DNA of 44,843 nt from Microcaldota archaeon (GTDB lineage Archaea; Micrarchaeota; Micrarchaeia; Norongarragalinales; Norongarragalinaceae), in the NCBI GenBank assembly GCA_016212375.1, contig JACRGH010000016.1, forward strand, positions 1-44,843, given 5' to 3'. The first letter of the stretch is position 1. Each line of letters opens with the position of its first letter. The notes beneath the pieces are model-generated. The model saw only the letters and a program-made list of their open reading frames with translations. It searched no databases and had not been told where the DNA came from. Both the position numbers and the translations under genes were made by a program. Positions 1-44,843 of the stretch are shown piece by piece.

Positions 1-29
1 ACTACGCCGGCGGTTAGGGCTGGCCTTTG

Positions 30-51
30 CCGCAGGCCGTTAAGCCTGCGG
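30..51. other. Perfect 8-bp hairpin at left edge, possible end of a structured RNA
   Basis: CCGCAGGC (30-37) and GCCTGCGG (44-51) form a perfect stem around the loop CGTTAA. The surrounding first 130 bases are GC-rich, unlike the T-rich DNA that follows, and hold no convincing ORF. This could be the 3' part of a structured RNA cut by the window edge. I could not match it to tRNA, 5S, SRP or RNase P RNA. Confidence 0.3.
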
Positions 52-163
52 GAAGTATTGATGGAGCGATCGTGAGCGGATGAGCAATTTTCAAGAAGGC
101 AGTGGCCTGCCCCCACCAACACGGCAGGGGACCACTACCTACTATCTATATTCTATTTGGGTG

Positions 164-176
164 TTGTATATATTGT
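164..176 (+). promoter_or_regulatory. TATA-like box of the small membrane-protein gene
   Basis: A TGTATATAT stretch lies about 40 nt before the ATG at 210. That would place transcription start about 15 nt upstream of the start codon. It is the only clear TATA-like element in this interval. Confidence 0.35.
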
Positions 177-209
177 TTTGTGGCGCATATTTTGTTGGTT
201 GGGAGCCTC

Positions 210-395
210 ATGGAACCAAATGAAAATAACCAAACGCCGATCCTGTACGGAGCCTTTGTGCTCGTACTTCTGGCGGCGTTTGTACTTGCTCCCAGCCCCT
301 CTCTTGTCATTGCGGCCGCCGCCGTTTTGCTTATGTTCTATCAAACCAATGCGGCTCCTTCGGACGCGATTTTCCAACACGAGGCCCACTTCTGA
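210..395 (+). CDS. Small two-helix membrane protein
   Basis: A 61-residue protein starting MEPNENNQ. A polar N-terminus is followed by two closely spaced hydrophobic segments (about residues 11-27 and 29-41) separated by a Pro-Ser turn, then a polar tail ending in EAHF. This is the architecture of a small integral membrane hairpin. The in-frame extension upstream to 102 is less likely, because the ATG at 210 is the first start after a TATA-like box. No family was recognised. Its composition is less extreme than the T-rich DNA downstream, which supports it being a real gene. Function unknown. Confidence 0.45.
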   Translation: MEPNENNQTPILYGAFVLVLLAAFVLAPSPSLVIAAAAVLLMFYQTNAAPSDAIFQHEAHF

Positions 396-1877
396 TTTTC
401 GCTTTGAATCATATGCCTGCCTTTGGCTCGGGGGTGTTCCTTTCGGGGCGGGGTCGCTCAAACCGACTGTTCGGGTTGGCGGTATACCGTTGATACTAGG
501 GTTTGGTGTCCGGTTCAGCCGCATTTGAACTGAATTGGCTTGTTGTAGGCAGGTTTTCCTCAATGGCTACGTTTATCGGTTTGGCGCACTGGGCTATTCC
601 GCGGCCTCGTTTGGCTGTGTCCTGCTTTTGGCGCAAATCGTTGGTTTGGTAGGCGGGCTTTTCATTCAGGCGTTCGGCTCTTTGTGCCGTTTTGGCCATG
701 TGGCTTGTTTTTCACTTATTTTATGCCATTTGGTCCTTTTTGGCGTATTACTTGTACGCATTGGCTCATTTATTGAATCGGTAGGGGGGGTTCCTTGGTT
801 TGCTCTGGGTTGTCGTTCCGTTGGTGCCGCGGCGCGTTCGAATTAGGCAGATTTTTAGGGTTTTGGCCCATTTTGATTCGCATTTGTCGTGTGGTCTTTT
901 GCGTTTTCATTGCTCAACTGTCCCTGCTTGCTTGGGTTTCCGTCGTTTTGGCGTAGTTTACTGGGCGTGGTCGAATGTTCCCCTCTCATTTGGTCCTTTT
1001 ACTCGTCTTGACTCATTTGAAACATGGTACTTTTGGGTGTTTACGTCAATCTCGGGCCGTTTTTTCACGTTTTCCGTGTTTTTTGTGGTGCTAACCGTAT
1101 TCTTTTTTCATTTTTTTAATACTCGCCAAACTGCTTTAAACTGGCTTTTATGCCGGTTTTATGGGCATTTTTTGCTCTTGGGTTGTTTTTTTGAATCGGT
1201 TTTTACGTTTGCTCTCAATGGGCTGGGCTTATTTTGAGCCCTTTTTTCCGTTTTTTCAACTATGAGCACAAAATATGGGCAGTTTTTTTCAATTTTTCAT
1301 TTTTTTAGGGCCAAAAATAGGGGAAGAAAATACAGATTGGCGGAATTATAGTCGATTGGCCAATACCAAAATGGTGTGCATTCGATTTTTATGTTCCCTC
1401 ATTTTGGTGTGTTTTCATTTTCATTTTTACCTCTATGTGCCTCTAGTTGTGGTGCTTTTTTTTCGCTTGCCTTCTGCGAGAGTGGATCGTTTATGCTTGT
1501 TTTTTACTGTGGCATTGGCTCGAAATATTGCGTGGTTTGTTCTATTATCCCATTATGTGATATTAATATTAGTGGAATGTTTCTCAAGTGATGTAACGAA
1601 AATAGTGGAATTGGCACTTTGAAGCCATTTTGGTGGCATTATTCGTTTTGGCATGGGTGAGTGGCTCTAAAAATCTACTCAATACCTTTATGATGAAACG
1701 TAGTGTTTTGTCGGAGTGGGGTGTCGACGAATTCCTGGTCGTGTTGCTGTTCTCATTATGGTATTTGGATGTTGGTGGCCATCATTATGTTGTTCGTCAC
1801 GTTTTGATGCTTTTCGGAAGTCTGGTCGGGTTTCGCGTGCCTCTTGGTGAGTGGTGAGGTACTTTGTGCCATTAATG
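396..1877. other. T-rich region without a convincing gene
   Basis: About 1.5 kb in which T greatly exceeds A on the plus strand. Open frames here are rich in Phe, Leu, Val and Cys as expected by chance, start poorly and show no domain. A 14-nt word, CATTTGGTCCTTTT, occurs at 727-740 and again at 987-1000. The 13-mer TGGTCCTTTTACT (991-1003) recurs at 15034-15046 in the periodic repeat upstream of the AAA+ ATPase. The last open frame on the plus strand (1630-1857) ends just before the terminator at 1878; I do not call it. Confidence 0.5.
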
Positions 1878-1911
1878 GCCTCCAAATGGGTGTTTGGAGG
1901 CGTTTTATTTT
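1878..1911 (+). terminator. Intrinsic-terminator-like hairpin with T tract
   Basis: GCCTCCAAA (1878-1886), loop TGGGTG, and TTTGGAGGC (1893-1901) form a perfect 9-bp stem followed directly by GTTTTATTTT. It would end plus-strand transcripts, yet no recognisable plus-strand gene precedes it. Confidence 0.55.
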
Positions 1912-1952
1912 GCCGTGTGGCACTCGGTCGTGGCTAAGTGGGTGCGAAAACC

Positions 1953-2240
1953 TTATTTTTGTTCAACTTTAGTTGAACTAATTGGTTGTTTTTCGGCCTT
2001 AAATTGGCGGTGGTGTAAGGAAAACCATTTTACTGAGTCGGAGGATTCCTCGGGACTGTCTTGAATTTGGCCTTTAACTGAGTTTGGCGTGCCTTTGCGT
2101 GGGTTTTTCTCATCCAGGAGGAAATGGATTGTCTTGTCCAAACTGAACCGCGATCCATGGCGTGCTTGCAATTTTCCGGATAGTTTTTGGAGTTGCTCAT
2201 AGGTATTTTCCTGTACGCGAATCAGTTTTGTCATAGTCAT
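1953..2240 (-). CDS. Ribbon-helix-helix DNA-binding protein
   Basis: A 95-residue protein. The N-terminal 45 residues look like a ribbon-helix-helix fold: a short basic beta strand (TKLIRV), helix A (about residues 12-24), then a second helix that follows FSLDKTIHFLLDE. The C-terminal half is polar, Ser/Gln/Lys-rich and probably disordered. The ATG at 2240 lies about 25 nt after a strong TATA box, so the message is likely leaderless; ATG 2234 is the alternative. It is the only convincing gene in about 3 kb of T-rich DNA, and phased repeats lie upstream. CopG/VapB-like proteins of this type regulate toxin pairs or plasmid copy number or partition. No toxin neighbour is visible. An 18-nt palindrome (1961-1978) lies inside its last codons. 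Confidence 0.7.
   Translation of the reverse strand: MTMTKLIRVQENTYEQLQKLSGKLQARHGSRFSLDKTIHFLLDEKNPRKGTPNSVKGQIQDSPEESSDSVKWFSLHHRQFKAEKQPISSTKVEQK
1961..1978. repeat. Perfect palindrome near the 3' end of the RHH gene
   Basis: GTTCAAC-TTTA-GTTGAAC is a perfect inverted repeat with 7-bp arms. It may be part of a terminator or a protein-binding site; there is no T tract long enough to decide. Confidence 0.4.
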
Positions 2241-2261
2241 CAAGTTTGTTTACTTTGTTTC

Positions 2262-2272
2262 AGTATTTAAAT
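2262..2272 (-). promoter_or_regulatory. TATA box of the RHH gene
   Basis: Read on the minus strand this is CATTTAAATAC, a near-ideal archaeal TATA box. Its centre is about 27 nt before the ATG at 2240, the spacing expected for a leaderless transcript. Confidence 0.6.
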
Positions 2273-2360
2273 GTTTTTACCTCGTAAAACGTGTTAGATT
2301 TGCCAATTTTTGCATTGTTAATTGTGTTTATTATTTAGACTAATTTAGATTTTTGATTCT

Positions 2361-2412
2361 GTTTACTTAGAATACCGCTTCTATTTACTTTGTAGATAAA
2401 CTTAGTTTACTT
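2361..2412. repeat. Three (G/A)TTTACTT repeats at exact 22-nt spacing
   Basis: Copies begin at 2361 (GTTTACTT), 2383 (ATTTACTT) and 2405 (GTTTACTT), so the period is exactly 22 nt, two helical turns. A fourth copy is at 2248-2255, between the RHH start codon and its TATA box. They lie upstream of the RHH gene and would sit on one face of the helix, as iterons or operators do. Confidence 0.5.
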
Positions 2413-3560
2413 ATTGGTTTTGATTTTTGGTTATTTTATTCACCAATTTTTGAAATTTTTCAATTTTTCTGCCTATTTTTGGTCGTTTTTTGGGTTTTTT
2501 AGCATTCTGGTGCCATTTCAGCCCGTTGGTACTGATGCGCCGCCCTCGTAGGGCGATAAAATCTGGTTTTTTGTCTGAAAACGGCCCATTTTGACCCTTT
2601 TTGGGCCATTTTCCGTGTTTTTGGATTGGTTTTGATTGTTTTTGGCCCTATATTGGCCCTAGTACGCCTTAAACCAATAAAAAATCAGTATTTTTGGTCA
2701 AAATCTGCCTAGTATTGCCTTTTTTGGGTGATTGGGGCCGTTTCGACGGCTTTTCGGCTCTTTAGACGGGGGCTATTTTTGGCTTTTTCGAGGCAAATTC
2801 ATGTAGACCTGCCTAAAAATGCCTTTTTTTGCGCATATAGTTCCCCTTTACCTTATTTTTTCCCATGTTTTGGGTTTTTCTGCCCATTTCGGCGCTTTTT
2901 TGTTGGTTTCCGCTTGTTTTTCGTTATTTTTTGCCCTTTTTCCATGTATTTCCGTTCATTTTCCGTGTTTTTTCATTTTTTCTGCCCATGTTGGTCTAGT
3001 TGGGGGTGTTTTTGCTCGTTTTTTGGGCACATTTGGTGTTTTTGCACCATATGTTAGGCCCTTTTCATCTTTTTCTGCCCATTTTGGCGTTTTGAGGTCG
3101 ATTTTAGGCGGATTGTTTGGGTTTTCAGTCGGATTGGAGGCGGTGTGGGCCGTTTCAACCGATTTTCTGCCCATCCCACTCTCTTGGCCTCTCTTTTGAA
3201 TGGTTTTTATGCCCTGGTCTTGAAAATCTGGCCCATTTTGGACTTTTCTGCCTATGTTTTGAACCGCCGTTGTGGTCGTATTCCGACCCATTTTGCCGTC
3301 CTTTATAAAGGCTATTTAAAGCTCCGCGGGTCCTGGTTTGACGTCAATTGGCGTGAATGTGGCTTTAATGGCTTTTTTTGGCATGTTTCGGGTTTGGTTG
3401 TTTGTTTTTGGGGTGTGCGACAATCCAAGCCGCCCAAGTTTTGGCGGTATACCGTTGACCTGATTCGTTAGGAGTTGTCCCGCCTTGGTTTTTGTGTGGG
3501 TTATTTTGCCCGATTTATTTTCCGTTCCGTTTATTTTACCTCGTGGATACAACGTCCTGT
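2413..3560. other. T-rich region with degenerate TTTTCTGCCCAT repeats, no gene
   Basis: About 1.1 kb without a convincing gene. The plus strand is very T-rich and A-poor. A degenerate word close to TTTTCTGCCCATTTTGG recurs, for example near 2876, 2978, 3071, 3163 and 3225. ORFs here are Phe- and Cys-rich by composition only. The Lhr gene begins at its right edge. Confidence 0.5.
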
Positions 3561-6419
3561 ATGGCAACCGACCCGTCCAGCCTCCTGCATCCGTCCGTTC
3601 TGGAATTGGCCCGCAATCGCGGCATGGTTAGTTTCACCCCGGTGCAGGCCGCGGCGTTTCCCAAAATTGTCGCCGGAAAAAGCGTTTTGCTGATGGCGCC
3701 GACCGGTTTTGGCAAGACGGAGGCGGCGATGTTGCCGATTTTGAGTGCGTTGGCCAAGGCAAAATCAGACGCCGGCTCGATGCCGGATGGCGTGCAAGTC
3801 TTGTACATCACGCCACTACGGGCACTAAACCGTGACATGGTCGAGCGCTTGACGTTTTTTTGTAAGCAACTTAAATTCCGTTTGGGCGTGCGCCATGGTG
3901 ACACCACGGCGTACGAGCGCGTCAAGCAAAAAGAATTGCCGCCGCACATTTTGGTCACCACGCCCGAGAGTTTGGGCGCTTTGTTGGTGGCCGGGATGCG
4001 CGACTCGCTCAAGAATGTGCGGTTTGTCGTGGTGGACGAGGTCCATGAACTGGCGTATTCCAAGCGCGGTGTCCAGTTGAATTTGGCCCTTTGTCGTCTG
4101 TCCCTGTTGGCCAAGTTCCAACGCATCGGCCTGAGTGCCACGGTTGCCGCGCCCAAGGATGTCGCCGCTTTTTTGGGCACTGATGTCGAGGTGGTGGACT
4201 GCTCGGCATTGCGCGCCATGCATCTGGACGTGGTCCACCCAAAAGCGGGCGTTGCCGTGGAAGGCTTAAGCCGGACCACGGCCGCCCGCCTGGGTGCGTT
4301 GGTGGATTTGGTCAAATCGCACCGCAAGACGTTGGTCTTCGTCAATACCCGTTTCATGGCCGAGGCGTTGGGGTCGTTGTTGCGGCCCCTGTTGGGTGAA
4401 GATTTTGCCGTTCACCACTCCTCGCTTTCAAAAGAGGCCCGCTTGGAGGTGGAAACCGCGTTCAAAGCCGGTGCGCTCAAGGCGTTGGTCTGCACTTCCT
4501 CGCTTGAATTGGGCATGGACATCGGCGAAGTGGATTTGGTGGTGCAGGTCGGCTCGCCCCGTCAGGCCACCCGGCTCATCCAGCGCGTCGGCCGCTCCGG
4601 GCACAAACACCATCTGGTGCCCAAAGGGGTTGTGGTGGCGACCGATGACTTGGACGAAGTGGAAGCCCAAGTCTTGGTAACCCTTGCCAAGGCGCGTCAA
4701 TTGGAGCCGCAACGGTTGCGCAAAATGTCGCTGGACGTGCTGGCGCATCAAATCACGGGCCTTGCGATGGATTTTGGGCGCATACGGTTGCAGGGTGCGG
4801 TGGATGTGTTCCGAGGTACTGGCCGTACGATGGCTACTGTTGACGTTGCGGCGAACGGGGGTGATGGAACTAGTCAAGTTGACGCACCAAAGCAGGCTGC
4901 CGTCATTCCTGGCTCGGCTCTGTATCCGGTTTTGGACTTTGCGTTGGCCCGAAAAGTCATCGAGCAGGTGGCATCGGAAGGGCTGATCGCTTTTGACGGT
5001 GAATTCGTCGAACCCAACTCCCGTACGCGCTTTTACTATTACGAAAACTTGAGCACCATTGCGGATTTGAAGAAATTTTTCGTCAAGAATGCCGAGTCGA
5101 ACAAAAACGTGGCCCTTTTGGATGAGGCCTTTGTTTCCAACTACTTGCAACCGGGTGCCGCCTTCATCGCCCGTGGCCGCACCTGGAAAGTCTTGAGCAT
5201 GGTGGAGGACGAAATCGTGGTGGAGCCGGCACGGGACGCGTCGGCGGCCATTCCGGATTGGGTGGGTGAAGAAATCCCGGTGGAGCGCAGTGTGTCGGCA
5301 ATGGTTGCCAAACAAATCCTCGAGGGCGGTGCGCAAGGCGGAAATGGAACGCCGACTACCGGCGTGAAACAAGCCCATGGCACGGATGTTGCGGATGGTG
5401 TGGCGCAAGGGAATGGTGTCGCGGGCGCTTTGGACGCAGGGCAAATCCGCCAAACCGAGTGGTCCAAAAAACAATGCGCGCTTTTCGAGCCGAACTCCGG
5501 CACTTTTGTCCTGGAGTGCCAAAAGAACATGGCCATTTTGCACTCGTTCTGGGGCCACAAGGCGAACGCGGTGATTGCCGTCTTGATTTCCGGCGCGTTT
5601 TCGGCACGCGGCAAATCCGTCCGGGCGCGGGCCAATGCGTACGGCGTGGTGTTGGAGTTTTCCAAAGTGGCTGACCCGGACGCGGTAGTGGCCGCGCTTC
5701 GGTCTTTTCGGGGAACGCCCGTTTCCGCCATTTTGGAAAAGCAGTTGCCCGATGGGCCCATGTTCGCTTCGCGCTTTGTCCATGTGGCCAAGCGGTTCGG
5801 CTTTTTACGCAAAGACCGCGACTACGATGCGGTGAGCGTCAAGCGCCTGGCGGCGCTGTCTAAGGATACGGTGATTGGGGCTGAAGTGTTGGCGGAACTG
5901 CTCTACGACAAGCTGGATGTGGCGGGCGCGCAGGAGGCGCTGGATTCGGTTGCCATCAAAACCGTCTCCTTTTCCAACTGGTCCCCTTTGGCCAAAAGTG
6001 CGTTGGATGCGGGTGGCTTTTCCGAATTGTACGCGCCCTCCGAGCCGACGGAGGCGGTGCTCAAGACATTCGCGGAAGACCTCATGCAAAAGCGAGTCGT
6101 ATTGCATTGTGATTTTTGCAAACAGCGCTTCTCGCGCCAGTTGTCGAACTTGCCGGAACCCCTGCTTTGCATCCATTGCCAATCGCCCCGGCTGTTTCCG
6201 GAAGAGTACCTGAGCAAGCCGGAACAAGCCAAGGTCGCAAGCTTGGTGGCAAGCTACGGCCGAAAAGCCGTGTTGGCCTTTTCCACGTATGGCGTGGGTC
6301 CGGAGGGTGCGACGCGTGTGCTGGGGCGTTTGCACAAAAGCGATTCGGATATGTTCTACGATTTGCTCCAAAGCCAAAAAGATTTCATACGCACCAAGCG
6401 GTTTTGGAAGGCGAATTAG
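3561..6419 (+). CDS. lhr: Lhr-family superfamily 2 DNA helicase
   Basis: A 952-residue helicase. The Q-motif region leads to Walker A (APTGFGKTE, residues 46-54), Walker B as a DEVH box (159-162) and the SAT motif (192-194). The second RecA domain carries VQVGSPRQATRLIQRVGRSG. This order and the large C-terminal extension are typical of Lhr-type 3'-5' helicases of archaea, which act in repair and fork handling. A Gly-rich low-complexity insert (roughly residues 590-640) separates the core from the C-terminal part. Near the C-terminus there are two CxxC pairs (CDFC and CIHC), probably a zinc site. The start at 3561 (MATDPSSLL) is chosen because the earlier in-frame codons encode T-rich DNA. 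It converges on the ubiquitin locus with 4 nt between stops. Confidence 0.9.
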   Translation: MATDPSSLLHPSVLELARNRGMVSFTPVQAAAFPKIVAGKSVLLMAPTGFGKTEAAMLPILSALAKAKSDAGSMPDGVQVLYITPLRALNRDMVERLTFFCKQLKFRLGVRHGDTTAYERVKQKELPPHILVTTPESLGALLVAGMRDSLKNVRFVVVDEVHELAYSKRGVQLNLALCRLSLLAKFQRIGLSATVAAPKDVAAFLGTDVEVVDCSALRAMHLDVVHPKAGVAVEGLSRTTAARLGALVDLVKSHRKTLVFVNTRFMAEALGSLLRPLLGEDFAVHHSSLSKEARLEVETAFKAGALKALVCTSSLELGMDIGEVDLVVQVGSPRQATRLIQRVGRSGHKHHLVPKGVVVATDDLDEVEAQVLVTLAKARQLEPQRLRKMSLDVLAHQITGLAMDFGRIRLQGAVDVFRGTGRTMATVDVAANGGDGTSQVDAPKQAAVIPGSALYPVLDFALARKVIEQVASEGLIAFDGEFVEPNSRTRFYYYENLSTIADLKKFFVKNAESNKNVALLDEAFVSNYLQPGAAFIARGRTWKVLSMVEDEIVVEPARDASAAIPDWVGEEIPVERSVSAMVAKQILEGGAQGGNGTPTTGVKQAHGTDVADGVAQGNGVAGALDAGQIRQTEWSKKQCALFEPNSGTFVLECQKNMAILHSFWGHKANAVIAVLISGAFSARGKSVRARANAYGVVLEFSKVADPDAVVAALRSFRGTPVSAILEKQLPDGPMFASRFVHVAKRFGFLRKDRDYDAVSVKRLAALSKDTVIGAEVLAELLYDKLDVAGAQEALDSVAIKTVSFSNWSPLAKSALDAGGFSELYAPSEPTEAVLKTFAEDLMQKRVVLHCDFCKQRFSRQLSNLPEPLLCIHCQSPRLFPEEYLSKPEQAKVASLVASYGRKAVLAFSTYGVGPEGATRVLGRLHKSDSDMFYDLLQSQKDFIRTKRFWKAN

Positions 6420-6423
6420 GCGC

Positions 6424-6777
6424 TTACTGTTTTTGCATCAAAATGGCTTTGTAGCCCACTTTTTGGCCGTTTTCAATCCAGTCCGCGATCCCGGGCTTCA
6501 ATCTTTTGACGTGATAGAAAAACTCACTGGCTGCCATGTGGTCCGCTATCAACCTTTCAAGGCGTTTGTCAGGAATCTGGCTTCCGTTGATGGCGTCCGG
6601 GACATCGCGGTTGTCCCATTTTTCGTGTAGGAACGGTACGCATACTTCGACGCCGATTTGGACCTTGCGCTGGATGAATCCCAGGATTGTGCGAGTTCTC
6701 ATTATTTTCCGGATTTCGATGCCTTGCACCTGTTGGGATTTCAGACGGGTTTGGATGCTTATGGCCGCTTCGTTCAC
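6424..6777 (-). CDS. Uncharacterised 117-aa protein, last gene of Ubl/E2 operon
   Basis: A GTG-initiated 117-residue protein, five nucleotides after the stop of the 41-aa gene, so very likely in the same transcript as the Ubl and E2. It is basic in its first third (IEIRKIMRTRTILGFIQRK) and mixed after that, with a single Cys in VEVCVPF and a C-terminal stretch ending in ILMQKQ. No family was recognised. Its place in the operon makes it a candidate accessory factor or substrate of the ubiquitin-like system; that is inference from context only. Confidence 0.6.
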   Translation of the reverse strand: MNEAAISIQTRLKSQQVQGIEIRKIMRTRTILGFIQRKVQIGVEVCVPFLHEKWDNRDVPDAINGSQIPDKRLERLIADHMAASEFFYHVKRLKPGIADWIENGQKVGYKAILMQKQ

Positions 6778-6782
6778 GGGGT

Positions 6783-6908
6783 TTACTCTGTTTTTTTTAT
6801 TTTAGGCGGAAACGTCTCGAGAAATTCGTACTCGTCTTCCTGGGGCGGCACGCGCTCTTCCAATTCCGTTTGGGTCACTTTGACGATGGTGGGTTTTTGG
6901 TTGGCCAT
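6783..6908 (-). CDS. 41-aa acidic small protein in Ubl/E2 operon
   Basis: A 41-codon ORF from ATG (6906-6908) to TAA (6783-6785). It begins MANQKPTIVKVTQTELEERV and ends in a Lys-rich KIKKTE. It starts five nucleotides after the stop of the preceding 129-aa gene and stops five nucleotides before the GTG of the next, filling the gap exactly. That spacing is the main evidence that it is coded. The central part is acidic (PPQEDEYEFLETFPP). A hydrophobic patch (TIVKV) beside acidic residues recalls ubiquitin-interaction motifs, but this is speculative. No family was recognised. Confidence 0.5.
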   Translation of the reverse strand: MANQKPTIVKVTQTELEERVPPQEDEYEFLETFPPKIKKTE

Positions 6909-6913
6909 TTTAT

Positions 6914-7303
6914 TCACGAGATGCCTTTGGATCGGGCGAATGCCATGAACGCGTGCGTTTCGTTTCTGCCCATGGTTTGTACTGCGCCGATGGTGACTTG
7001 TTTTTTTCCTTTGGTACTTTCAAAACTCCATGCCGGTTCCGCGTCCGGTGCATGGGTCCGCACGGCGTTGGTGATGAGGTCCATCCAGAATTTCATCGCT
7101 TTTTTTTCGCGCATTTCCGGCTTTTTTTCAGCAAACCACCCGACGCCCAATTCAAGGACGGTGGCGGGGTTTGGTTCTATTTTCAAATGCACGTGGACGT
7201 CGTGATTTCCGTGCATGTCTTTTTGGTTGGCAAACACGTGGCTGTTGGGGTAGTCGATTTTGAATCGGGAATCCTTTTCCAGCGCTTCCAACAACTCCCT
7301 CAT
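6914..7303 (-). CDS. Uncharacterised 129-aa protein coupled to E2
   Basis: A 129-residue protein whose ATG (7301-7303) overlaps the E2 stop in ATGA, indicating translational coupling. It begins MRELLEALEK and has an alternating central stretch rich in His (HGNHDVHVHLKIEP, residues 31-44), then a helical segment (EKKPEMREKKAMKFWMDLI) and a final beta-like stretch. The mix of helix and strands suggests a small globular domain. I do not recognise the family. Tight coupling to the E2 argues for a direct partner role in the conjugation system, by inference. Confidence 0.65.
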   Translation of the reverse strand: MRELLEALEKDSRFKIDYPNSHVFANQKDMHGNHDVHVHLKIEPNPATVLELGVGWFAEKKPEMREKKAMKFWMDLITNAVRTHAPDAEPAWSFESTKGKKQVTIGAVQTMGRNETHAFMAFARSKGIS

Positions 7304-7764
7304 ATTTTCACCACCCTCGGACCCTTTGGCACGTGTTGGTCCATTTCCGGATGCTCTAGGTAATAGCGCGCCGCATCCTCGTTCAGCGGGCTTTGGGGGT
7401 TCGGATTTTTCAAAAGTTGGTACAGGGCGTCTATCACGCTGACCAGATTCTGCCCTGCGCTCCATTGGTTGATGAGTTGGATGCAGACCGCGCCGTCTTC
7501 GGCCCGGATGTTCGGATGGAAGATGGGTGAAATCCAGTACGCCATCAGGCCGCCGGGGTAGGGGTAGTCGCGGTTCAGCTCGATTCGTACGCTGTGTTGC
7601 GTTCGTGTGTATAGTTGGCCCCCTTGCATGAATACGCCTGGCGCGTTGAGGCTGACGGTGTACTCCGTGAGGTCCTTGGACGCCTCGAAGTGGATGCCGG
7701 CGGCTTGCAGCTCCGTGTTCTCGCTTTGGAGTCGGCGTTGGAAAATGGCGTCGGGAAGGCGCAT
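7300..7764 (-). CDS. Ubiquitin-conjugating enzyme E2 (UBC fold)
   Basis: A 154-residue E2. The order is an N-terminal helix, a beta meander with TEYTVSLNAPGVF (33-45), the Tyr/Pro-rich turn YPYPGG (68-72), then HPN (83-85) and the catalytic cysteine at 94 in GAVCIQLI, with Trp101 after it and a crossover helix NLVSVIDALYQLLKNPNP. The HPN-x8-Cys arrangement and the Trp are diagnostic of the UBC family, and the length matches a minimal E2 core. It would receive Ubl from the E1 as a thioester and hand it to lysines with help of the RING protein. It starts three nucleotides after the 149-aa gene and overlaps the next gene by 4 nt. Confidence 0.93.
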   Translation of the reverse strand: MRLPDAIFQRRLQSENTELQAAGIHFEASKDLTEYTVSLNAPGVFMQGGQLYTRTQHSVRIELNRDYPYPGGLMAYWISPIFHPNIRAEDGAVCIQLINQWSAGQNLVSVIDALYQLLKNPNPQSPLNEDAARYYLEHPEMDQHVPKGPRVVKI

Positions 7765-7767
7765 GGC

Positions 7768-8217
7768 TCAATCCTCTGTTTGTTCGAACCAAATTCCCCG
7801 TTGACGTAATCCTTTGTGTTGACGTGGCAATGCGTCAGGGGGTTGGATGGTTATTTTTAATCCCAACCGGGTTGAAAGGAATCCGGAATCTGAACGCGTG
7901 CTAAACCCCTGTGTCTTTTTTGCGGTTGCGCCGGTTATTCGGACTACGTATCCTTTTCCAAGCCGTTGTTTGATTCTCTGTTCGACGTGCTGGAAAAACG
8001 GAGTCAGCGTTTGCACTTGCTTTTCGACGCCATGGGTTTGGCCCACGAGGACCGCGTTCATCAATGAATCCCGGATTCTTTTGGGTAACGAGCCGTTCCA
8101 TTTCGCGTAGATGTCCAGAAATGCTTGTTGGGGGTGGGTATCTTCGTAGTGGAGGCTGGATATGCTGAATTGATTCAGTGGCGCCCATTTGCGCAGGCGG
8201 TCCAGCGCATGAATCAT
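7768..8217 (-). CDS. Uncharacterised 149-aa protein between Ubl and E2
   Basis: A 149-residue basic protein, ATG at 8217, only three nucleotides after the Ubl stop and three before the E2 ATG, so certainly co-transcribed. The N-terminal half reads as helices (LDRLRKWAPL; LPKRIRDSLMNAVLVGQ); the middle has KQRLGKGYVVRITG, and the C-terminal part has beta-like LGLKITIQPP before a polar tail. No Cys is present, so it is not an E1, E2 or RING protein. I do not recognise the family. Its place between modifier and conjugating enzyme makes it the best candidate for a new core component. Confidence 0.7.
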   Translation of the reverse strand: MIHALDRLRKWAPLNQFSISSLHYEDTHPQQAFLDIYAKWNGSLPKRIRDSLMNAVLVGQTHGVEKQVQTLTPFFQHVEQRIKQRLGKGYVVRITGATAKKTQGFSTRSDSGFLSTRLGLKITIQPPDALPRQHKGLRQRGIWFEQTED

Positions 8218-8220
8218 AGG

Positions 8221-8463
8221 TCAGCCGCCAGTGGGATCCGGCATCAGCAACAAGTGAGCATTTTCCTGGATGCCCGCCTCGCCTATCGTGACATCCGGGC
8301 CCAAAATGCGGTGGTCGGACGTCGCCAAAACGAAGCGGTCCTTCAGTTTCAAGCTGTCCGATAGGACGTCTAATACGGAGGAAACGGTGAATCCAGGCTC
8401 TACGGCCATGACGATTTCCTTTCCGGACGTCGTGTGGGTGATGGTGATGTTGAATTCGGACAT
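8221..8463 (-). CDS. Ubiquitin-like modifier with C-terminal Gly-Gly
   Basis: An 80-residue beta-grasp protein. It opens with a beta hairpin (FNITITHTTSGKEIVMAV, 4-21), has a central helix (TVSSVLDVLSDSLKL, 26-40), then strands RFVLAT and RILG, the loop PDVTIGEAGI and the last strand HLLLMP before DPTGG. The gene stops immediately after Gly79-Gly80, so the conjugation-ready tail is made directly and needs no proteolytic maturation. Only three lysines are present (15, 39, 41), which limits possible chains. It is first in an operon with the E2 and has its own TATA box about 30 nt upstream. Confidence 0.93.
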   Translation of the reverse strand: MSEFNITITHTTSGKEIVMAVEPGFTVSSVLDVLSDSLKLKDRFVLATSDHRILGPDVTIGEAGIQENAHLLLMPDPTGG

Positions 8464-8489
8464 ATGGACCGCTAATCGTTTTCGCGCGT

Positions 8490-8500
8490 GCGGTTAAATT
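8490..8500 (-). promoter_or_regulatory. TATA box of the Ubl operon
   Basis: On the minus strand this reads AATTTAACCGC, about 31 nt before the Ubl ATG at 8463, consistent with a leaderless or near-leaderless operon message. Confidence 0.45.
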
Positions 8501-8554
8501 CGTTTGGGTCAATTGGCCGGTGAGCGATTGTTTGTTTTTTTGTCTCACGAAACG

Positions 8555-8564
8555 CTCTTTAATC
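8555..8564 (+). promoter_or_regulatory. TATA box of the divergent Pro-rich/JAMM/RING transcript
   Basis: CTCTTTAATC lies about 28 nt before the ATG at 8588. Together with the box at 8490 it makes a compact divergent promoter that would co-express both halves of the locus. Confidence 0.45.
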
Positions 8565-8587
8565 TTGGCCGCCTGTTTTTAGCCATC

Positions 8588-9526
8588 ATGGAAAAGCCCA
8601 AAATCGTCTCGGTGACTGACGCATTGGAATCGCCGGATGACGAGCACGATGTGCCCCAGCTTCCAGGCTCAGTTCCATTAAACCCCCTTTCTGTAATGCC
8701 CGCTGTTCCATCTCAGTTCGATGCCTTCCCGATTAAATCCGCGCAAGTTGAGGAACACCCGGAGGAAGTGCCACCGGAGCGTTTGACGTCCGTTGTGGCG
8801 TCTGTTGCCTCTATTCCGCCGATTCCTGTTCCGCAAGTGTCGGCGCCCCAATCCGTTGGTGTTGCGCCGTCCGTTTCTGAATCGGTCGTTGACGTGCCTC
8901 AAAATAAACCGGCGCCCGCTGGTGTGCCGCCTTGGGTCGAGCGCAATCCGCCGGAGCCGACGGTTGCCGAGGTGGCCGGTCCAATCGGGCCTGTTCCAAG
9001 CTATCCGGGCGTGGGTCGTCCCCGTATCAATTCCATTTCACAAAGCACCGTGTCCTTGGAGCCGGCAAAGCCGTTGACGGCCCCTATCCGTCCAACTGCT
9101 CCTGCTCCAATTTTCCACTCGGCCGTGCCCTCCGTTTCAACCCGTTCCATGGTGCCTTCCGCTCCTGCTCGTCCCTCCGCCCCTGCCTTTTTGGTTCCGG
9201 CGTCGTCCGGCAAGCTCTACGAGCGGCCCGAATTGGATGCCGACCATTTTGCCGAGGACATGGCGTCGCACAAACCGGCCTCCGCGCCTTCCTCCGCTTT
9301 GTCGTCCGGCGTGGCATCTCCTTTGTCCGCCGCGCCTGCAAGCAAGGTCGTGCAGGAATACCGCCAGACGGCCGTTGCGGACCTTCGCCCCCCTACTGCA
9401 CCGGCCCGTCCGCGCACGCCTGAGGACGAGCGGGCCCATGCGAAATCTTTAGCCGCCCAAATCCACCAGGATAACTTAAAAGCCGGATTCTTGGGCCAAA
9501 TCAAACGTATGTTCGGCGTGCGTTGA
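8588..9526 (+). CDS. Pro/Ala/Ser-rich disordered protein in ubiquitin-like locus
   Basis: A 312-residue protein starting MEKPKIVSVTDALESPDDEHD. Almost the whole chain is Pro, Ala, Ser and Val with no visible globular domain; short motifs such as PARPSAPAF and PTAPARPRTP recur. The last 40 residues are different: a predicted helix with DERAHAKSLAAQIHQDNLKAGFL followed by a basic amphipathic end (GQIKRMFGVR). The first residues place an IVSV patch before an acidic run, the pattern of a SUMO/ubiquitin-interacting motif. It is the first gene of the plus-strand unit, 24 nt before the JAMM gene. A scaffold or adaptor role is inferred from context only. Confidence 0.65.
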   Translation: MEKPKIVSVTDALESPDDEHDVPQLPGSVPLNPLSVMPAVPSQFDAFPIKSAQVEEHPEEVPPERLTSVVASVASIPPIPVPQVSAPQSVGVAPSVSESVVDVPQNKPAPAGVPPWVERNPPEPTVAEVAGPIGPVPSYPGVGRPRINSISQSTVSLEPAKPLTAPIRPTAPAPIFHSAVPSVSTRSMVPSAPARPSAPAFLVPASSGKLYERPELDADHFAEDMASHKPASAPSSALSSGVASPLSAAPASKVVQEYRQTAVADLRPPTAPARPRTPEDERAHAKSLAAQIHQDNLKAGFLGQIKRMFGVR

Positions 9527-9550
9527 ATTAGAAACAAGGGGCGTTTTTTT

Positions 9551-9994
9551 GTGTTTGATGTTTACCTGTCCGCCGATGCCATGGCCGCCGCAACCGAGCA
9601 TTTCCGCTCCGCATCGTGGGAGGGCAAGGAAGCCATGGGCCTTTTGGTGGGTCGCGTCTTTGTGTTTGAAGGCCGCCCCTATGCGGTGGTGGACGAATAC
9701 GTGACTGCCGCAAATGATGCCACGGCGGTGCACGTCCGCTTTGCGCCCGAAGCTTTTTCCGAGCTTTCCAAAAAACTAATGGGTGGCCGCCGCGTGGTCG
9801 GCTGGGCGCATTCGCATCCGGACTACGGTTGCTTTTTGTCCACGACTGATGTGGCCACGCAGGAGACGTATTTCCAGGAGCCGTACCACGTGGCGTTGGT
9901 GGTGGATCCGGTGCGCAATGAAAAGCAATGCTTCAAAGCCAACAAGGGCCAATATGCGCCAGTATCCTATGCGGTCATCCGGAAGAAATCATGA
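9551..9994 (+). CDS. JAMM-domain isopeptidase (Rpn11-like deubiquitinase)
   Basis: A 147-residue single-domain metalloprotease. All JAMM elements are present: Glu27 in [10 protein letters not shown], and [14 protein letters not shown] giving His87, His89, Ser97 and Asp100 in the exact H-x-H-x7-S-x2-D spacing for zinc binding. This is the family of Rpn11, Csn5 and archaeal JAMM1 enzymes that cut the bond after a modifier's C-terminal glycine. Since the Ubl here has no tail to trim, its likely job is deconjugation. It starts with GTG at 9551, 24 nt after the Pro-rich gene, and precedes the RING gene by about 100 nt. Confidence 0.92.
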
Positions 9995-10097
9995 TGATGT
10001 GTTCTTGACCGCCGCGGCTGCTGTGAACGAAAAAATGAAATTAAAATTCCCGTGAAAACAAACGAATCGAACAAAAAACCCAAAACCGTGACGAACA

Positions 10098-10922
10098 ATG
10101 CCTGATGAAACCAAAGATGCCAAATCCCAAAAGACGCTTGCGCCCGCGAAGCGTGGCCGAAAACCGGGCCCCGTTTCCAAGAAATTCAAGGCCACTAAGT
10201 TTGACAAGGATTTGGTCAAATTAATCCAGTCCGGCGTGGTGCGTTTTACCGATTGGTGCCAAGCTCTTGGCGTCGACGAGACGCAGGCCCGTGCTCGCGT
10301 CAATGTTTTGGTGGAAAAAGGATACCTCGCATCGGATGCCCAGTTGGTTGGCGTGTACCGCCTTGGAATCGAGGGCTACAACAAGTACGGCTCCATGAAG
10401 AAACCGGCGCTCGTGGCCCCCTTGGTTCCCGCACGACTCGAATTTTCAGCGCCATCCGCGTTTGAGCGTGCGCCTACGAAACCGGTGGCTTCCGAGCGCA
10501 AGGAAAAACCAATCGCGTCGCCGTCTTCTTTTTCTGACGCCCCGGTTCTGTTGGCTCGAACGCCGCCCGCTTCAGTCGGCCCCCGCCGTTTCGACGATTC
10601 CGGCGCGCTGACCGAGGAAATCCCCAAAGCCCGAAACGAGCTGGATTTGGCCGAGATGATCCAACGCGGTTCTCCCTCCAATACGCGCAAGGTGGATTCG
10701 GAGCGGTGCGAACTGTGCCGAGGGGACTTCAAGTATTCCATCAAGGAGCCGAAGTTGGCCAAATTCGCCCACTGCACCTGCGGCTCGGCGTACCATGAGG
10801 ATTGCTACGATTCGCTGGTCGACAGCGGCAACGGCTGCGCCCGGTGCGGGCGGAAACTGACCTCAGTTTTGGACCAATCCAGCCAGGACAGTCTCAAAGA
10901 CATCAAGGATGCGTTTGAGTAA
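10098..10922 (+). CDS. Winged-helix/RING (C4HC3) protein, candidate E3 ligase
   Basis: A 274-residue protein with two domains. Residues 30-100 look like a winged helix: KFDKDLVKLIQSGVVRFTDW, then a recognition-type helix DETQARARVNVLVEKGYL and a wing with VYRLGIEGYNKYG. A Pro/Ser-rich linker follows (105-195). Residues 204-250 hold eight metal ligands: C204, C207, C226, C228, H233, C236, C247, C250. The C-x2-C...C-x-C-x4-H-x2-C...C-x2-C order is C4HC3, as in RING-CH or PHD fingers, rather than the plain C3HC4 RING. In a locus with Ubl, E1 and E2 it is best read as the E3. The winged helix may recruit DNA-bound or protein substrates. It overlaps the convergent gene at its 3' end by 20 nt. Confidence 0.85.
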   Translation: MPDETKDAKSQKTLAPAKRGRKPGPVSKKFKATKFDKDLVKLIQSGVVRFTDWCQALGVDETQARARVNVLVEKGYLASDAQLVGVYRLGIEGYNKYGSMKKPALVAPLVPARLEFSAPSAFERAPTKPVASERKEKPIASPSSFSDAPVLLARTPPASVGPRRFDDSGALTEEIPKARNELDLAEMIQRGSPSNTRKVDSERCELCRGDFKYSIKEPKLAKFAHCTCGSAYHEDCYDSLVDSGNGCARCGRKLTSVLDQSSQDSLKDIKDAFE

Positions 10923-11325
10923 CTTCCAGTCGTTCGAGAACTGGTTTGTTTTTTTCCTTGAATTCTTCAGGCAGGACGATTATCTTGTGTTGCCCTAACC
11001 ACTGCCTTGGTTGGACGTCGTGTTTTTCTTTCATTTTTTCCAGAAACCGGTTTCCCTTTGGCTTCAGATATCTATAGTCCAGCGTGTTTAGCCCAAGTGC
11101 GTGGGTGGCCTGAATTATCAATTCTTCCGCGTAGCTGCGTCCGTGTTGCTTGTAAAAACTCATTGTACTTGTTCGGCTGAGTGTGTTGATATCGTGTATG
11201 TGGCCGATTATCAGCGGGCCGGTATCTCCAATTGTGAAAACCTTAAGTGATGCCATCGGTTTTCCTTTTTCACGTATTGTAAATATGTGGAAATAACGTC
11301 CATGGTTTTCGTGTTCGACTTGCAT
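10903..11325 (-). CDS. GNAT-like protein downstream of E1
   Basis: A 140-residue protein, ATG at 11325, nine nucleotides after the E1 stop and therefore probably in its operon. The pattern is a beta sheet (HIFTIREKGKPMASLKVFTI; GPLIIGHIHDI), then a Gly-started helix (GRSYAEELIIQATHALGL), a strand (TLDYRYLKPKGN) and a helix (RFLEKMKEKH). This resembles the GNAT acetyltransferase core, with GRSYAEELI at the place of the acetyl-CoA loop, but the loop is not canonical (no Q/R-x-x-G-x-G/A). I call it GNAT-like with low confidence; it may be unrelated. Confidence 0.5.
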   Translation of the reverse strand: MQVEHENHGRYFHIFTIREKGKPMASLKVFTIGDTGPLIIGHIHDINTLSRTSTMSFYKQHGRSYAEELIIQATHALGLNTLDYRYLKPKGNRFLEKMKEKHDVQPRQWLGQHKIIVLPEEFKEKNKPVLERLEVTQTHP

Positions 11326-11334
11326 TTTGTCGCC

Positions 11335-12240
11335 TCATTTCATATCCGGATGCACCGGACAACCCTTCCGCTTCGCTACGACATAACCTTCCGTCTTCTG
11401 GCTTAAGCCGTCGTAGTGCAAATACTTCCCCGCCAAAATGTTCTGCCCAAAAACGTGCTTCAAAAACTCGTTGACCTGTATGGCGGCGACAATCGACGTC
11501 GTCGTGGCAATGGCCGGCGTCTTGGGATCCACCACGTCCAGCACCTCGCCGACGCAGCTGTAGCGTTGCCAAAGCAATTTGTAATCGGATTTGCTCATGC
11601 TGCATTCCAGGCATGCGGAAGGCGCGGAAACGACTTGTACTTTGCCCAAAAAGCCGGTAGTGCCGCCATCGAACAGCGGCGCTTTTCCATATGCGTGGGC
11701 GTTGACGTGCAGGCGTGCGCCGAGGTTGTCCAAGCAGCCGAAAACGGCTGTTGACTCGGAGAAAACGGTTTCTTCCAGTTGGTCCACGTTGCGGCGGTCG
11801 GCAATAACGTGGGTGTTGGGGTAATCGGTTTTGGCGCGTGCCGCGAGCGCGTCGGCCTTGAATCGGTTTTGTTTGGCATCTTCCGGCGTGAAAAAGACGC
11901 ACCGGTTCAGATTGGCCGCAACGACGGTGTCGAAGTCCACTACTCGGACCTTCCCGACCCCCAGTTGGAACAACAACTTGCACACTTCGTTGCCAAGCGC
12001 TCCGGCGCCGATGACCAACACGTTCTGCTTTTCCAGTGCCGTTTGGTCCCATTTCGGAATCCGCTTTTGGCGGTCGAAGCGGTCGGCGTCTACTGAGAGG
12101 ACGTGGGCGGTGTCCACTCCAAGCACGATTTCATTTTGGGCACTATCGTTTTTGGCCCCACCATGCATCGTTGCATCCGTCACGATTTTGGGCCCCTTTG
12201 GAAGCAGGCCTCCGTCCGTTACCGCTTTATTTTCATCCAT
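11335..12240 (-). CDS. E1-like ubiquitin-activating enzyme (ThiF/UBA family)
   Basis: A 301-residue adenylating enzyme. After about 50 polar residues comes the E1/ThiF core: RFDRQKRIPKW (54-64), the nucleotide loop GAGALG (78-83), then VDFDTVVAANLNR (101-113) with the conserved Asn and Arg, and CLDNLGARLHVN (169-180). Cysteines C210 and C213 in a CxxC pair, with C294 and His297 near the C-terminus, probably bind zinc. C229 in RYSCVGEV, just before the crossover stretch TPAIATTTSIVAA, is the best candidate for the catalytic cysteine. It would adenylate the Ubl C-terminus and pass it to the E2. The gene is convergent with the RING gene and divergent from dtdA 14 nt away. Confidence 0.9.
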   Translation of the reverse strand: MDENKAVTDGGLLPKGPKIVTDATMHGGAKNDSAQNEIVLGVDTAHVLSVDADRFDRQKRIPKWDQTALEKQNVLVIGAGALGNEVCKLLFQLGVGKVRVVDFDTVVAANLNRCVFFTPEDAKQNRFKADALAARAKTDYPNTHVIADRRNVDQLEETVFSESTAVFGCLDNLGARLHVNAHAYGKAPLFDGGTTGFLGKVQVVSAPSACLECSMSKSDYKLLWQRYSCVGEVLDVVDPKTPAIATTTSIVAAIQVNEFLKHVFGQNILAGKYLHYDGLSQKTEGYVVAKRKGCPVHPDMK

Positions 12241-12254
12241 CCACGCTTGAGTGT

Positions 12255-13067
12255 ATGGTCATCCTTTTTTACTCCACGCTTGACCCCGCGGCGGTCCATG
12301 CCGCGAACGCCTTGCGCGAGCTTCGGTCCAATGAAAAGACGCAATTGCGCGGTTTTGACGCGTGGCGCTTTGACGGCGCCGCATCCGGAATTGGGAAACC
12401 GGCGGCGTTTGATTTGGTGGAATTGCCTTTCCGTGCGCTTAATTTCCAAGACGCCGATATTTTCGGTGCGGATTTAGCCGTTTTTCTGTCGCGCCATGCC
12501 GGCGCATCCGGTCGGCCTTGCTTTACGTGCCATCTGACGGGCAATTTCGGAGAGCCGAAGGAAAACTTCGGCGGTTCGCCTCGAAACTTAAGCAAGGCGT
12601 CCGCGCATTGGCTCAAACGATTTTACTTGGCGTTGAAAGAAACGACCGGCCGCGTCTCACTTGAGGCCACACACCACGGGCCCACCCTTAATACGCCGAC
12701 GTTGTTCGTGGAAACCGGTTCGGACGAGTCCGAGTGGGCGAAACCGGAAAACGGTAAATTATTGGCCGAGTCCGTCTTGATGGCATTGGAGTCGCCCAAT
12801 CCTGGTGGCAAGGCGGCTTTAGGATTTGGTGGCGCCCATTATTGCTCCGCATTTGTGCACAAACTGCAAAAAGGTTGGGCCCTTTCGCACGTGGCGTCCA
12901 AGCATGCGGTGGCGTCTGTGACGAACGAAATGTTGCAACAAGCTGTGCAGAAAACGGTTGAGCCCATCGAATGCGTGTTTTTGGATGAGGGCGGGTTGAC
13001 GTCGGCCAAGCGCAAGGAACTCGAAGGTTGGTGCGGCGAGTTGGGGTTGGAATCCGCGCTTATCTAG
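12255..13067 (+). CDS. dtdA: D-aminoacyl-tRNA deacylase (archaeal DTD2/GEK1 type)
   Basis: A 270-residue protein of the archaeal and plant DTD2 family, which removes D-amino acids from tRNA. Family signatures visible are LEATHHGPT (near residue 140) with TLFVETGSDESEW after it, and the GFGGAHYCSAF stretch around residue 195 with conserved His and Tyr. The length agrees with the archaeal family. The ATG at 12255 (MVILFYSTLDPAA) is chosen because the family begins with this strand; the longer frame back to 12036 is the antisense of the E1. It overlaps the convergent methyltransferase by 4 nt. Confidence 0.9.
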   Translation: MVILFYSTLDPAAVHAANALRELRSNEKTQLRGFDAWRFDGAASGIGKPAAFDLVELPFRALNFQDADIFGADLAVFLSRHAGASGRPCFTCHLTGNFGEPKENFGGSPRNLSKASAHWLKRFYLALKETTGRVSLEATHHGPTLNTPTLFVETGSDESEWAKPENGKLLAESVLMALESPNPGGKAALGFGGAHYCSAFVHKLQKGWALSHVASKHAVASVTNEMLQQAVQKTVEPIECVFLDEGGLTSAKRKELEGWCGELGLESALI

Positions 13068-13774
13068 GCGGGTTTCCTTGCAATTGAAACATGCTGGCGC
13101 GTCCCTGAGCCATGCTGGATGATTTCAAAATCTGCTTTCAACAGGTCGTTCGTAGTTAGTTGGGGTTTTCCGAAGGAGCTATGGATTGCGTATCCGCCGG
13201 ATTTCAGCGAGTTGTGGATGGTTTTCAACGCGTGGTCCGCTACGCTTGGGCCTTCGTAGGGACTCCAATCCCACTCTTTGTCGTTGAATAAGTTCGGTTC
13301 GAAAAAGTCGGAAGTGGTGGCGACATCGTATTTTCCATGGTGCGATTTACCGCCGAGTGTTTCGTCGCGGATGATGTCGCCTTGTATGATTTTGATTTTA
13401 TTTTTTTGTGCAAGGGCTACGACATCTCGGTCAAATTCGACTCCGGTTGCCTTGGCTCCGTGGTCGTTCAGGAACTTTATGAAAAGGCCGTATCCGGATG
13501 CCCAGTCGATGATTTTTTTTCCCTTGAGCACTCGCCGTATCCGGTTCCCGTAGGACTCCCCCGGTTCGGGTTTTCCATCCATCGTGTGGATGAGCGCTGC
13601 AAGCAATGGGCCGAATGCGCGAGGCAGGTTAAGGTAAGGTCGCGCGGTCACATGGCGATCGGCGGCGATTTCCTTATGCCTTGCCTTGATTTCGTCCAGA
13701 AAACCATTCGGGAGTTTGTTTTCGTATTCTTGTAAGTACCCACTTGCGGCGGTTTGTTCTTCAGGCGGAATCAT
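13064..13774 (-). CDS. SAM-dependent methyltransferase, paralog of the gene at 22858
   Basis: A 236-residue class I methyltransferase. The core begins after RIRRVLKGKKIIDWASGYGLF (near residue 82): a strand, then an SGYG glycine loop in place of GxGxG, then AKATGVEFD with the acidic residue for ribose binding, KIIQGDI, and a C-terminal LKSGGYAIHSSF, which matches motif post-III. The N-terminal 80 residues are helical. About half the residues around the core match the protein at 22858-23514, so the two are paralogs. The substrate cannot be read. It ends in a 4-nt overlap with dtdA and lies nine nucleotides upstream of the Nre gene on the same strand. Confidence 0.8.
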   Translation of the reverse strand: MIPPEEQTAASGYLQEYENKLPNGFLDEIKARHKEIAADRHVTARPYLNLPRAFGPLLAALIHTMDGKPEPGESYGNRIRRVLKGKKIIDWASGYGLFIKFLNDHGAKATGVEFDRDVVALAQKNKIKIIQGDIIRDETLGGKSHHGKYDVATTSDFFEPNLFNDKEWDWSPYEGPSVADHALKTIHNSLKSGGYAIHSSFGKPQLTTNDLLKADFEIIQHGSGTRQHVSIARKPA

Positions 13775-13783
13775 GGATAGGGT

Positions 13784-14902
13784 TCACCGGTATTGAGTCA
13801 ACGTTTTTTGCCCTAATATTCGGCTCTTTTCCGTGTACTCGCGCCACGGCCGCTTCAGCCGTTTTTTCAGCTCGGTAATGGCGTCCTTGAAATCGGTCGT
13901 CTTGAACGGTTGCATCTCAAATGAATGCCGCACGTTTTCCCGAACCTCCCAAACACCGACGGGCACTTGGTACTCCGGCGCCACTTCCCGGAACACGACG
14001 CAACGCGCCTGCTTTTTGAGCCGATAGAGGGCTTCCACCACGCCGTACCGTCCGGCGTAATAGCCTCCGCCTTCGGTCGCCGCGTACTTGGTCCGGCCCC
14101 AATTGGGTTCGTATTCGTGTTCCAAATTGATTGAGCCTTCAAAGGATTCGAACTGCTCGAACTCCCACGCGCCCGGCATCAGTAATACTTCGAAATGGTT
14201 GTACAGGTAGTTGTTGGAGTAAATGCGGTACTCGCCCACTTCGGCATTGTTGCGGACGTCCTGGAGCATTTGTTTGGCCAACATGTCGTCCGTTGCGGTG
14301 ATGCTCCATTTGGTGGGCACTAATTTGGGCTTTTCACCCAAAATTCCCGCGGACAGAAGTTTTTGGATGTAGTGGTAATCGAAGCGGCCCATCAGTTCGG
14401 GCAACGCTTCTGAAACTTTGAGCTTCTCATCCATCAGGGCGTCGATTTTCTTTGGAACGACTGGATTGTCCGTGGCCCGGAAGCGCTTCAGTTGGCCCGA
14501 CGGCCCAAGGGGCTGGACGTGCGTGGAAAAGGATAAGTCAAATCGGGGCGCTTGGAAAAACTCCGCTTCCACGTCCACCTGCTTTTCCGACGCGGCAATC
14601 CATAACGCTTCATCCGCCGCCCGCGATACGTTGCGCACGGTAAAGCCGCGCGCCAAGAAGGCCCGCTGACGAAGCAGTTCCGGATAGGCCAATCCATACA
14701 AATCGGCGGGTGCGTCCAGCACGTTGTCTTCAAGGGCCAGCATGGGTCCTGCGCGTACCGAGGGGTAACCGTACTCTCCGACAAAGACGTTCGGAGGTGA
14801 GGGCCCGAACGTGATGGCTTTGAGCTTCGGTCGGACGGCCGTTTCAAGCTCCGCCATCCACGTGCGACCTCGGATCCACTCATAGACGGATTGGCCTTTC
14901 AT
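13784..14902 (-). CDS. Nre-family DNA repair protein with C-terminal PIP-like motif
   Basis: A 372-residue protein of the archaeal Nre family (DUF650/DUF651), linked to DNA damage tolerance and PCNA. Recognisable parts are FGPSPPNVFVGEYGYPSVRAGPM near residues 32-54, cut here to FVGEYGYPSVRAGPM as the signature, and RFDYHYIQKLLSAGILG mid-protein. A conserved stretch GVVEALYRLKKQARCVVFREV follows towards the end. The C-terminus ends QKTLTQYR: Gln-x-x-Leu-x-x-Tyr fits a PCNA-interacting motif as seen in NreA. I see no N-terminal zinc-finger cysteines, which some members carry. It follows the methyltransferase promoter-side on the minus strand, with a 390-nt gene-free region upstream. Confidence 0.85.
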   Translation of the reverse strand: MKGQSVYEWIRGRTWMAELETAVRPKLKAITFGPSPPNVFVGEYGYPSVRAGPMLALEDNVLDAPADLYGLAYPELLRQRAFLARGFTVRNVSRAADEALWIAASEKQVDVEAEFFQAPRFDLSFSTHVQPLGPSGQLKRFRATDNPVVPKKIDALMDEKLKVSEALPELMGRFDYHYIQKLLSAGILGEKPKLVPTKWSITATDDMLAKQMLQDVRNNAEVGEYRIYSNNYLYNHFEVLLMPGAWEFEQFESFEGSINLEHEYEPNWGRTKYAATEGGGYYAGRYGVVEALYRLKKQARCVVFREVAPEYQVPVGVWEVRENVRHSFEMQPFKTTDFKDAITELKKRLKRPWREYTEKSRILGQKTLTQYR

Positions 14903-14971
14903 ATTCGTCCTTTGTATCGGCTTGGAATAAAGCTTTTTTCCGGCATTTCCCGCAGAATTGACTTCCGATGT

Positions 14972-15088
14972 GTCTTTTACGCGTCTCTTACAAGTCTTTT
15001 ATCGGTCTTTTATGGCCCTTTACGCGTCTCTTATGGTCCTTTTACTGGTTTTTACTGCCTTTCATATGTCCCTTATGACTCTATTACG
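14972..15088. repeat. 11-nt periodic degenerate repeat array
   Basis: About ten units close to GTCTTTTAYGG follow one another with an 11-nt step: starts at 14972, 14983, 14994, 15005, 15016, 15026, 15037, 15049, 15060, 15071 and 15082. The word TTTACGCGTCTCTTA is repeated exactly at 14976-14990 and 15019-15033. The array lies in the gene-free interval between the Nre gene and the AAA+ ATPase. An 11-nt step is one helical turn, so sites would share one face of the DNA, as in a replication origin or multi-site operator. Confidence 0.65.
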
Positions 15089-15297
15089 GGAACTTGGGCC
15101 TTTTTATATGCCGTTTCCGTCTCTTGTATCCGGTGCGCTATTCGCGTACCGATCTCTGTAGGGTGGGTTAAGTTCGGTAAAAGGCGGCGCGTTATGCCCG
15201 GTGGCGTTGACGGCCGCTTTTTTCCGTCTTTCAATTTTGCCTTCGGGAAAAACAAACGCTCGCATTCCGTAAAAATAATATCCGAATCGTGAACAAC

Positions 15298-16425
15298 ATG
15301 GTGGAAGTCTTCGAAGCCAAAACAAAACTCCTCGAGTCCTTGGGCTGGTCGGAAAACCCGTTCGTCAAGGATTTGCGCTTTTCGGAAAAAGAGATGTTCC
15401 TGAAGTTCTACTGTCCATTTGAATCCAATGAAATCCTCAAACGCTTAGCTTTTGATGCCAAGGCCTGTTTGTTTTTGGGACCCAAAGGCGTCGGGAAAAC
15501 GTCGGCTACTTACTTCGTTGCGTACGGCCTGCCGGAAAGCGAGTTTGAACCGGTTATCTTCAAAGCGCCTCCGCAGAGCCTGGAACAATTGGCCCAGGAA
15601 AGCGGCTATGCCCGCCCCAGTGTTTTGGATCGCTGGATGAAGACGCCGTTTTCGCGGCAGAAGTTGGTGGACGCGCTCAAGCGCAACGGCAAGAAAATTG
15701 TGTTCTTCATAGATGAGGCGCATCTGGAAAAGAACAAGGACATGTACATGGAGTTCAAGTACCTTCTGGACGACGTGCCCAATCTGCGCTTGGTCATTTC
15801 CGCACTATCTAAAGAGGGTTTTCCAGATTCACTTTTGCATCTGGTCGGTGAGACCAACACGTTTTCCCGCAACCATTTCTCGGCTGCCGAAATGACGCGC
15901 ATCATCTCGCACCGCATCGAGGCGGTCGGTGGCAGCGGGTTGAAGCCGTTCCCGCAGGCCTATTTGAATTCGGTCCTCTCAGAGCAGAACCTCTTGTCGC
16001 CGCGGTACGTCTTTGACGAGCTCAATGCTTTCTTGGCAGGCCTTGCCACCGGTGAGAATCCTTGGAAAGGTGCATCGAAGCACGCCGGCGACTCTCTCGT
16101 GGAAGCCGCGGTCCTTGCTTTCGAGCAGACCACGTCGCATGCCTCGTGGTGGCCTCAACTATCGCCATCGCAACAGTCCATCATGACGTTCCTGATTGGC
16201 GGAAATGGCGCGACGTTGCAGGAAATCATGGAGGCGACGCAATTGTCCATGAACACCTCGTTTAATGCCTTGTACCAGTTGCGCGGAGATGACGATGCCG
16301 AGCGCAAACGAAAGCCGGGCGTGCCGTTTCCGTTGGTGCAGGCCAAACCTGTGAAGGTCGGCGCGCGCAAGAAGAATGTATATGTTGTGGTGAACAAGGT
16401 GCGCAACCTGTTCACGACGCATTGA
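15298..16425 (+). CDS. AAA+ ATPase with C-terminal winged helix
   Basis: A 375-residue ATPase. Walker A is GPKGVGKTS (near residue 60), Walker B is IVFFIDEAH (near 137), followed by a sensor-1-like VISALSKEGF. The middle is an alpha-helical lid region, and the C-terminal 90 residues read as a winged helix (LSPSQQSIMTFLIGGNGATL, then a helix pair and wing). This is the plan of Orc1/Cdc6-like and ExeA/TniB-like ATPases, and I cannot choose between them. The ATG at 15298 is preferred over GTG 15289. The 11-nt repeat array ends about 210 nt upstream, which makes a DNA-binding initiator or regulator role attractive, by inference. A hairpin at 16444 may end the transcript. Confidence 0.75.
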   Translation: MVEVFEAKTKLLESLGWSENPFVKDLRFSEKEMFLKFYCPFESNEILKRLAFDAKACLFLGPKGVGKTSATYFVAYGLPESEFEPVIFKAPPQSLEQLAQESGYARPSVLDRWMKTPFSRQKLVDALKRNGKKIVFFIDEAHLEKNKDMYMEFKYLLDDVPNLRLVISALSKEGFPDSLLHLVGETNTFSRNHFSAAEMTRIISHRIEAVGGSGLKPFPQAYLNSVLSEQNLLSPRYVFDELNAFLAGLATGENPWKGASKHAGDSLVEAAVLAFEQTTSHASWWPQLSPSQQSIMTFLIGGNGATLQEIMEATQLSMNTSFNALYQLRGDDDAERKRKPGVPFPLVQAKPVKVGARKKNVYVVVNKVRNLFTTH

Positions 16426-16443
16426 GTCTGAATTCATATTTCA

Positions 16444-16475
16444 TTTCCGGCCCGCTTCAAAGCGGTTTTCGGAAA
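16444..16475 (+). terminator. Nested hairpin after the AAA+ gene
   Basis: TTTCCG (16444-16449) pairs with CGGAAA (16470-16475) around an inner stem CCGCTT/AAGCGG followed by TTTT. It lies 19 nt after the AAA+ stop and looks like a terminator or structured 3' end. Confidence 0.4.
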
Positions 16476-16512
16476 AGCTAAAACGCACGCATCCGTTTGG
16501 AAAAAGCGAAAA

Positions 16513-16572
16513 GCAACAAAAAGAAAAGTTGCGGCATTTTAATGGGCCGTTTTCGGTCCGCTGGGGAGCGGA
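16513..16572. other. Two further perfect hairpins before the 49-aa ORF
   Basis: GCAAC/GTTGC (16513-16517 with 16528-16532) and TCCGCT-GGGG-AGCGGA (16557-16572) are perfect stems. With the hairpin at 16444 they fill the 190-nt gap and could be a structured leader or small RNA. Confidence 0.3.
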
Positions 16573-16614
16573 TTCGCAAGCGGTCCAAGATGCGGCCATG
16601 TAGGTGGGTGGAAC

Positions 16615-16764
16615 ATGATGAAAACGCTGAAACAGTTGATGGATGAATTGGGACAGACCGACGCCTCGTACAAGATTACGGCGCAAGACGGTGAAGTCCG
16701 CATTGCCGTGGACGGTCTGATGCACACGTTGCGCAAGCCGTCATTCGGACTTGCCTCCATGTAG
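16615..16764 (+). CDS. 49-aa small protein upstream of histone
   Basis: A 49-codon ORF starting with two ATGs (MMKTLKQLMDELG) and ending GLASM at TAG 16762-16764. It has a helix followed by two beta-like strands (SYKITAQDGEVRIAVDG), and a G-rich stretch (GTGGGTGG) precedes the ATG as a possible ribosome-binding site. Composition is like real genes here rather than like intergenic DNA. It lies 144 nt before the histone. No family was recognised; ATG 16618 is an equal start. Confidence 0.45.
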   Translation: MMKTLKQLMDELGQTDASYKITAQDGEVRIAVDGLMHTLRKPSFGLASM

Positions 16765-16907
16765 TTTTTTTTATTTTTTCCAAGTCGTTTCGTTATCGTA
16801 TATCGTTCATCGGATTGTTGCGTCGGTTGGGAGACCTTCGCGGCTTAATCCGTTCGCAAATCGGTTTTCGGCCGTTCCGTAAAAACGTCCGGGGAGAGGG
16901 AAGTAAC

Positions 16908-17123
16908 ATGTCGAAAGGCCGAGAGTTATCGTTGTTTGATTCGGACGCATTTTTCCGCAGTGCGGGTGCCGACCGTGTGGGCGAGGACGCGTCACGCAAG
17001 CTGGTTGAGGTATTGGAAGACAGCGCCGCCCGCATCGTTTTCCAAGCCAAAATCCTGGCCGGACATGCCGGACGCAAGAGCATCACGCGGGAAGACATTT
17101 TGTTGGCTGCGAGCATGGGATAG
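16908..17123 (+). CDS. Archaeal histone-fold protein
   Basis: A 71-residue protein with one histone fold: FRSAGADRVGEDASRKLVEV as helix 1 and loop, EDSAARIVFQAKILAGHAG as the long central helix, and KSITREDILLAASMG as loop 2 and helix 3 with the typical Thr-Arg-Glu-Asp-Ile-Leu-x-Ala ending. The length matches archaeal histones, which wrap DNA as dimers and longer stacks. The ATG at 16908 is chosen because it follows GGGGAGAGG and gives the usual length; the longer frame from 16815 adds basic residues that are not part of the fold. A 12-residue N-terminal extension (MSKGRELSLFDS) precedes the fold. Confidence 0.88.
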   Translation: MSKGRELSLFDSDAFFRSAGADRVGEDASRKLVEVLEDSAARIVFQAKILAGHAGRKSITREDILLAASMG

Positions 17124-17186
17124 CTGTGCTGGTAGGCGGCCGGTAGGCAAAATCGGTTTTGTACTTTGTATTTGGTTTTTACAGCT

Positions 17187-17966
17187 TTATTTCGCGGCTG
17201 ATTTCTGTGTGTTGCTCAGTGCTTGGCTTACGATGCGTTGATGGTTTGGTGTAAGGCCGTACGTTTTCCCTGTCAACGTATGCCCCTGTTTTAGCAATCC
17301 CAATGCCGGTTGAAACAAGAAATGCACCTGCCTTTTTTTTTGGATGGTGCGTAGTTCGTTTTTTACTGCCGCATGGTTTCGGATATGCATCAATAATGTG
17401 TTTGCGTATTCGATGTTTTCTTTTGATACTTTTTTTGTTTCCTTTTCAAGCCCCGCCCTCCACACCAACTGGTGGACCAATTCCGCGCATGCCTGGGGGT
17501 GGTTTAGGTAATTTTCGTGACTTAGTATTTGAGCTACCAGCTTAGCCGTTTGGTCGCCCAGATGCCTGACGGCGTATGCGACGGTAAGCGGACTGACGTA
17601 CGGGTCTTTTTTCAATTCGTTTTTACACGCCCGGACGCGTCTTTTTCCGCCCCGTACCGATTTTTTGTGCCACACTTGTAATGCTGCTAACAAGTGACTG
17701 GCCGACATTTCGGGGCGTAAGGCTAATAGTTTTCGAAATAGCCTTAAATCTTTCTTAGCGAGGGACTCTTCGGCCATTTCATGTACCATTGCGCGATACA
17801 CGTAACTTTTATGGACATCCTCAATATTTGCTTCTCGCAAAAATATCCTTAAATCACGTATGGTTTGTCTGCGTTCCGGTCCTGCAAGGTATTCTGGCAA
17901 CTGGCCCGCACGTCTACGATGTCTTCGAAGCATGTAGGAAACGAATTCCGGGCGTAGATTCGGCAT
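17187..17966 (-). CDS. Uncharacterised helical 259-aa protein
   Basis: A basic, almost wholly alpha-helical protein of 259 residues. It begins MPNLRPEFVSYMLRRHRRRAG and continues with repeated helix pairs, such as LFRKLLALRPEMSASHLLAALQVW and VSPLTVAYAVRHLGDQTAKLVAQIL, that recall HEAT or TPR solenoids, but no repeat consensus is clear. It ends in SQALSNTQKSAAK. The ATG at 17966 lies about 24 nt after a TATA-like box, so the message is likely leaderless. Neighbours are the histone (convergent) and the DHH nuclease (upstream, same strand, separate promoter). I do not recognise the family. Confidence 0.6.
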   Translation of the reverse strand: MPNLRPEFVSYMLRRHRRRAGQLPEYLAGPERRQTIRDLRIFLREANIEDVHKSYVYRAMVHEMAEESLAKKDLRLFRKLLALRPEMSASHLLAALQVWHKKSVRGGKRRVRACKNELKKDPYVSPLTVAYAVRHLGDQTAKLVAQILSHENYLNHPQACAELVHQLVWRAGLEKETKKVSKENIEYANTLLMHIRNHAAVKNELRTIQKKRQVHFLFQPALGLLKQGHTLTGKTYGLTPNHQRIVSQALSNTQKSAAK

Positions 17967-17981
17967 GAATGAATCCGGCGT

Positions 17982-17993
17982 GATATAATTAAT
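17982..17993 (-). promoter_or_regulatory. TATA box of the 259-aa gene
   Basis: On the minus strand it reads TTAATTATATCA, about 22-25 nt before the ATG at 17966. Confidence 0.45.
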
Positions 17994-18030
17994 AGGCGGG
18001 TGCTTCGGTTTGCGGTTGGCCTTTTCTTTT

Positions 18031-19695
18031 TCACTTCAACTGCAACTGCACTTCCACGATTTCCTTGGCCATGCGCAAGAATGTTTTGAGGTTTTCCGGG
18101 GTGTTCGGAAAGCTGGCGCCGGCCGCCACGACGTGTCCGCCCCCGAATCCGCCCACGGTTTCGGCCGACTTTTTCATCACTTCGCCAAGGTCCAGGCCTT
18201 TTTCGCACAAGTCCTTGTTGGCGCGGCCGGAGGCTTTGATTTGGGTGTTTTCGTCGAGGCTTAACGCAAGGATGGGTTTGGTCCTTTCGACGAGGCCCGA
18301 CGAGAAATAGGCGCCGGCGACCACGCCGATGACTGTGTCGGAAATGACGCCGCGTCCGTCCAAAAGGTAAAAGGGTCCGGCGTCCACGGTGCGTTCTTTG
18401 GCCAAGTTGATGCCGGCTCGGATGGCTTTGCGGTGTTCCGCCAGAAGTTCGCGGGCGCGCTCAATCGACGCATTGTCGTGGAGGCAGGCGCCGATGCCGG
18501 TTTCGGCGTGTCCGTGTCGGCCGCAGGCGTTCAAAAGGGTGGAAAATTCGTACGCTTCGCGCAGTTCCGAGCCTTCCGGTTCCTGAGGAAACAAATAGAC
18601 GTCGCCGACCATGTCTTTGATTAAGCGTTCTTCCACGCCTTTTTCATATGCATGGCGGATGAGGGCCGATGCAAGCTTTTTCCGTTCGAAAACCGTGAGG
18701 TCGTAATAACACAATGCTTTTGGGTTGCCTTGACCGTCGTTGCGGTAGGTTTCAATCCCTTCGTTCTTGAGGAAAACCGCGCACGCCTTGTCATTGCCCG
18801 TCAAGTCCGGCAGAACCGGTTCGGTGCAATAGGTGATGAACGACACGAGCGGGCGCGTGACTTTTCCAAATGGCCGCAAGTCCTTGGTGCGCAACACTTG
18901 GCCTTTTTCCACCGCTTCGTTCAGAAGGATTCTATTGAGGCCCGAAAAGCCGTTTTTGTCCTGCATATCTCCGACCGCGCCCACGATGCCAAGCTCGGCT
19001 GAAATGCCGACGTGGCGGAACGCAAAATAGCATGTTGACGCGGAACAGGCGTCTACCGCTCCGTCAAATCCCCATTGGTGGCAGTTGAGCATCGGTATGT
19101 GCGTTTCTTTGGACGGCGGGTGGTGGTCCAGGATGACGATGTTTTTGTTTGCAAGGGCTTCCAGCAGTTCCACCTGGCCCGCGCCCAAGTCCGTTACCAC
19201 TAGGTCTTTGTCTGTTGGGATCTGCTTGACCGAATCATCGTCCAATTTCTTGAGCATCACGGTCGGCACGGTGCGGCCTTTGAGCAAAAACGCCTGCTTG
19301 GCTAATGCGCCCGACGTGAGGCCGTCGCAATCGAGGTGATGGATGACAATCGGGTTGGAAAACGAGAGCGCCAAATCTCCGATCTTGCGGGCGTGCGCGA
19401 AGAAGCCGTCGTAGTCGGGCTTTCGGTCGGCGTTGGAGTGGATGTGGTTTTGGCCATGGCCGGCGTTTCCGGAGACTGGGGCGGGCGCGTGGGTTTTTTC
19501 GTCGCGGGTTTGGTTCTTTTCAGGGATGATTGAGTTTGTGAGTTGGTTTTCCTTTTCTCCTTGCGCAAATGACGGTGCCGTTTCATTTTTGATTTCGGTT
19601 TTTTGGACCGCACCTTCGGCATTTTTGGCTTGCGGCTGAGGCATCGGTTCCGGTTTTTTCTCCGGCTCTTCGCTACCGAACAACGTTTTTTGCAT
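18031..19695 (-). CDS. DHH/DHHA1 phosphoesterase (archaeal RecJ/GAN-like nuclease)
   Basis: A 554-residue nuclease. After a disordered first 100 residues (Lys/Glu/Gln/Pro-rich) comes the DHH domain: IVIHHLDCDGLTSGAL with metal-binding His and Asp, DLVVTDLGAGQ, and NIVILDHHPPS, which gives the DHH motif its name. The C-terminal DHHA1 domain ends with GGFGGGHVVAAGASF, the substrate-binding Gly loop. This is the architecture of archaeal RecJ homologs that join GINS and CMG at forks. The ATG at 19695 is preferred over GTG 19719, because a TATA-like box at about 19722-19730 puts transcription start near it. The N-terminus QKTLFGS is only partly like a PCNA-binding motif. Confidence 0.88.
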   Translation of the reverse strand: MQKTLFGSEEPEKKPEPMPQPQAKNAEGAVQKTEIKNETAPSFAQGEKENQLTNSIIPEKNQTRDEKTHAPAPVSGNAGHGQNHIHSNADRKPDYDGFFAHARKIGDLALSFSNPIVIHHLDCDGLTSGALAKQAFLLKGRTVPTVMLKKLDDDSVKQIPTDKDLVVTDLGAGQVELLEALANKNIVILDHHPPSKETHIPMLNCHQWGFDGAVDACSASTCYFAFRHVGISAELGIVGAVGDMQDKNGFSGLNRILLNEAVEKGQVLRTKDLRPFGKVTRPLVSFITYCTEPVLPDLTGNDKACAVFLKNEGIETYRNDGQGNPKALCYYDLTVFERKKLASALIRHAYEKGVEERLIKDMVGDVYLFPQEPEGSELREAYEFSTLLNACGRHGHAETGIGACLHDNASIERARELLAEHRKAIRAGINLAKERTVDAGPFYLLDGRGVISDTVIGVVAGAYFSSGLVERTKPILALSLDENTQIKASGRANKDLCEKGLDLGEVMKKSAETVGGFGGGHVVAAGASFPNTPENLKTFLRMAKEIVEVQLQLK

Positions 19696-19772
19696 GGGAT
19701 TCTTCGTGCAAAAAGTCACCCTTAAATCTTGGCGTTGCGTCTTGATTCCATTCGTACGAGGCTCTTTTGGAT

Positions 19773-20036
19773 ATGTCCCGCATCTCCCAACCCGCGTTCC
19801 GCAAAATCGCTCAAGCTGCTATCAACGTCCTGTACGATGCGTTTCCGGTGCCCCAAAGCACGCGCCAGGTGGCTGAGGCGTTGGTGCGGGACAATGAATT
19901 CACTTTGAAGGTGTTGCAGTTCCTTGAAACGCAGAAGGTGGCCGTCCGGGTGGAGCAAGGCAAGATGGGGCCGCTGGAGAAAACCGTGCGATGGAAGATT
20001 GCGCCGGGTGCGAAGGCGAAGATGGATGCGGGTTAG
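19773..20036 (+). CDS. Small winged-helix-like protein
   Basis: An 87-residue protein starting MSRISQPAFRKIAQ. The layout, helix (IAQAAINVLYDAFP), turn, helix (TRQVAEALVRDNEFTLKVLQFLETQKV), then two strands (VAVRVEQ and KTVRWKIAPG), is that of a winged helix, where the second strand pair forms the wing. It is divergent from the DHH nuclease gene, with 77 nt between the two starts, and may regulate it or itself. TTG at 19767 is an alternative start. No named family was recognised. Confidence 0.6.
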   Translation: MSRISQPAFRKIAQAAINVLYDAFPVPQSTRQVAEALVRDNEFTLKVLQFLETQKVAVRVEQGKMGPLEKTVRWKIAPGAKAKMDAG

Positions 20037-20052
20037 TCAAAAACCTTAATAA

Positions 20053-20084
20053 GTGCAAACACTCTATAATTAACGTGGTTGCAC
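20053..20084. promoter_or_regulatory. VapBC promoter with flanking inverted repeat
   Basis: GTGCAA (20053-20058) and TTGCAC (20079-20084) form an inverted repeat around the TATA box CTATAATTA (20064-20072); the right arm ends at the ATG. This is the expected layout for an operator bound by the RHH antitoxin to repress its own promoter. Confidence 0.55.
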
Positions 20085-20327
20085 ATGGCTAACGTTACGC
20101 TGACTCTACCGGATGATTTGAAGCAAAAGATGTCCAGCATGGACTACGTCAACTGGAGTGCAGTCATCCGCTCCATCATTGAAGCCAAAATCCGGGATTT
20201 TGAGACGGCAGAAAAACTCGTGTCCAAAAGCAAGTTTTCTGAAGCCGATTTGGCTGATTTGATGCGCCGCGTGGACGACGATTACCGCAAGGAAGGCAGA
20301 AGGTTGTTGGATGAAGCTGACCGTTGA
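20085..20327 (+). CDS. vapB: VapB-like RHH antitoxin
   Basis: An 80-residue antitoxin starting MANVTLTLPDDLKQKMSS. The first 45 residues are a ribbon-helix-helix (strand ANVTLTL, helix PDDLKQKM, helix WSAVIRSIIEAKI). The C-terminal part is acidic and helical (LADLMRRVDDDYRKEGRR), the type of segment that wraps around a PIN toxin. It overlaps vapC by 17 nt, so the two are translated together. An inverted repeat flanking the TATA box suggests autorepression. The in-frame codons before 20085 (MH) lie within the operator. Confidence 0.85.
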   Translation: MANVTLTLPDDLKQKMSSMDYVNWSAVIRSIIEAKIRDFETAEKLVSKSKFSEADLADLMRRVDDDYRKEGRRLLDEADR

Positions 20328-20721
20328 TGCCAACGTCCTGTTTGCCGCCCTCATCCGAAATGGTCTGTCCCGACGGCTTATCTTCCATCCGGGCCTGGAT
20401 TTGGACACGCCTTATTTTTTCCTTGAAGAACTGAAAAAGTACCGTGAGGAACTCGTTTCAAAATCGCGCATGTCTGAGGTTGAGTTTTTGCAGACATTCC
20501 ATTCCGTCCTTTGCCAGGTCGAGCCCATCGATAGTGCCGTCATCAAACCTTACATGCGTGCCGCGTCCACCCTTATCGAAGATTCGAAGGACTGGCCCTA
20601 TTTGGCGTGCGCCTTATTTTCCGGCTCGGATTTGTTGACGCAAGATCCCGGATTTCGATCACAAGCCCGAGTGAAGGTCCATTCGGTTGAGGAGTTGGCG
20701 CGGGAATTGGGTTTGATTTGA
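20311..20721 (+). CDS. vapC: VapC-like PIN-domain toxin
   Basis: A 136-residue PIN-domain protein, the likely ribonuclease toxin of the pair. Acidic metal-binding positions are visible: Asp6 in LTVDANVLFAAL, Glu in FFLEELKKY (near residue 39), and the C-terminal SKDWPYLACALFSGSDLLTQDPGF, where DW-x-x-LACAL and the TQD motif carry the remaining acidic residues. Such toxins cut tRNA or rRNA when the antitoxin is lost. It overlaps vapB by 17 nt. Its codon use is like its neighbours, so no sign of very recent transfer is seen. Confidence 0.85.
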   Translation: MKLTVDANVLFAALIRNGLSRRLIFHPGLDLDTPYFFLEELKKYREELVSKSRMSEVEFLQTFHSVLCQVEPIDSAVIKPYMRAASTLIEDSKDWPYLACALFSGSDLLTQDPGFRSQARVKVHSVEELARELGLI

Positions 20722-20733
20722 GTTTTTGATGAA

Positions 20734-22098
20734 CTAAATTCGGATTTCTTCCCCAAGCGCCGGCACATGGATTTCCGCGTTTTTGTGCATTTTGCCCAGC
20801 GCCTTTCCAAGGGCCTCGCTTTTGGCTTTCTCGCCGTGCACGATGAAGATGTCTTTAAGGCCACTGATGGTTTTGGCAAAGGATGTGAGGCCTTGGAAGT
20901 CGGCGTGTCCTGAGAATTTGGCTTCCTGGATTTGCATGTTGATGGGTACCAACGTGTCGTCCAGTTGCAGCTCTTTCGCCCCTTCGAGAAGTTGACGGCC
21001 GCGTGTGCCCACGCCTTGGTAGCCGGTGAAAATCATCGTGTTCTTCTCGTCGGGGCCTAAGTGTTTGATGTAATTTAGTACGGGTCCGCCGTTAAGCATG
21101 CCCGACGTGGCCAAGATGATGGCTTTTTCCTGCGCCAACACGTCGGAGCGGTCCTTGGTCTGCGGGATGCGGTAGTGGACCGATTTGAAAGGGTCGTCTT
21201 CCGAACTGAGGATGCGGTTCTGGATTTCTTTTTTGAGGAAAAGCGCGTTATGTCGGTAAATCCGAAGCACTTTGCTGACCATGCCGTCCAAATAGATGGG
21301 GGTGTCTTCCAACAAACCGGAACGCATGTAGTTTTCCAGCAGGAACAAAATTTCCTGGCCCCGTCCGATGGCAAATGTGGGAATGATGACCTTGCCGCCA
21401 CGGTCCAAGGTCTTTTGGATGCATTGCACCAACTGGTTGGATGCATCTTTCAAGGAGGGGTGGCGGTCCAGCGGGTCGCCGTAGGTGCTTTCAATAATCA
21501 GCGCATCTGCGTTGTAGCCGATTTGGCAAGCGTCCAACAACCGTGTTTCGCGGTCGTTGATGTCGCCGGAATATAGGATTTTTTTGCCGCCCGCTTCCAA
21601 TTCGGTGACGGCCGAGCCGATGATGTGGCCCGCGTTGGAAAAATGCACGCCGTCCTTGGGTTTGCCGTATTCAAGCATGTCGGTTTTTTTCAAGGCATGG
21701 ACGACGTCTTTTTCGTCGTATGGAGTGCAACCTTCGTTGATGCGGAGGTAATCGGCCAAAAGGACTTGTGTGAGGTCCCGGGTCGGCTTGGTCATGTAGG
21801 CCGGCGCGGTGCAGCCTTGCTTGTAAACGTAGGGGATGTATCCGGAGTGGTCCAAGTGGGCGTGCGACAAAATGACGCGGTCAAGGCTTGCCATCTGGCG
21901 GTTTTCCAAGACGGGGAATTCTTCCTCGTCACCGGCGATCTTGACGCCCGCGTCCAACAGGGTGGTTCCGCGTCCCGGTCTGCCGGCCGTCATTTTGCTA
22001 GACGCACCGGTGCCCGAGGCTCCGGCTTCAACTAAAAAACAACTGCGGCCCACTTCGGATGCGGCGCCCAAGAACTGGATGGAAACGATAGTGCTCAC
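20734..22098 (-). CDS. Beta-CASP metallo-beta-lactamase RNase (aCPSF2-like)
   Basis: A protein of 454 residues from the GTG at 22098. The metallo-beta-lactamase motifs are SIQFLGAASEVGRSC, HAHLDHSG, GHIIGSA and LYSGDIND. The beta-CASP part has IIESTYGD, IIPTFAIGRGQEIL, ATSGMLNGGP and KFSGHAD. No KH domains precede the lactamase domain, so it is the aCPSF2 type and not the KH-containing aCPSF1/FttA that ends transcription. These enzymes are 5'-3' exo- or endoribonucleases for RNA turnover. An insert with GASGTGASSKMTAGRPG lies between the first strands. GTG 22119 is the alternative start, but the shorter form fits the usual family N-terminus and a TATA-like box near 22140. Confidence 0.88.
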   Translation of the reverse strand: MSTIVSIQFLGAASEVGRSCFLVEAGASGTGASSKMTAGRPGRGTTLLDAGVKIAGDEEEFPVLENRQMASLDRVILSHAHLDHSGYIPYVYKQGCTAPAYMTKPTRDLTQVLLADYLRINEGCTPYDEKDVVHALKKTDMLEYGKPKDGVHFSNAGHIIGSAVTELEAGGKKILYSGDINDRETRLLDACQIGYNADALIIESTYGDPLDRHPSLKDASNQLVQCIQKTLDRGGKVIIPTFAIGRGQEILFLLENYMRSGLLEDTPIYLDGMVSKVLRIYRHNALFLKKEIQNRILSSEDDPFKSVHYRIPQTKDRSDVLAQEKAIILATSGMLNGGPVLNYIKHLGPDEKNTMIFTGYQGVGTRGRQLLEGAKELQLDDTLVPINMQIQEAKFSGHADFQGLTSFAKTISGLKDIFIVHGEKAKSEALGKALGKMHKNAEIHVPALGEEIRI

Positions 22099-22333
22099 CT
22101 TGTGGCGCTCCAAAGCCACGGTGTCCGTTTTGGCTTTGTTTAAGCCTTTCTGGATTCCATGGCGTTGAAACGCTTATAATGCGGTTGTGGCGGACGCGAC
22201 TTTTAAACGGCGGTTTTCGGCTTTTTTGGATTCTGGCTTTTTTTTGGGGGCAAGTCGAATTTTGATGACCTTGGCCCGTTCAATTTCCCCTTCTTCCAAA
22301 ACGCCTTTAATCGCCCGCAATCACCGTTTTTAC

Positions 22334-22861
22334 ATGGCTGAAAAGGACGTTACCGATTCTTACCTGCGCGCCATCATCAAGCGCTATGCCGACCACATCA
22401 ACATGCACGAGCAGAAAAGCATCGCCGAGTTGCGCGAGCTGGTCACGGCGGGCCGCCCCTCGTTGGTCAAACTGTCGGAAAAGCATGCCGTGCCCGATGC
22501 CGCTTTTTCGTTCGTCTGTTCCTTGGACACGCTTCACGTCAGCTTGCCCGTTTCGTTCTGGCTCACCGTGGACGATATGCTGGAGTTGCAGGCCGGGGAT
22601 CCATTGGACAAGGCCCGCCTGTTGTGCGGTCTGTTCCGCCAACTCAAAAAGCCGGCGTGGCTCCGAGTCGTGCTGTTGGAATCCGGTTTGCAGCACGGTT
22701 TGGTGTGGCTGGACGAAAAACCGGTGCGCGTCTTTGATCCGGTAAACGCGGCGGAGTGGATTGCGGAATCAATCGATGCCGCGATGCTCGCCTATCCGGG
22801 ACCGAACAAGGTGCAGAAAAGCCTATATGAGTTCAGTCCGGATGAGTATCGGGAGCTTTAA
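22334..22861 (+). CDS. Uncharacterised 175-aa protein
   Basis: A 175-residue protein starting MAEKDVTDSYLRAIIKRYADH. It alternates helices (EQKSIAELRELVTAG) with strands (VSLPVSFWLTVDDM; WLRVVLLESGLQHGLVWLDE; VRVFDPV), as in a mixed alpha/beta fold; the central Leu/Asp-rich VWLDEKPVRVFDP resembles a papain- or transglutaminase-like hydrolase strand, but no catalytic triad is clear. CTTTAATC (22305-22312) lies about 25 nt before the ATG, supporting this start. It converges on the methyltransferase at 22858 with a 4-nt overlap of the two genes. Confidence 0.6.
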   Translation: MAEKDVTDSYLRAIIKRYADHINMHEQKSIAELRELVTAGRPSLVKLSEKHAVPDAAFSFVCSLDTLHVSLPVSFWLTVDDMLELQAGDPLDKARLLCGLFRQLKKPAWLRVVLLESGLQHGLVWLDEKPVRVFDPVNAAEWIAESIDAAMLAYPGPNKVQKSLYEFSPDEYREL

Positions 22862-23514
22862 CGGTGCTGCGGTTTTTTGGAGACTGAAATTTCTGTCCAC
22901 TTTTCACGATGTCCGAGAAAAAGGCTTTGCATTCCTGCTTTTCGCAAGTCAGATTCTTCAAGAGATAGTGCGTCTTGACCGAAAACGGTATGTACGGAAA
23001 GACCTCCGGGTTTGAGCATGGTTGTTATGTGGTTGATAAAGGCGGTTGGCGTTTCATGTCCCCAATACCACCGGTCTAAGACTTGGTGGGACACCACTGC
23101 GTCGTATTTTTCCTCCGGTGCATGGGTTTCGGCGCGTCCGTGAATCACGTTAATGCCATGCGTATTGGCCATTTTCACAGCTTCGTGGTTGCTGTCAATT
23201 CCATTGGCTTTGGCACCGTGGCGGTTGAGAAACTCCACAAATGTTCCATACCGAGCCCCTACTTCCAGGATTCGTTTACCTTTCAGCACGCGGCGAATAC
23301 GTGTTGAGTATGGCTCACCTGCTTTCGGTTTTGGGTCCCATTGGCCCATGAGTTCTGCAAGTACGTGTACATAGTGGATGGGTTCCAGATAGTCACTTTC
23401 ACGATAAAGGTTCGGGTCGTGTGCTTCAAATTCAGCGTGGTGGCGAATATCCGCGCGTGTCCGGTAGTCGCCTAAAAACCGCAGCGCTTCGTTGTGCTCA
23501 AGCTGATAGTTCAT
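22858..23514 (-). CDS. SAM-dependent methyltransferase, paralog of the gene at 13064
   Basis: A 218-residue class I methyltransferase. The core starts with RIRRVLKGKRILEVGARYGTF, where the Gly loop is GARYG, then AKANGIDSNHEAVKMA with the ribose-binding Asp, VIHGRAE, KYDAVVSHQVLDRW and LKPGGLSVHTVFG. The first 70 residues are helical and His-rich. It is clearly related to the protein at 13064-13774, which shares GEPYSTRIRRVLKGK-like and NRHGAKANGI-like segments. The substrate is unknown; small metabolite, lipid or sugar are all possible. Confidence 0.8.
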   Translation of the reverse strand: MNYQLEHNEALRFLGDYRTRADIRHHAEFEAHDPNLYRESDYLEPIHYVHVLAELMGQWDPKPKAGEPYSTRIRRVLKGKRILEVGARYGTFVEFLNRHGAKANGIDSNHEAVKMANTHGINVIHGRAETHAPEEKYDAVVSHQVLDRWYWGHETPTAFINHITTMLKPGGLSVHTVFGQDALSLEESDLRKAGMQSLFLGHREKWTEISVSKKPQHR

Positions 23515-23582
23515 GCGCTGCTTAGGCGTGTGCGCTTATTTAACGCCTTGCGCCTGTTTCGTAAACGGTTCTTCCCTGCGCC

Positions 23583-23834
23583 TTAAACTTTGCCCAACTG
23601 CTTCAAGAACTTCTGGTGGATTTTCTTCGTCTGGGTCAGGTGCTGCTTCAAGGATTGTTTGCCCTGCAAAATCTTGCGGTGGACGTTGATTTGTTCGCGG
23701 ATGTGGGCGTTCCAGAGGTCCAAGAAGCGGTGGAATTGGAGTTCGGCTCGGCGGTCACCTGATGGCAGGGATTTTTTGGATTTGCTTGACGATTTCTTGG
23801 GTGCGGTTTTTTTGGACTTTGACATTTTGGCCAT
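23583..23834 (-). CDS. Lysine-rich 83-aa protein
   Basis: An 83-residue very basic protein. The first 27 residues are nearly all Lys, Ser and Pro (MAKMSKSKKTAPKKSSSKSK), like histone tails. The rest is a predicted long helix (RAELQFHRFLDLWNAHIREQ) and a second Gln/Lys-rich helix ending LKQLGKV. The charge suggests nucleic-acid binding. It stands alone between the methyltransferase and primase genes. No family was recognised. Confidence 0.55.
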   Translation of the reverse strand: MAKMSKSKKTAPKKSSSKSKKSLPSGDRRAELQFHRFLDLWNAHIREQINVHRKILQGKQSLKQHLTQTKKIHQKFLKQLGKV

Positions 23835-23947
23835 AGGAGCGTAATGCTTGGCTCGTTTTTATTCCTTGTCGCCAACGGATTTTGGTTACGTGGAACTCCC
23901 GTACCACCCGCGCGTTTGAAATACGCCTTTTGACACACCTTTGCCCT

Positions 23948-24820
23948 ATGTCGCTTTATCCTTTCCTGCCCGGCGCCAAGGCCTCCTTGACGGAGGGTTT
24001 GAACGATTCGGACGTCCAGGACGCGGTTGTGTATTTGAAGCAATCCGTGGCCGACGGTGCGGATGCGGACGGTCTTTGGGCCAATGACGGCCGCCACGTC
24101 AAGATGTATGCGTTGGCTAAAGCCTTGCTATCCTGTTGCGGCGAGCACGTCAAACGCAAATATGCCCTTACCAAGGCCCAGGAATACGTCCAGCGGGCGA
24201 ATCTTTCGGGCGACGTGTTGGAGTTGGGTCGCGCCTTTTTTCCGTCGTTGGCGTCTGTTGAAACCAGCAACTCCGTTTTCCTTTCCGTTGCCGATTACCT
24301 CTCGGTTGGCCAGCATTTGTCCCAAATGGACGTTTCGGAGGGGAAGGTGCGCGTGCCGCCCCAGGAACTCAACGTCTTACTGTCGGCCCGCATTGTCGCC
24401 AAGTTCATGGAGACCAAGGTGCAGGACGTGCCCGATTTCATTCGTAACGCCGCCAAAAGTATGGACGAACTGCCGCCCGCGCCTAAATCCTTTGGTTTGA
24501 AATTCCTAGAATTGGGTTGCATCCGCCACGTCCGCCAAGGCGTGGGCGAGGGTAAGCGATTTTACGGTGCCATGGGTTTGGCCATCGCCGCCCAGCGGGA
24601 TGGATTGCAGAAAGAGCAGGCGCAACCCGTGATGGATGCGTACGTCAATGCGTGCAGCGGGACCAAACCGTTTGCCCCAAGCGAAGGCAAGTCGGTGGTG
24701 GACTGGGTCTTCGGTCGGCAGATCGGTTTTTCCTGCAAGAAGATGATGGACGACGGTTTCGAGGGCGAATACTGCAAAGGCTGTCCTTTGAATTGGAAAA
24801 AACGCGCCGAGAAAAAGTGA
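23948..24820 (+). CDS. priL: DNA primase large subunit (iron-sulfur)
   Basis: A 290-residue PriL. The N-terminal helical domain begins MSLYPFLPGAKASL. The C-terminal iron-sulfur domain has the signature LGCIRHVRQGVGEGKRFYGAMGLA and the cysteines C191, C263, C276 and C279 (in FSCKKMMDDG and EYCKGCP), which would hold the 4Fe-4S cluster. PriL partners PriS in making RNA-DNA primers. The length is short but normal for archaea. The ATG at 23948 is chosen over the in-frame codon 23882, because the family starts here. HAD and an unknown gene separate it from priS on the same strand, an operon of four genes. Confidence 0.92.
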   Translation: MSLYPFLPGAKASLTEGLNDSDVQDAVVYLKQSVADGADADGLWANDGRHVKMYALAKALLSCCGEHVKRKYALTKAQEYVQRANLSGDVLELGRAFFPSLASVETSNSVFLSVADYLSVGQHLSQMDVSEGKVRVPPQELNVLLSARIVAKFMETKVQDVPDFIRNAAKSMDELPPAPKSFGLKFLELGCIRHVRQGVGEGKRFYGAMGLAIAAQRDGLQKEQAQPVMDAYVNACSGTKPFAPSEGKSVVDWVFGRQIGFSCKKMMDDGFEGEYCKGCPLNWKKRAEKK

Positions 24821-24869
24821 GTACCTGATGCTTTCCCTTGGCAATGCCGTTTTATCGGAACGAAAAAAA

Positions 24870-25655
24870 ATGACCGAAATGAAAGCCGTATTGCTCGACG
24901 TCTCCGGCGTCCTCCGCGACAACAAAGCCGCCATGTGGAACAGTTTCCAGCGGGTCTTGGCGCCGGCGGGCTTTGATTTTGGGTTGACGTTTTCCGACTT
25001 TGCCTCAACCCCGGAAAAAGCCCTGGCCGCCTACCGCCTCCGCGGCTTGCAAAAATACAACCTGGTTGAAAATTGCATCGAGGCGTTGTGGGCCTTGCAA
25101 AAGAGCGGTTTGTTGTTGTCGGACGGTTTGGAAAATCCTGCGTTGATTGATGCCGCCGTTTCCGCGCATCCTTTTTCTGGCAAACAAGAATGGGCCCTTT
25201 TGGTCAAGGCTGATTTCCGACGCACGGATTTGGAATATCTGGATTCGGTGCAGCCGGTTTTACATGCGCGTGAAGCTTTGCACCGCCTGTCCGCCCGGGT
25301 TGCCCTCGGTCTGGTGTCCAATTCAGGCTCCGCCTTTAATCGCGCTTGGTTGGACCGGCACGGGTTTTCCCAATTCTTCCGCGCGTTCGTGGCCGAATCC
25401 GATGTGGCGCACAAAAAGCCCCATCCGGATGGCATAATGTTAGCCTGCCGGCGGATGTTTGTCTTGCCCCAACAATGCTATTACGTAGGCGACGCCCAAT
25501 CCGACATGACGGCGGCAATGGCGGCGAAAAGCGTCCCTGTGGGCGTGCTGTCAGGAACCGCGACCCGGCCGCAGTTGGAAGCGGCAGGAGCATGGCGCGT
25601 GTTTGATGATGTATGGGGGTTTGCAAACGCTCTTACAAATACCCGCCCGGTTTGA
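24870..25655 (+). CDS. HAD-like hydrolase with altered motif I
   Basis: A 261-residue HAD-superfamily protein starting MTEMKAVLLDVSGVLRD. Motif I reads DVSGV: the nucleophile Asp is present, but the usual second Asp is Ser. Motif II (GLVSNSGS), motif III (KKPHPDG) and motif IV (YYVGDAQSDMTAA) are intact. In classical phosphatases the second Asp is the acid/base, so this enzyme may act on other substrates or be weak. The ATG at 24870 was chosen because motif I then begins at residue 5. It lies 49 nt after priL and eight before the next gene. Confidence 0.75.
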   Translation: MTEMKAVLLDVSGVLRDNKAAMWNSFQRVLAPAGFDFGLTFSDFASTPEKALAAYRLRGLQKYNLVENCIEALWALQKSGLLLSDGLENPALIDAAVSAHPFSGKQEWALLVKADFRRTDLEYLDSVQPVLHAREALHRLSARVALGLVSNSGSAFNRAWLDRHGFSQFFRAFVAESDVAHKKPHPDGIMLACRRMFVLPQQCYYVGDAQSDMTAAMAAKSVPVGVLSGTATRPQLEAAGAWRVFDDVWGFANALTNTRPV

Positions 25656-25662
25656 TGATGGT

Positions 25663-26202
25663 ATGGAAATTCGCAACGTGTATTGGTTCGTCCACCCCGC
25701 GTACCCTTTGAGGCTACGGAGCACGGAGGGTGGCTATACGGCTGCAAACATTCGGGACTTTATCCGCACCCATATTCATCCCGTCATTGAACGTGCGGCA
25801 AAGGCCGAGGATTCGTTGGTCATCCTTGTTAAGTCTCCTCGCTTTTCCCAAGTTGGCCGTGGGGAAAGCGATGCGCGATTCCGCTTAAGGGCCTCCGTTG
25901 AAAAATCGTTGGAAAATCACTTAAAATCGCGTGTTCCTTCCGGACGTATCATCGTTGCCCAAGGAGAACATTTAATGATGGGTAGTGAAATCGCGAAATT
26001 GGTTCGCGATGCGGGGATGGTTATCCATCCGGATGCATTGGTGCACAGTTTTGGCGGTTGGCGGGAACAATGCGCGGTTGATTATCCGGCCGGATTCAAA
26101 ACCGTAACCGGCCTGACTCATACCGCAATCCTGTCTCCTACCGGAACTATCAGTGGCATTGGCGCGGATAAGCGGGCCAAGTTGAGGCGCCAAAAACCAT
26201 GA
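25663..26202 (+). CDS. Uncharacterised 179-aa protein upstream of priS
   Basis: A 179-residue protein starting MEIRNVYWFVHPAYPLRLRS. It has the look of a Rossmann-like alpha/beta protein: strand NVYWFVHP, helix, SLVILVKSPRF, helix, RIIVAQGEHLMMGSEIAKLVRDAG, then GMVIHPDAL and HSFGGWREQCAVDY. The His in HPAY and HPDAL could be functional. No family was recognised. It overlaps priS by ATGA (26199-26202), so it is translated together with the primase; a role near replication is inference only. Confidence 0.65.
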   Translation: MEIRNVYWFVHPAYPLRLRSTEGGYTAANIRDFIRTHIHPVIERAAKAEDSLVILVKSPRFSQVGRGESDARFRLRASVEKSLENHLKSRVPSGRIIVAQGEHLMMGSEIAKLVRDAGMVIHPDALVHSFGGWREQCAVDYPAGFKTVTGLTHTAILSPTGTISGIGADKRAKLRRQKP

Positions 26203-27344
26203 ACGACAAGGAACTCCGCATTGTTCAAGGCCATTTTCGGACCTTCTATCAGCGGCAGATGCCATCTGTGCCGGCGTTGAACCAACGGGAATTGGGATTC
26301 GGTTGGCTCAAGAAGATTGACTTCCGGCACAAAGCATTTTCGTCCCAGCGGGATTTCGAGCGGTTTGTCTTACAGGACGTCCCCTTGTTCATGTCCGCGT
26401 CCACGGCGTATTATCGTTTTCCGGACAAACAACCCATGCCGCAAAAGGAATTTTCGGGCGCGGATTTGGTCTTTGACTTGGACGCGCCACGGAGCAAAGA
26501 CCACTCTGGACTGAGCCGTTCGGATGGTGTATCCGTTGCCCACGACGACTTTTTCTGCGAAGGCTGTTTGTTGGACGTCCACCAGCAAGCGTTGCGCATC
26601 ATGGAGTTTTTGAAAGACGACTTTGGATTGCAAGGATCGTTGGTGTTTTCCGGACAAAAAGGCTTCCACGTCCACGTCCGCAGCGAAGCGGTTTGGGATT
26701 TGTCCAAGGAGGCACGGCGGCAGATGGCCGAATACGTGGGCGCCGAAGGGCTGGACGCTGAGTCGTTTTTCCAAAAGGCGACGGGGTATTCCGATTCGTC
26801 CGAGCGCAACGTCGGTGTCTTGCAGGGGCCCTCCGAGCAATCCGGCGGTTGGGCCGGAAAAATCCATGCGGTCATGCACGCGGCCATCGAGAAAAATGAC
26901 GTCGCCGCACTCAAGACTTTCGGCGTGTCCAAGAAGCACCGCGACGATATTGCGGCTCGTCCGTTGGAATTGCTGGAACAGCTCCGTTTGGGTCATTGGT
27001 CGGCGTTTTGCTCCAAACCGAATGTCGAGGCGTTGATGGATGCGGTCAAAGTGGTGCAAACCGACAAAGCCGTTACGTTTGATTTGCATCGGCTCATCCG
27101 GATTCCCGGCTCGTTGCATGGCTCGACCGGTTTTGAGGCTAAAGTTTTGGCCAAGCCCGACATTTTCCAGTTGCAAGACGTGCTGGCGTTTGATTCAAAC
27201 CAAAAAATGACCGTGATTCCAAAAGACGCCCTGAAATTCGAGTTCTTGGGTCAATCCTATGACCTTCCGCGGGCACGGTTTGCCGAAGTGCCATTGCCGC
27301 TGGGCATCTTTTTGTTGTGCCAGGAAAAGGCGTTCGGGCCGTAA
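26199..27344 (+). CDS. priS: DNA primase small catalytic subunit
   Basis: A 381-residue primase small subunit. The catalytic acids are Asp93 and Asp95 in ADLVFDLDAP. Further signatures are SGQKGFHVHV (near residue 149), which carries the conserved His and Gly, and LIRIPGSLHGSTGFEAKVL near residue 300. CEGCLLDVH (about residue 120) belongs to the zinc or helical subdomain. Together with PriL it makes primers in archaeal replication. The gene starts inside the stop of the previous one (ATGA). It ends 173 nt before the threonyl-tRNA synthetase. Confidence 0.92.
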   Translation: MNDKELRIVQGHFRTFYQRQMPSVPALNQRELGFGWLKKIDFRHKAFSSQRDFERFVLQDVPLFMSASTAYYRFPDKQPMPQKEFSGADLVFDLDAPRSKDHSGLSRSDGVSVAHDDFFCEGCLLDVHQQALRIMEFLKDDFGLQGSLVFSGQKGFHVHVRSEAVWDLSKEARRQMAEYVGAEGLDAESFFQKATGYSDSSERNVGVLQGPSEQSGGWAGKIHAVMHAAIEKNDVAALKTFGVSKKHRDDIAARPLELLEQLRLGHWSAFCSKPNVEALMDAVKVVQTDKAVTFDLHRLIRIPGSLHGSTGFEAKVLAKPDIFQLQDVLAFDSNQKMTVIPKDALKFEFLGQSYDLPRARFAEVPLPLGIFLLCQEKAFGP

Positions 27345-27517
27345 TCTTGGTTTTGTCGAATCGGCTTGCGCGTTTTTGGTTTCATTTATTCCCCGGCGTT
27401 GACGTTGGGCTTCATTCCAGTCGGTTTCCGCAACCCCTTTAATCCCCCTTTTCCCCAAAGAATCCCACTACGTCCGTCTGGTCCATTCGTACGGATTAAA
27501 CGAGGTTGGAAAATCAT
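27345..27517. other. 173-nt leader region before thrS
   Basis: No gene is seen. The interval is T/C-rich. I see no clear hairpin-plus-T-tract terminator and no known riboswitch. Confidence 0.3.
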
Positions 27518-29803
27518 ATGCGCATCTTGGAACTGCATTGCGATTACGTCAAGGTCAAACCCAAACAAAAAGCCCTCAAAACGGTCGCTGATTTGACGGA
27601 AGCTGAAAAAGCCGGCTTGCACTTGGAAAACGTCCTGGTCGTCTTTTCATCGTTTGAGCAAGGCGACGATGCCGTTGTCGTGGATCAGGCGGTTGCCGCG
27701 GTGCAGAAGAACTTCGGCGAAATCAAAGCCACCACCATCTTGGTTTATCCGTATGCGCACTTGAGCTCTTCTCTAGCCAAACCCGCGGTTGCCATTAATT
27801 TGCTGGATTCATTTTTGGAAAAGGTTCGCGTTTTTTGCCCCAATGCGCAAAAATCGGTTTTCGGTTACTACAAGGAATTCGAGCTGAAATGCAAAGGCCA
27901 CCCCCTCGCTGAGTTGAGCAAGACGTTCGGCACCGCTTCTTTATCGGCTTCGCCCCAGTCCGCCTCAGTTGGATTTGCCGGTTCACCTGGCGCCGCGCTT
28001 GAAAAGAAAGTCGCCGAATTGGGCGGCAAAGGTGCTAACCTGTTTTCCGCGCCATCCGTCTTTGCCGATTACGGTGCGGCTTCTGTTGCAAACGTCAAGC
28101 CTTCCCATACCTTGGAAGCCCAACGCAATACGGCGGCCTTGCTTCTGGCCCACGCCGTTTCAACCGAATTGGGCGGCTCCGCCCTTTGCGGCTTTGGAAA
28201 AGACGCCGAAATTTACGTCGACTTTGACTCCAAACCCGTCAATTCAGAAATCCTGGACGTCTTAGACCTCCGGATGGACGCATTGCGGAAAAAAGATGTG
28301 GCGATTAAGGTTCACGCCTTGGACAAAAAGGCGGCAGAAAAACACCTCTCGTCGTTGCAAAAAGAAGCTTTGGCGGACACGACGGCTGAAAAAGTCCTAA
28401 TGGCTGAGCTTGAAGGAAAATGGTTCTGGTTGCCCGGACCATTTTGTGAAAGCTCTGGAAAAGCCGAAGCGTTCGCTTTGACGCGATTCGGCGGCTCATA
28501 TTGGAAGAACAATTCCGCCAACAAAGCCCTCCAACGCATCCATTTGTCGGCTTTTGGAACGGCCAAGGAAAGAGCGGCGTTTTTGGAGCTTCAAAAAGAG
28601 GCGGAAGCGCGTGACCACCGCAAATTGGGTAAGCAGTTGGACTTGTTCAGCATCCATGAGGAAGGCGTGGGCTTCATCTTCTACCATCCCAACGGCATGG
28701 TGCTATACAAGGAATTGGAAAAATTGCTCCGGGAGCAATACGAACAGCGCGATTATTTGGAAATCAAGACGCCCATGATTCTGAATGAAGATCTGTGGCA
28801 CCGTTCCGGACACTGGGATCATTACCAGGAAAATATGTACTTCACGCAGATTGACGGCGTTCCGCATGCCATCAAGCCCATGAACTGCCCTGGAAGTATT
28901 CTGATTTACAAGACCAAACCCCGCTCGTATCGGGAACTGCCGCTTCGGTTGGCGGAAAATGGCATTGATCACCGTCACGAACTGTCCGGTGTCTTAAGCG
29001 GGCTGTTCCGTGTCCGGGCCTTTACTCAGGACGACGCGCACTTGTACGTGACGGAAGAGCAGATTTTGGATGAAGTGACCCGCTTTATCCAGTTTTTGGA
29101 CTTCATGTATTCCACGTTCGGCTTTACCTACCAAATCGCGCTGTCCACCCGGCCTGCCAAAGCCATGGGCAGTGTAGCGTTTTGGGAAAAAGCGGAAACC
29201 GCGCTCAAGGAAGCGTTGCGCAAGAACAAAAAAGAATTCACTATCAACGAGGGCGACGGCGCCTTTTATGGGCCGAAAATCGACTTCCGTATCCAGGACG
29301 CACTCGGACGGCAGTGGCAGTGCGGAACGATGCAGTTGGACTTGCAGATGCCGGAACGCTTTGATTTGAATTACGAAGGTTCGGACGGCAAGCGCCACCG
29401 GCCCGTGATGTTGCACCGCGTCATCTACGGCTCCTTTGAGCGCTTCTTGGGCATTTTGATTGAACACTTTGCCGGCGCATTTCCGACGTGGCTTGCGCCC
29501 ACGCAGGTGATGGTCCTTCCACTGACTGATAATGAGAACGACTACGCGGAAAAAGTGGCCCAACAACTCAAGCAAAGTGGTGTGCGCGTCAAGTCCGACT
29601 TGAAATCCGGAAAACTTGAAGGCAAAATCCGCGACGCCCAAATCGCTAAAATTCCATACATGCTTGTGGTGGGTCAAAAAGAGCGTGACGCCGGCACGGT
29701 GTCGGTCCGCCGGCGTGATGGCGTTGTCAAACACGGCGTGAAGTTGGCGGCGTTTGAAAAAACCGTTATTCAGGAAATCAAGGAACGGCGTCTATATGGC
29801 TGA
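27518..29803 (+). CDS. thrS: Chimeric threonyl-tRNA synthetase (archaeal editing domain plus bacterial-type core)
   Basis: A 761-residue synthetase. Residues 1-137 are the archaeal ThrRS editing domain, a D-aminoacyl-deacylase relative: MRILELHCDY, VYPYAHLSSSLAKPAVA, GYYKEFELKCKGHPLAELSK. Residues about 195-375 are an N2-type editing domain as in bacteria (LTRFGGSYWKNNSANKALQR), but the four metal residues are replaced: Asn204, Leu208, Leu305 and Phe309. The core is bacterial-type, with Cys456 in MNCPG, His508 in AFTQDDAH and His633 in VMLHRVI for the catalytic zinc, then GEGAFYGPKIDF-like and an anticodon-binding C-terminus. Most archaeal ThrRS are about 620 residues and lack N2. It overlaps the next gene by 8 nt. 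ATG 27518 is chosen because the family starts here. Confidence 0.92.
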   Translation: MRILELHCDYVKVKPKQKALKTVADLTEAEKAGLHLENVLVVFSSFEQGDDAVVVDQAVAAVQKNFGEIKATTILVYPYAHLSSSLAKPAVAINLLDSFLEKVRVFCPNAQKSVFGYYKEFELKCKGHPLAELSKTFGTASLSASPQSASVGFAGSPGAALEKKVAELGGKGANLFSAPSVFADYGAASVANVKPSHTLEAQRNTAALLLAHAVSTELGGSALCGFGKDAEIYVDFDSKPVNSEILDVLDLRMDALRKKDVAIKVHALDKKAAEKHLSSLQKEALADTTAEKVLMAELEGKWFWLPGPFCESSGKAEAFALTRFGGSYWKNNSANKALQRIHLSAFGTAKERAAFLELQKEAEARDHRKLGKQLDLFSIHEEGVGFIFYHPNGMVLYKELEKLLREQYEQRDYLEIKTPMILNEDLWHRSGHWDHYQENMYFTQIDGVPHAIKPMNCPGSILIYKTKPRSYRELPLRLAENGIDHRHELSGVLSGLFRVRAFTQDDAHLYVTEEQILDEVTRFIQFLDFMYSTFGFTYQIALSTRPAKAMGSVAFWEKAETALKEALRKNKKEFTINEGDGAFYGPKIDFRIQDALGRQWQCGTMQLDLQMPERFDLNYEGSDGKRHRPVMLHRVIYGSFERFLGILIEHFAGAFPTWLAPTQVMVLPLTDNENDYAEKVAQQLKQSGVRVKSDLKSGKLEGKIRDAQIAKIPYMLVVGQKERDAGTVSVRRRDGVVKHGVKLAAFEKTVIQEIKERRLYG

Positions 29804-30623
29804 ACGGATTCTGCCCTCTGAACCGATTCAGGTCCGGCCGGGCTATTTCTTGAACGTGCATGAATCCGGCAATCCGCATGGCCGGCCCGTGGTGTTCATA
29901 CATGGTCGCGCCTCGTCTTTGGATACGTGGGAAAAACAACTGCCTGCGTTTGCAAAGGACGGACGCTTCCGCGTCATCGCCTACGACATCAACGGTCATG
30001 GCTTTTCCAATTACGTATCCCATGACAAGCTGGAAGACCACGCGGACGACTTGTGCGATTTGTTGCGTTCACTGAAAATCACCGGTCCGGTGGACCTCGT
30101 CGGTCATTCCGACGGCACCGCTATTGTCCAACAATTTGTCCTGGACCATCCGGAGCAGGTCCGGAAGATGGTCCTCATTTCGGGATACGACCGCCCGCCG
30201 GTCTTTGTCCGGACCTTGAACAAGATAGCCTTGGGCGCGTACTGGTTGGCCCGGCCGGTGGCGGTTGCAAAAAATCGGGTGCATTTGATGGTTTTGGACG
30301 CTTTGGACAAGCGTCCGGCTCTAGGTGAACCGTTACATCCTCCGCTTGAGCAGTTGATGGAGCATTTCCGGACGTTCAATGGATTTGATATACGGAAAGT
30401 GGTTCCTATCCGCGTGCCTCCGACGTTGCTTATCCATGCAACGGATGACCCGCGGCTCAGTTCCCATGTGAAAAAAAGGCTCAAGGCCAAATGGGATGCA
30501 GTCGTTGCCGTTGCTGGTCGCATCAGGCACAGTCCTCATTATTTCCATCCCGACCGCGTCAACCCGGTGCTTTTTTCTTTCCTAGCCGATTCATCCGCCC
30601 CGGCCGAACCGCCGGTTAAATAA
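29796..30623 (+). CDS. Alpha/beta hydrolase
   Basis: A 275-residue alpha/beta hydrolase. The oxyanion motif is VVFIHGRASS (33-41), the nucleophile is Ser105 in VGHSDGT, the acid is Asp in LIHATDDPR, and the base is His in RIRHSPHYFHP near the end. All parts of the triad are present, so the enzyme should be active. Substrates range from esters to epoxides and cannot be read. Its ATG lies within the last codons of thrS (8-nt overlap), so the two are coupled. It ends 24 nt before the TerC-like gene. Confidence 0.85.
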   Translation: MAERILPSEPIQVRPGYFLNVHESGNPHGRPVVFIHGRASSLDTWEKQLPAFAKDGRFRVIAYDINGHGFSNYVSHDKLEDHADDLCDLLRSLKITGPVDLVGHSDGTAIVQQFVLDHPEQVRKMVLISGYDRPPVFVRTLNKIALGAYWLARPVAVAKNRVHLMVLDALDKRPALGEPLHPPLEQLMEHFRTFNGFDIRKVVPIRVPPTLLIHATDDPRLSSHVKKRLKAKWDAVVAVAGRIRHSPHYFHPDRVNPVLFSFLADSSAPAEPPVK

Positions 30624-30647
30624 TCTTACTTTCCGTAATCCTTCCAT

Positions 30648-31661
30648 ATGGCCCTTTTCGAATCCATCCTGGTTATCCTAGGTTTGGCCTTGTTCGAAGT
30701 TGTCTCTTCCGTGGACAATGCCGTCATCAATGCCGAAGTTTTGACCAAGATGTCGCCCAAGGCGCGGAAGTGGTTCTTGGTCTGGGGCTTGTTGATTGCC
30801 GTCATCGCCGTGCGTGGCTTGTTACCTTGGCTCATCGTATGGGTGGCAAATCCGACCTTGGGCCCTTTTGAGGCATTGATGTCCACGTTATCGTCGGACC
30901 CGCTTGTGGTTGGCGCCGTGGAGTCCTCCGCACCGGTGTTGTTGGCCGGCGGCGGCATTTTTTTGATTTTCCTTTTTTTCCACTGGTTGTTCTTGGAACC
31001 GAAAAACTACGGCCTGTACGGTGAGAAATTCTTCCACCAACAAGGCGTGTGGTTCTACGCCATCGTGTCCATCATCCTAGCCGCGGTCACATGGGTGGCG
31101 TTGGCTGTCAACCCGTTAATGGCGTTTTCGGCCGTGGTGGGCTCGACGGTGTTCTTCATCACGCACGGCTTCAAGCAGAATGCCGAGGAAAAAGAGCGCG
31201 AATTGCTGGCGGGCAATGGAGAACGCGGGACGGGTTCAAAAAAAGTCAAAGGCGCGAAAGCCGGCGGCAAAGTGGGCATGTCCGATTGGAGCAAATTGTT
31301 GTACCTAGAAGCCATCGACGCTTCCTTTAGCATCGATAGCGTCATCGGCGCGTTTGCTTTCACCCTCTCGGTGCCGCTCATCTTATTGGGCAACGGCCTT
31401 GGGGCGTTCGTGGTGCGGGAGATGACCATCCGGAACATCGATTCGGTCAAAAAATACCTCTATCTCAAGAACGGCGCGATGTACTCCATCCTGTTTTTGG
31501 GCGGTTTGATGTTGGCGGATGCGTTCGGTGCGCACTTGCCGGCGTGGCTCTCGCCGGTCGTGACCTTTGTCGTAATCGGTTATTTCTTTTGGAAGTCGCA
31601 TCGGGAGCTTAAGCGGGTCCGGGAGTCCAGCCACTATGGCAAAATTAAAAATTCGGCGTGA
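30648..31661 (+). CDS. TerC/DUF475-like integral membrane protein
   Basis: A 337-residue membrane protein with about eight hydrophobic segments. The family signature is a repeat: FEVVSSVDNAVINAEVLTK near the N-terminus and YLEAIDASFSIDSVIGAFAF in the second half, each with acidic residues inside the membrane, as in TerC and related DUF475 transporters. A cytoplasmic loop of about 50 residues (EEKERELLAGNGERGTGSKK) divides the halves. Such proteins are linked to metal (Mn) export, and the metal cannot be read. It is last in a unit with thrS and the hydrolase. A long tail ends SSHYGKIKNSA. Confidence 0.82.
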   Translation: MALFESILVILGLALFEVVSSVDNAVINAEVLTKMSPKARKWFLVWGLLIAVIAVRGLLPWLIVWVANPTLGPFEALMSTLSSDPLVVGAVESSAPVLLAGGGIFLIFLFFHWLFLEPKNYGLYGEKFFHQQGVWFYAIVSIILAAVTWVALAVNPLMAFSAVVGSTVFFITHGFKQNAEEKERELLAGNGERGTGSKKVKGAKAGGKVGMSDWSKLLYLEAIDASFSIDSVIGAFAFTLSVPLILLGNGLGAFVVREMTIRNIDSVKKYLYLKNGAMYSILFLGGLMLADAFGAHLPAWLSPVVTFVVIGYFFWKSHRELKRVRESSHYGKIKNSA

Positions 31662-31713
31662 AAATTTTTAAGAATAAGCTGTGTCGATTTTTGCCGTTTT
31701 TTTTTGTGTGGCT

Positions 31714-32187
31714 TCAAACTCCCTTTTCAAATTTCTTTAATGCGGATTGAAGCAAATGAATGCGGGGGTCGGACGTCGTAATTTCCAAGCCGTGGTACAA
31801 ATTCCCGAACTGAGGGTTATTTGACGGCCATAGTTTCCATCCTGCTTTTTCCATACCGGTCCAATGTTTGGCCAAAACCGTGCCTTGGCGTTGGGGATAT
31901 GCGTGAGGCCCTAGTGGATCGGGTGTTCTTATATCCGGAAGGTGTGGTGTGTATTTTTCATTAACCATGATTGTGAACTTTAATTGGCCATCGGGAAGTT
32001 CTTCGACCTTGGAAATTGAAATTGCTTCTGCGCGGTTCTGCGAGGATTTAACCGCATTGACGAGGCCGTTATGAAATAGGCGGTAACGCATTGCAGTGGG
32101 CAACGGCATTTTCCGGACTGTTTCTTCCGCTATCCGGCGGGCGGTTTGGCTTATTTTTCGGGTTCTTTCGCGTAATGACTTTGCCAT
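31714..32187 (-). CDS. Uncharacterised 157-aa protein
   Basis: A 157-residue protein. The N-terminus is strongly basic and helical (MAKSLRERTRKISQTARRIA). The middle has strands (QLKFTIMVNEKYTPHLP) and a Pro-rich turn (DIRTPDPLGPHAYPQRQG), then KAGWKLWPSNNPQFGNLYHG and a helix ending LKKFEKGV. It is flanked by a convergent TerC-like gene and the UDP-GlcNAc block upstream. A TATA-like AACTTAATATTC (32205-32216, minus strand) lies about 24 nt before the ATG. No family was recognised. Confidence 0.6.
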   Translation of the reverse strand: MAKSLRERTRKISQTARRIAEETVRKMPLPTAMRYRLFHNGLVNAVKSSQNRAEAISISKVEELPDGQLKFTIMVNEKYTPHLPDIRTPDPLGPHAYPQRQGTVLAKHWTGMEKAGWKLWPSNNPQFGNLYHGLEITTSDPRIHLLQSALKKFEKGV

Positions 32188-32217
32188 GGTTTTTTTCTGT
32201 TTTGGCCGAATATTAAG

Positions 32218-33606
32218 TTATCTTTTCATTTTTTCCAGTGCCGTTCGAATTTCCATTATTCCTTTTTTTGCAGCCTGCTGGCTCTTCGCTTCCACATTAA
32301 TGCGCACTTTAGGTTCCGTCTTGGATGCGCGCACCAAAAACGCGTAATCGCCCAAATCCGCCTTGATCCCGTCGATGTCCTGCACGTTATCGGTGCCGGC
32401 TTTTTGTTCGGCCCACGCTTTCAATGAGGCGAAATCGACTTGGAAATGCACCTCGTCTTTTAGGGAAACGGCTTTGAACCGCTTCGAAAAAGCCAAAAGC
32501 GCGCCCGCTTTCGTGCCGGAAAGCAATGCCGCCGTAAAGATGCCGTCGGAATCCGGCATATGGGCTTTGAACGAATAATGGCCGGAGCGCTCGGCCGCAA
32601 ACGCCGCGTTCTGTTCCACCATGGCCTTGATGACGTGGACATCGCCCACCGGCGTGTAGCGCGCGTCTAAGCCTCCGTCTTGCAAAAAGCGGAACACTTC
32701 GGCTTGGGTGTCTAAGGTGACGAATATTTTGCTTTTGCTTGGAACATGTTCCGAGGCGATGAACGCCGTCAAGATGCCGCCGTCAATGACCGTGCCTTGG
32801 TCCACTACGACGCAGCGGTCGGCATCGCCGTCAAACGCAAATCCGATTTTTTTCTGTTTGATTGTTTGGCTTTGCAAGACGCCCAGCGTGTCCTCTTTGG
32901 GTTCGGGCGCGTGGTTGGCAAACGTGGGGTCGGGATGGTGGAAGATAGCCGCATCTCCAAATGCCTCCTTCAAGGCGCATGCCGCGCCGCCGGTCAAATC
33001 AAAAATGGCGTCGTGGATTTCCGGCAATGCGGCAAGGTAGTTTTGTTTGACGCTGACGTCGATTTCCGGCAGTTTTTTGGTTTCCGTTTTTTCCGGCGCT
33101 TTCGCGAAGTCATACCATTTCTTCAGCTGTATCAATTCGTTCTCGAAAAAACACCGCTGGTGTTTCTTGAATTTCACGCCGTTGTAACCCGCTGGGTTGT
33201 GCGAGGCGGTGAAGGAGACGGCCCATCCGGCTTTGCTATTGTACGCGAGGGCAGGGGAAGGTAAATGGCCGGCAAAGCGCACGGTTCCGAGGAATGCCTC
33301 AAGGAAAGCGGAGGCCAACGACTCGTTGTGGAAACGGTAGTCCATTCCCAAGACGGTAGGGCGCTTGAAGGCGTTGGAAGCGAGGCCCAAGCGGAAACAA
33401 TTGGCCTCGGTCGCCTCGACGCCGTATTTTCCGCGGCAGTCGTAGGTCTTGAAAAAAGAGGACGGTTCGATTTCATTCCTTGCGACCTGTGTTTCTTTTT
33501 TAACCAAGTCGGCGGCAACGGATTTCAAATCGCTTTTGGGATGGCAGGCGTTTGCGTCCAGGATGCTTTTGTTGGCATTGTGGCCGGTTTCATTTTTGGC
33601 GTCCAT
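32218..33606 (-). CDS. Phosphohexomutase (GlmM/ManB-like)
   Basis: A 462-residue alpha-D-phosphohexomutase. The catalytic serine is Ser135 in FTASHNPAGYNGVKF, the metal loop is FDGDADRC (about 264-271), and the substrate loop is ERSGHYSFK near 345. These are the motifs of the phosphoglucomutase/phosphomannomutase family. The N-terminal 50 residues are a polar extension. The gene starts directly after the stop of the GlmU-like gene (TAG then ATG), so the two are translated together. With GlmS and the GlmU-like protein here, glucosamine-6-phosphate to glucosamine-1-phosphate is the likely step. Mannose and glucose phosphates are possible too. Confidence 0.85.
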   Translation of the reverse strand: MDAKNETGHNANKSILDANACHPKSDLKSVAADLVKKETQVARNEIEPSSFFKTYDCRGKYGVEATEANCFRLGLASNAFKRPTVLGMDYRFHNESLASAFLEAFLGTVRFAGHLPSPALAYNSKAGWAVSFTASHNPAGYNGVKFKKHQRCFFENELIQLKKWYDFAKAPEKTETKKLPEIDVSVKQNYLAALPEIHDAIFDLTGGAACALKEAFGDAAIFHHPDPTFANHAPEPKEDTLGVLQSQTIKQKKIGFAFDGDADRCVVVDQGTVIDGGILTAFIASEHVPSKSKIFVTLDTQAEVFRFLQDGGLDARYTPVGDVHVIKAMVEQNAAFAAERSGHYSFKAHMPDSDGIFTAALLSGTKAGALLAFSKRFKAVSLKDEVHFQVDFASLKAWAEQKAGTDNVQDIDGIKADLGDYAFLVRASKTEPKVRINVEAKSQQAAKKGIMEIRTALEKMKR

Positions 33607-35001
33607 CTAATCTCCCTTAAATTCCGTATCATTATCCAGATTGTGCGTGACTTTGGAGCCTGGAAAAATCTTGCATTCATGCCCGATGAGCACGCCGCAG
33701 TTGATGCTGCAATTGACGCCCACTTTGGTGCCCGAACCGATGGCCGCGCCCAATTTGCGGCGGCCGGAGTCGACTTTTCCCTGGTCCTTGAAATGGACGA
33801 CGATGGGGCCGTTGTCAAAACGCAAGTTGGCGATCATGGTTCCCGCGCCTAAATTGACGTTGTCGCAAAGCACCGAATCGCCGATGTAGGAAAAGTGGGG
33901 GACGTTGGCGCCGTTCATCACGACGCTGTTCTTGATTTCGGACGTTCCCACGTGGCAGTTGTTCTCGATGACCGAGCCGGAGCGGATGAACGCGTTGGGC
34001 CCGATGAGGCAATTCTCGCCGATGTAAACCGGTCCTTCGATACGACTGCCCGCTTTGATGATGGAGCCTTTACCCAGGTGGAGTTTGCCTTCCACTACGG
34101 CGCCGTTTTCAATCGTGCCGCTCCGCGCGTCTTCCATCCAGGTCACCAGGACGTGGATGTTGATGTCCAAATGGTCCCAAAAGTACGTCATTTCCGAGCG
34201 GTAGCCGGTGAATTCATGAACGGCCAATTTTTCGCTCGCCGCAAAAGCATTGAGCGCGTCCGTAATCTCATATTCGCCGCGCGGCGAGGGTTTAATCTTT
34301 TGCAAAAGGGCGAAAAAGGATTGCGGTAGGTAGTAGTTGCCCAATCCGACCAGGCCGGCGGTTTTTTCCGCAGGTTTTTCACGGATTGATTTCAGGGTCC
34401 TGTTTTGGATTTCAAAAAGACCGAACGGCCGCGCGTCCCCGACTTTCTGGGCGATGGCAAAGTGTGCGTCCTTGTTGTTCTGGATGTGGTGGTGGATTAG
34501 TTCGAACATGGCGCCTTCGGCAAAGCTGTCGCCGTTGACCGTCACGAACGGTCCTTTGACTTCGGATTCGGCTTGCAACAATGCATGGCCGGTGCCTTTT
34601 TGCTCTCGTTGTTCCACGAATCGGATTTTACCGGCGTATGGCTTGTCCTTGAAATGCCCGGTTATCATTTCTTTTTTGTAGCCGACCACAATGACGATTT
34701 TCGAGGCGTTTTGGTGCAGGGAATCCAAGGTCCATTCCAAAATGGGCTTTCCAAGCACGCGGATCATGCATTTGGGCATGGCCTCCCCAACGGGCCATAA
34801 CCGGCGTCCGCGTCCGGCGGCCAAGATGACGTATGTGGGCAGTCCGGCAATTGCGTTTGGTTTTGGGCCGGTTTTGTTCGCGATTGCCGACGTGTTCCCA
34901 TTTGCCTCTTTCGTTTTGGGTGCGGTTTTGGTTTTTCCCGCGCCACTTTGCATTGGTTTTTTTTGCGTGTTCATTTTTGCTTCAATCGGGGATTCAAGCA
35001 T
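33607..35001 (-). CDS. Sugar-1-phosphate nucleotidyltransferase with left-handed beta-helix (GlmU-like)
   Basis: A 464-residue two-domain enzyme. A polar extension of about 50 residues leads to the nucleotidyltransferase domain, with the signature VILAAGRGRRLWP (58-70) followed by PKCMIRVLGKPILEW, and VTVNGDSFAEGAM. The C-terminal half is a left-handed beta-helix of hexapeptide repeats (IGENCLIGPNAFIRSGSVIE, GKVDSGRRKLGAAIGSGTKV), the acetyltransferase part. This is the plan of bifunctional GlmU and archaeal relatives. In this operon it probably makes UDP-GlcNAc. The ATG at 35001 overlaps the HAD gene stop by 8 nt; ATG 34974 is an alternative. Confidence 0.85.
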   Translation of the reverse strand: MLESPIEAKMNTQKKPMQSGAGKTKTAPKTKEANGNTSAIANKTGPKPNAIAGLPTYVILAAGRGRRLWPVGEAMPKCMIRVLGKPILEWTLDSLHQNASKIVIVVGYKKEMITGHFKDKPYAGKIRFVEQREQKGTGHALLQAESEVKGPFVTVNGDSFAEGAMFELIHHHIQNNKDAHFAIAQKVGDARPFGLFEIQNRTLKSIREKPAEKTAGLVGLGNYYLPQSFFALLQKIKPSPRGEYEITDALNAFAASEKLAVHEFTGYRSEMTYFWDHLDINIHVLVTWMEDARSGTIENGAVVEGKLHLGKGSIIKAGSRIEGPVYIGENCLIGPNAFIRSGSVIENNCHVGTSEIKNSVVMNGANVPHFSYIGDSVLCDNVNLGAGTMIANLRFDNGPIVVHFKDQGKVDSGRRKLGAAIGSGTKVGVNCSINCGVLIGHECKIFPGSKVTHNLDNDTEFKGD

Positions 35002-35641
35002 TGTACAGTTTCACCAACAAGTCATCCAATTGGGCGATTTTGTCGCATTCCAGCGTGGCGTTTTCTTTGTTCTGCAAAATAAGGGTGCGGATGCCGGCCG
35101 CCTTTCCTGCTTGGACGTCCACGGCCGTGTCGCCCAGGTAGATCGCGTTTTCCGGCGCGACGTTGAGCCGGTCCAATGCTTTCAAAAGAGGTTCGGGACT
35201 TGGTTTGGCATGCACGACGTCTTCCCAGGTCACGACGGTGTCAAAGCCGCGGTAATCGATCAATTTTTGGCTTGCCACGGCCTGAGCCGCGGATTGGTTC
35301 GTGACAATGGCTTTCTTTATTTTCCGCGCCTGCAGGTGGTACAGCAATTCTTTTGCACCCGGTGCCGGGCGGGCGAATAAGGGGATGTACGTTTCCGCGT
35401 AATTCCGTTCGCACCAACTTGCTGCGGCGTGCACTCTGGTTTCACTGAATTCCGGAGCCAGCGCACGTACCCAGTCCTCGTCTTTCAGTCCGGCATGCTG
35501 GAGGATGTCCTTTGGCGCCAACGGATGCAAACCGAATTCGCGGGCAAAGTCCTGATATAAGTTGAGCAGGGCGTCGTGGGACTCCAGGAGGACGCCGTCG
35601 ACGTCGAACAGAACGGCTTGGATGGGGGAGGCGGGTTTCAT
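34994..35641 (-). CDS. HAD-superfamily phosphatase (phosphoglycolate-phosphatase type)
   Basis: A 215-residue HAD hydrolase starting MKPASPIQAVLFDVDGVLLE. All four motifs are intact: DVDGV (I), VTNQSAA (II), KPSPEP (III) and YLGDTAVDVQAG (IV), and an alpha-helical cap lies between I and II. It sits between glmS and the GlmU-like gene, whose start overlaps its stop by 8 nt. In this setting it could act on a sugar phosphate. GTG 35650 is the alternative start. Upstream, the 125 nt to glmS are T-rich without a gene. Confidence 0.82.
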   Translation of the reverse strand: MKPASPIQAVLFDVDGVLLESHDALLNLYQDFAREFGLHPLAPKDILQHAGLKDEDWVRALAPEFSETRVHAAASWCERNYAETYIPLFARPAPGAKELLYHLQARKIKKAIVTNQSAAQAVASQKLIDYRGFDTVVTWEDVVHAKPSPEPLLKALDRLNVAPENAIYLGDTAVDVQAGKAAGIRTLILQNKENATLECDKIAQLDDLLVKLYNA

Positions 35642-35774
35642 GGCGTGCACTTTTTTTTGGTTATTTTTGGATTCGTCTTGAAGTCCATTGCAATATTTAG
35701 GCGTTTTGTTTTTTTAGGCGGGCGCTTTTGGGTTTCTTTTACTAGGGGGGCCGGGTCGTATGGTCTTGTTTTTT

Positions 35775-37547
35775 TTAGCGAACGGTGACCGATTTTGCGA
35801 GGTTCCGAGGCCGGTCCGGATCGTTCTTCCGCAACACGGCGGCGTGGTACGCCAACAACTGCAAGGGCAATACCGCCACCAGCGGGTAGAACAATTCCGG
35901 CATTTTCGGCAGGGCGATGTATTCGTCGTACGCCTCGTTGGCACTGTCGGACAAACCGATGAGTTTGGCGCCCCGTGCCTTGGTCTCCATGCCGTTGCTC
36001 AGGGTGTCGGAAAACGTGTAGTCGTGCGGGTTGATGAGAATCACGGGCGTGTTTTTTTCAATCAGTGCCAAGGTGCCGTGTTTGAGCTCGCCGGCGGGCA
36101 TGCCTTCGGCGTGGATGTAGGAAATTTCCTTCAGCTTGAGTGCCCCTTCCAGGGCGACTGGGAAGTTGACGCCGCGGCCCAAAAAGTAGACGTGTTCGTG
36201 TTGCGTCCAGGATTCCGCGAGTTTTTGCGTCTGGGTCTGCCATTTCGGCAACCGGTCGGCGGCATGGCGGGCCACCTCTTTGAGATGCGCGATGCCGGCG
36301 TTCTTTTGTCCGGCTAACGTATAGGCCAGCAGGTACAGGACGGAAAGCTGGGCCGTAAATGCCTTGGTGGACGCTACTGCGATTTCAGGGCCGCAATTGA
36401 GGTACAAGCAGACGTCGGATTCGCGGTCGATGGAGGAGCCGGCTACATTGACCAGGCTTGCAATTTTTGCACCCTTTGCCTTTGCCTTCCGGAGGCCCAC
36501 TAAGACATCGGCGGTCTCCCCGCTTTGGGACACGGCCACAATCAACGTGTCCTTGGTGCATTGGTCGGCAAAATAGGAAAATTCGGATGCAATGTACACT
36601 TCGGCTGATTTGCCCGATAATTGGTTCATGGCGTACCGTCCCACCAACGCGGCATGCCGTGAAGTGCCGCAGGCCACGAATTTGACGTCGGCGTGTTGTT
36701 TTAGGAGTGTGACGAAGCGGTCCAGTTTTTCCGGGTCCTGGACCAATGCGTTTTTGATGGCCGCTGGCTGTTCCAGGATTTCCTTTATCATGAAGTGGGG
36801 GTGGCCCATCTTGGTGGCGCTTTGGCTATCCCAGTCCAATGTTTTGGCAAGCTTGGACAGGATGGTGCCGTTTTTGACGTCCATGAACGTAACGCCCGCT
36901 TTGGTCAGGACCGCCATTTCACCATCTTCCAGGAAAACGGCGTTCTTGGTGTGTTCCAAAAAGGGCATGACGTCGGATGCGGCGAAAAATTCGTTTACCC
37001 CAAGTCCGATGGCCATGGGTGATTCGTTGCGCACCGCGACCAGGGTGTGCGGATCGTTCGTGGAAATGACCAATAGGGCGAAACTGCCGTGCAATTGGAG
37101 GGTGGCGGCGCGGACTTTTTCAGCTAATGTTCCGGCGGCTTGGGATTCAATGAGATGGGCGATGATTTCCGTGTCGGTTTGCGAGGTAAATCGGTGGCCT
37201 TTTGTTTGTAATTCTTTTTTAAGTTCCTGGTAATTTTCGATGATGCCGTTGTGCACGACGGCGATGCTTTTTTGGCAGTCGGTGTGCGGGTGGGCGTTTG
37301 TACTCGTAACGCCACCGTGGGTTGCCCAACGACTATGACTCAGTCCAGTGGTGCCCGGAACCCCGCTGATTTTTTCTGTTTTTTCGACCTCGTCAATTTT
37401 GCCGACGCCTTTGCGCACATGCAGCTGTCCGTCGTCAAACGTGCCGATGCCGCAGGAATCGTACCCGCGGTATTCCAGTTTTTTGAGGCCTTCCAAAAGC
37501 AGCGGGCCTGCTTGTTTGGTGCCGACGTATCCGAAAATGCCACACAT
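35775..37547 (-). CDS. glmS: Glutamine--fructose-6-phosphate aminotransferase
   Basis: A 590-residue GlmS. The start at 37547 gives MCGIFGYVG with the glutaminase nucleophile Cys2 (after Met removal, the N-terminal Cys). Next come RGYDSCGIGTF and SRWATHGG, then two SIS sugar-binding domains with CGTSRHAALVGRYAM and SQSGETADVLVGL, CGPEIAVASTKAF, and LGRGVNFPVALEGALKLKEISY. The C-terminus (RPRNLAKSVTVR) matches the closing SVT tail. It makes glucosamine-6-phosphate, the entry to UDP-GlcNAc. A perfect palindrome and a TATA box lie just upstream, so it is likely repressed or activated by the divergent wHTH gene. Confidence 0.95.
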   Translation of the reverse strand: MCGIFGYVGTKQAGPLLLEGLKKLEYRGYDSCGIGTFDDGQLHVRKGVGKIDEVEKTEKISGVPGTTGLSHSRWATHGGVTSTNAHPHTDCQKSIAVVHNGIIENYQELKKELQTKGHRFTSQTDTEIIAHLIESQAAGTLAEKVRAATLQLHGSFALLVISTNDPHTLVAVRNESPMAIGLGVNEFFAASDVMPFLEHTKNAVFLEDGEMAVLTKAGVTFMDVKNGTILSKLAKTLDWDSQSATKMGHPHFMIKEILEQPAAIKNALVQDPEKLDRFVTLLKQHADVKFVACGTSRHAALVGRYAMNQLSGKSAEVYIASEFSYFADQCTKDTLIVAVSQSGETADVLVGLRKAKAKGAKIASLVNVAGSSIDRESDVCLYLNCGPEIAVASTKAFTAQLSVLYLLAYTLAGQKNAGIAHLKEVARHAADRLPKWQTQTQKLAESWTQHEHVYFLGRGVNFPVALEGALKLKEISYIHAEGMPAGELKHGTLALIEKNTPVILINPHDYTFSDTLSNGMETKARGAKLIGLSDSANEAYDEYIALPKMPELFYPLVAVLPLQLLAYHAAVLRKNDPDRPRNLAKSVTVR

Positions 37548-37594
37548 GGGGATCAAATCTTGCTTGAGCCTTGGAAAACCGCTTCCGGGCCCAT

Positions 37595-37618
37595 AAATGT
37601 AAAGTAACCTTTACATTT
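37595..37618. promoter_or_regulatory. Perfect 10-bp palindrome in the glmS promoter
   Basis: AAATGTAAAG-TAAC-CTTTACATTT (arms 37595-37604 and 37609-37618) is an exact inverted repeat with a 4-nt spacer. It lies where glmS transcription should start, about 25 nt after the TATA box. It is a strong candidate operator. Confidence 0.65.
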
Positions 37619-37620
37619 CT

Positions 37621-37632
37621 GCTATTTATAGC
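37621..37632 (-). promoter_or_regulatory. TATA box of glmS
   Basis: On the minus strand this reads GGCTATAAATAG, an ideal archaeal TATA box. Start of transcription would fall at about 37600, inside the palindrome, leaving a leader of about 50 nt before the ATG at 37547. Confidence 0.6.
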
Positions 37633-37707
37633 CCGCTGAGGCGATTTTGGCGGTTTTTAGGGTATTTTGAATAGTATTTTAAACAATTTGATAAACTACT
37701 TATTGTT

Positions 37708-38595
37708 ATGGTCAAACTAATTGGCAATTTGCCCATCAAGCTGGTGCGGGAAGGTCGGGCCCTGTCCGCCTCGCTGGTCGACGTCTCGGCCCTGGGCGTC
37801 CTGAATCCCGACCGACTTCGCATTTTGCAAGCGCTCTCAACCCCTCAATATGCGGCCCAGCTTAGCCGCCAGCTCAAGATGCATCCGCAGACCATCTACT
37901 ACCACCTGCGCTTGTTGTCCCAACAGGGTCTGATCCACCTCGCATCGGTTGAGGAAAAAGGCGGCAGCTTTGCCAAGAAATATGCGGCATCGGCCGAGGC
38001 CCTTGCGCTTCCGTTGACCGAGTGGAAGCCGTATGCCGAGGCCAAGACTAACGTGCCTGCATTTTTCGGCCCCCTTATCCGGGAAGGGGTGTTGGATGCC
38101 GCGATGGTGCTCGGGTCGCCGGAGCCGCATGGTGCGTATCGGGCGCGGGGGTCGGAATTTGCCGCCATCGAATTGGCTGCGTTTTTGGCGCGTTTTGCCT
38201 TCGTCGATTATCCGCTCTATTATATGGATACACAATCCGTGCCGGTCCGCGGTGGCAATCTGGTGCTGGTCGGCGGTCCGAAAGTGAATATGTTGGTGCA
38301 TGAGGCCAATGCTTTATTGCCCATTCGGTTCACGCCGTCCTTTGAAATCCACTCCACGCTTTCCGGAAAACATTATGGCGACGACGTGGGCGTGGTGCAG
38401 ACGTTGGAAAGCCCCTTTGCGCAAGGCAAGCGCATCCTGATGGTCGCCGGCGGCTCGCATCATTCCACCCGGGTCGCGGTGTTGGCCCTGATGAAACAAA
38501 AGGATTGGTGGGACCAGGATAATTTGGCGCACGTGGTGCAAGGGTTCGATGAGAATGGCGATGGGATTGTGGATGCGGTGGACGTTCTTGAGTGA
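37708..38595 (+). CDS. ArsR-like winged-helix regulator with C-terminal S-layer-like and Ca-loop region
   Basis: A 295-residue regulator. Residues 25-95 are a winged helix of ArsR type: LNPDRLRILQALSTPQYAAQL, recognition helix MHPQTIYYHLRLLSQQGLIH, then a wing. The rest (from about 110) is an alpha/beta domain with VRGGNLVLVGGPKVNML near residue 195, as in archaeal proteins that join HTH to an S-layer-like domain. The C-terminus carries DENGDGIVDAVDVLE, an EF-hand or dockerin-like Ca loop. It is divergent from glmS, and the palindrome between them may be its operator. A second copy of the tail follows out of frame (38660). Confidence 0.75.
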   Translation: MVKLIGNLPIKLVREGRALSASLVDVSALGVLNPDRLRILQALSTPQYAAQLSRQLKMHPQTIYYHLRLLSQQGLIHLASVEEKGGSFAKKYAASAEALALPLTEWKPYAEAKTNVPAFFGPLIREGVLDAAMVLGSPEPHGAYRARGSEFAAIELAAFLARFAFVDYPLYYMDTQSVPVRGGNLVLVGGPKVNMLVHEANALLPIRFTPSFEIHSTLSGKHYGDDVGVVQTLESPFAQGKRILMVAGGSHHSTRVAVLALMKQKDWWDQDNLAHVVQGFDENGDGIVDAVDVLE

Positions 38596-38659
38596 TTTTT
38601 GGGAAGGGGGCGAGGACCAGGCCGGTCCAGGGGGAAACCGTGTTTCACCCGGGGCGACC

Positions 38660-38707
38660 GATGAGAATGGCGATGGGTTTGTGGATGCGGTTGAGGTTTT
38701 GGAATGA
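38660..38707 (+). repeat. Duplicated Ca-loop tail copy, out of frame
   Basis: Positions 38660-38707 repeat the end of the regulator gene (38548-38595), including its stop, with only seven differences in 48 nt. The copy is shifted by 112 nt, so it is out of frame with the first. Its TGA overlaps the ATG of the kinase-like gene. Confidence 0.6.
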
Positions 38708-39414
38708 ATGCTGAACACGTCCATTCGGTTCGCCTCATTCGTAAACTCGGTGAAGGTAAGCAAGGAACCATTCATTTGTGCGATGTCCGTATGCACGATG
38801 GTTCGGTCCATCGGATGGCCGTCAAGCGGGTGCGGGCATCGGCAAGCGCCGTCCCTGAGGATGTCCACCGGTGGGTGGCCGTTTTTGATGAGTTACGCAA
38901 CGCCGGTCTTCCCGTTCCTCGGTTCGCTTTTTCCAGGGTGCGAAAACTGAACGGCCGCAAAACGGGCGAACTATTCATGCAAGCGCTTGATCCTGCCAAC
39001 TTGATGGATGTACGTGCGGATTTGGATGGTGTCTATTCCATCGTCCGTCCCATACGACTCGGCACGTTGGTTGGCAATCGTCATGTTCGGCTCATCCGCC
39101 ATTTGGCAAGTGATTTGGCCACGTTGCATAATTTGGGCTATTCGACCAACTTCATGGATTTCTGGGCGCTGGTCCATTCGGGAAACAAAGACCCCAAAGG
39201 TCGTGTGATTTTGGACATCGGAATGTTGAAAAAATCAGCAAACCCTCCCACCCACTGGACATCCGCCACCCATGCATTGGAAACGTGCTATGGCCATTTT
39301 CGAAGTACGGATGCCTCTCGCCTTTTTTTCAATGAATATGGAAAACGGGTCGATGCGTCTGTGTTAAAAATGGCGGCGCGAGAATTAGCAAGACGATTGG
39401 TCAATCCCACTTAA
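38704..39414 (+). CDS. Protein-kinase-like protein with divergent catalytic motifs
   Basis: A 236-residue protein of the protein kinase fold. The N-lobe is clear: RLIRKLGEGKQGTIHLCDV (10-28) is the Gly loop, and Lys41 in HRMAVKRV is the ATP-binding lysine. The C-lobe has LATLHNLGYSTNFMDFW where HxD-x4-N is expected, so the catalytic Asp is not at the normal place, and LDIGML (DIG, 171-173) stands for DFG. It may be an atypical kinase or pseudokinase. Length is short. The ATG at 38704 overlaps the stop of the duplicated tail by ATGA. The neighbouring transcription regulator may be its partner. Confidence 0.7.
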   Translation: MNAEHVHSVRLIRKLGEGKQGTIHLCDVRMHDGSVHRMAVKRVRASASAVPEDVHRWVAVFDELRNAGLPVPRFAFSRVRKLNGRKTGELFMQALDPANLMDVRADLDGVYSIVRPIRLGTLVGNRHVRLIRHLASDLATLHNLGYSTNFMDFWALVHSGNKDPKGRVILDIGMLKKSANPPTHWTSATHALETCYGHFRSTDASRLFFNEYGKRVDASVLKMAARELARRLVNPT

Positions 39415-39484
39415 GCTTTGGTTTGGTACTTCCGAATGCATTAAATCGTTGTTGCGGCATGGTTGCAATGCAGGTGTGAATTCT

Positions 39485-39817
39485 ATGGATTTGATTCGAT
39501 ACGACGATTTTTCAAAACTGGAACTCCGTGTGGGCCAAATCATTTCCTCGGCCCGCGTCGAAGGCTCCGACAAATTGGTCAAGCTTTCCGTTGACATCGG
39601 GGAGGAGGCGCCCCGCACCTTGGTGGCCGGCATCGGAAAAGTCTATACGGACGACCAATTGACGGGCCGCAAAATCATCGTGCTGTGCAATTTGGCGCCG
39701 AAAAAACTCAAAGGCATCGAAAGCAACGGCATGTTATTGGCGGCAGGCGAGTCGGCGGACGATTTGGCCTTGTTGTCATTGAGCCATGAGATGCCGGTCG
39801 GGACGCGGATTTATTGA
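39485..39817 (+). CDS. tRNA-binding-domain protein (Trbp111/MetG C-terminal type)
   Basis: A 110-residue stand-alone OB-fold protein of the EMAPII/Trbp111 family. It starts MDLIRYDDFSKLELRVGQI, with RVGQI opening the barrel, then EGSDKLVKLSVDIGEEAPRTLVAGI, KIIVLCNLAPKKLKGIESNGMLLAA, which is the family's most conserved stretch, and a closing VGTRIY. Such proteins bind tRNA and often aid methionyl-tRNA synthetase as a separate dimer in archaea. ATG 39485 is chosen because the family begins with this strand. The gene stands alone. Confidence 0.9.
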   Translation: MDLIRYDDFSKLELRVGQIISSARVEGSDKLVKLSVDIGEEAPRTLVAGIGKVYTDDQLTGRKIIVLCNLAPKKLKGIESNGMLLAAGESADDLALLSLSHEMPVGTRIY

Positions 39818-40447
39818 GCCGCGATTTTTGCCTACGGATTCGCTATTGGGTTTCATTCCGGCTTGGGCGGGCTATCTTTTCCACTTGATTGTCTTTTTTG
39901 AAAAGCATTTGCCCCCGGGTTTACGATTATGCAAAGCTCTGCCGTTCGATATATTAGAATCGATGCAGCCGTATGAAAAAATTCTTAATAACTATTTTTT
40001 CCATCGTTTAGTTTGCTTGTCGTTCGGCCAAGGCAGAACTGCCGGAAACCGAACGACGGGCACAACGACAAAACCAACGCGCGGATCTGGACCTTTCGGG
40101 GGCGTTTAAAGTTCCGATGAGGGTGTCCGTGTGTAAAACCTAGATGGAGGTGGTTGCGGCCAACGGCGCAAATCGGCGGCGTGGTGTCGGAATCGCCGGA
40201 TGCGGGAACGGCGACGTGAAGTCATCTGAGCGGATGCTTTGGCGTTGCAACCTGATCGGTTGTGCGGCAAGGCGGATCGCATCGGATACGCTTATCACGA
40301 AACGGCATGGACGCGTTGCTCATGTGTGTCGTGGCACTGCATAGGGGTTTAGCGTAAAGCAGGTCCGTGAGGGTGTTTGCCCTATTCATCAAAACAAAAG
40401 TCGGTGCGTCTTTTTGGCGTGCCATTTCAAAACGAGGGGTGATTCAA
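39818..40447. other. 630-nt interval with no clear gene
   Basis: Apart from the interrupted ORF at 39973-40344, no gene is seen. Several small stems occur, for example CGCCG...CGGCG near 40190-40216 and GCAACC...GGTTGT near 40245-40263, so a structured RNA is possible. I could not match it to SRP RNA or RNase P RNA. The promoter of the secreted protein gene at 40448 must lie in its right part. Confidence 0.4.
39973..40344 (+). pseudogene. Secreted-protein-like ORF with two in-frame TAG codons
   Basis: From ATG 39973 the frame reads MKKFLITIFSIV, a TAG (40009-40011), then FACRSAKAELPETERR and on to VCKT, a second TAG (40141-40143), then MEVVAANG and on to a final TAG at 40342-40344. Read through, it would be a 123-residue protein with a good signal peptide (hydrophobic core, AKA cleavage site) and six cysteines. 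TAG is used as an ordinary stop by several genes here, so a decayed gene is the simplest reading. Recoding or a chance frame cannot be excluded. Confidence 0.3.
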
Positions 40448-41911
40448 ATGGGTTCGCACAATCTGTTTGTGGCGGCGCTCATGCTCCTGGTCGTCAGCGG
40501 CTTCATCGTCGCCGATTCGGCCAACGCATCCGCGTCGTCCAGTACCTCCGTATCCATCGTCAGCGACGTGGCGACGGCGGTCAACAATGTCATCGTGAAG
40601 ATCAGCGTGTTCGTCAATACGGTGGTCTCCGCCACGGCCAGCGCCTTATTGGGCAATAGTTCGGCGAACGCCGCCGCTTCGGATGACGTCCAGGTGGTTG
40701 TCGGTGCAACCGATGCCGGCAACGGACATGATGCGGTAAGCGTCGATGCGACGAATGCCGCCAATGCGCAAGCTTCGGCCAATGGCAACAAAGCCACCGC
40801 CTCGGCCATGACGCAGGAATTCGTGAAAATCAAGGTCATGTTGGACCAATTGGACCAACAGGGCATCAACACGACGGACGCCCGCCTGAAGTTGATGATT
40901 CACGAAAAGGCCTTCGCCAAAGCGTCGGCCAACGGCGGTGATGCCAAAGCGATGGCCAAGGTGATGGAGGACATCAAGATTTTCTGGAAAGGTTATGGCG
41001 ACAACGTCATGATCCAGATCAAGGAAAAGGAACTGGCCAAAGCCAAGGCCTCAGGGGACAACGCCACGGCGTCTGCCCGGGCGGGTAGCAATACCACGCT
41101 GTCCTTGCAGCAGCAATTGAACCAGATGAACCTGCAATTGCAAATCCTGTTGCAGGCCTTGGCCCAGGCGCAAGCCAATACGTACCACCCGAGTGCCACG
41201 CCGGCTCCCAGTGTGAGCCCGAGCGCGACTCCGGTCCCGACCGTGACTGCAACGGTCACGCCTGAGCCTACGGCCACTCCGACGCCTGAGCCATCTGCTA
41301 CGCCTGCGCCAAGCGTTCTGACGTCGATCCAGGTCAACATCACGACGATCATCAACGCCATTGCGAACGCGTTGGGTGGCAACGCTACGGCCAGCACGTC
41401 TACGTCGACCAGCGTTGACGTGGATGCCAACGGAGGCCCCGGTGCGACCAGCGTCGATGCGAACGTTGACAACAACGCGGCCGCTTCGACTACGGGTGAC
41501 AACGATTCGGCTAGTGCCGGTACCAACACGTCCAGCGACGTGTCGGTCAACACCTCGGGTGGGGCTTTGACATCGATCCAAATAACCATTGATTCGATTG
41601 TCAATGCCATTGCCAATGCCCTGGGTGGCAACAGCACGGCAACGGCAAGCGCGGACAACAACGTCTCCGTAGACGTGAACGTGCCGGCAATCACCCCGGC
41701 TCCCACGGCAACGGCCACGCCTGCTCCGAGCGTGACGCCGGAACCGACGGCAACGGTAACGCCGACGCCTACTGCAACGGCCACGCCTGAGCCTACGGTC
41801 ACTCCGACGCCGGAGCCGACGGCAACCCCGACGGCTACTCCGGAGCCCACGGCGACCGCGACGCCCGAGCCCAGTGCCACGCCCACTCCGACTGTGAACG
41901 CCACCGGTTGA
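40448..41911 (+). CDS. Secreted repeat protein with Thr/Pro-rich tail
   Basis: A 487-residue exported protein. The signal peptide is MGSHNLFVAALMLLVVSGFI with a likely ANA cut site near residue 27. A repeated module, (V/L)TSIQxxIxxIxNAIANALGGN followed by an Ala/Ser/Thr/Asn/Asp stretch, occurs near 290-345 and 375-425, with a weaker form near 45-80. Helical parts rich in Ala and Lys (about 135-255) separate them. Two Thr-Pro-Glu-Pro/Ala repeat regions (about 255-290 and 430-487) are linker or glycan-bearing stalks. It may be a surface or S-layer-associated protein. An ATG preceded by AGGGGTGATT fits this start. Confidence 0.75.
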   Translation: MGSHNLFVAALMLLVVSGFIVADSANASASSSTSVSIVSDVATAVNNVIVKISVFVNTVVSATASALLGNSSANAAASDDVQVVVGATDAGNGHDAVSVDATNAANAQASANGNKATASAMTQEFVKIKVMLDQLDQQGINTTDARLKLMIHEKAFAKASANGGDAKAMAKVMEDIKIFWKGYGDNVMIQIKEKELAKAKASGDNATASARAGSNTTLSLQQQLNQMNLQLQILLQALAQAQANTYHPSATPAPSVSPSATPVPTVTATVTPEPTATPTPEPSATPAPSVLTSIQVNITTIINAIANALGGNATASTSTSTSVDVDANGGPGATSVDANVDNNAAASTTGDNDSASAGTNTSSDVSVNTSGGALTSIQITIDSIVNAIANALGGNSTATASADNNVSVDVNVPAITPAPTATATPAPSVTPEPTATVTPTPTATATPEPTVTPTPEPTATPTATPEPTATATPEPSATPTPTVNATG

Positions 41912-41936
41912 GCGTAGCATAATTGAATAGGCAAAC

Positions 41937-41981
41937 GCCCGTCGGAAACCCGGCGGGCTTTCTTTCCTTTTTTGTTTTTTT
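41937..41981 (+). terminator. Intrinsic-type terminator after the repeat protein
   Basis: GCCCGTCGG (41937-41945), tetraloop AAAC and CCGGCGGGC (41950-41958) form a 9-bp stem with one G-T pair, followed by a T-rich run to 41981. Confidence 0.7.
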
Positions 41982-42098
41982 ACCTAATGCGTCGTGTTTG
42001 ACGTGCTCGAAAAATCTGAAATCAAAACCAGTATCCAAATTAAAAATGAAAAAAATAAACAAAAAATCCCGGCGCTCGTCGGGGGTGGTGGTAGGCAC

Positions 42099-42980
42099 AT
42101 GGTAGTCGACAATTCCGAAAAATCACAAAAGTCGCAATGGCATCGCATTACGGTGGGCCTGTTTGCCCTGATGGTCATCAGTTTGCTTTTAGCCGGCCTT
42201 GCCGTGGCCGTTTCCGGCTATTCCGTTTCATCGGCCCAATCCGTGACTGGCATCGCGTCGAATTCCATTGATGGCGGCTCGTCGCATTCCAGTAGTACTG
42301 TTGAAGTCAATGGTGACGCGGTATCGAGTTCCGATGTAAGCTCGTCCGGTTCCGGCTCTTCCTCTTCCGGTGTGAGCGTCAGCTCATCGAGCGCATCCGG
42401 CGGCTCTTCCACGGATTTGGATGCCCTGGTGCGATCCCATTTCACGGCCCTTGACAAAATCGTCACCGACATGACGTACTTCGGTGTGTCCGTTACGCTG
42501 CAAAATGAAGCGGCCGCCACGTTGCAATCCGAAAAGACCCAATGGGTCCAAGCGGTTTCGGCCGACGAAAAGATGCGCATGGTTGATTCGATGAACGCGT
42601 ATTGGGCCGATTTTCGCCAGCGCTTACGCGCAACCGGTGCGGCCTACGATTTTGACGCGCAGTTGGCGCTGAGTGATGTGGACGGCGTGAGCACGGCTGT
42701 ATCCGCGAGCGGTTCGGTAGGTGTCACTGGCGGCGTCGGTGCACCCGGAAGCAATGGGGTCCAACCCAGTGCCATGGCGAGCCTTGGCGTGGTCAACAAC
42801 GTCGTAACGCACACCGACCCGACGCACGCGCAATCGGCATCGTCGTCTTCATCCGCATCCGGTGCGGCCCAAAGCGGCGGCTTCCTCGACGGGTTTGCCA
42901 ACGGCATCGGCTCGGTGACGGCAAGCATCGGGGTTGCCATCGGCGGATTCTTCAGCGCGGTCGGGCGGCTGTTCGGCTGA
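42099..42980 (+). CDS. Secreted Ser/Gly-rich protein
   Basis: A 293-residue exported protein. The N-terminus has a basic start (SEKSQKSQWHR), a hydrophobic stretch ITVGLFALMVISLLLAGLAV (about 18-37) that may anchor it or be cleaved, and a Ser-rich linker to residue 105 with runs of Ser. A globular helical part follows (STDLDALVRSHFTALDKIV to FRQRLRATGA), then Gly/Ser-rich turns, and a C-terminal glycine-rich hydrophobic end (GFLDGFANGIGSVTASIGVA, near 260-280). ATG 42099 is preferred, because GGGGTGGTGGTAGG precedes it. Related in style to the gene before, it is probably a surface partner. Confidence 0.7.
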   Translation: MVVDNSEKSQKSQWHRITVGLFALMVISLLLAGLAVAVSGYSVSSAQSVTGIASNSIDGGSSHSSSTVEVNGDAVSSSDVSSSGSGSSSSGVSVSSSSASGGSSTDLDALVRSHFTALDKIVTDMTYFGVSVTLQNEAAATLQSEKTQWVQAVSADEKMRMVDSMNAYWADFRQRLRATGAAYDFDAQLALSDVDGVSTAVSASGSVGVTGGVGAPGSNGVQPSAMASLGVVNNVVTHTDPTHAQSASSSSSASGAAQSGGFLDGFANGIGSVTASIGVAIGGFFSAVGRLFG

Positions 42981-43048
42981 AAAGATGATAACCTGAACTG
43001 ATTGAATTCATCGTAAAGAAGAGGATTTTGAAAAAGAAGGAAAAAAAA

Positions 43049-43086
43049 CGGTCCGAGGGCGCTGAAGCCTTTGGCCGGTTTTTTTT
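43049..43086 (+). terminator. Hairpin and T8 tract after the Ser-rich gene
   Basis: CGGTCCGAGG (43049-43058) pairs with CCTTTGGCCG (43068-43077), with wobbles and one mismatch, then eight T follow (43079-43086). Confidence 0.5.
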
Positions 43087-43128
43087 AAAGGTGAAGTGCC
43101 GGAAAAAATTGGATAACAAAAATAAGAG

Positions 43129-43199
43129 TGCGATCGCCGGGAATCGAACCCGGGTATCGACCTTGGCAAGGTCGTATCATACCACTAGACCACGATCGC
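43129..43199 (-). tRNA. tRNA-Gly (anticodon GCC)
   Basis: On the minus strand a complete cloverleaf can be drawn. The acceptor stem is GCGATCG with CGATCGC and discriminator A. The anticodon arm is CGACC-TTGCCAA-GGTCG, giving anticodon GCC. The T arm is CCGGG-TTCGATT-CCCGG. CCA is not encoded, and no intron is seen. Confidence 0.95.
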
Positions 43200-43408
43200 G
43201 TATGGGGTTTGTCATTGTTGGTTGGTTTTTTGATTCGATCAATCCGGCGCGTTTTTCGATTTTCGGACCGACGGGTGCCAAAATAGGGAAAATGCTTATG
43301 CCGGTCGGGTTTTAAAGGCGTTATCGTTGGGCTCATTTTCATGCCTTTACCGCCAACTTTGGTTTTCCGTCATCGGCCAATTAGGGGCCGGCATTCCGTG
43401 ATGGGCGT
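43200..43408. other. Gap between tRNA and lipoprotein gene
   Basis: T-rich, with no gene. The tRNA promoter should lie just after 43199 on the minus strand. Confidence 0.3.
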
Positions 43409-44266
43409 TTAGCTCTGGCAGCCTTTGACGGTCCAAGCCTTGCACTGCCCTGCTTTGCAGGTGCCGTCCGTGAGTTCGCCTTCCCCGCATTGTGAGCCGT
43501 CGGCAAAGGTGCACAGTCCGAATTGGTAGAAGCCCGAGCCGATGCGTCCGGAGCCGGTCGTAATTTTGCCGTTCTTTTGGTCGCACGCGCTGAAATCTTG
43601 TCCGCAGATGCCGCGGAAAAAGTCCCATTCATCGCACGCACTGCCGTCGGTGAACGTGCATTGCGTCCCTTCATCTTGGAACGCTTCCGTATATCCGAGG
43701 TTGGCGCAGTGCGTGCCCGCCGGGTTGGCTACTCCGATTCGTTCCGGCGTGGCGGCGGCGCAGTACGAAATGCCGCCTACGCATCGTGCGGTGATCAAAT
43801 CCGTGCCGGCTTTGCATTGGCCGTCTTTGGGTACGTCCGCGTTTAGCGATTGGATTGTTTCCAATGTCTGTTTACAGCATGCGGCGGTGTCGAGGCCGTC
43901 TTTGGTGGTGCTTAAGTCTTGGCATTGTTTGGCCAATGCGGAATACAATTCCGACTTGGTTTTTTCACTGTTTGCCGTGGTTTTTGGCACGTTTTCCGGA
44001 GCATAACAAGTGCCGCGCGTGCCCACGATTTGCTCGGGGATATATGGAACCAATCCGGGGCAGCATTGGATGGTATTGTCGGGAATAACGGGGCCCAAGG
44101 ATTGGCCTTCTATCACGCACGGGGTGGCCGTGGGTGCGGACGTTGCGGTGGGGGTGAATGGCAACGCCGGAGCGGTGGGGCTTTCCTTGGTGCCGTAATT
44201 TCCAAGCTGGGCGCAACCCATGAGGACCAAACCGATTAAAAGTACGGAAAACAGGATGCGTTTCAT
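43409..44266 (-). CDS. Cysteine-rich lipoprotein
   Basis: A 285-residue lipoprotein starting MKRILFSVLLIGLVLMGCAQ; Cys18 in the lipobox LVLMGC would be lipidated. A Thr/Pro/Ala-rich linker follows (TPTATSAPTATP). The rest holds about 20 more cysteines, including CCPG, ACCKQTL, CEWDF-like and GICGQDFSACDQKNG, and the spacing suggests many disulfides. There is a weak repeat (CTFTDGSACDEW, CTFADGSQCGEG). It is probably a surface adhesion or binding protein; no family is named. The ATG at 44266 is chosen, because the codons before it are not part of a signal. Confidence 0.75.
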   Translation of the reverse strand: MKRILFSVLLIGLVLMGCAQLGNYGTKESPTAPALPFTPTATSAPTATPCVIEGQSLGPVIPDNTIQCCPGLVPYIPEQIVGTRGTCYAPENVPKTTANSEKTKSELYSALAKQCQDLSTTKDGLDTAACCKQTLETIQSLNADVPKDGQCKAGTDLITARCVGGISYCAAATPERIGVANPAGTHCANLGYTEAFQDEGTQCTFTDGSACDEWDFFRGICGQDFSACDQKNGKITTGSGRIGSGFYQFGLCTFADGSQCGEGELTDGTCKAGQCKAWTVKGCQS

Positions 44267-44379
44267 GCGGCGGACCACCGCAAACCTTACGGTATTGTGG
44301 TTAATCAATCCGACCGATTATGTTCGTTTGGGTCTGAAATCCAAACCTTGAAATCGTACGATGCATTGGTGTTTCCTAT

Positions 44380-44634
44380 ATGTTTGTAACCGTTCGCGTG
44401 TCCACCAATTCCGACAAGCCTTGTGTTGAGAAAATCGGAGATGCTGAATTCAAGGTCAAAGTCAAGGCAAAACCCGTCGATGGCAAGGCCAATGCCGAGG
44501 TGTGCATGCGGTTGGCGGAGCACTTTGGTGTGCCGGTGTCGTGTGTGGCCGTGGTGCGTGGTGTTTCAAACAATAAAAAGACGGTCCGGATTGACGGGGT
44601 GTCCGAGGCGCGGCCGGCCCAAAGATTGCTTTAA
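44380..44634 (+). CDS. DUF167 (YggU-type) protein
   Basis: An 84-residue protein of the DUF167/YggU family. The core is VRVSTNSDKPCVEKIGDAEF, then KVKVKAKPVDGKANAEVCMRLAEHFGV (PxxGKAN with the conserved Lys-Ala-Asn), SCVAVVRGVSNNKKTVRI, where the GxxxxxK turn is typical, and the end ARPAQRLL. These are small proteins of unknown function found in all three domains of life. The length is normal. It stands alone between the lipoprotein (divergent, 114 nt) and the last gene. Confidence 0.88.
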   Translation: MFVTVRVSTNSDKPCVEKIGDAEFKVKVKAKPVDGKANAEVCMRLAEHFGVPVSCVAVVRGVSNNKKTVRIDGVSEARPAQRLL

Positions 44635-44749
44635 GAGTCCCGCGGCACCATCTGTTTGCAGACGAAAATAAGAAAAACGAATAAAACCGGTATTTTTTCT
44701 TCCCCTAGTACTATGACAAGTTAGTTTTTTAGTAAAGTTTTTATTCTCC

Positions 44750-44794
44750 GGACGCCTAACCTTCAACAGGGCAAAACAAACGAGGAGGGCGTCC
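44750..44794 (+). promoter_or_regulatory. Inverted repeat around the ribosome-binding site of the last gene
   Basis: GGACGCC (44750-44756) and GGCGTCC (44788-44794) are exact complements, and the second ends one base before the ATG at 44796. GAGGAGGG (44782-44789), a strong Shine-Dalgarno match, lies at and beside the right arm. If the leader includes both arms, the hairpin would hide the site. Confidence 0.4.
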
Positions 44795-44795
44795 A

Positions 44796-44843
44796 ATGAG
44801 AAAATTAAAACTCAAACCAAAAGAAGTCACTCGCCTTAAGGAA
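44796..44843 (+). CDS. Start of a gene cut by the window edge
   Basis: Only 16 codons are seen: MRKLKLKPKEVTRLKE, basic and helical. A strong ribosome-binding site (GAGGAGGG) precedes it, which is unusual in this window, where many genes look leaderless. Function cannot be told. Confidence 0.45.
   Translation, partial: MRKLKLKPKEVTRLKE

What the first reader, a model, noticed from the sequence alone, without database searches (positions are those of the whole stretch)
6424..12240. Complete ubiquitin-like conjugation and deconjugation locus in an archaeon
One 5.8-kb stretch holds Ubl (8221), E2 (7300), E1 (11335), a RING-type protein (10098) and a JAMM protease (9551), each with intact diagnostic residues (Ubl Gly79-Gly80; E2 HPN83-85 and Cys94; E1 GAGALG; eight metal ligands of the RING; JAMM His87, His89, Ser97, Asp100). 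Complete eukaryote-like sets are known in few archaea, such as Caldiarchaeum. The layout here, two divergent units plus a convergent E1, and the extra genes differ from the compact operon I know of.
Basis: partly seen in the sequence, partly recalled or inferred. Interest (0 to 1): 0.92.

Follow-up and report, generated by a model that had tools for sequence, protein, structure and literature searches.

The report
Complete ubiquitin-like cascade in Micrarchaeota
A whole order of tiny archaea carries, in one conserved gene cluster, all the parts of a ubiquitin-like tagging system (tag, E1, E2, RING protein, tag-removing protease) plus a previously undescribed disordered protein, and several of these proteins share a short peptide that may hold the tag.

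Summary
Ubl, E2, JAMM protease, RING protein and E1 lie at the stated places with every stated catalytic or metal residue, and these residues are conserved in about 20 homologous loci. The host is a Micrarchaeota MAG of order Norongarragalinales. E2 and Ubl occur in the same 26 of 29 genomes of that order and in no other sampled genome of the phylum; the layout is conserved across the order. AlphaFold gives the Ubl a ubiquitin fold. The RING protein is a winged helix, a disordered linker and a C4HC3 RING related to Asgard small RING proteins; its E3 role is likely but unproven. "Few archaea" is outdated: E2 genes occur in 64/293 Thermoplasmatota and 169/228 Asgard genomes sampled.

New here: (i) a sixth conserved gene, a disordered protein between Ubl and JAMM; (ii) one short motif, P-[KR]-[IV]-[IV], ending every E2 tail, repeated in the disordered protein, and present on E1 in this genus and on E2 and JAMM in Thermoplasmatota; (iii) opposite charge of E2 tail and Ubl groove, inverted in Lokiarchaeota. 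I propose a SIM-like Ubl-binding tag. New variant of a known kind. Activity, substrates and motif binding are untested; earlier listing in a 2017 supplement cannot be excluded.

The parts
8221..8463 (-). Ubl modifier, 80 aa, ends exactly at ...PDPTGG (mature di-glycine end in most homologs)
   Evidence: AlphaFold2 beta-grasp pLDDT 84; Foldseek best hits are ubiquitin and SUMO, also Caldiarchaeum ubiquitin 6fno, TM about 0.8-0.87
7768..8217 (-). 149-aa protein between Ubl and E2 (3-bp gap on each side), unknown; homolog seen in one same-genus genome only
   Evidence: no family; 31% in L021
7300..7764 (-). E2 (UBC family), HPN 83-85, active-site Cys94, C-terminal tail ...KGPRVVKI
   Evidence: Pfam 2.1e-20; A1; best PDB relatives UBE2H and UBE2A
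7309..7320 (-). E2 C-terminal short linear motif P149-R-V-V152
   Evidence: P[KR][IV][IV] in 21/21 order E2s, always in the last 8 residues, 0.47 expected
6914..7303 (-). 129-aa protein whose start codon overlaps the E2 stop; unknown
8588..9526 (+). Sixth conserved component: about 312-aa Pro/Ala-rich, apparently disordered protein starting MEKPKIVSVTD, upstream of and codirectional with JAMM; ends in a basic amphipathic stretch (GFLGQIKRMFGVR)
   Evidence: Equivalent ORF in the Ubl-JAMM gap of most order loci; no Pfam hit
8597..8608 (+). Motif PKIV of the disordered protein
   Evidence: 27 strict motifs in 17 homologs; second and later motifs 10 observed, 0.48 expected
9551..9994 (+). JAMM/Rpn11-type protease, 147 aa, E27 H87 H89 S97 D100
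   Evidence: Pfam 1.5e-12; A6; best PDB relatives Rpn11, then CsRpn11 and CSN5
10098..10922 (+). RING protein, 274 aa: winged helix, disordered linker, C4HC3 RING, C-terminal helix; candidate E3
   Evidence: A3/A4; AlphaFold2; Foldseek mostly winged-helix hits plus RNF38 RING; hhalign to Asgard srfp prob 89, E 2e-6
10194..10400 (+). winged-helix domain (residues 33-101) of the RING protein
   Evidence: Block pLDDT 81-97; Lrp/AsnC-type profile hits 3e-4
10707..10847 (+). RING domain, zinc ligands C204 to C250
   Evidence: Invariant in 18/18
10903..11325 (-). 140-aa protein just downstream of E1, unknown, poorly conserved
11335..12240 (-). E1 (ThiF/UBA family), 301 aa: adenylation domain GAGALG, Zn CLEC...CPVH, catalytic Cys (C178 of the 250-aa core numbering), no recognisable UFD
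   Evidence: Pfam 7.3e-43; A5; best PDB relatives UBA1, UBA3, UBA6, UBA2 ahead of MoeB/ThiF
12181..12192 (-). Motif PKIV in the E1 N-terminal extension (genus-specific)
   Evidence: MDENK...KGPKIVTDA; sister species MEENK...RARIVTDA
12255..13067 (+). Conserved neighbour: D-aminoacyl-tRNA deacylase
   Evidence: Pfam PF04414 5.6e-54; synteny
13784..14902 (-). Conserved neighbour: archaeal Nre DNA-repair protein
   Evidence: Pfam Nre_N 9e-65 and Nre_C 9e-31; synteny

Best explanation
This is a functional, reversible ubiquitin-like protein modification cascade, inherited as a fixed locus by one order of Micrarchaeota. E1 adenylates the exposed Gly-Gly of the already mature Ubl and forms a thioester on its invariant Cys178 (inferred). 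The Ubl passes to Cys94 of the HPN-type E2 (inferred). The RING domain of the winged-helix/RING protein docks the E2 and directs transfer to lysines, with the winged helix choosing the partner or place (inferred). The Rpn11-type JAMM removes the tag and matures the few Ubls with C-terminal extensions (inferred from the conserved catalytic set). A sixth protein, disordered and co-oriented with the protease, and the tail of E2 (and the N-terminus of E1 in this genus) share the motif P-[KR]-[IV]-[IV]. I propose that this motif lies as a beta-strand in the acidic beta2-alpha1 groove of the Ubl, in the manner of a SUMO-interacting motif, and so concentrates modifier, E2, E1 and adaptor. The motif and its conservation are shown; the binding partner is inferred. 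Substrates are unknown; a 20S proteasome is present in every genome of the order, so degradation is possible but not shown. The confidence given is for the cascade; for Ubl as the motif's partner it is about 0.4-0.5.
For: Family assignment and invariant catalytic residues. Ubiquitin fold of the Ubl. Nearest solved relatives are eukaryotic E1, E2 and Rpn11. Order-wide synteny and co-occurrence. RING fold support. In the E1 tree the order is one clade beside the Thermoplasmatota operon (SH-aLRT 87); Caldiarchaeum was not in the trees. Motif statistics with zero hits in Ubl, RING, E1 core, JAMM, DTD and Nre. Charge complement with inverted sign in Lokiarchaeota. Proteasome in 29/29. The related Caldiarchaeum cascade was reconstituted in vitro (PMC5654768).
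Against: No biochemistry. The E1 has no UFD, so E2 recruitment is unexplained. The RING lacks the canonical Trp, has C4HC3 ligands with C-x-C-x4-H spacing, and the model is only moderately confident there. The motif was defined after looking, its sequences are related, and the charge pattern rests on three lineages. Groove binding was not modelled. Three of 29 genomes lack E2 and Ubl, though these are only 61-79% complete.
Confidence: 0.82

Rival explanations
1. Sulfur-carrier/SAMP-like system: E1 and Ubl serve tRNA thiolation or cofactor sulfur transfer, and conjugation is secondary.
For: E1 is a short ThiF/MoeB-size protein without UFD. In several genomes of the order it is the only full ThiF match.
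Against: A dedicated HPN-type E2 with catalytic Cys co-occurs in every Ubl-positive genome. A second ThiF exists in the window's own genome. JAMM is Rpn11-like and scores far below the desampylase cut-off, 30 against 130 bits.
Confidence: 0.07
2. The RING protein is not an E3 but a winged-helix zinc-finger regulator; the cascade works E3-free.
For: The winged helix is the best-defined domain. Other Micrarchaeota have membrane-anchored winged-helix relatives without RING. Pfam RING hits are below cut-off.
Against: The RING ligands are invariant. Full-length homologs occur only in this order and mostly beside the Ubl genes. hhalign links it to the Asgard small RING proteins encoded beside Ubl, and sequence hits are to RING E3s RCHY1 and AMFR. 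The hydrophobic residue before the second Cys (L206) is invariant.
Confidence: 0.2
3. An anti-phage defence system of the bacterial Bil or CBASS E1-E2 kind.
For: Ubl-E1-E2-JAMM sets act in bacterial defence (own knowledge).
Against: It is fixed in an order at a constant chromosomal place beside Nre and D-aminoacyl-tRNA deacylase. PADLOC finds only generic ThiF and JAB similarity and nothing for E2, Ubl or RING.
Confidence: 0.05
4. The shared P-[KR]-[IV]-[IV] motif binds a partner other than the Ubl (for instance the RING winged helix or JAMM), as a scaffold for the enzymes.
For: It occurs on enzymes and adaptor, not on RING, Ubl or the order's JAMM. Basic flanks are unusual for SUMO-interacting motifs, which are usually acidic-flanked (own knowledge).
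Against: Thermoplasmatota keep the motif with no RING detected nearby. Lokiarchaeal E2 tails are acidic DDDILIID where the Ubl groove segment is basic, as expected if the Ubl is the partner.
Confidence: 0.4

Closest known systems
Caldiarchaeum subterraneum ubiquitylation operon (Ub, E1, E2, srfp, Rpn11; reconstituted, PMC5654768)
   Same: Same five functions; Rpn11-class JAMM transcribed away from the operon; Ubl fold matches CsUb 6fno; RING with an extra Cys in the third-ligand region.
   Different: E1 is a minimal core of about 250 aa without the UBL/UFD domain described for Caldiarchaeum; the RING sits in a winged-helix protein rather than a small stand-alone RING; most Ubls need no processing; there is a disordered sixth protein; three transcription units.
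Thermoplasmatota/Methanomassiliicoccales E1-Ubl-E2-JAMM operon (loci L066-L120)
   Same: E1 is the sister group in the E1 tree; same PDP[TE]GG Ubl tail; same E2-tail motif, also on the JAMM N-terminus.
   Different: Compact codirectional operon, no RING pattern found nearby, no separate disordered protein identified.
Asgard ubiquitin operons (E1 with C-terminal extension, E2, Ubl, small RING)
   Same: All core functions; hhalign links the RING domains.
   Different: E1 of 330-430 aa, E2 tails without the motif, and a separate E1/E2 tree position.
Eukaryotic SUMO system (SUMO, UBC9, SIM)
   Same: Rad60-SLD (SUMO-like) is the one Pfam model that matches all 23 Ubls; the motif resembles a hydrophobic SIM core.
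   Different: The motif is basic-flanked and sits on the E2 tail; binding unproven; the protease is JAMM, not a SENP.
Haloarchaeal SAMP/UbaA/HvJAMM1
   Same: Ubl, ThiF-type E1, JAMM.
   Different: SAMP conjugation needs no E2 or RING (PMC11354881); the JAMM here is Rpn11-like.

Membership tests
Archaeal ubiquitin-like E1/E2/RING cascade | Ubl with beta-grasp fold and C-terminal Gly-Gly | tested here: met
Archaeal ubiquitin-like E1/E2/RING cascade | ThiF-type E1 with ATP loop and catalytic Cys | tested here: met
   GxGALG and C178 invariant in 19/19; nearest solved E1s are UBA1, UBA3, UBA2. Activity untested.
Archaeal ubiquitin-like E1/E2/RING cascade | E1 C-terminal ubiquitin-fold (UFD/UBL) domain, as described for Caldiarchaeum | tested here: not met
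   E1 ends within a few residues of the CPVH zinc pair in all homologs examined
Archaeal ubiquitin-like E1/E2/RING cascade | E2 with UBC domain, HPN and active-site Cys | tested here: met
Archaeal ubiquitin-like E1/E2/RING cascade | RING-type zinc domain able to act as E3 | tested here: inconclusive
   Ligands invariant, fold partly supported; Trp absent; E3 activity not testable here
Archaeal ubiquitin-like E1/E2/RING cascade | Rpn11-class JAMM with Glu, HxH, Ser, Asp set | tested here: met
Archaeal ubiquitin-like E1/E2/RING cascade | Compact codirectional Ub-E1-E2-srfp operon | tested here: not met
   Ubl-E2 (-), JAMM-RING (+), E1 (-), conserved across the order
Archaeal ubiquitin-like E1/E2/RING cascade | ATP-dependent conjugation to lysine and removal by JAMM | not testable with these tools
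   Needs purified proteins
SAMP/UbaA system | E2- and E3-free conjugation | tested here: not met
   E2 in every Ubl-positive genome
SAMP/UbaA system | UbaA and desampylase family scores | tested here: not met
   67.8 of 450 bits and 30.1 of 130 bits
Bacterial Bil / CBASS E1-E2 defence | Matches to the defence-specific Ubl, E2 and E1 models | tested here: not met
   No PADLOC hit for Ubl, E2 or RING; E1 only a partial ThiF core
SUMO-interacting-motif class | Short run of branched hydrophobic residues in a flexible tail | tested here: met
   P[KR][IV][IV] in E2 tails and disordered protein
SUMO-interacting-motif class | Beta-strand binding in the Ubl beta2-alpha1 groove | not tested

The most novel reading that the evidence does not exclude
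Norongarragalinales, Thermoplasmatota and one set of Asgard archaea share an unrecognised branch of archaeal ubiquitin-like systems, UFD-less in E1 at least in Norongarragalinales. In it the E2 (and variously E1, the JAMM or a dedicated disordered adaptor) carries a short SIM-like tag that binds the cognate Ubl non-covalently, with motif and groove charge co-evolving, including a charge inversion. SIM-type recognition of a ubiquitin-like modifier would then exist in archaea, outside eukaryotes.
Probability: 0.4. Interest if true: 0.85.

Novelty: new variant of a known kind. Interest (0 to 1): 0.7.

Why it matters
It places a complete eukaryote-like modifier cascade as a stable, order-wide trait in DPANN archaea with genomes of roughly 0.7-1.4 Mb, so ubiquitin-like signalling is not confined to large-genome relatives of eukaryotes. 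Its parts differ in instructive ways: no UFD on E1, a winged-helix RING protein, a disordered partner. The shared tail motif gives a cheap, decisive test of whether non-covalent, SUMO-like recognition of a modifier exists outside eukaryotes. The small set, with a Ubl that needs no processing, is well suited to reconstitution.

Tried and rejected
Chimeric contig or contamination: rejected by 26 genomes with co-occurring genes and repeated synteny. RING homologs elsewhere in Micrarchaeota: 77 genomes match the RING-protein profile, but the nine loci read outside the order match only the winged helix and are membrane-anchored proteins without RING. RING genes beside the Thermoplasmatota operon: a Cys/His pattern search found one, in an unrelated long protein of L108. 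Recent acquisition from eukaryotes: the trees do not place the order with the single eukaryotic row used, but that row is one partial sequence and some supports are modest. Identity of the small ORFs 6914-7303, 7768-8217 and 10903-11325: no family above cut-off in Pfam, NCBIfam or PADLOC. The 2017 supplement listing archaeal clusters I-III could not be read, so earlier listing of Micrarchaeota or Thermoplasmata clusters there is not excluded. Literature: no held paper joins Norongarragalina and ubiquitin. Of the eight listed papers joining Micrarchaeota and ubiquitin, I read the passages of two and neither describes such a system there. In the 2025 Micrarchaeota paper the only hit is 'ubiquitously'.
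Full report
WHAT IS THERE. The window is contig C74 of a 1.34-Mb, 82% complete MAG. Its nearest named relatives are Candidatus Micrarchaeota MAGs. The related locus L053 comes from LFW-144_1, the type MAG of Candidatus Norongarragalina meridionalis (PMC8561730), so the order is Norongarragalinales. On the minus strand lies a tight unit, Ubl (8221-8463), a 149-aa ORF, E2 (7300-7764) and a 129-aa ORF, with gaps of 3 bp or overlaps. Divergent from it on the plus strand lie a disordered ORF (8588-9526), JAMM (9551-9994) and the RING protein (10098-10922). Convergent with these, on the minus strand, lie E1 (11335-12240) and a 140-aa ORF.

CHECKS OF THE PARTS. Pfam supports E2, JAMM and E1 well over cut-off; Ubl and RING are weak when scanned alone. 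Order-wide alignments show the catalytic and metal residues to be invariant. The Ubl model is a beta-grasp at mean pLDDT 84. Its Foldseek top list is ubiquitin, SUMO and Caldiarchaeum ubiquitin with TM-scores of about 0.8-0.87. By sequence profile the nearest solved proteins are UBA1/UBA3/UBA2 for E1, UBE2H/UBE2A for E2, and Rpn11 for the JAMM, with CsRpn11 and CSN5 next.

THE RING PROTEIN. The model shows a confident winged helix (residues 33-101), a disordered linker and a RING region of mean pLDDT about 60-80. Foldseek hits are almost all winged-helix-containing proteins plus the RING of RNF38. The zinc ligands C-x2-C-x18-C-x-C-x4-H-x2-C-x10-C-x2-C are invariant. Asgard small RING proteins encoded beside Ubl have C-x2-C...C-x2-C-x4-H-x2-H...C-x2-C, and hhalign joins the two families at probability 89%. 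Sequence hits, at E of about 0.02, are RING E3s RCHY1 and AMFR. The usual RING Trp is absent.

DISTRIBUTION AND SYNTENY. Ubl and E2 are each found in the same 26 genomes of a 295-genome sample of the phylum, all in this order of 29. The RING protein is full-length only in this order; the relatives read in other Micrarchaeota share only the winged helix. The gene order recurs over several families, with D-aminoacyl-tRNA deacylase and Nre beside E1 and often an Lhr-type helicase on the far side of E2. In G012 and G023 the genes are present but dispersed. The 20S proteasome is in 29/29 genomes.

RELATIVES OUTSIDE. E2 genes occur in 64 of 293 genomes drawn from the phylum of the Methanomassiliicoccales MAG L068 and in 169 of 228 Asgard genomes. 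Many Thermoplasmatota loci are compact E1-Ubl-E2-JAMM operons. In the E1 tree the order forms one clade (SH-aLRT 94), sister to the Thermoplasmatota operon E1s (87), then two Lokiarchaeal E1s, apart from the larger Asgard E1s. The E2 tree is similar but weaker, with four Asgard E2s on a long branch placed inside the order. The trees are short searches with one partial eukaryotic row and no Caldiarchaeum, so they show neighbourhood, not direction of transfer.

A SIXTH COMPONENT AND A SHARED MOTIF. In most loci the gap between Ubl and JAMM holds an ORF on the JAMM strand that is Pro/Glu/Lys-rich, of very variable length, with three recurring short stretches: N-terminal M..KP[KR]IVSV, a middle ...A.RDI.P, and a basic amphipathic C-terminus. 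The motif P[KR][IV][IV] also ends the E2 tail: 21 of 21 E2s carry it within their last 8 residues, against 0.47 expected from shuffles. The disordered proteins hold 27 motifs in 17 sequences; because the ORFs were chosen for having one near the start, the fair count is of further motifs, 10 against 0.48 expected. Ubl, RING, E1 core, JAMM, DTD and Nre have none. In the window the E1 N-terminal extension carries PKIVTDA; the sister species has ARIVTDA at the same place. In Thermoplasmatota 24 of 52 E2 tails and 13 of 47 JAMM N-terminal regions carry the strict motif (0.64 and 0.45 expected). The motif was defined after reading the sequences and the sequences are related, so these counts show conservation, not independent trials.

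WHAT THE MOTIF MAY DO. SUMO-interacting motifs bind a hydrophobic groove between beta2 and alpha1 of SUMO, next to basic residues; similar grooves occur in UFM1 and ATG8-family modifiers (PMC12687455). Here the beta2-alpha1 segment of the Ubl is acidic (mean net charge -3.0 in the order, -6.4 in Thermoplasmatota) and the E2 tail is basic (+2.6, +1.3). In the Lokiarchaeota/Sigynarchaeum set the groove segment is basic (+1.5) and the E2 tail is acidic, ending DDDILIID or alike (-7.8). This sign inversion is what one expects if tail and Ubl are partners. It rests on three lineages, and no complex was modelled. I hold this at about 0.4-0.5.

MECHANISM, SHOWN AND INFERRED. Shown: the parts, their invariant residues, the fold of the Ubl model, synteny, co-occurrence, motif conservation. 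Inferred from the families: adenylation and thioester on E1 Cys178, transfer to E2 Cys94, RING-stimulated transfer to lysine, JAMM removal. Most Ubls end at Gly-Gly, so JAMM is probably mainly a deconjugase; a few Ubls have short extensions. The E1 lacks the C-terminal ubiquitin-fold domain described for Caldiarchaeum (PMC5654768), so E2 recruitment must differ; a motif that holds Ubl on both E1 and E2 would be one way round this (speculation).

NOVELTY. Kind: known (archaeal ubiquitin-like cascade). New as far as the held literature shows: its fixation in a DPANN order, the winged-helix RING protein, the disordered partner and the shared motif. No held paper joins Norongarragalina with ubiquitin, and the passages read in papers joining Micrarchaeota with ubiquitin describe no such system there. 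The 2017 survey's supplementary cluster figure could not be read, so part of the distribution may have been listed before.

Noticed in passing
loci L066-L120: Compact E1-Ubl-E2-JAMM operon widespread in Methanomassiliicoccales and other Thermoplasmatota, with PDPEGG Ubl tails; in L067 and L069 the Ubl and JAMM lie in unusually long ORFs (356-377 and 629-884 aa).
   Followed up: partly
L064, L065, L071, L073 (E2 C-termini): Asgard E2s ending in acidic, SIM-like tails such as DEDDDILIID, paired in Lokiarchaeal loci with Ubls that have a basic beta2 segment.
   Followed up: partly
L064: Contig labelled Bathyarchaeota, but its genome's phylum sample largely coincides with that of Sigynarchaeum (Asgard); probably mislabelled or since reclassified.
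   Followed up: no
L127-L135: Other Micrarchaeota carry winged-helix proteins with a C-terminal membrane helix, related to the winged helix of the RING protein but without RING.
   Followed up: partly
window 1-3490: Gene-poor stretch, mostly 34-50% GC against 53% for the window, very T-rich on the + strand (AT skew to -0.6), with many imperfect T-rich repeats and one 96-aa ORF at 1953-2243; no Rfam hit.
   Followed up: partly
window 20079-20721: Two short adjacent ORFs (82 and 136 aa) that look like a VapBC-type toxin-antitoxin pair; not searched against family libraries.
   Followed up: no
window 12255-13067 and 13784-14902: D-aminoacyl-tRNA deacylase and Nre DNA-repair protein are long-conserved neighbours of the E1 gene in the order; a functional link is unknown.
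   Followed up: partly
L136:6089-10429: In G012 the space between JAMM and Ubl holds a predicted 1446-aa coiled-coil-like ORF instead of the short disordered gene.
   Followed up: no
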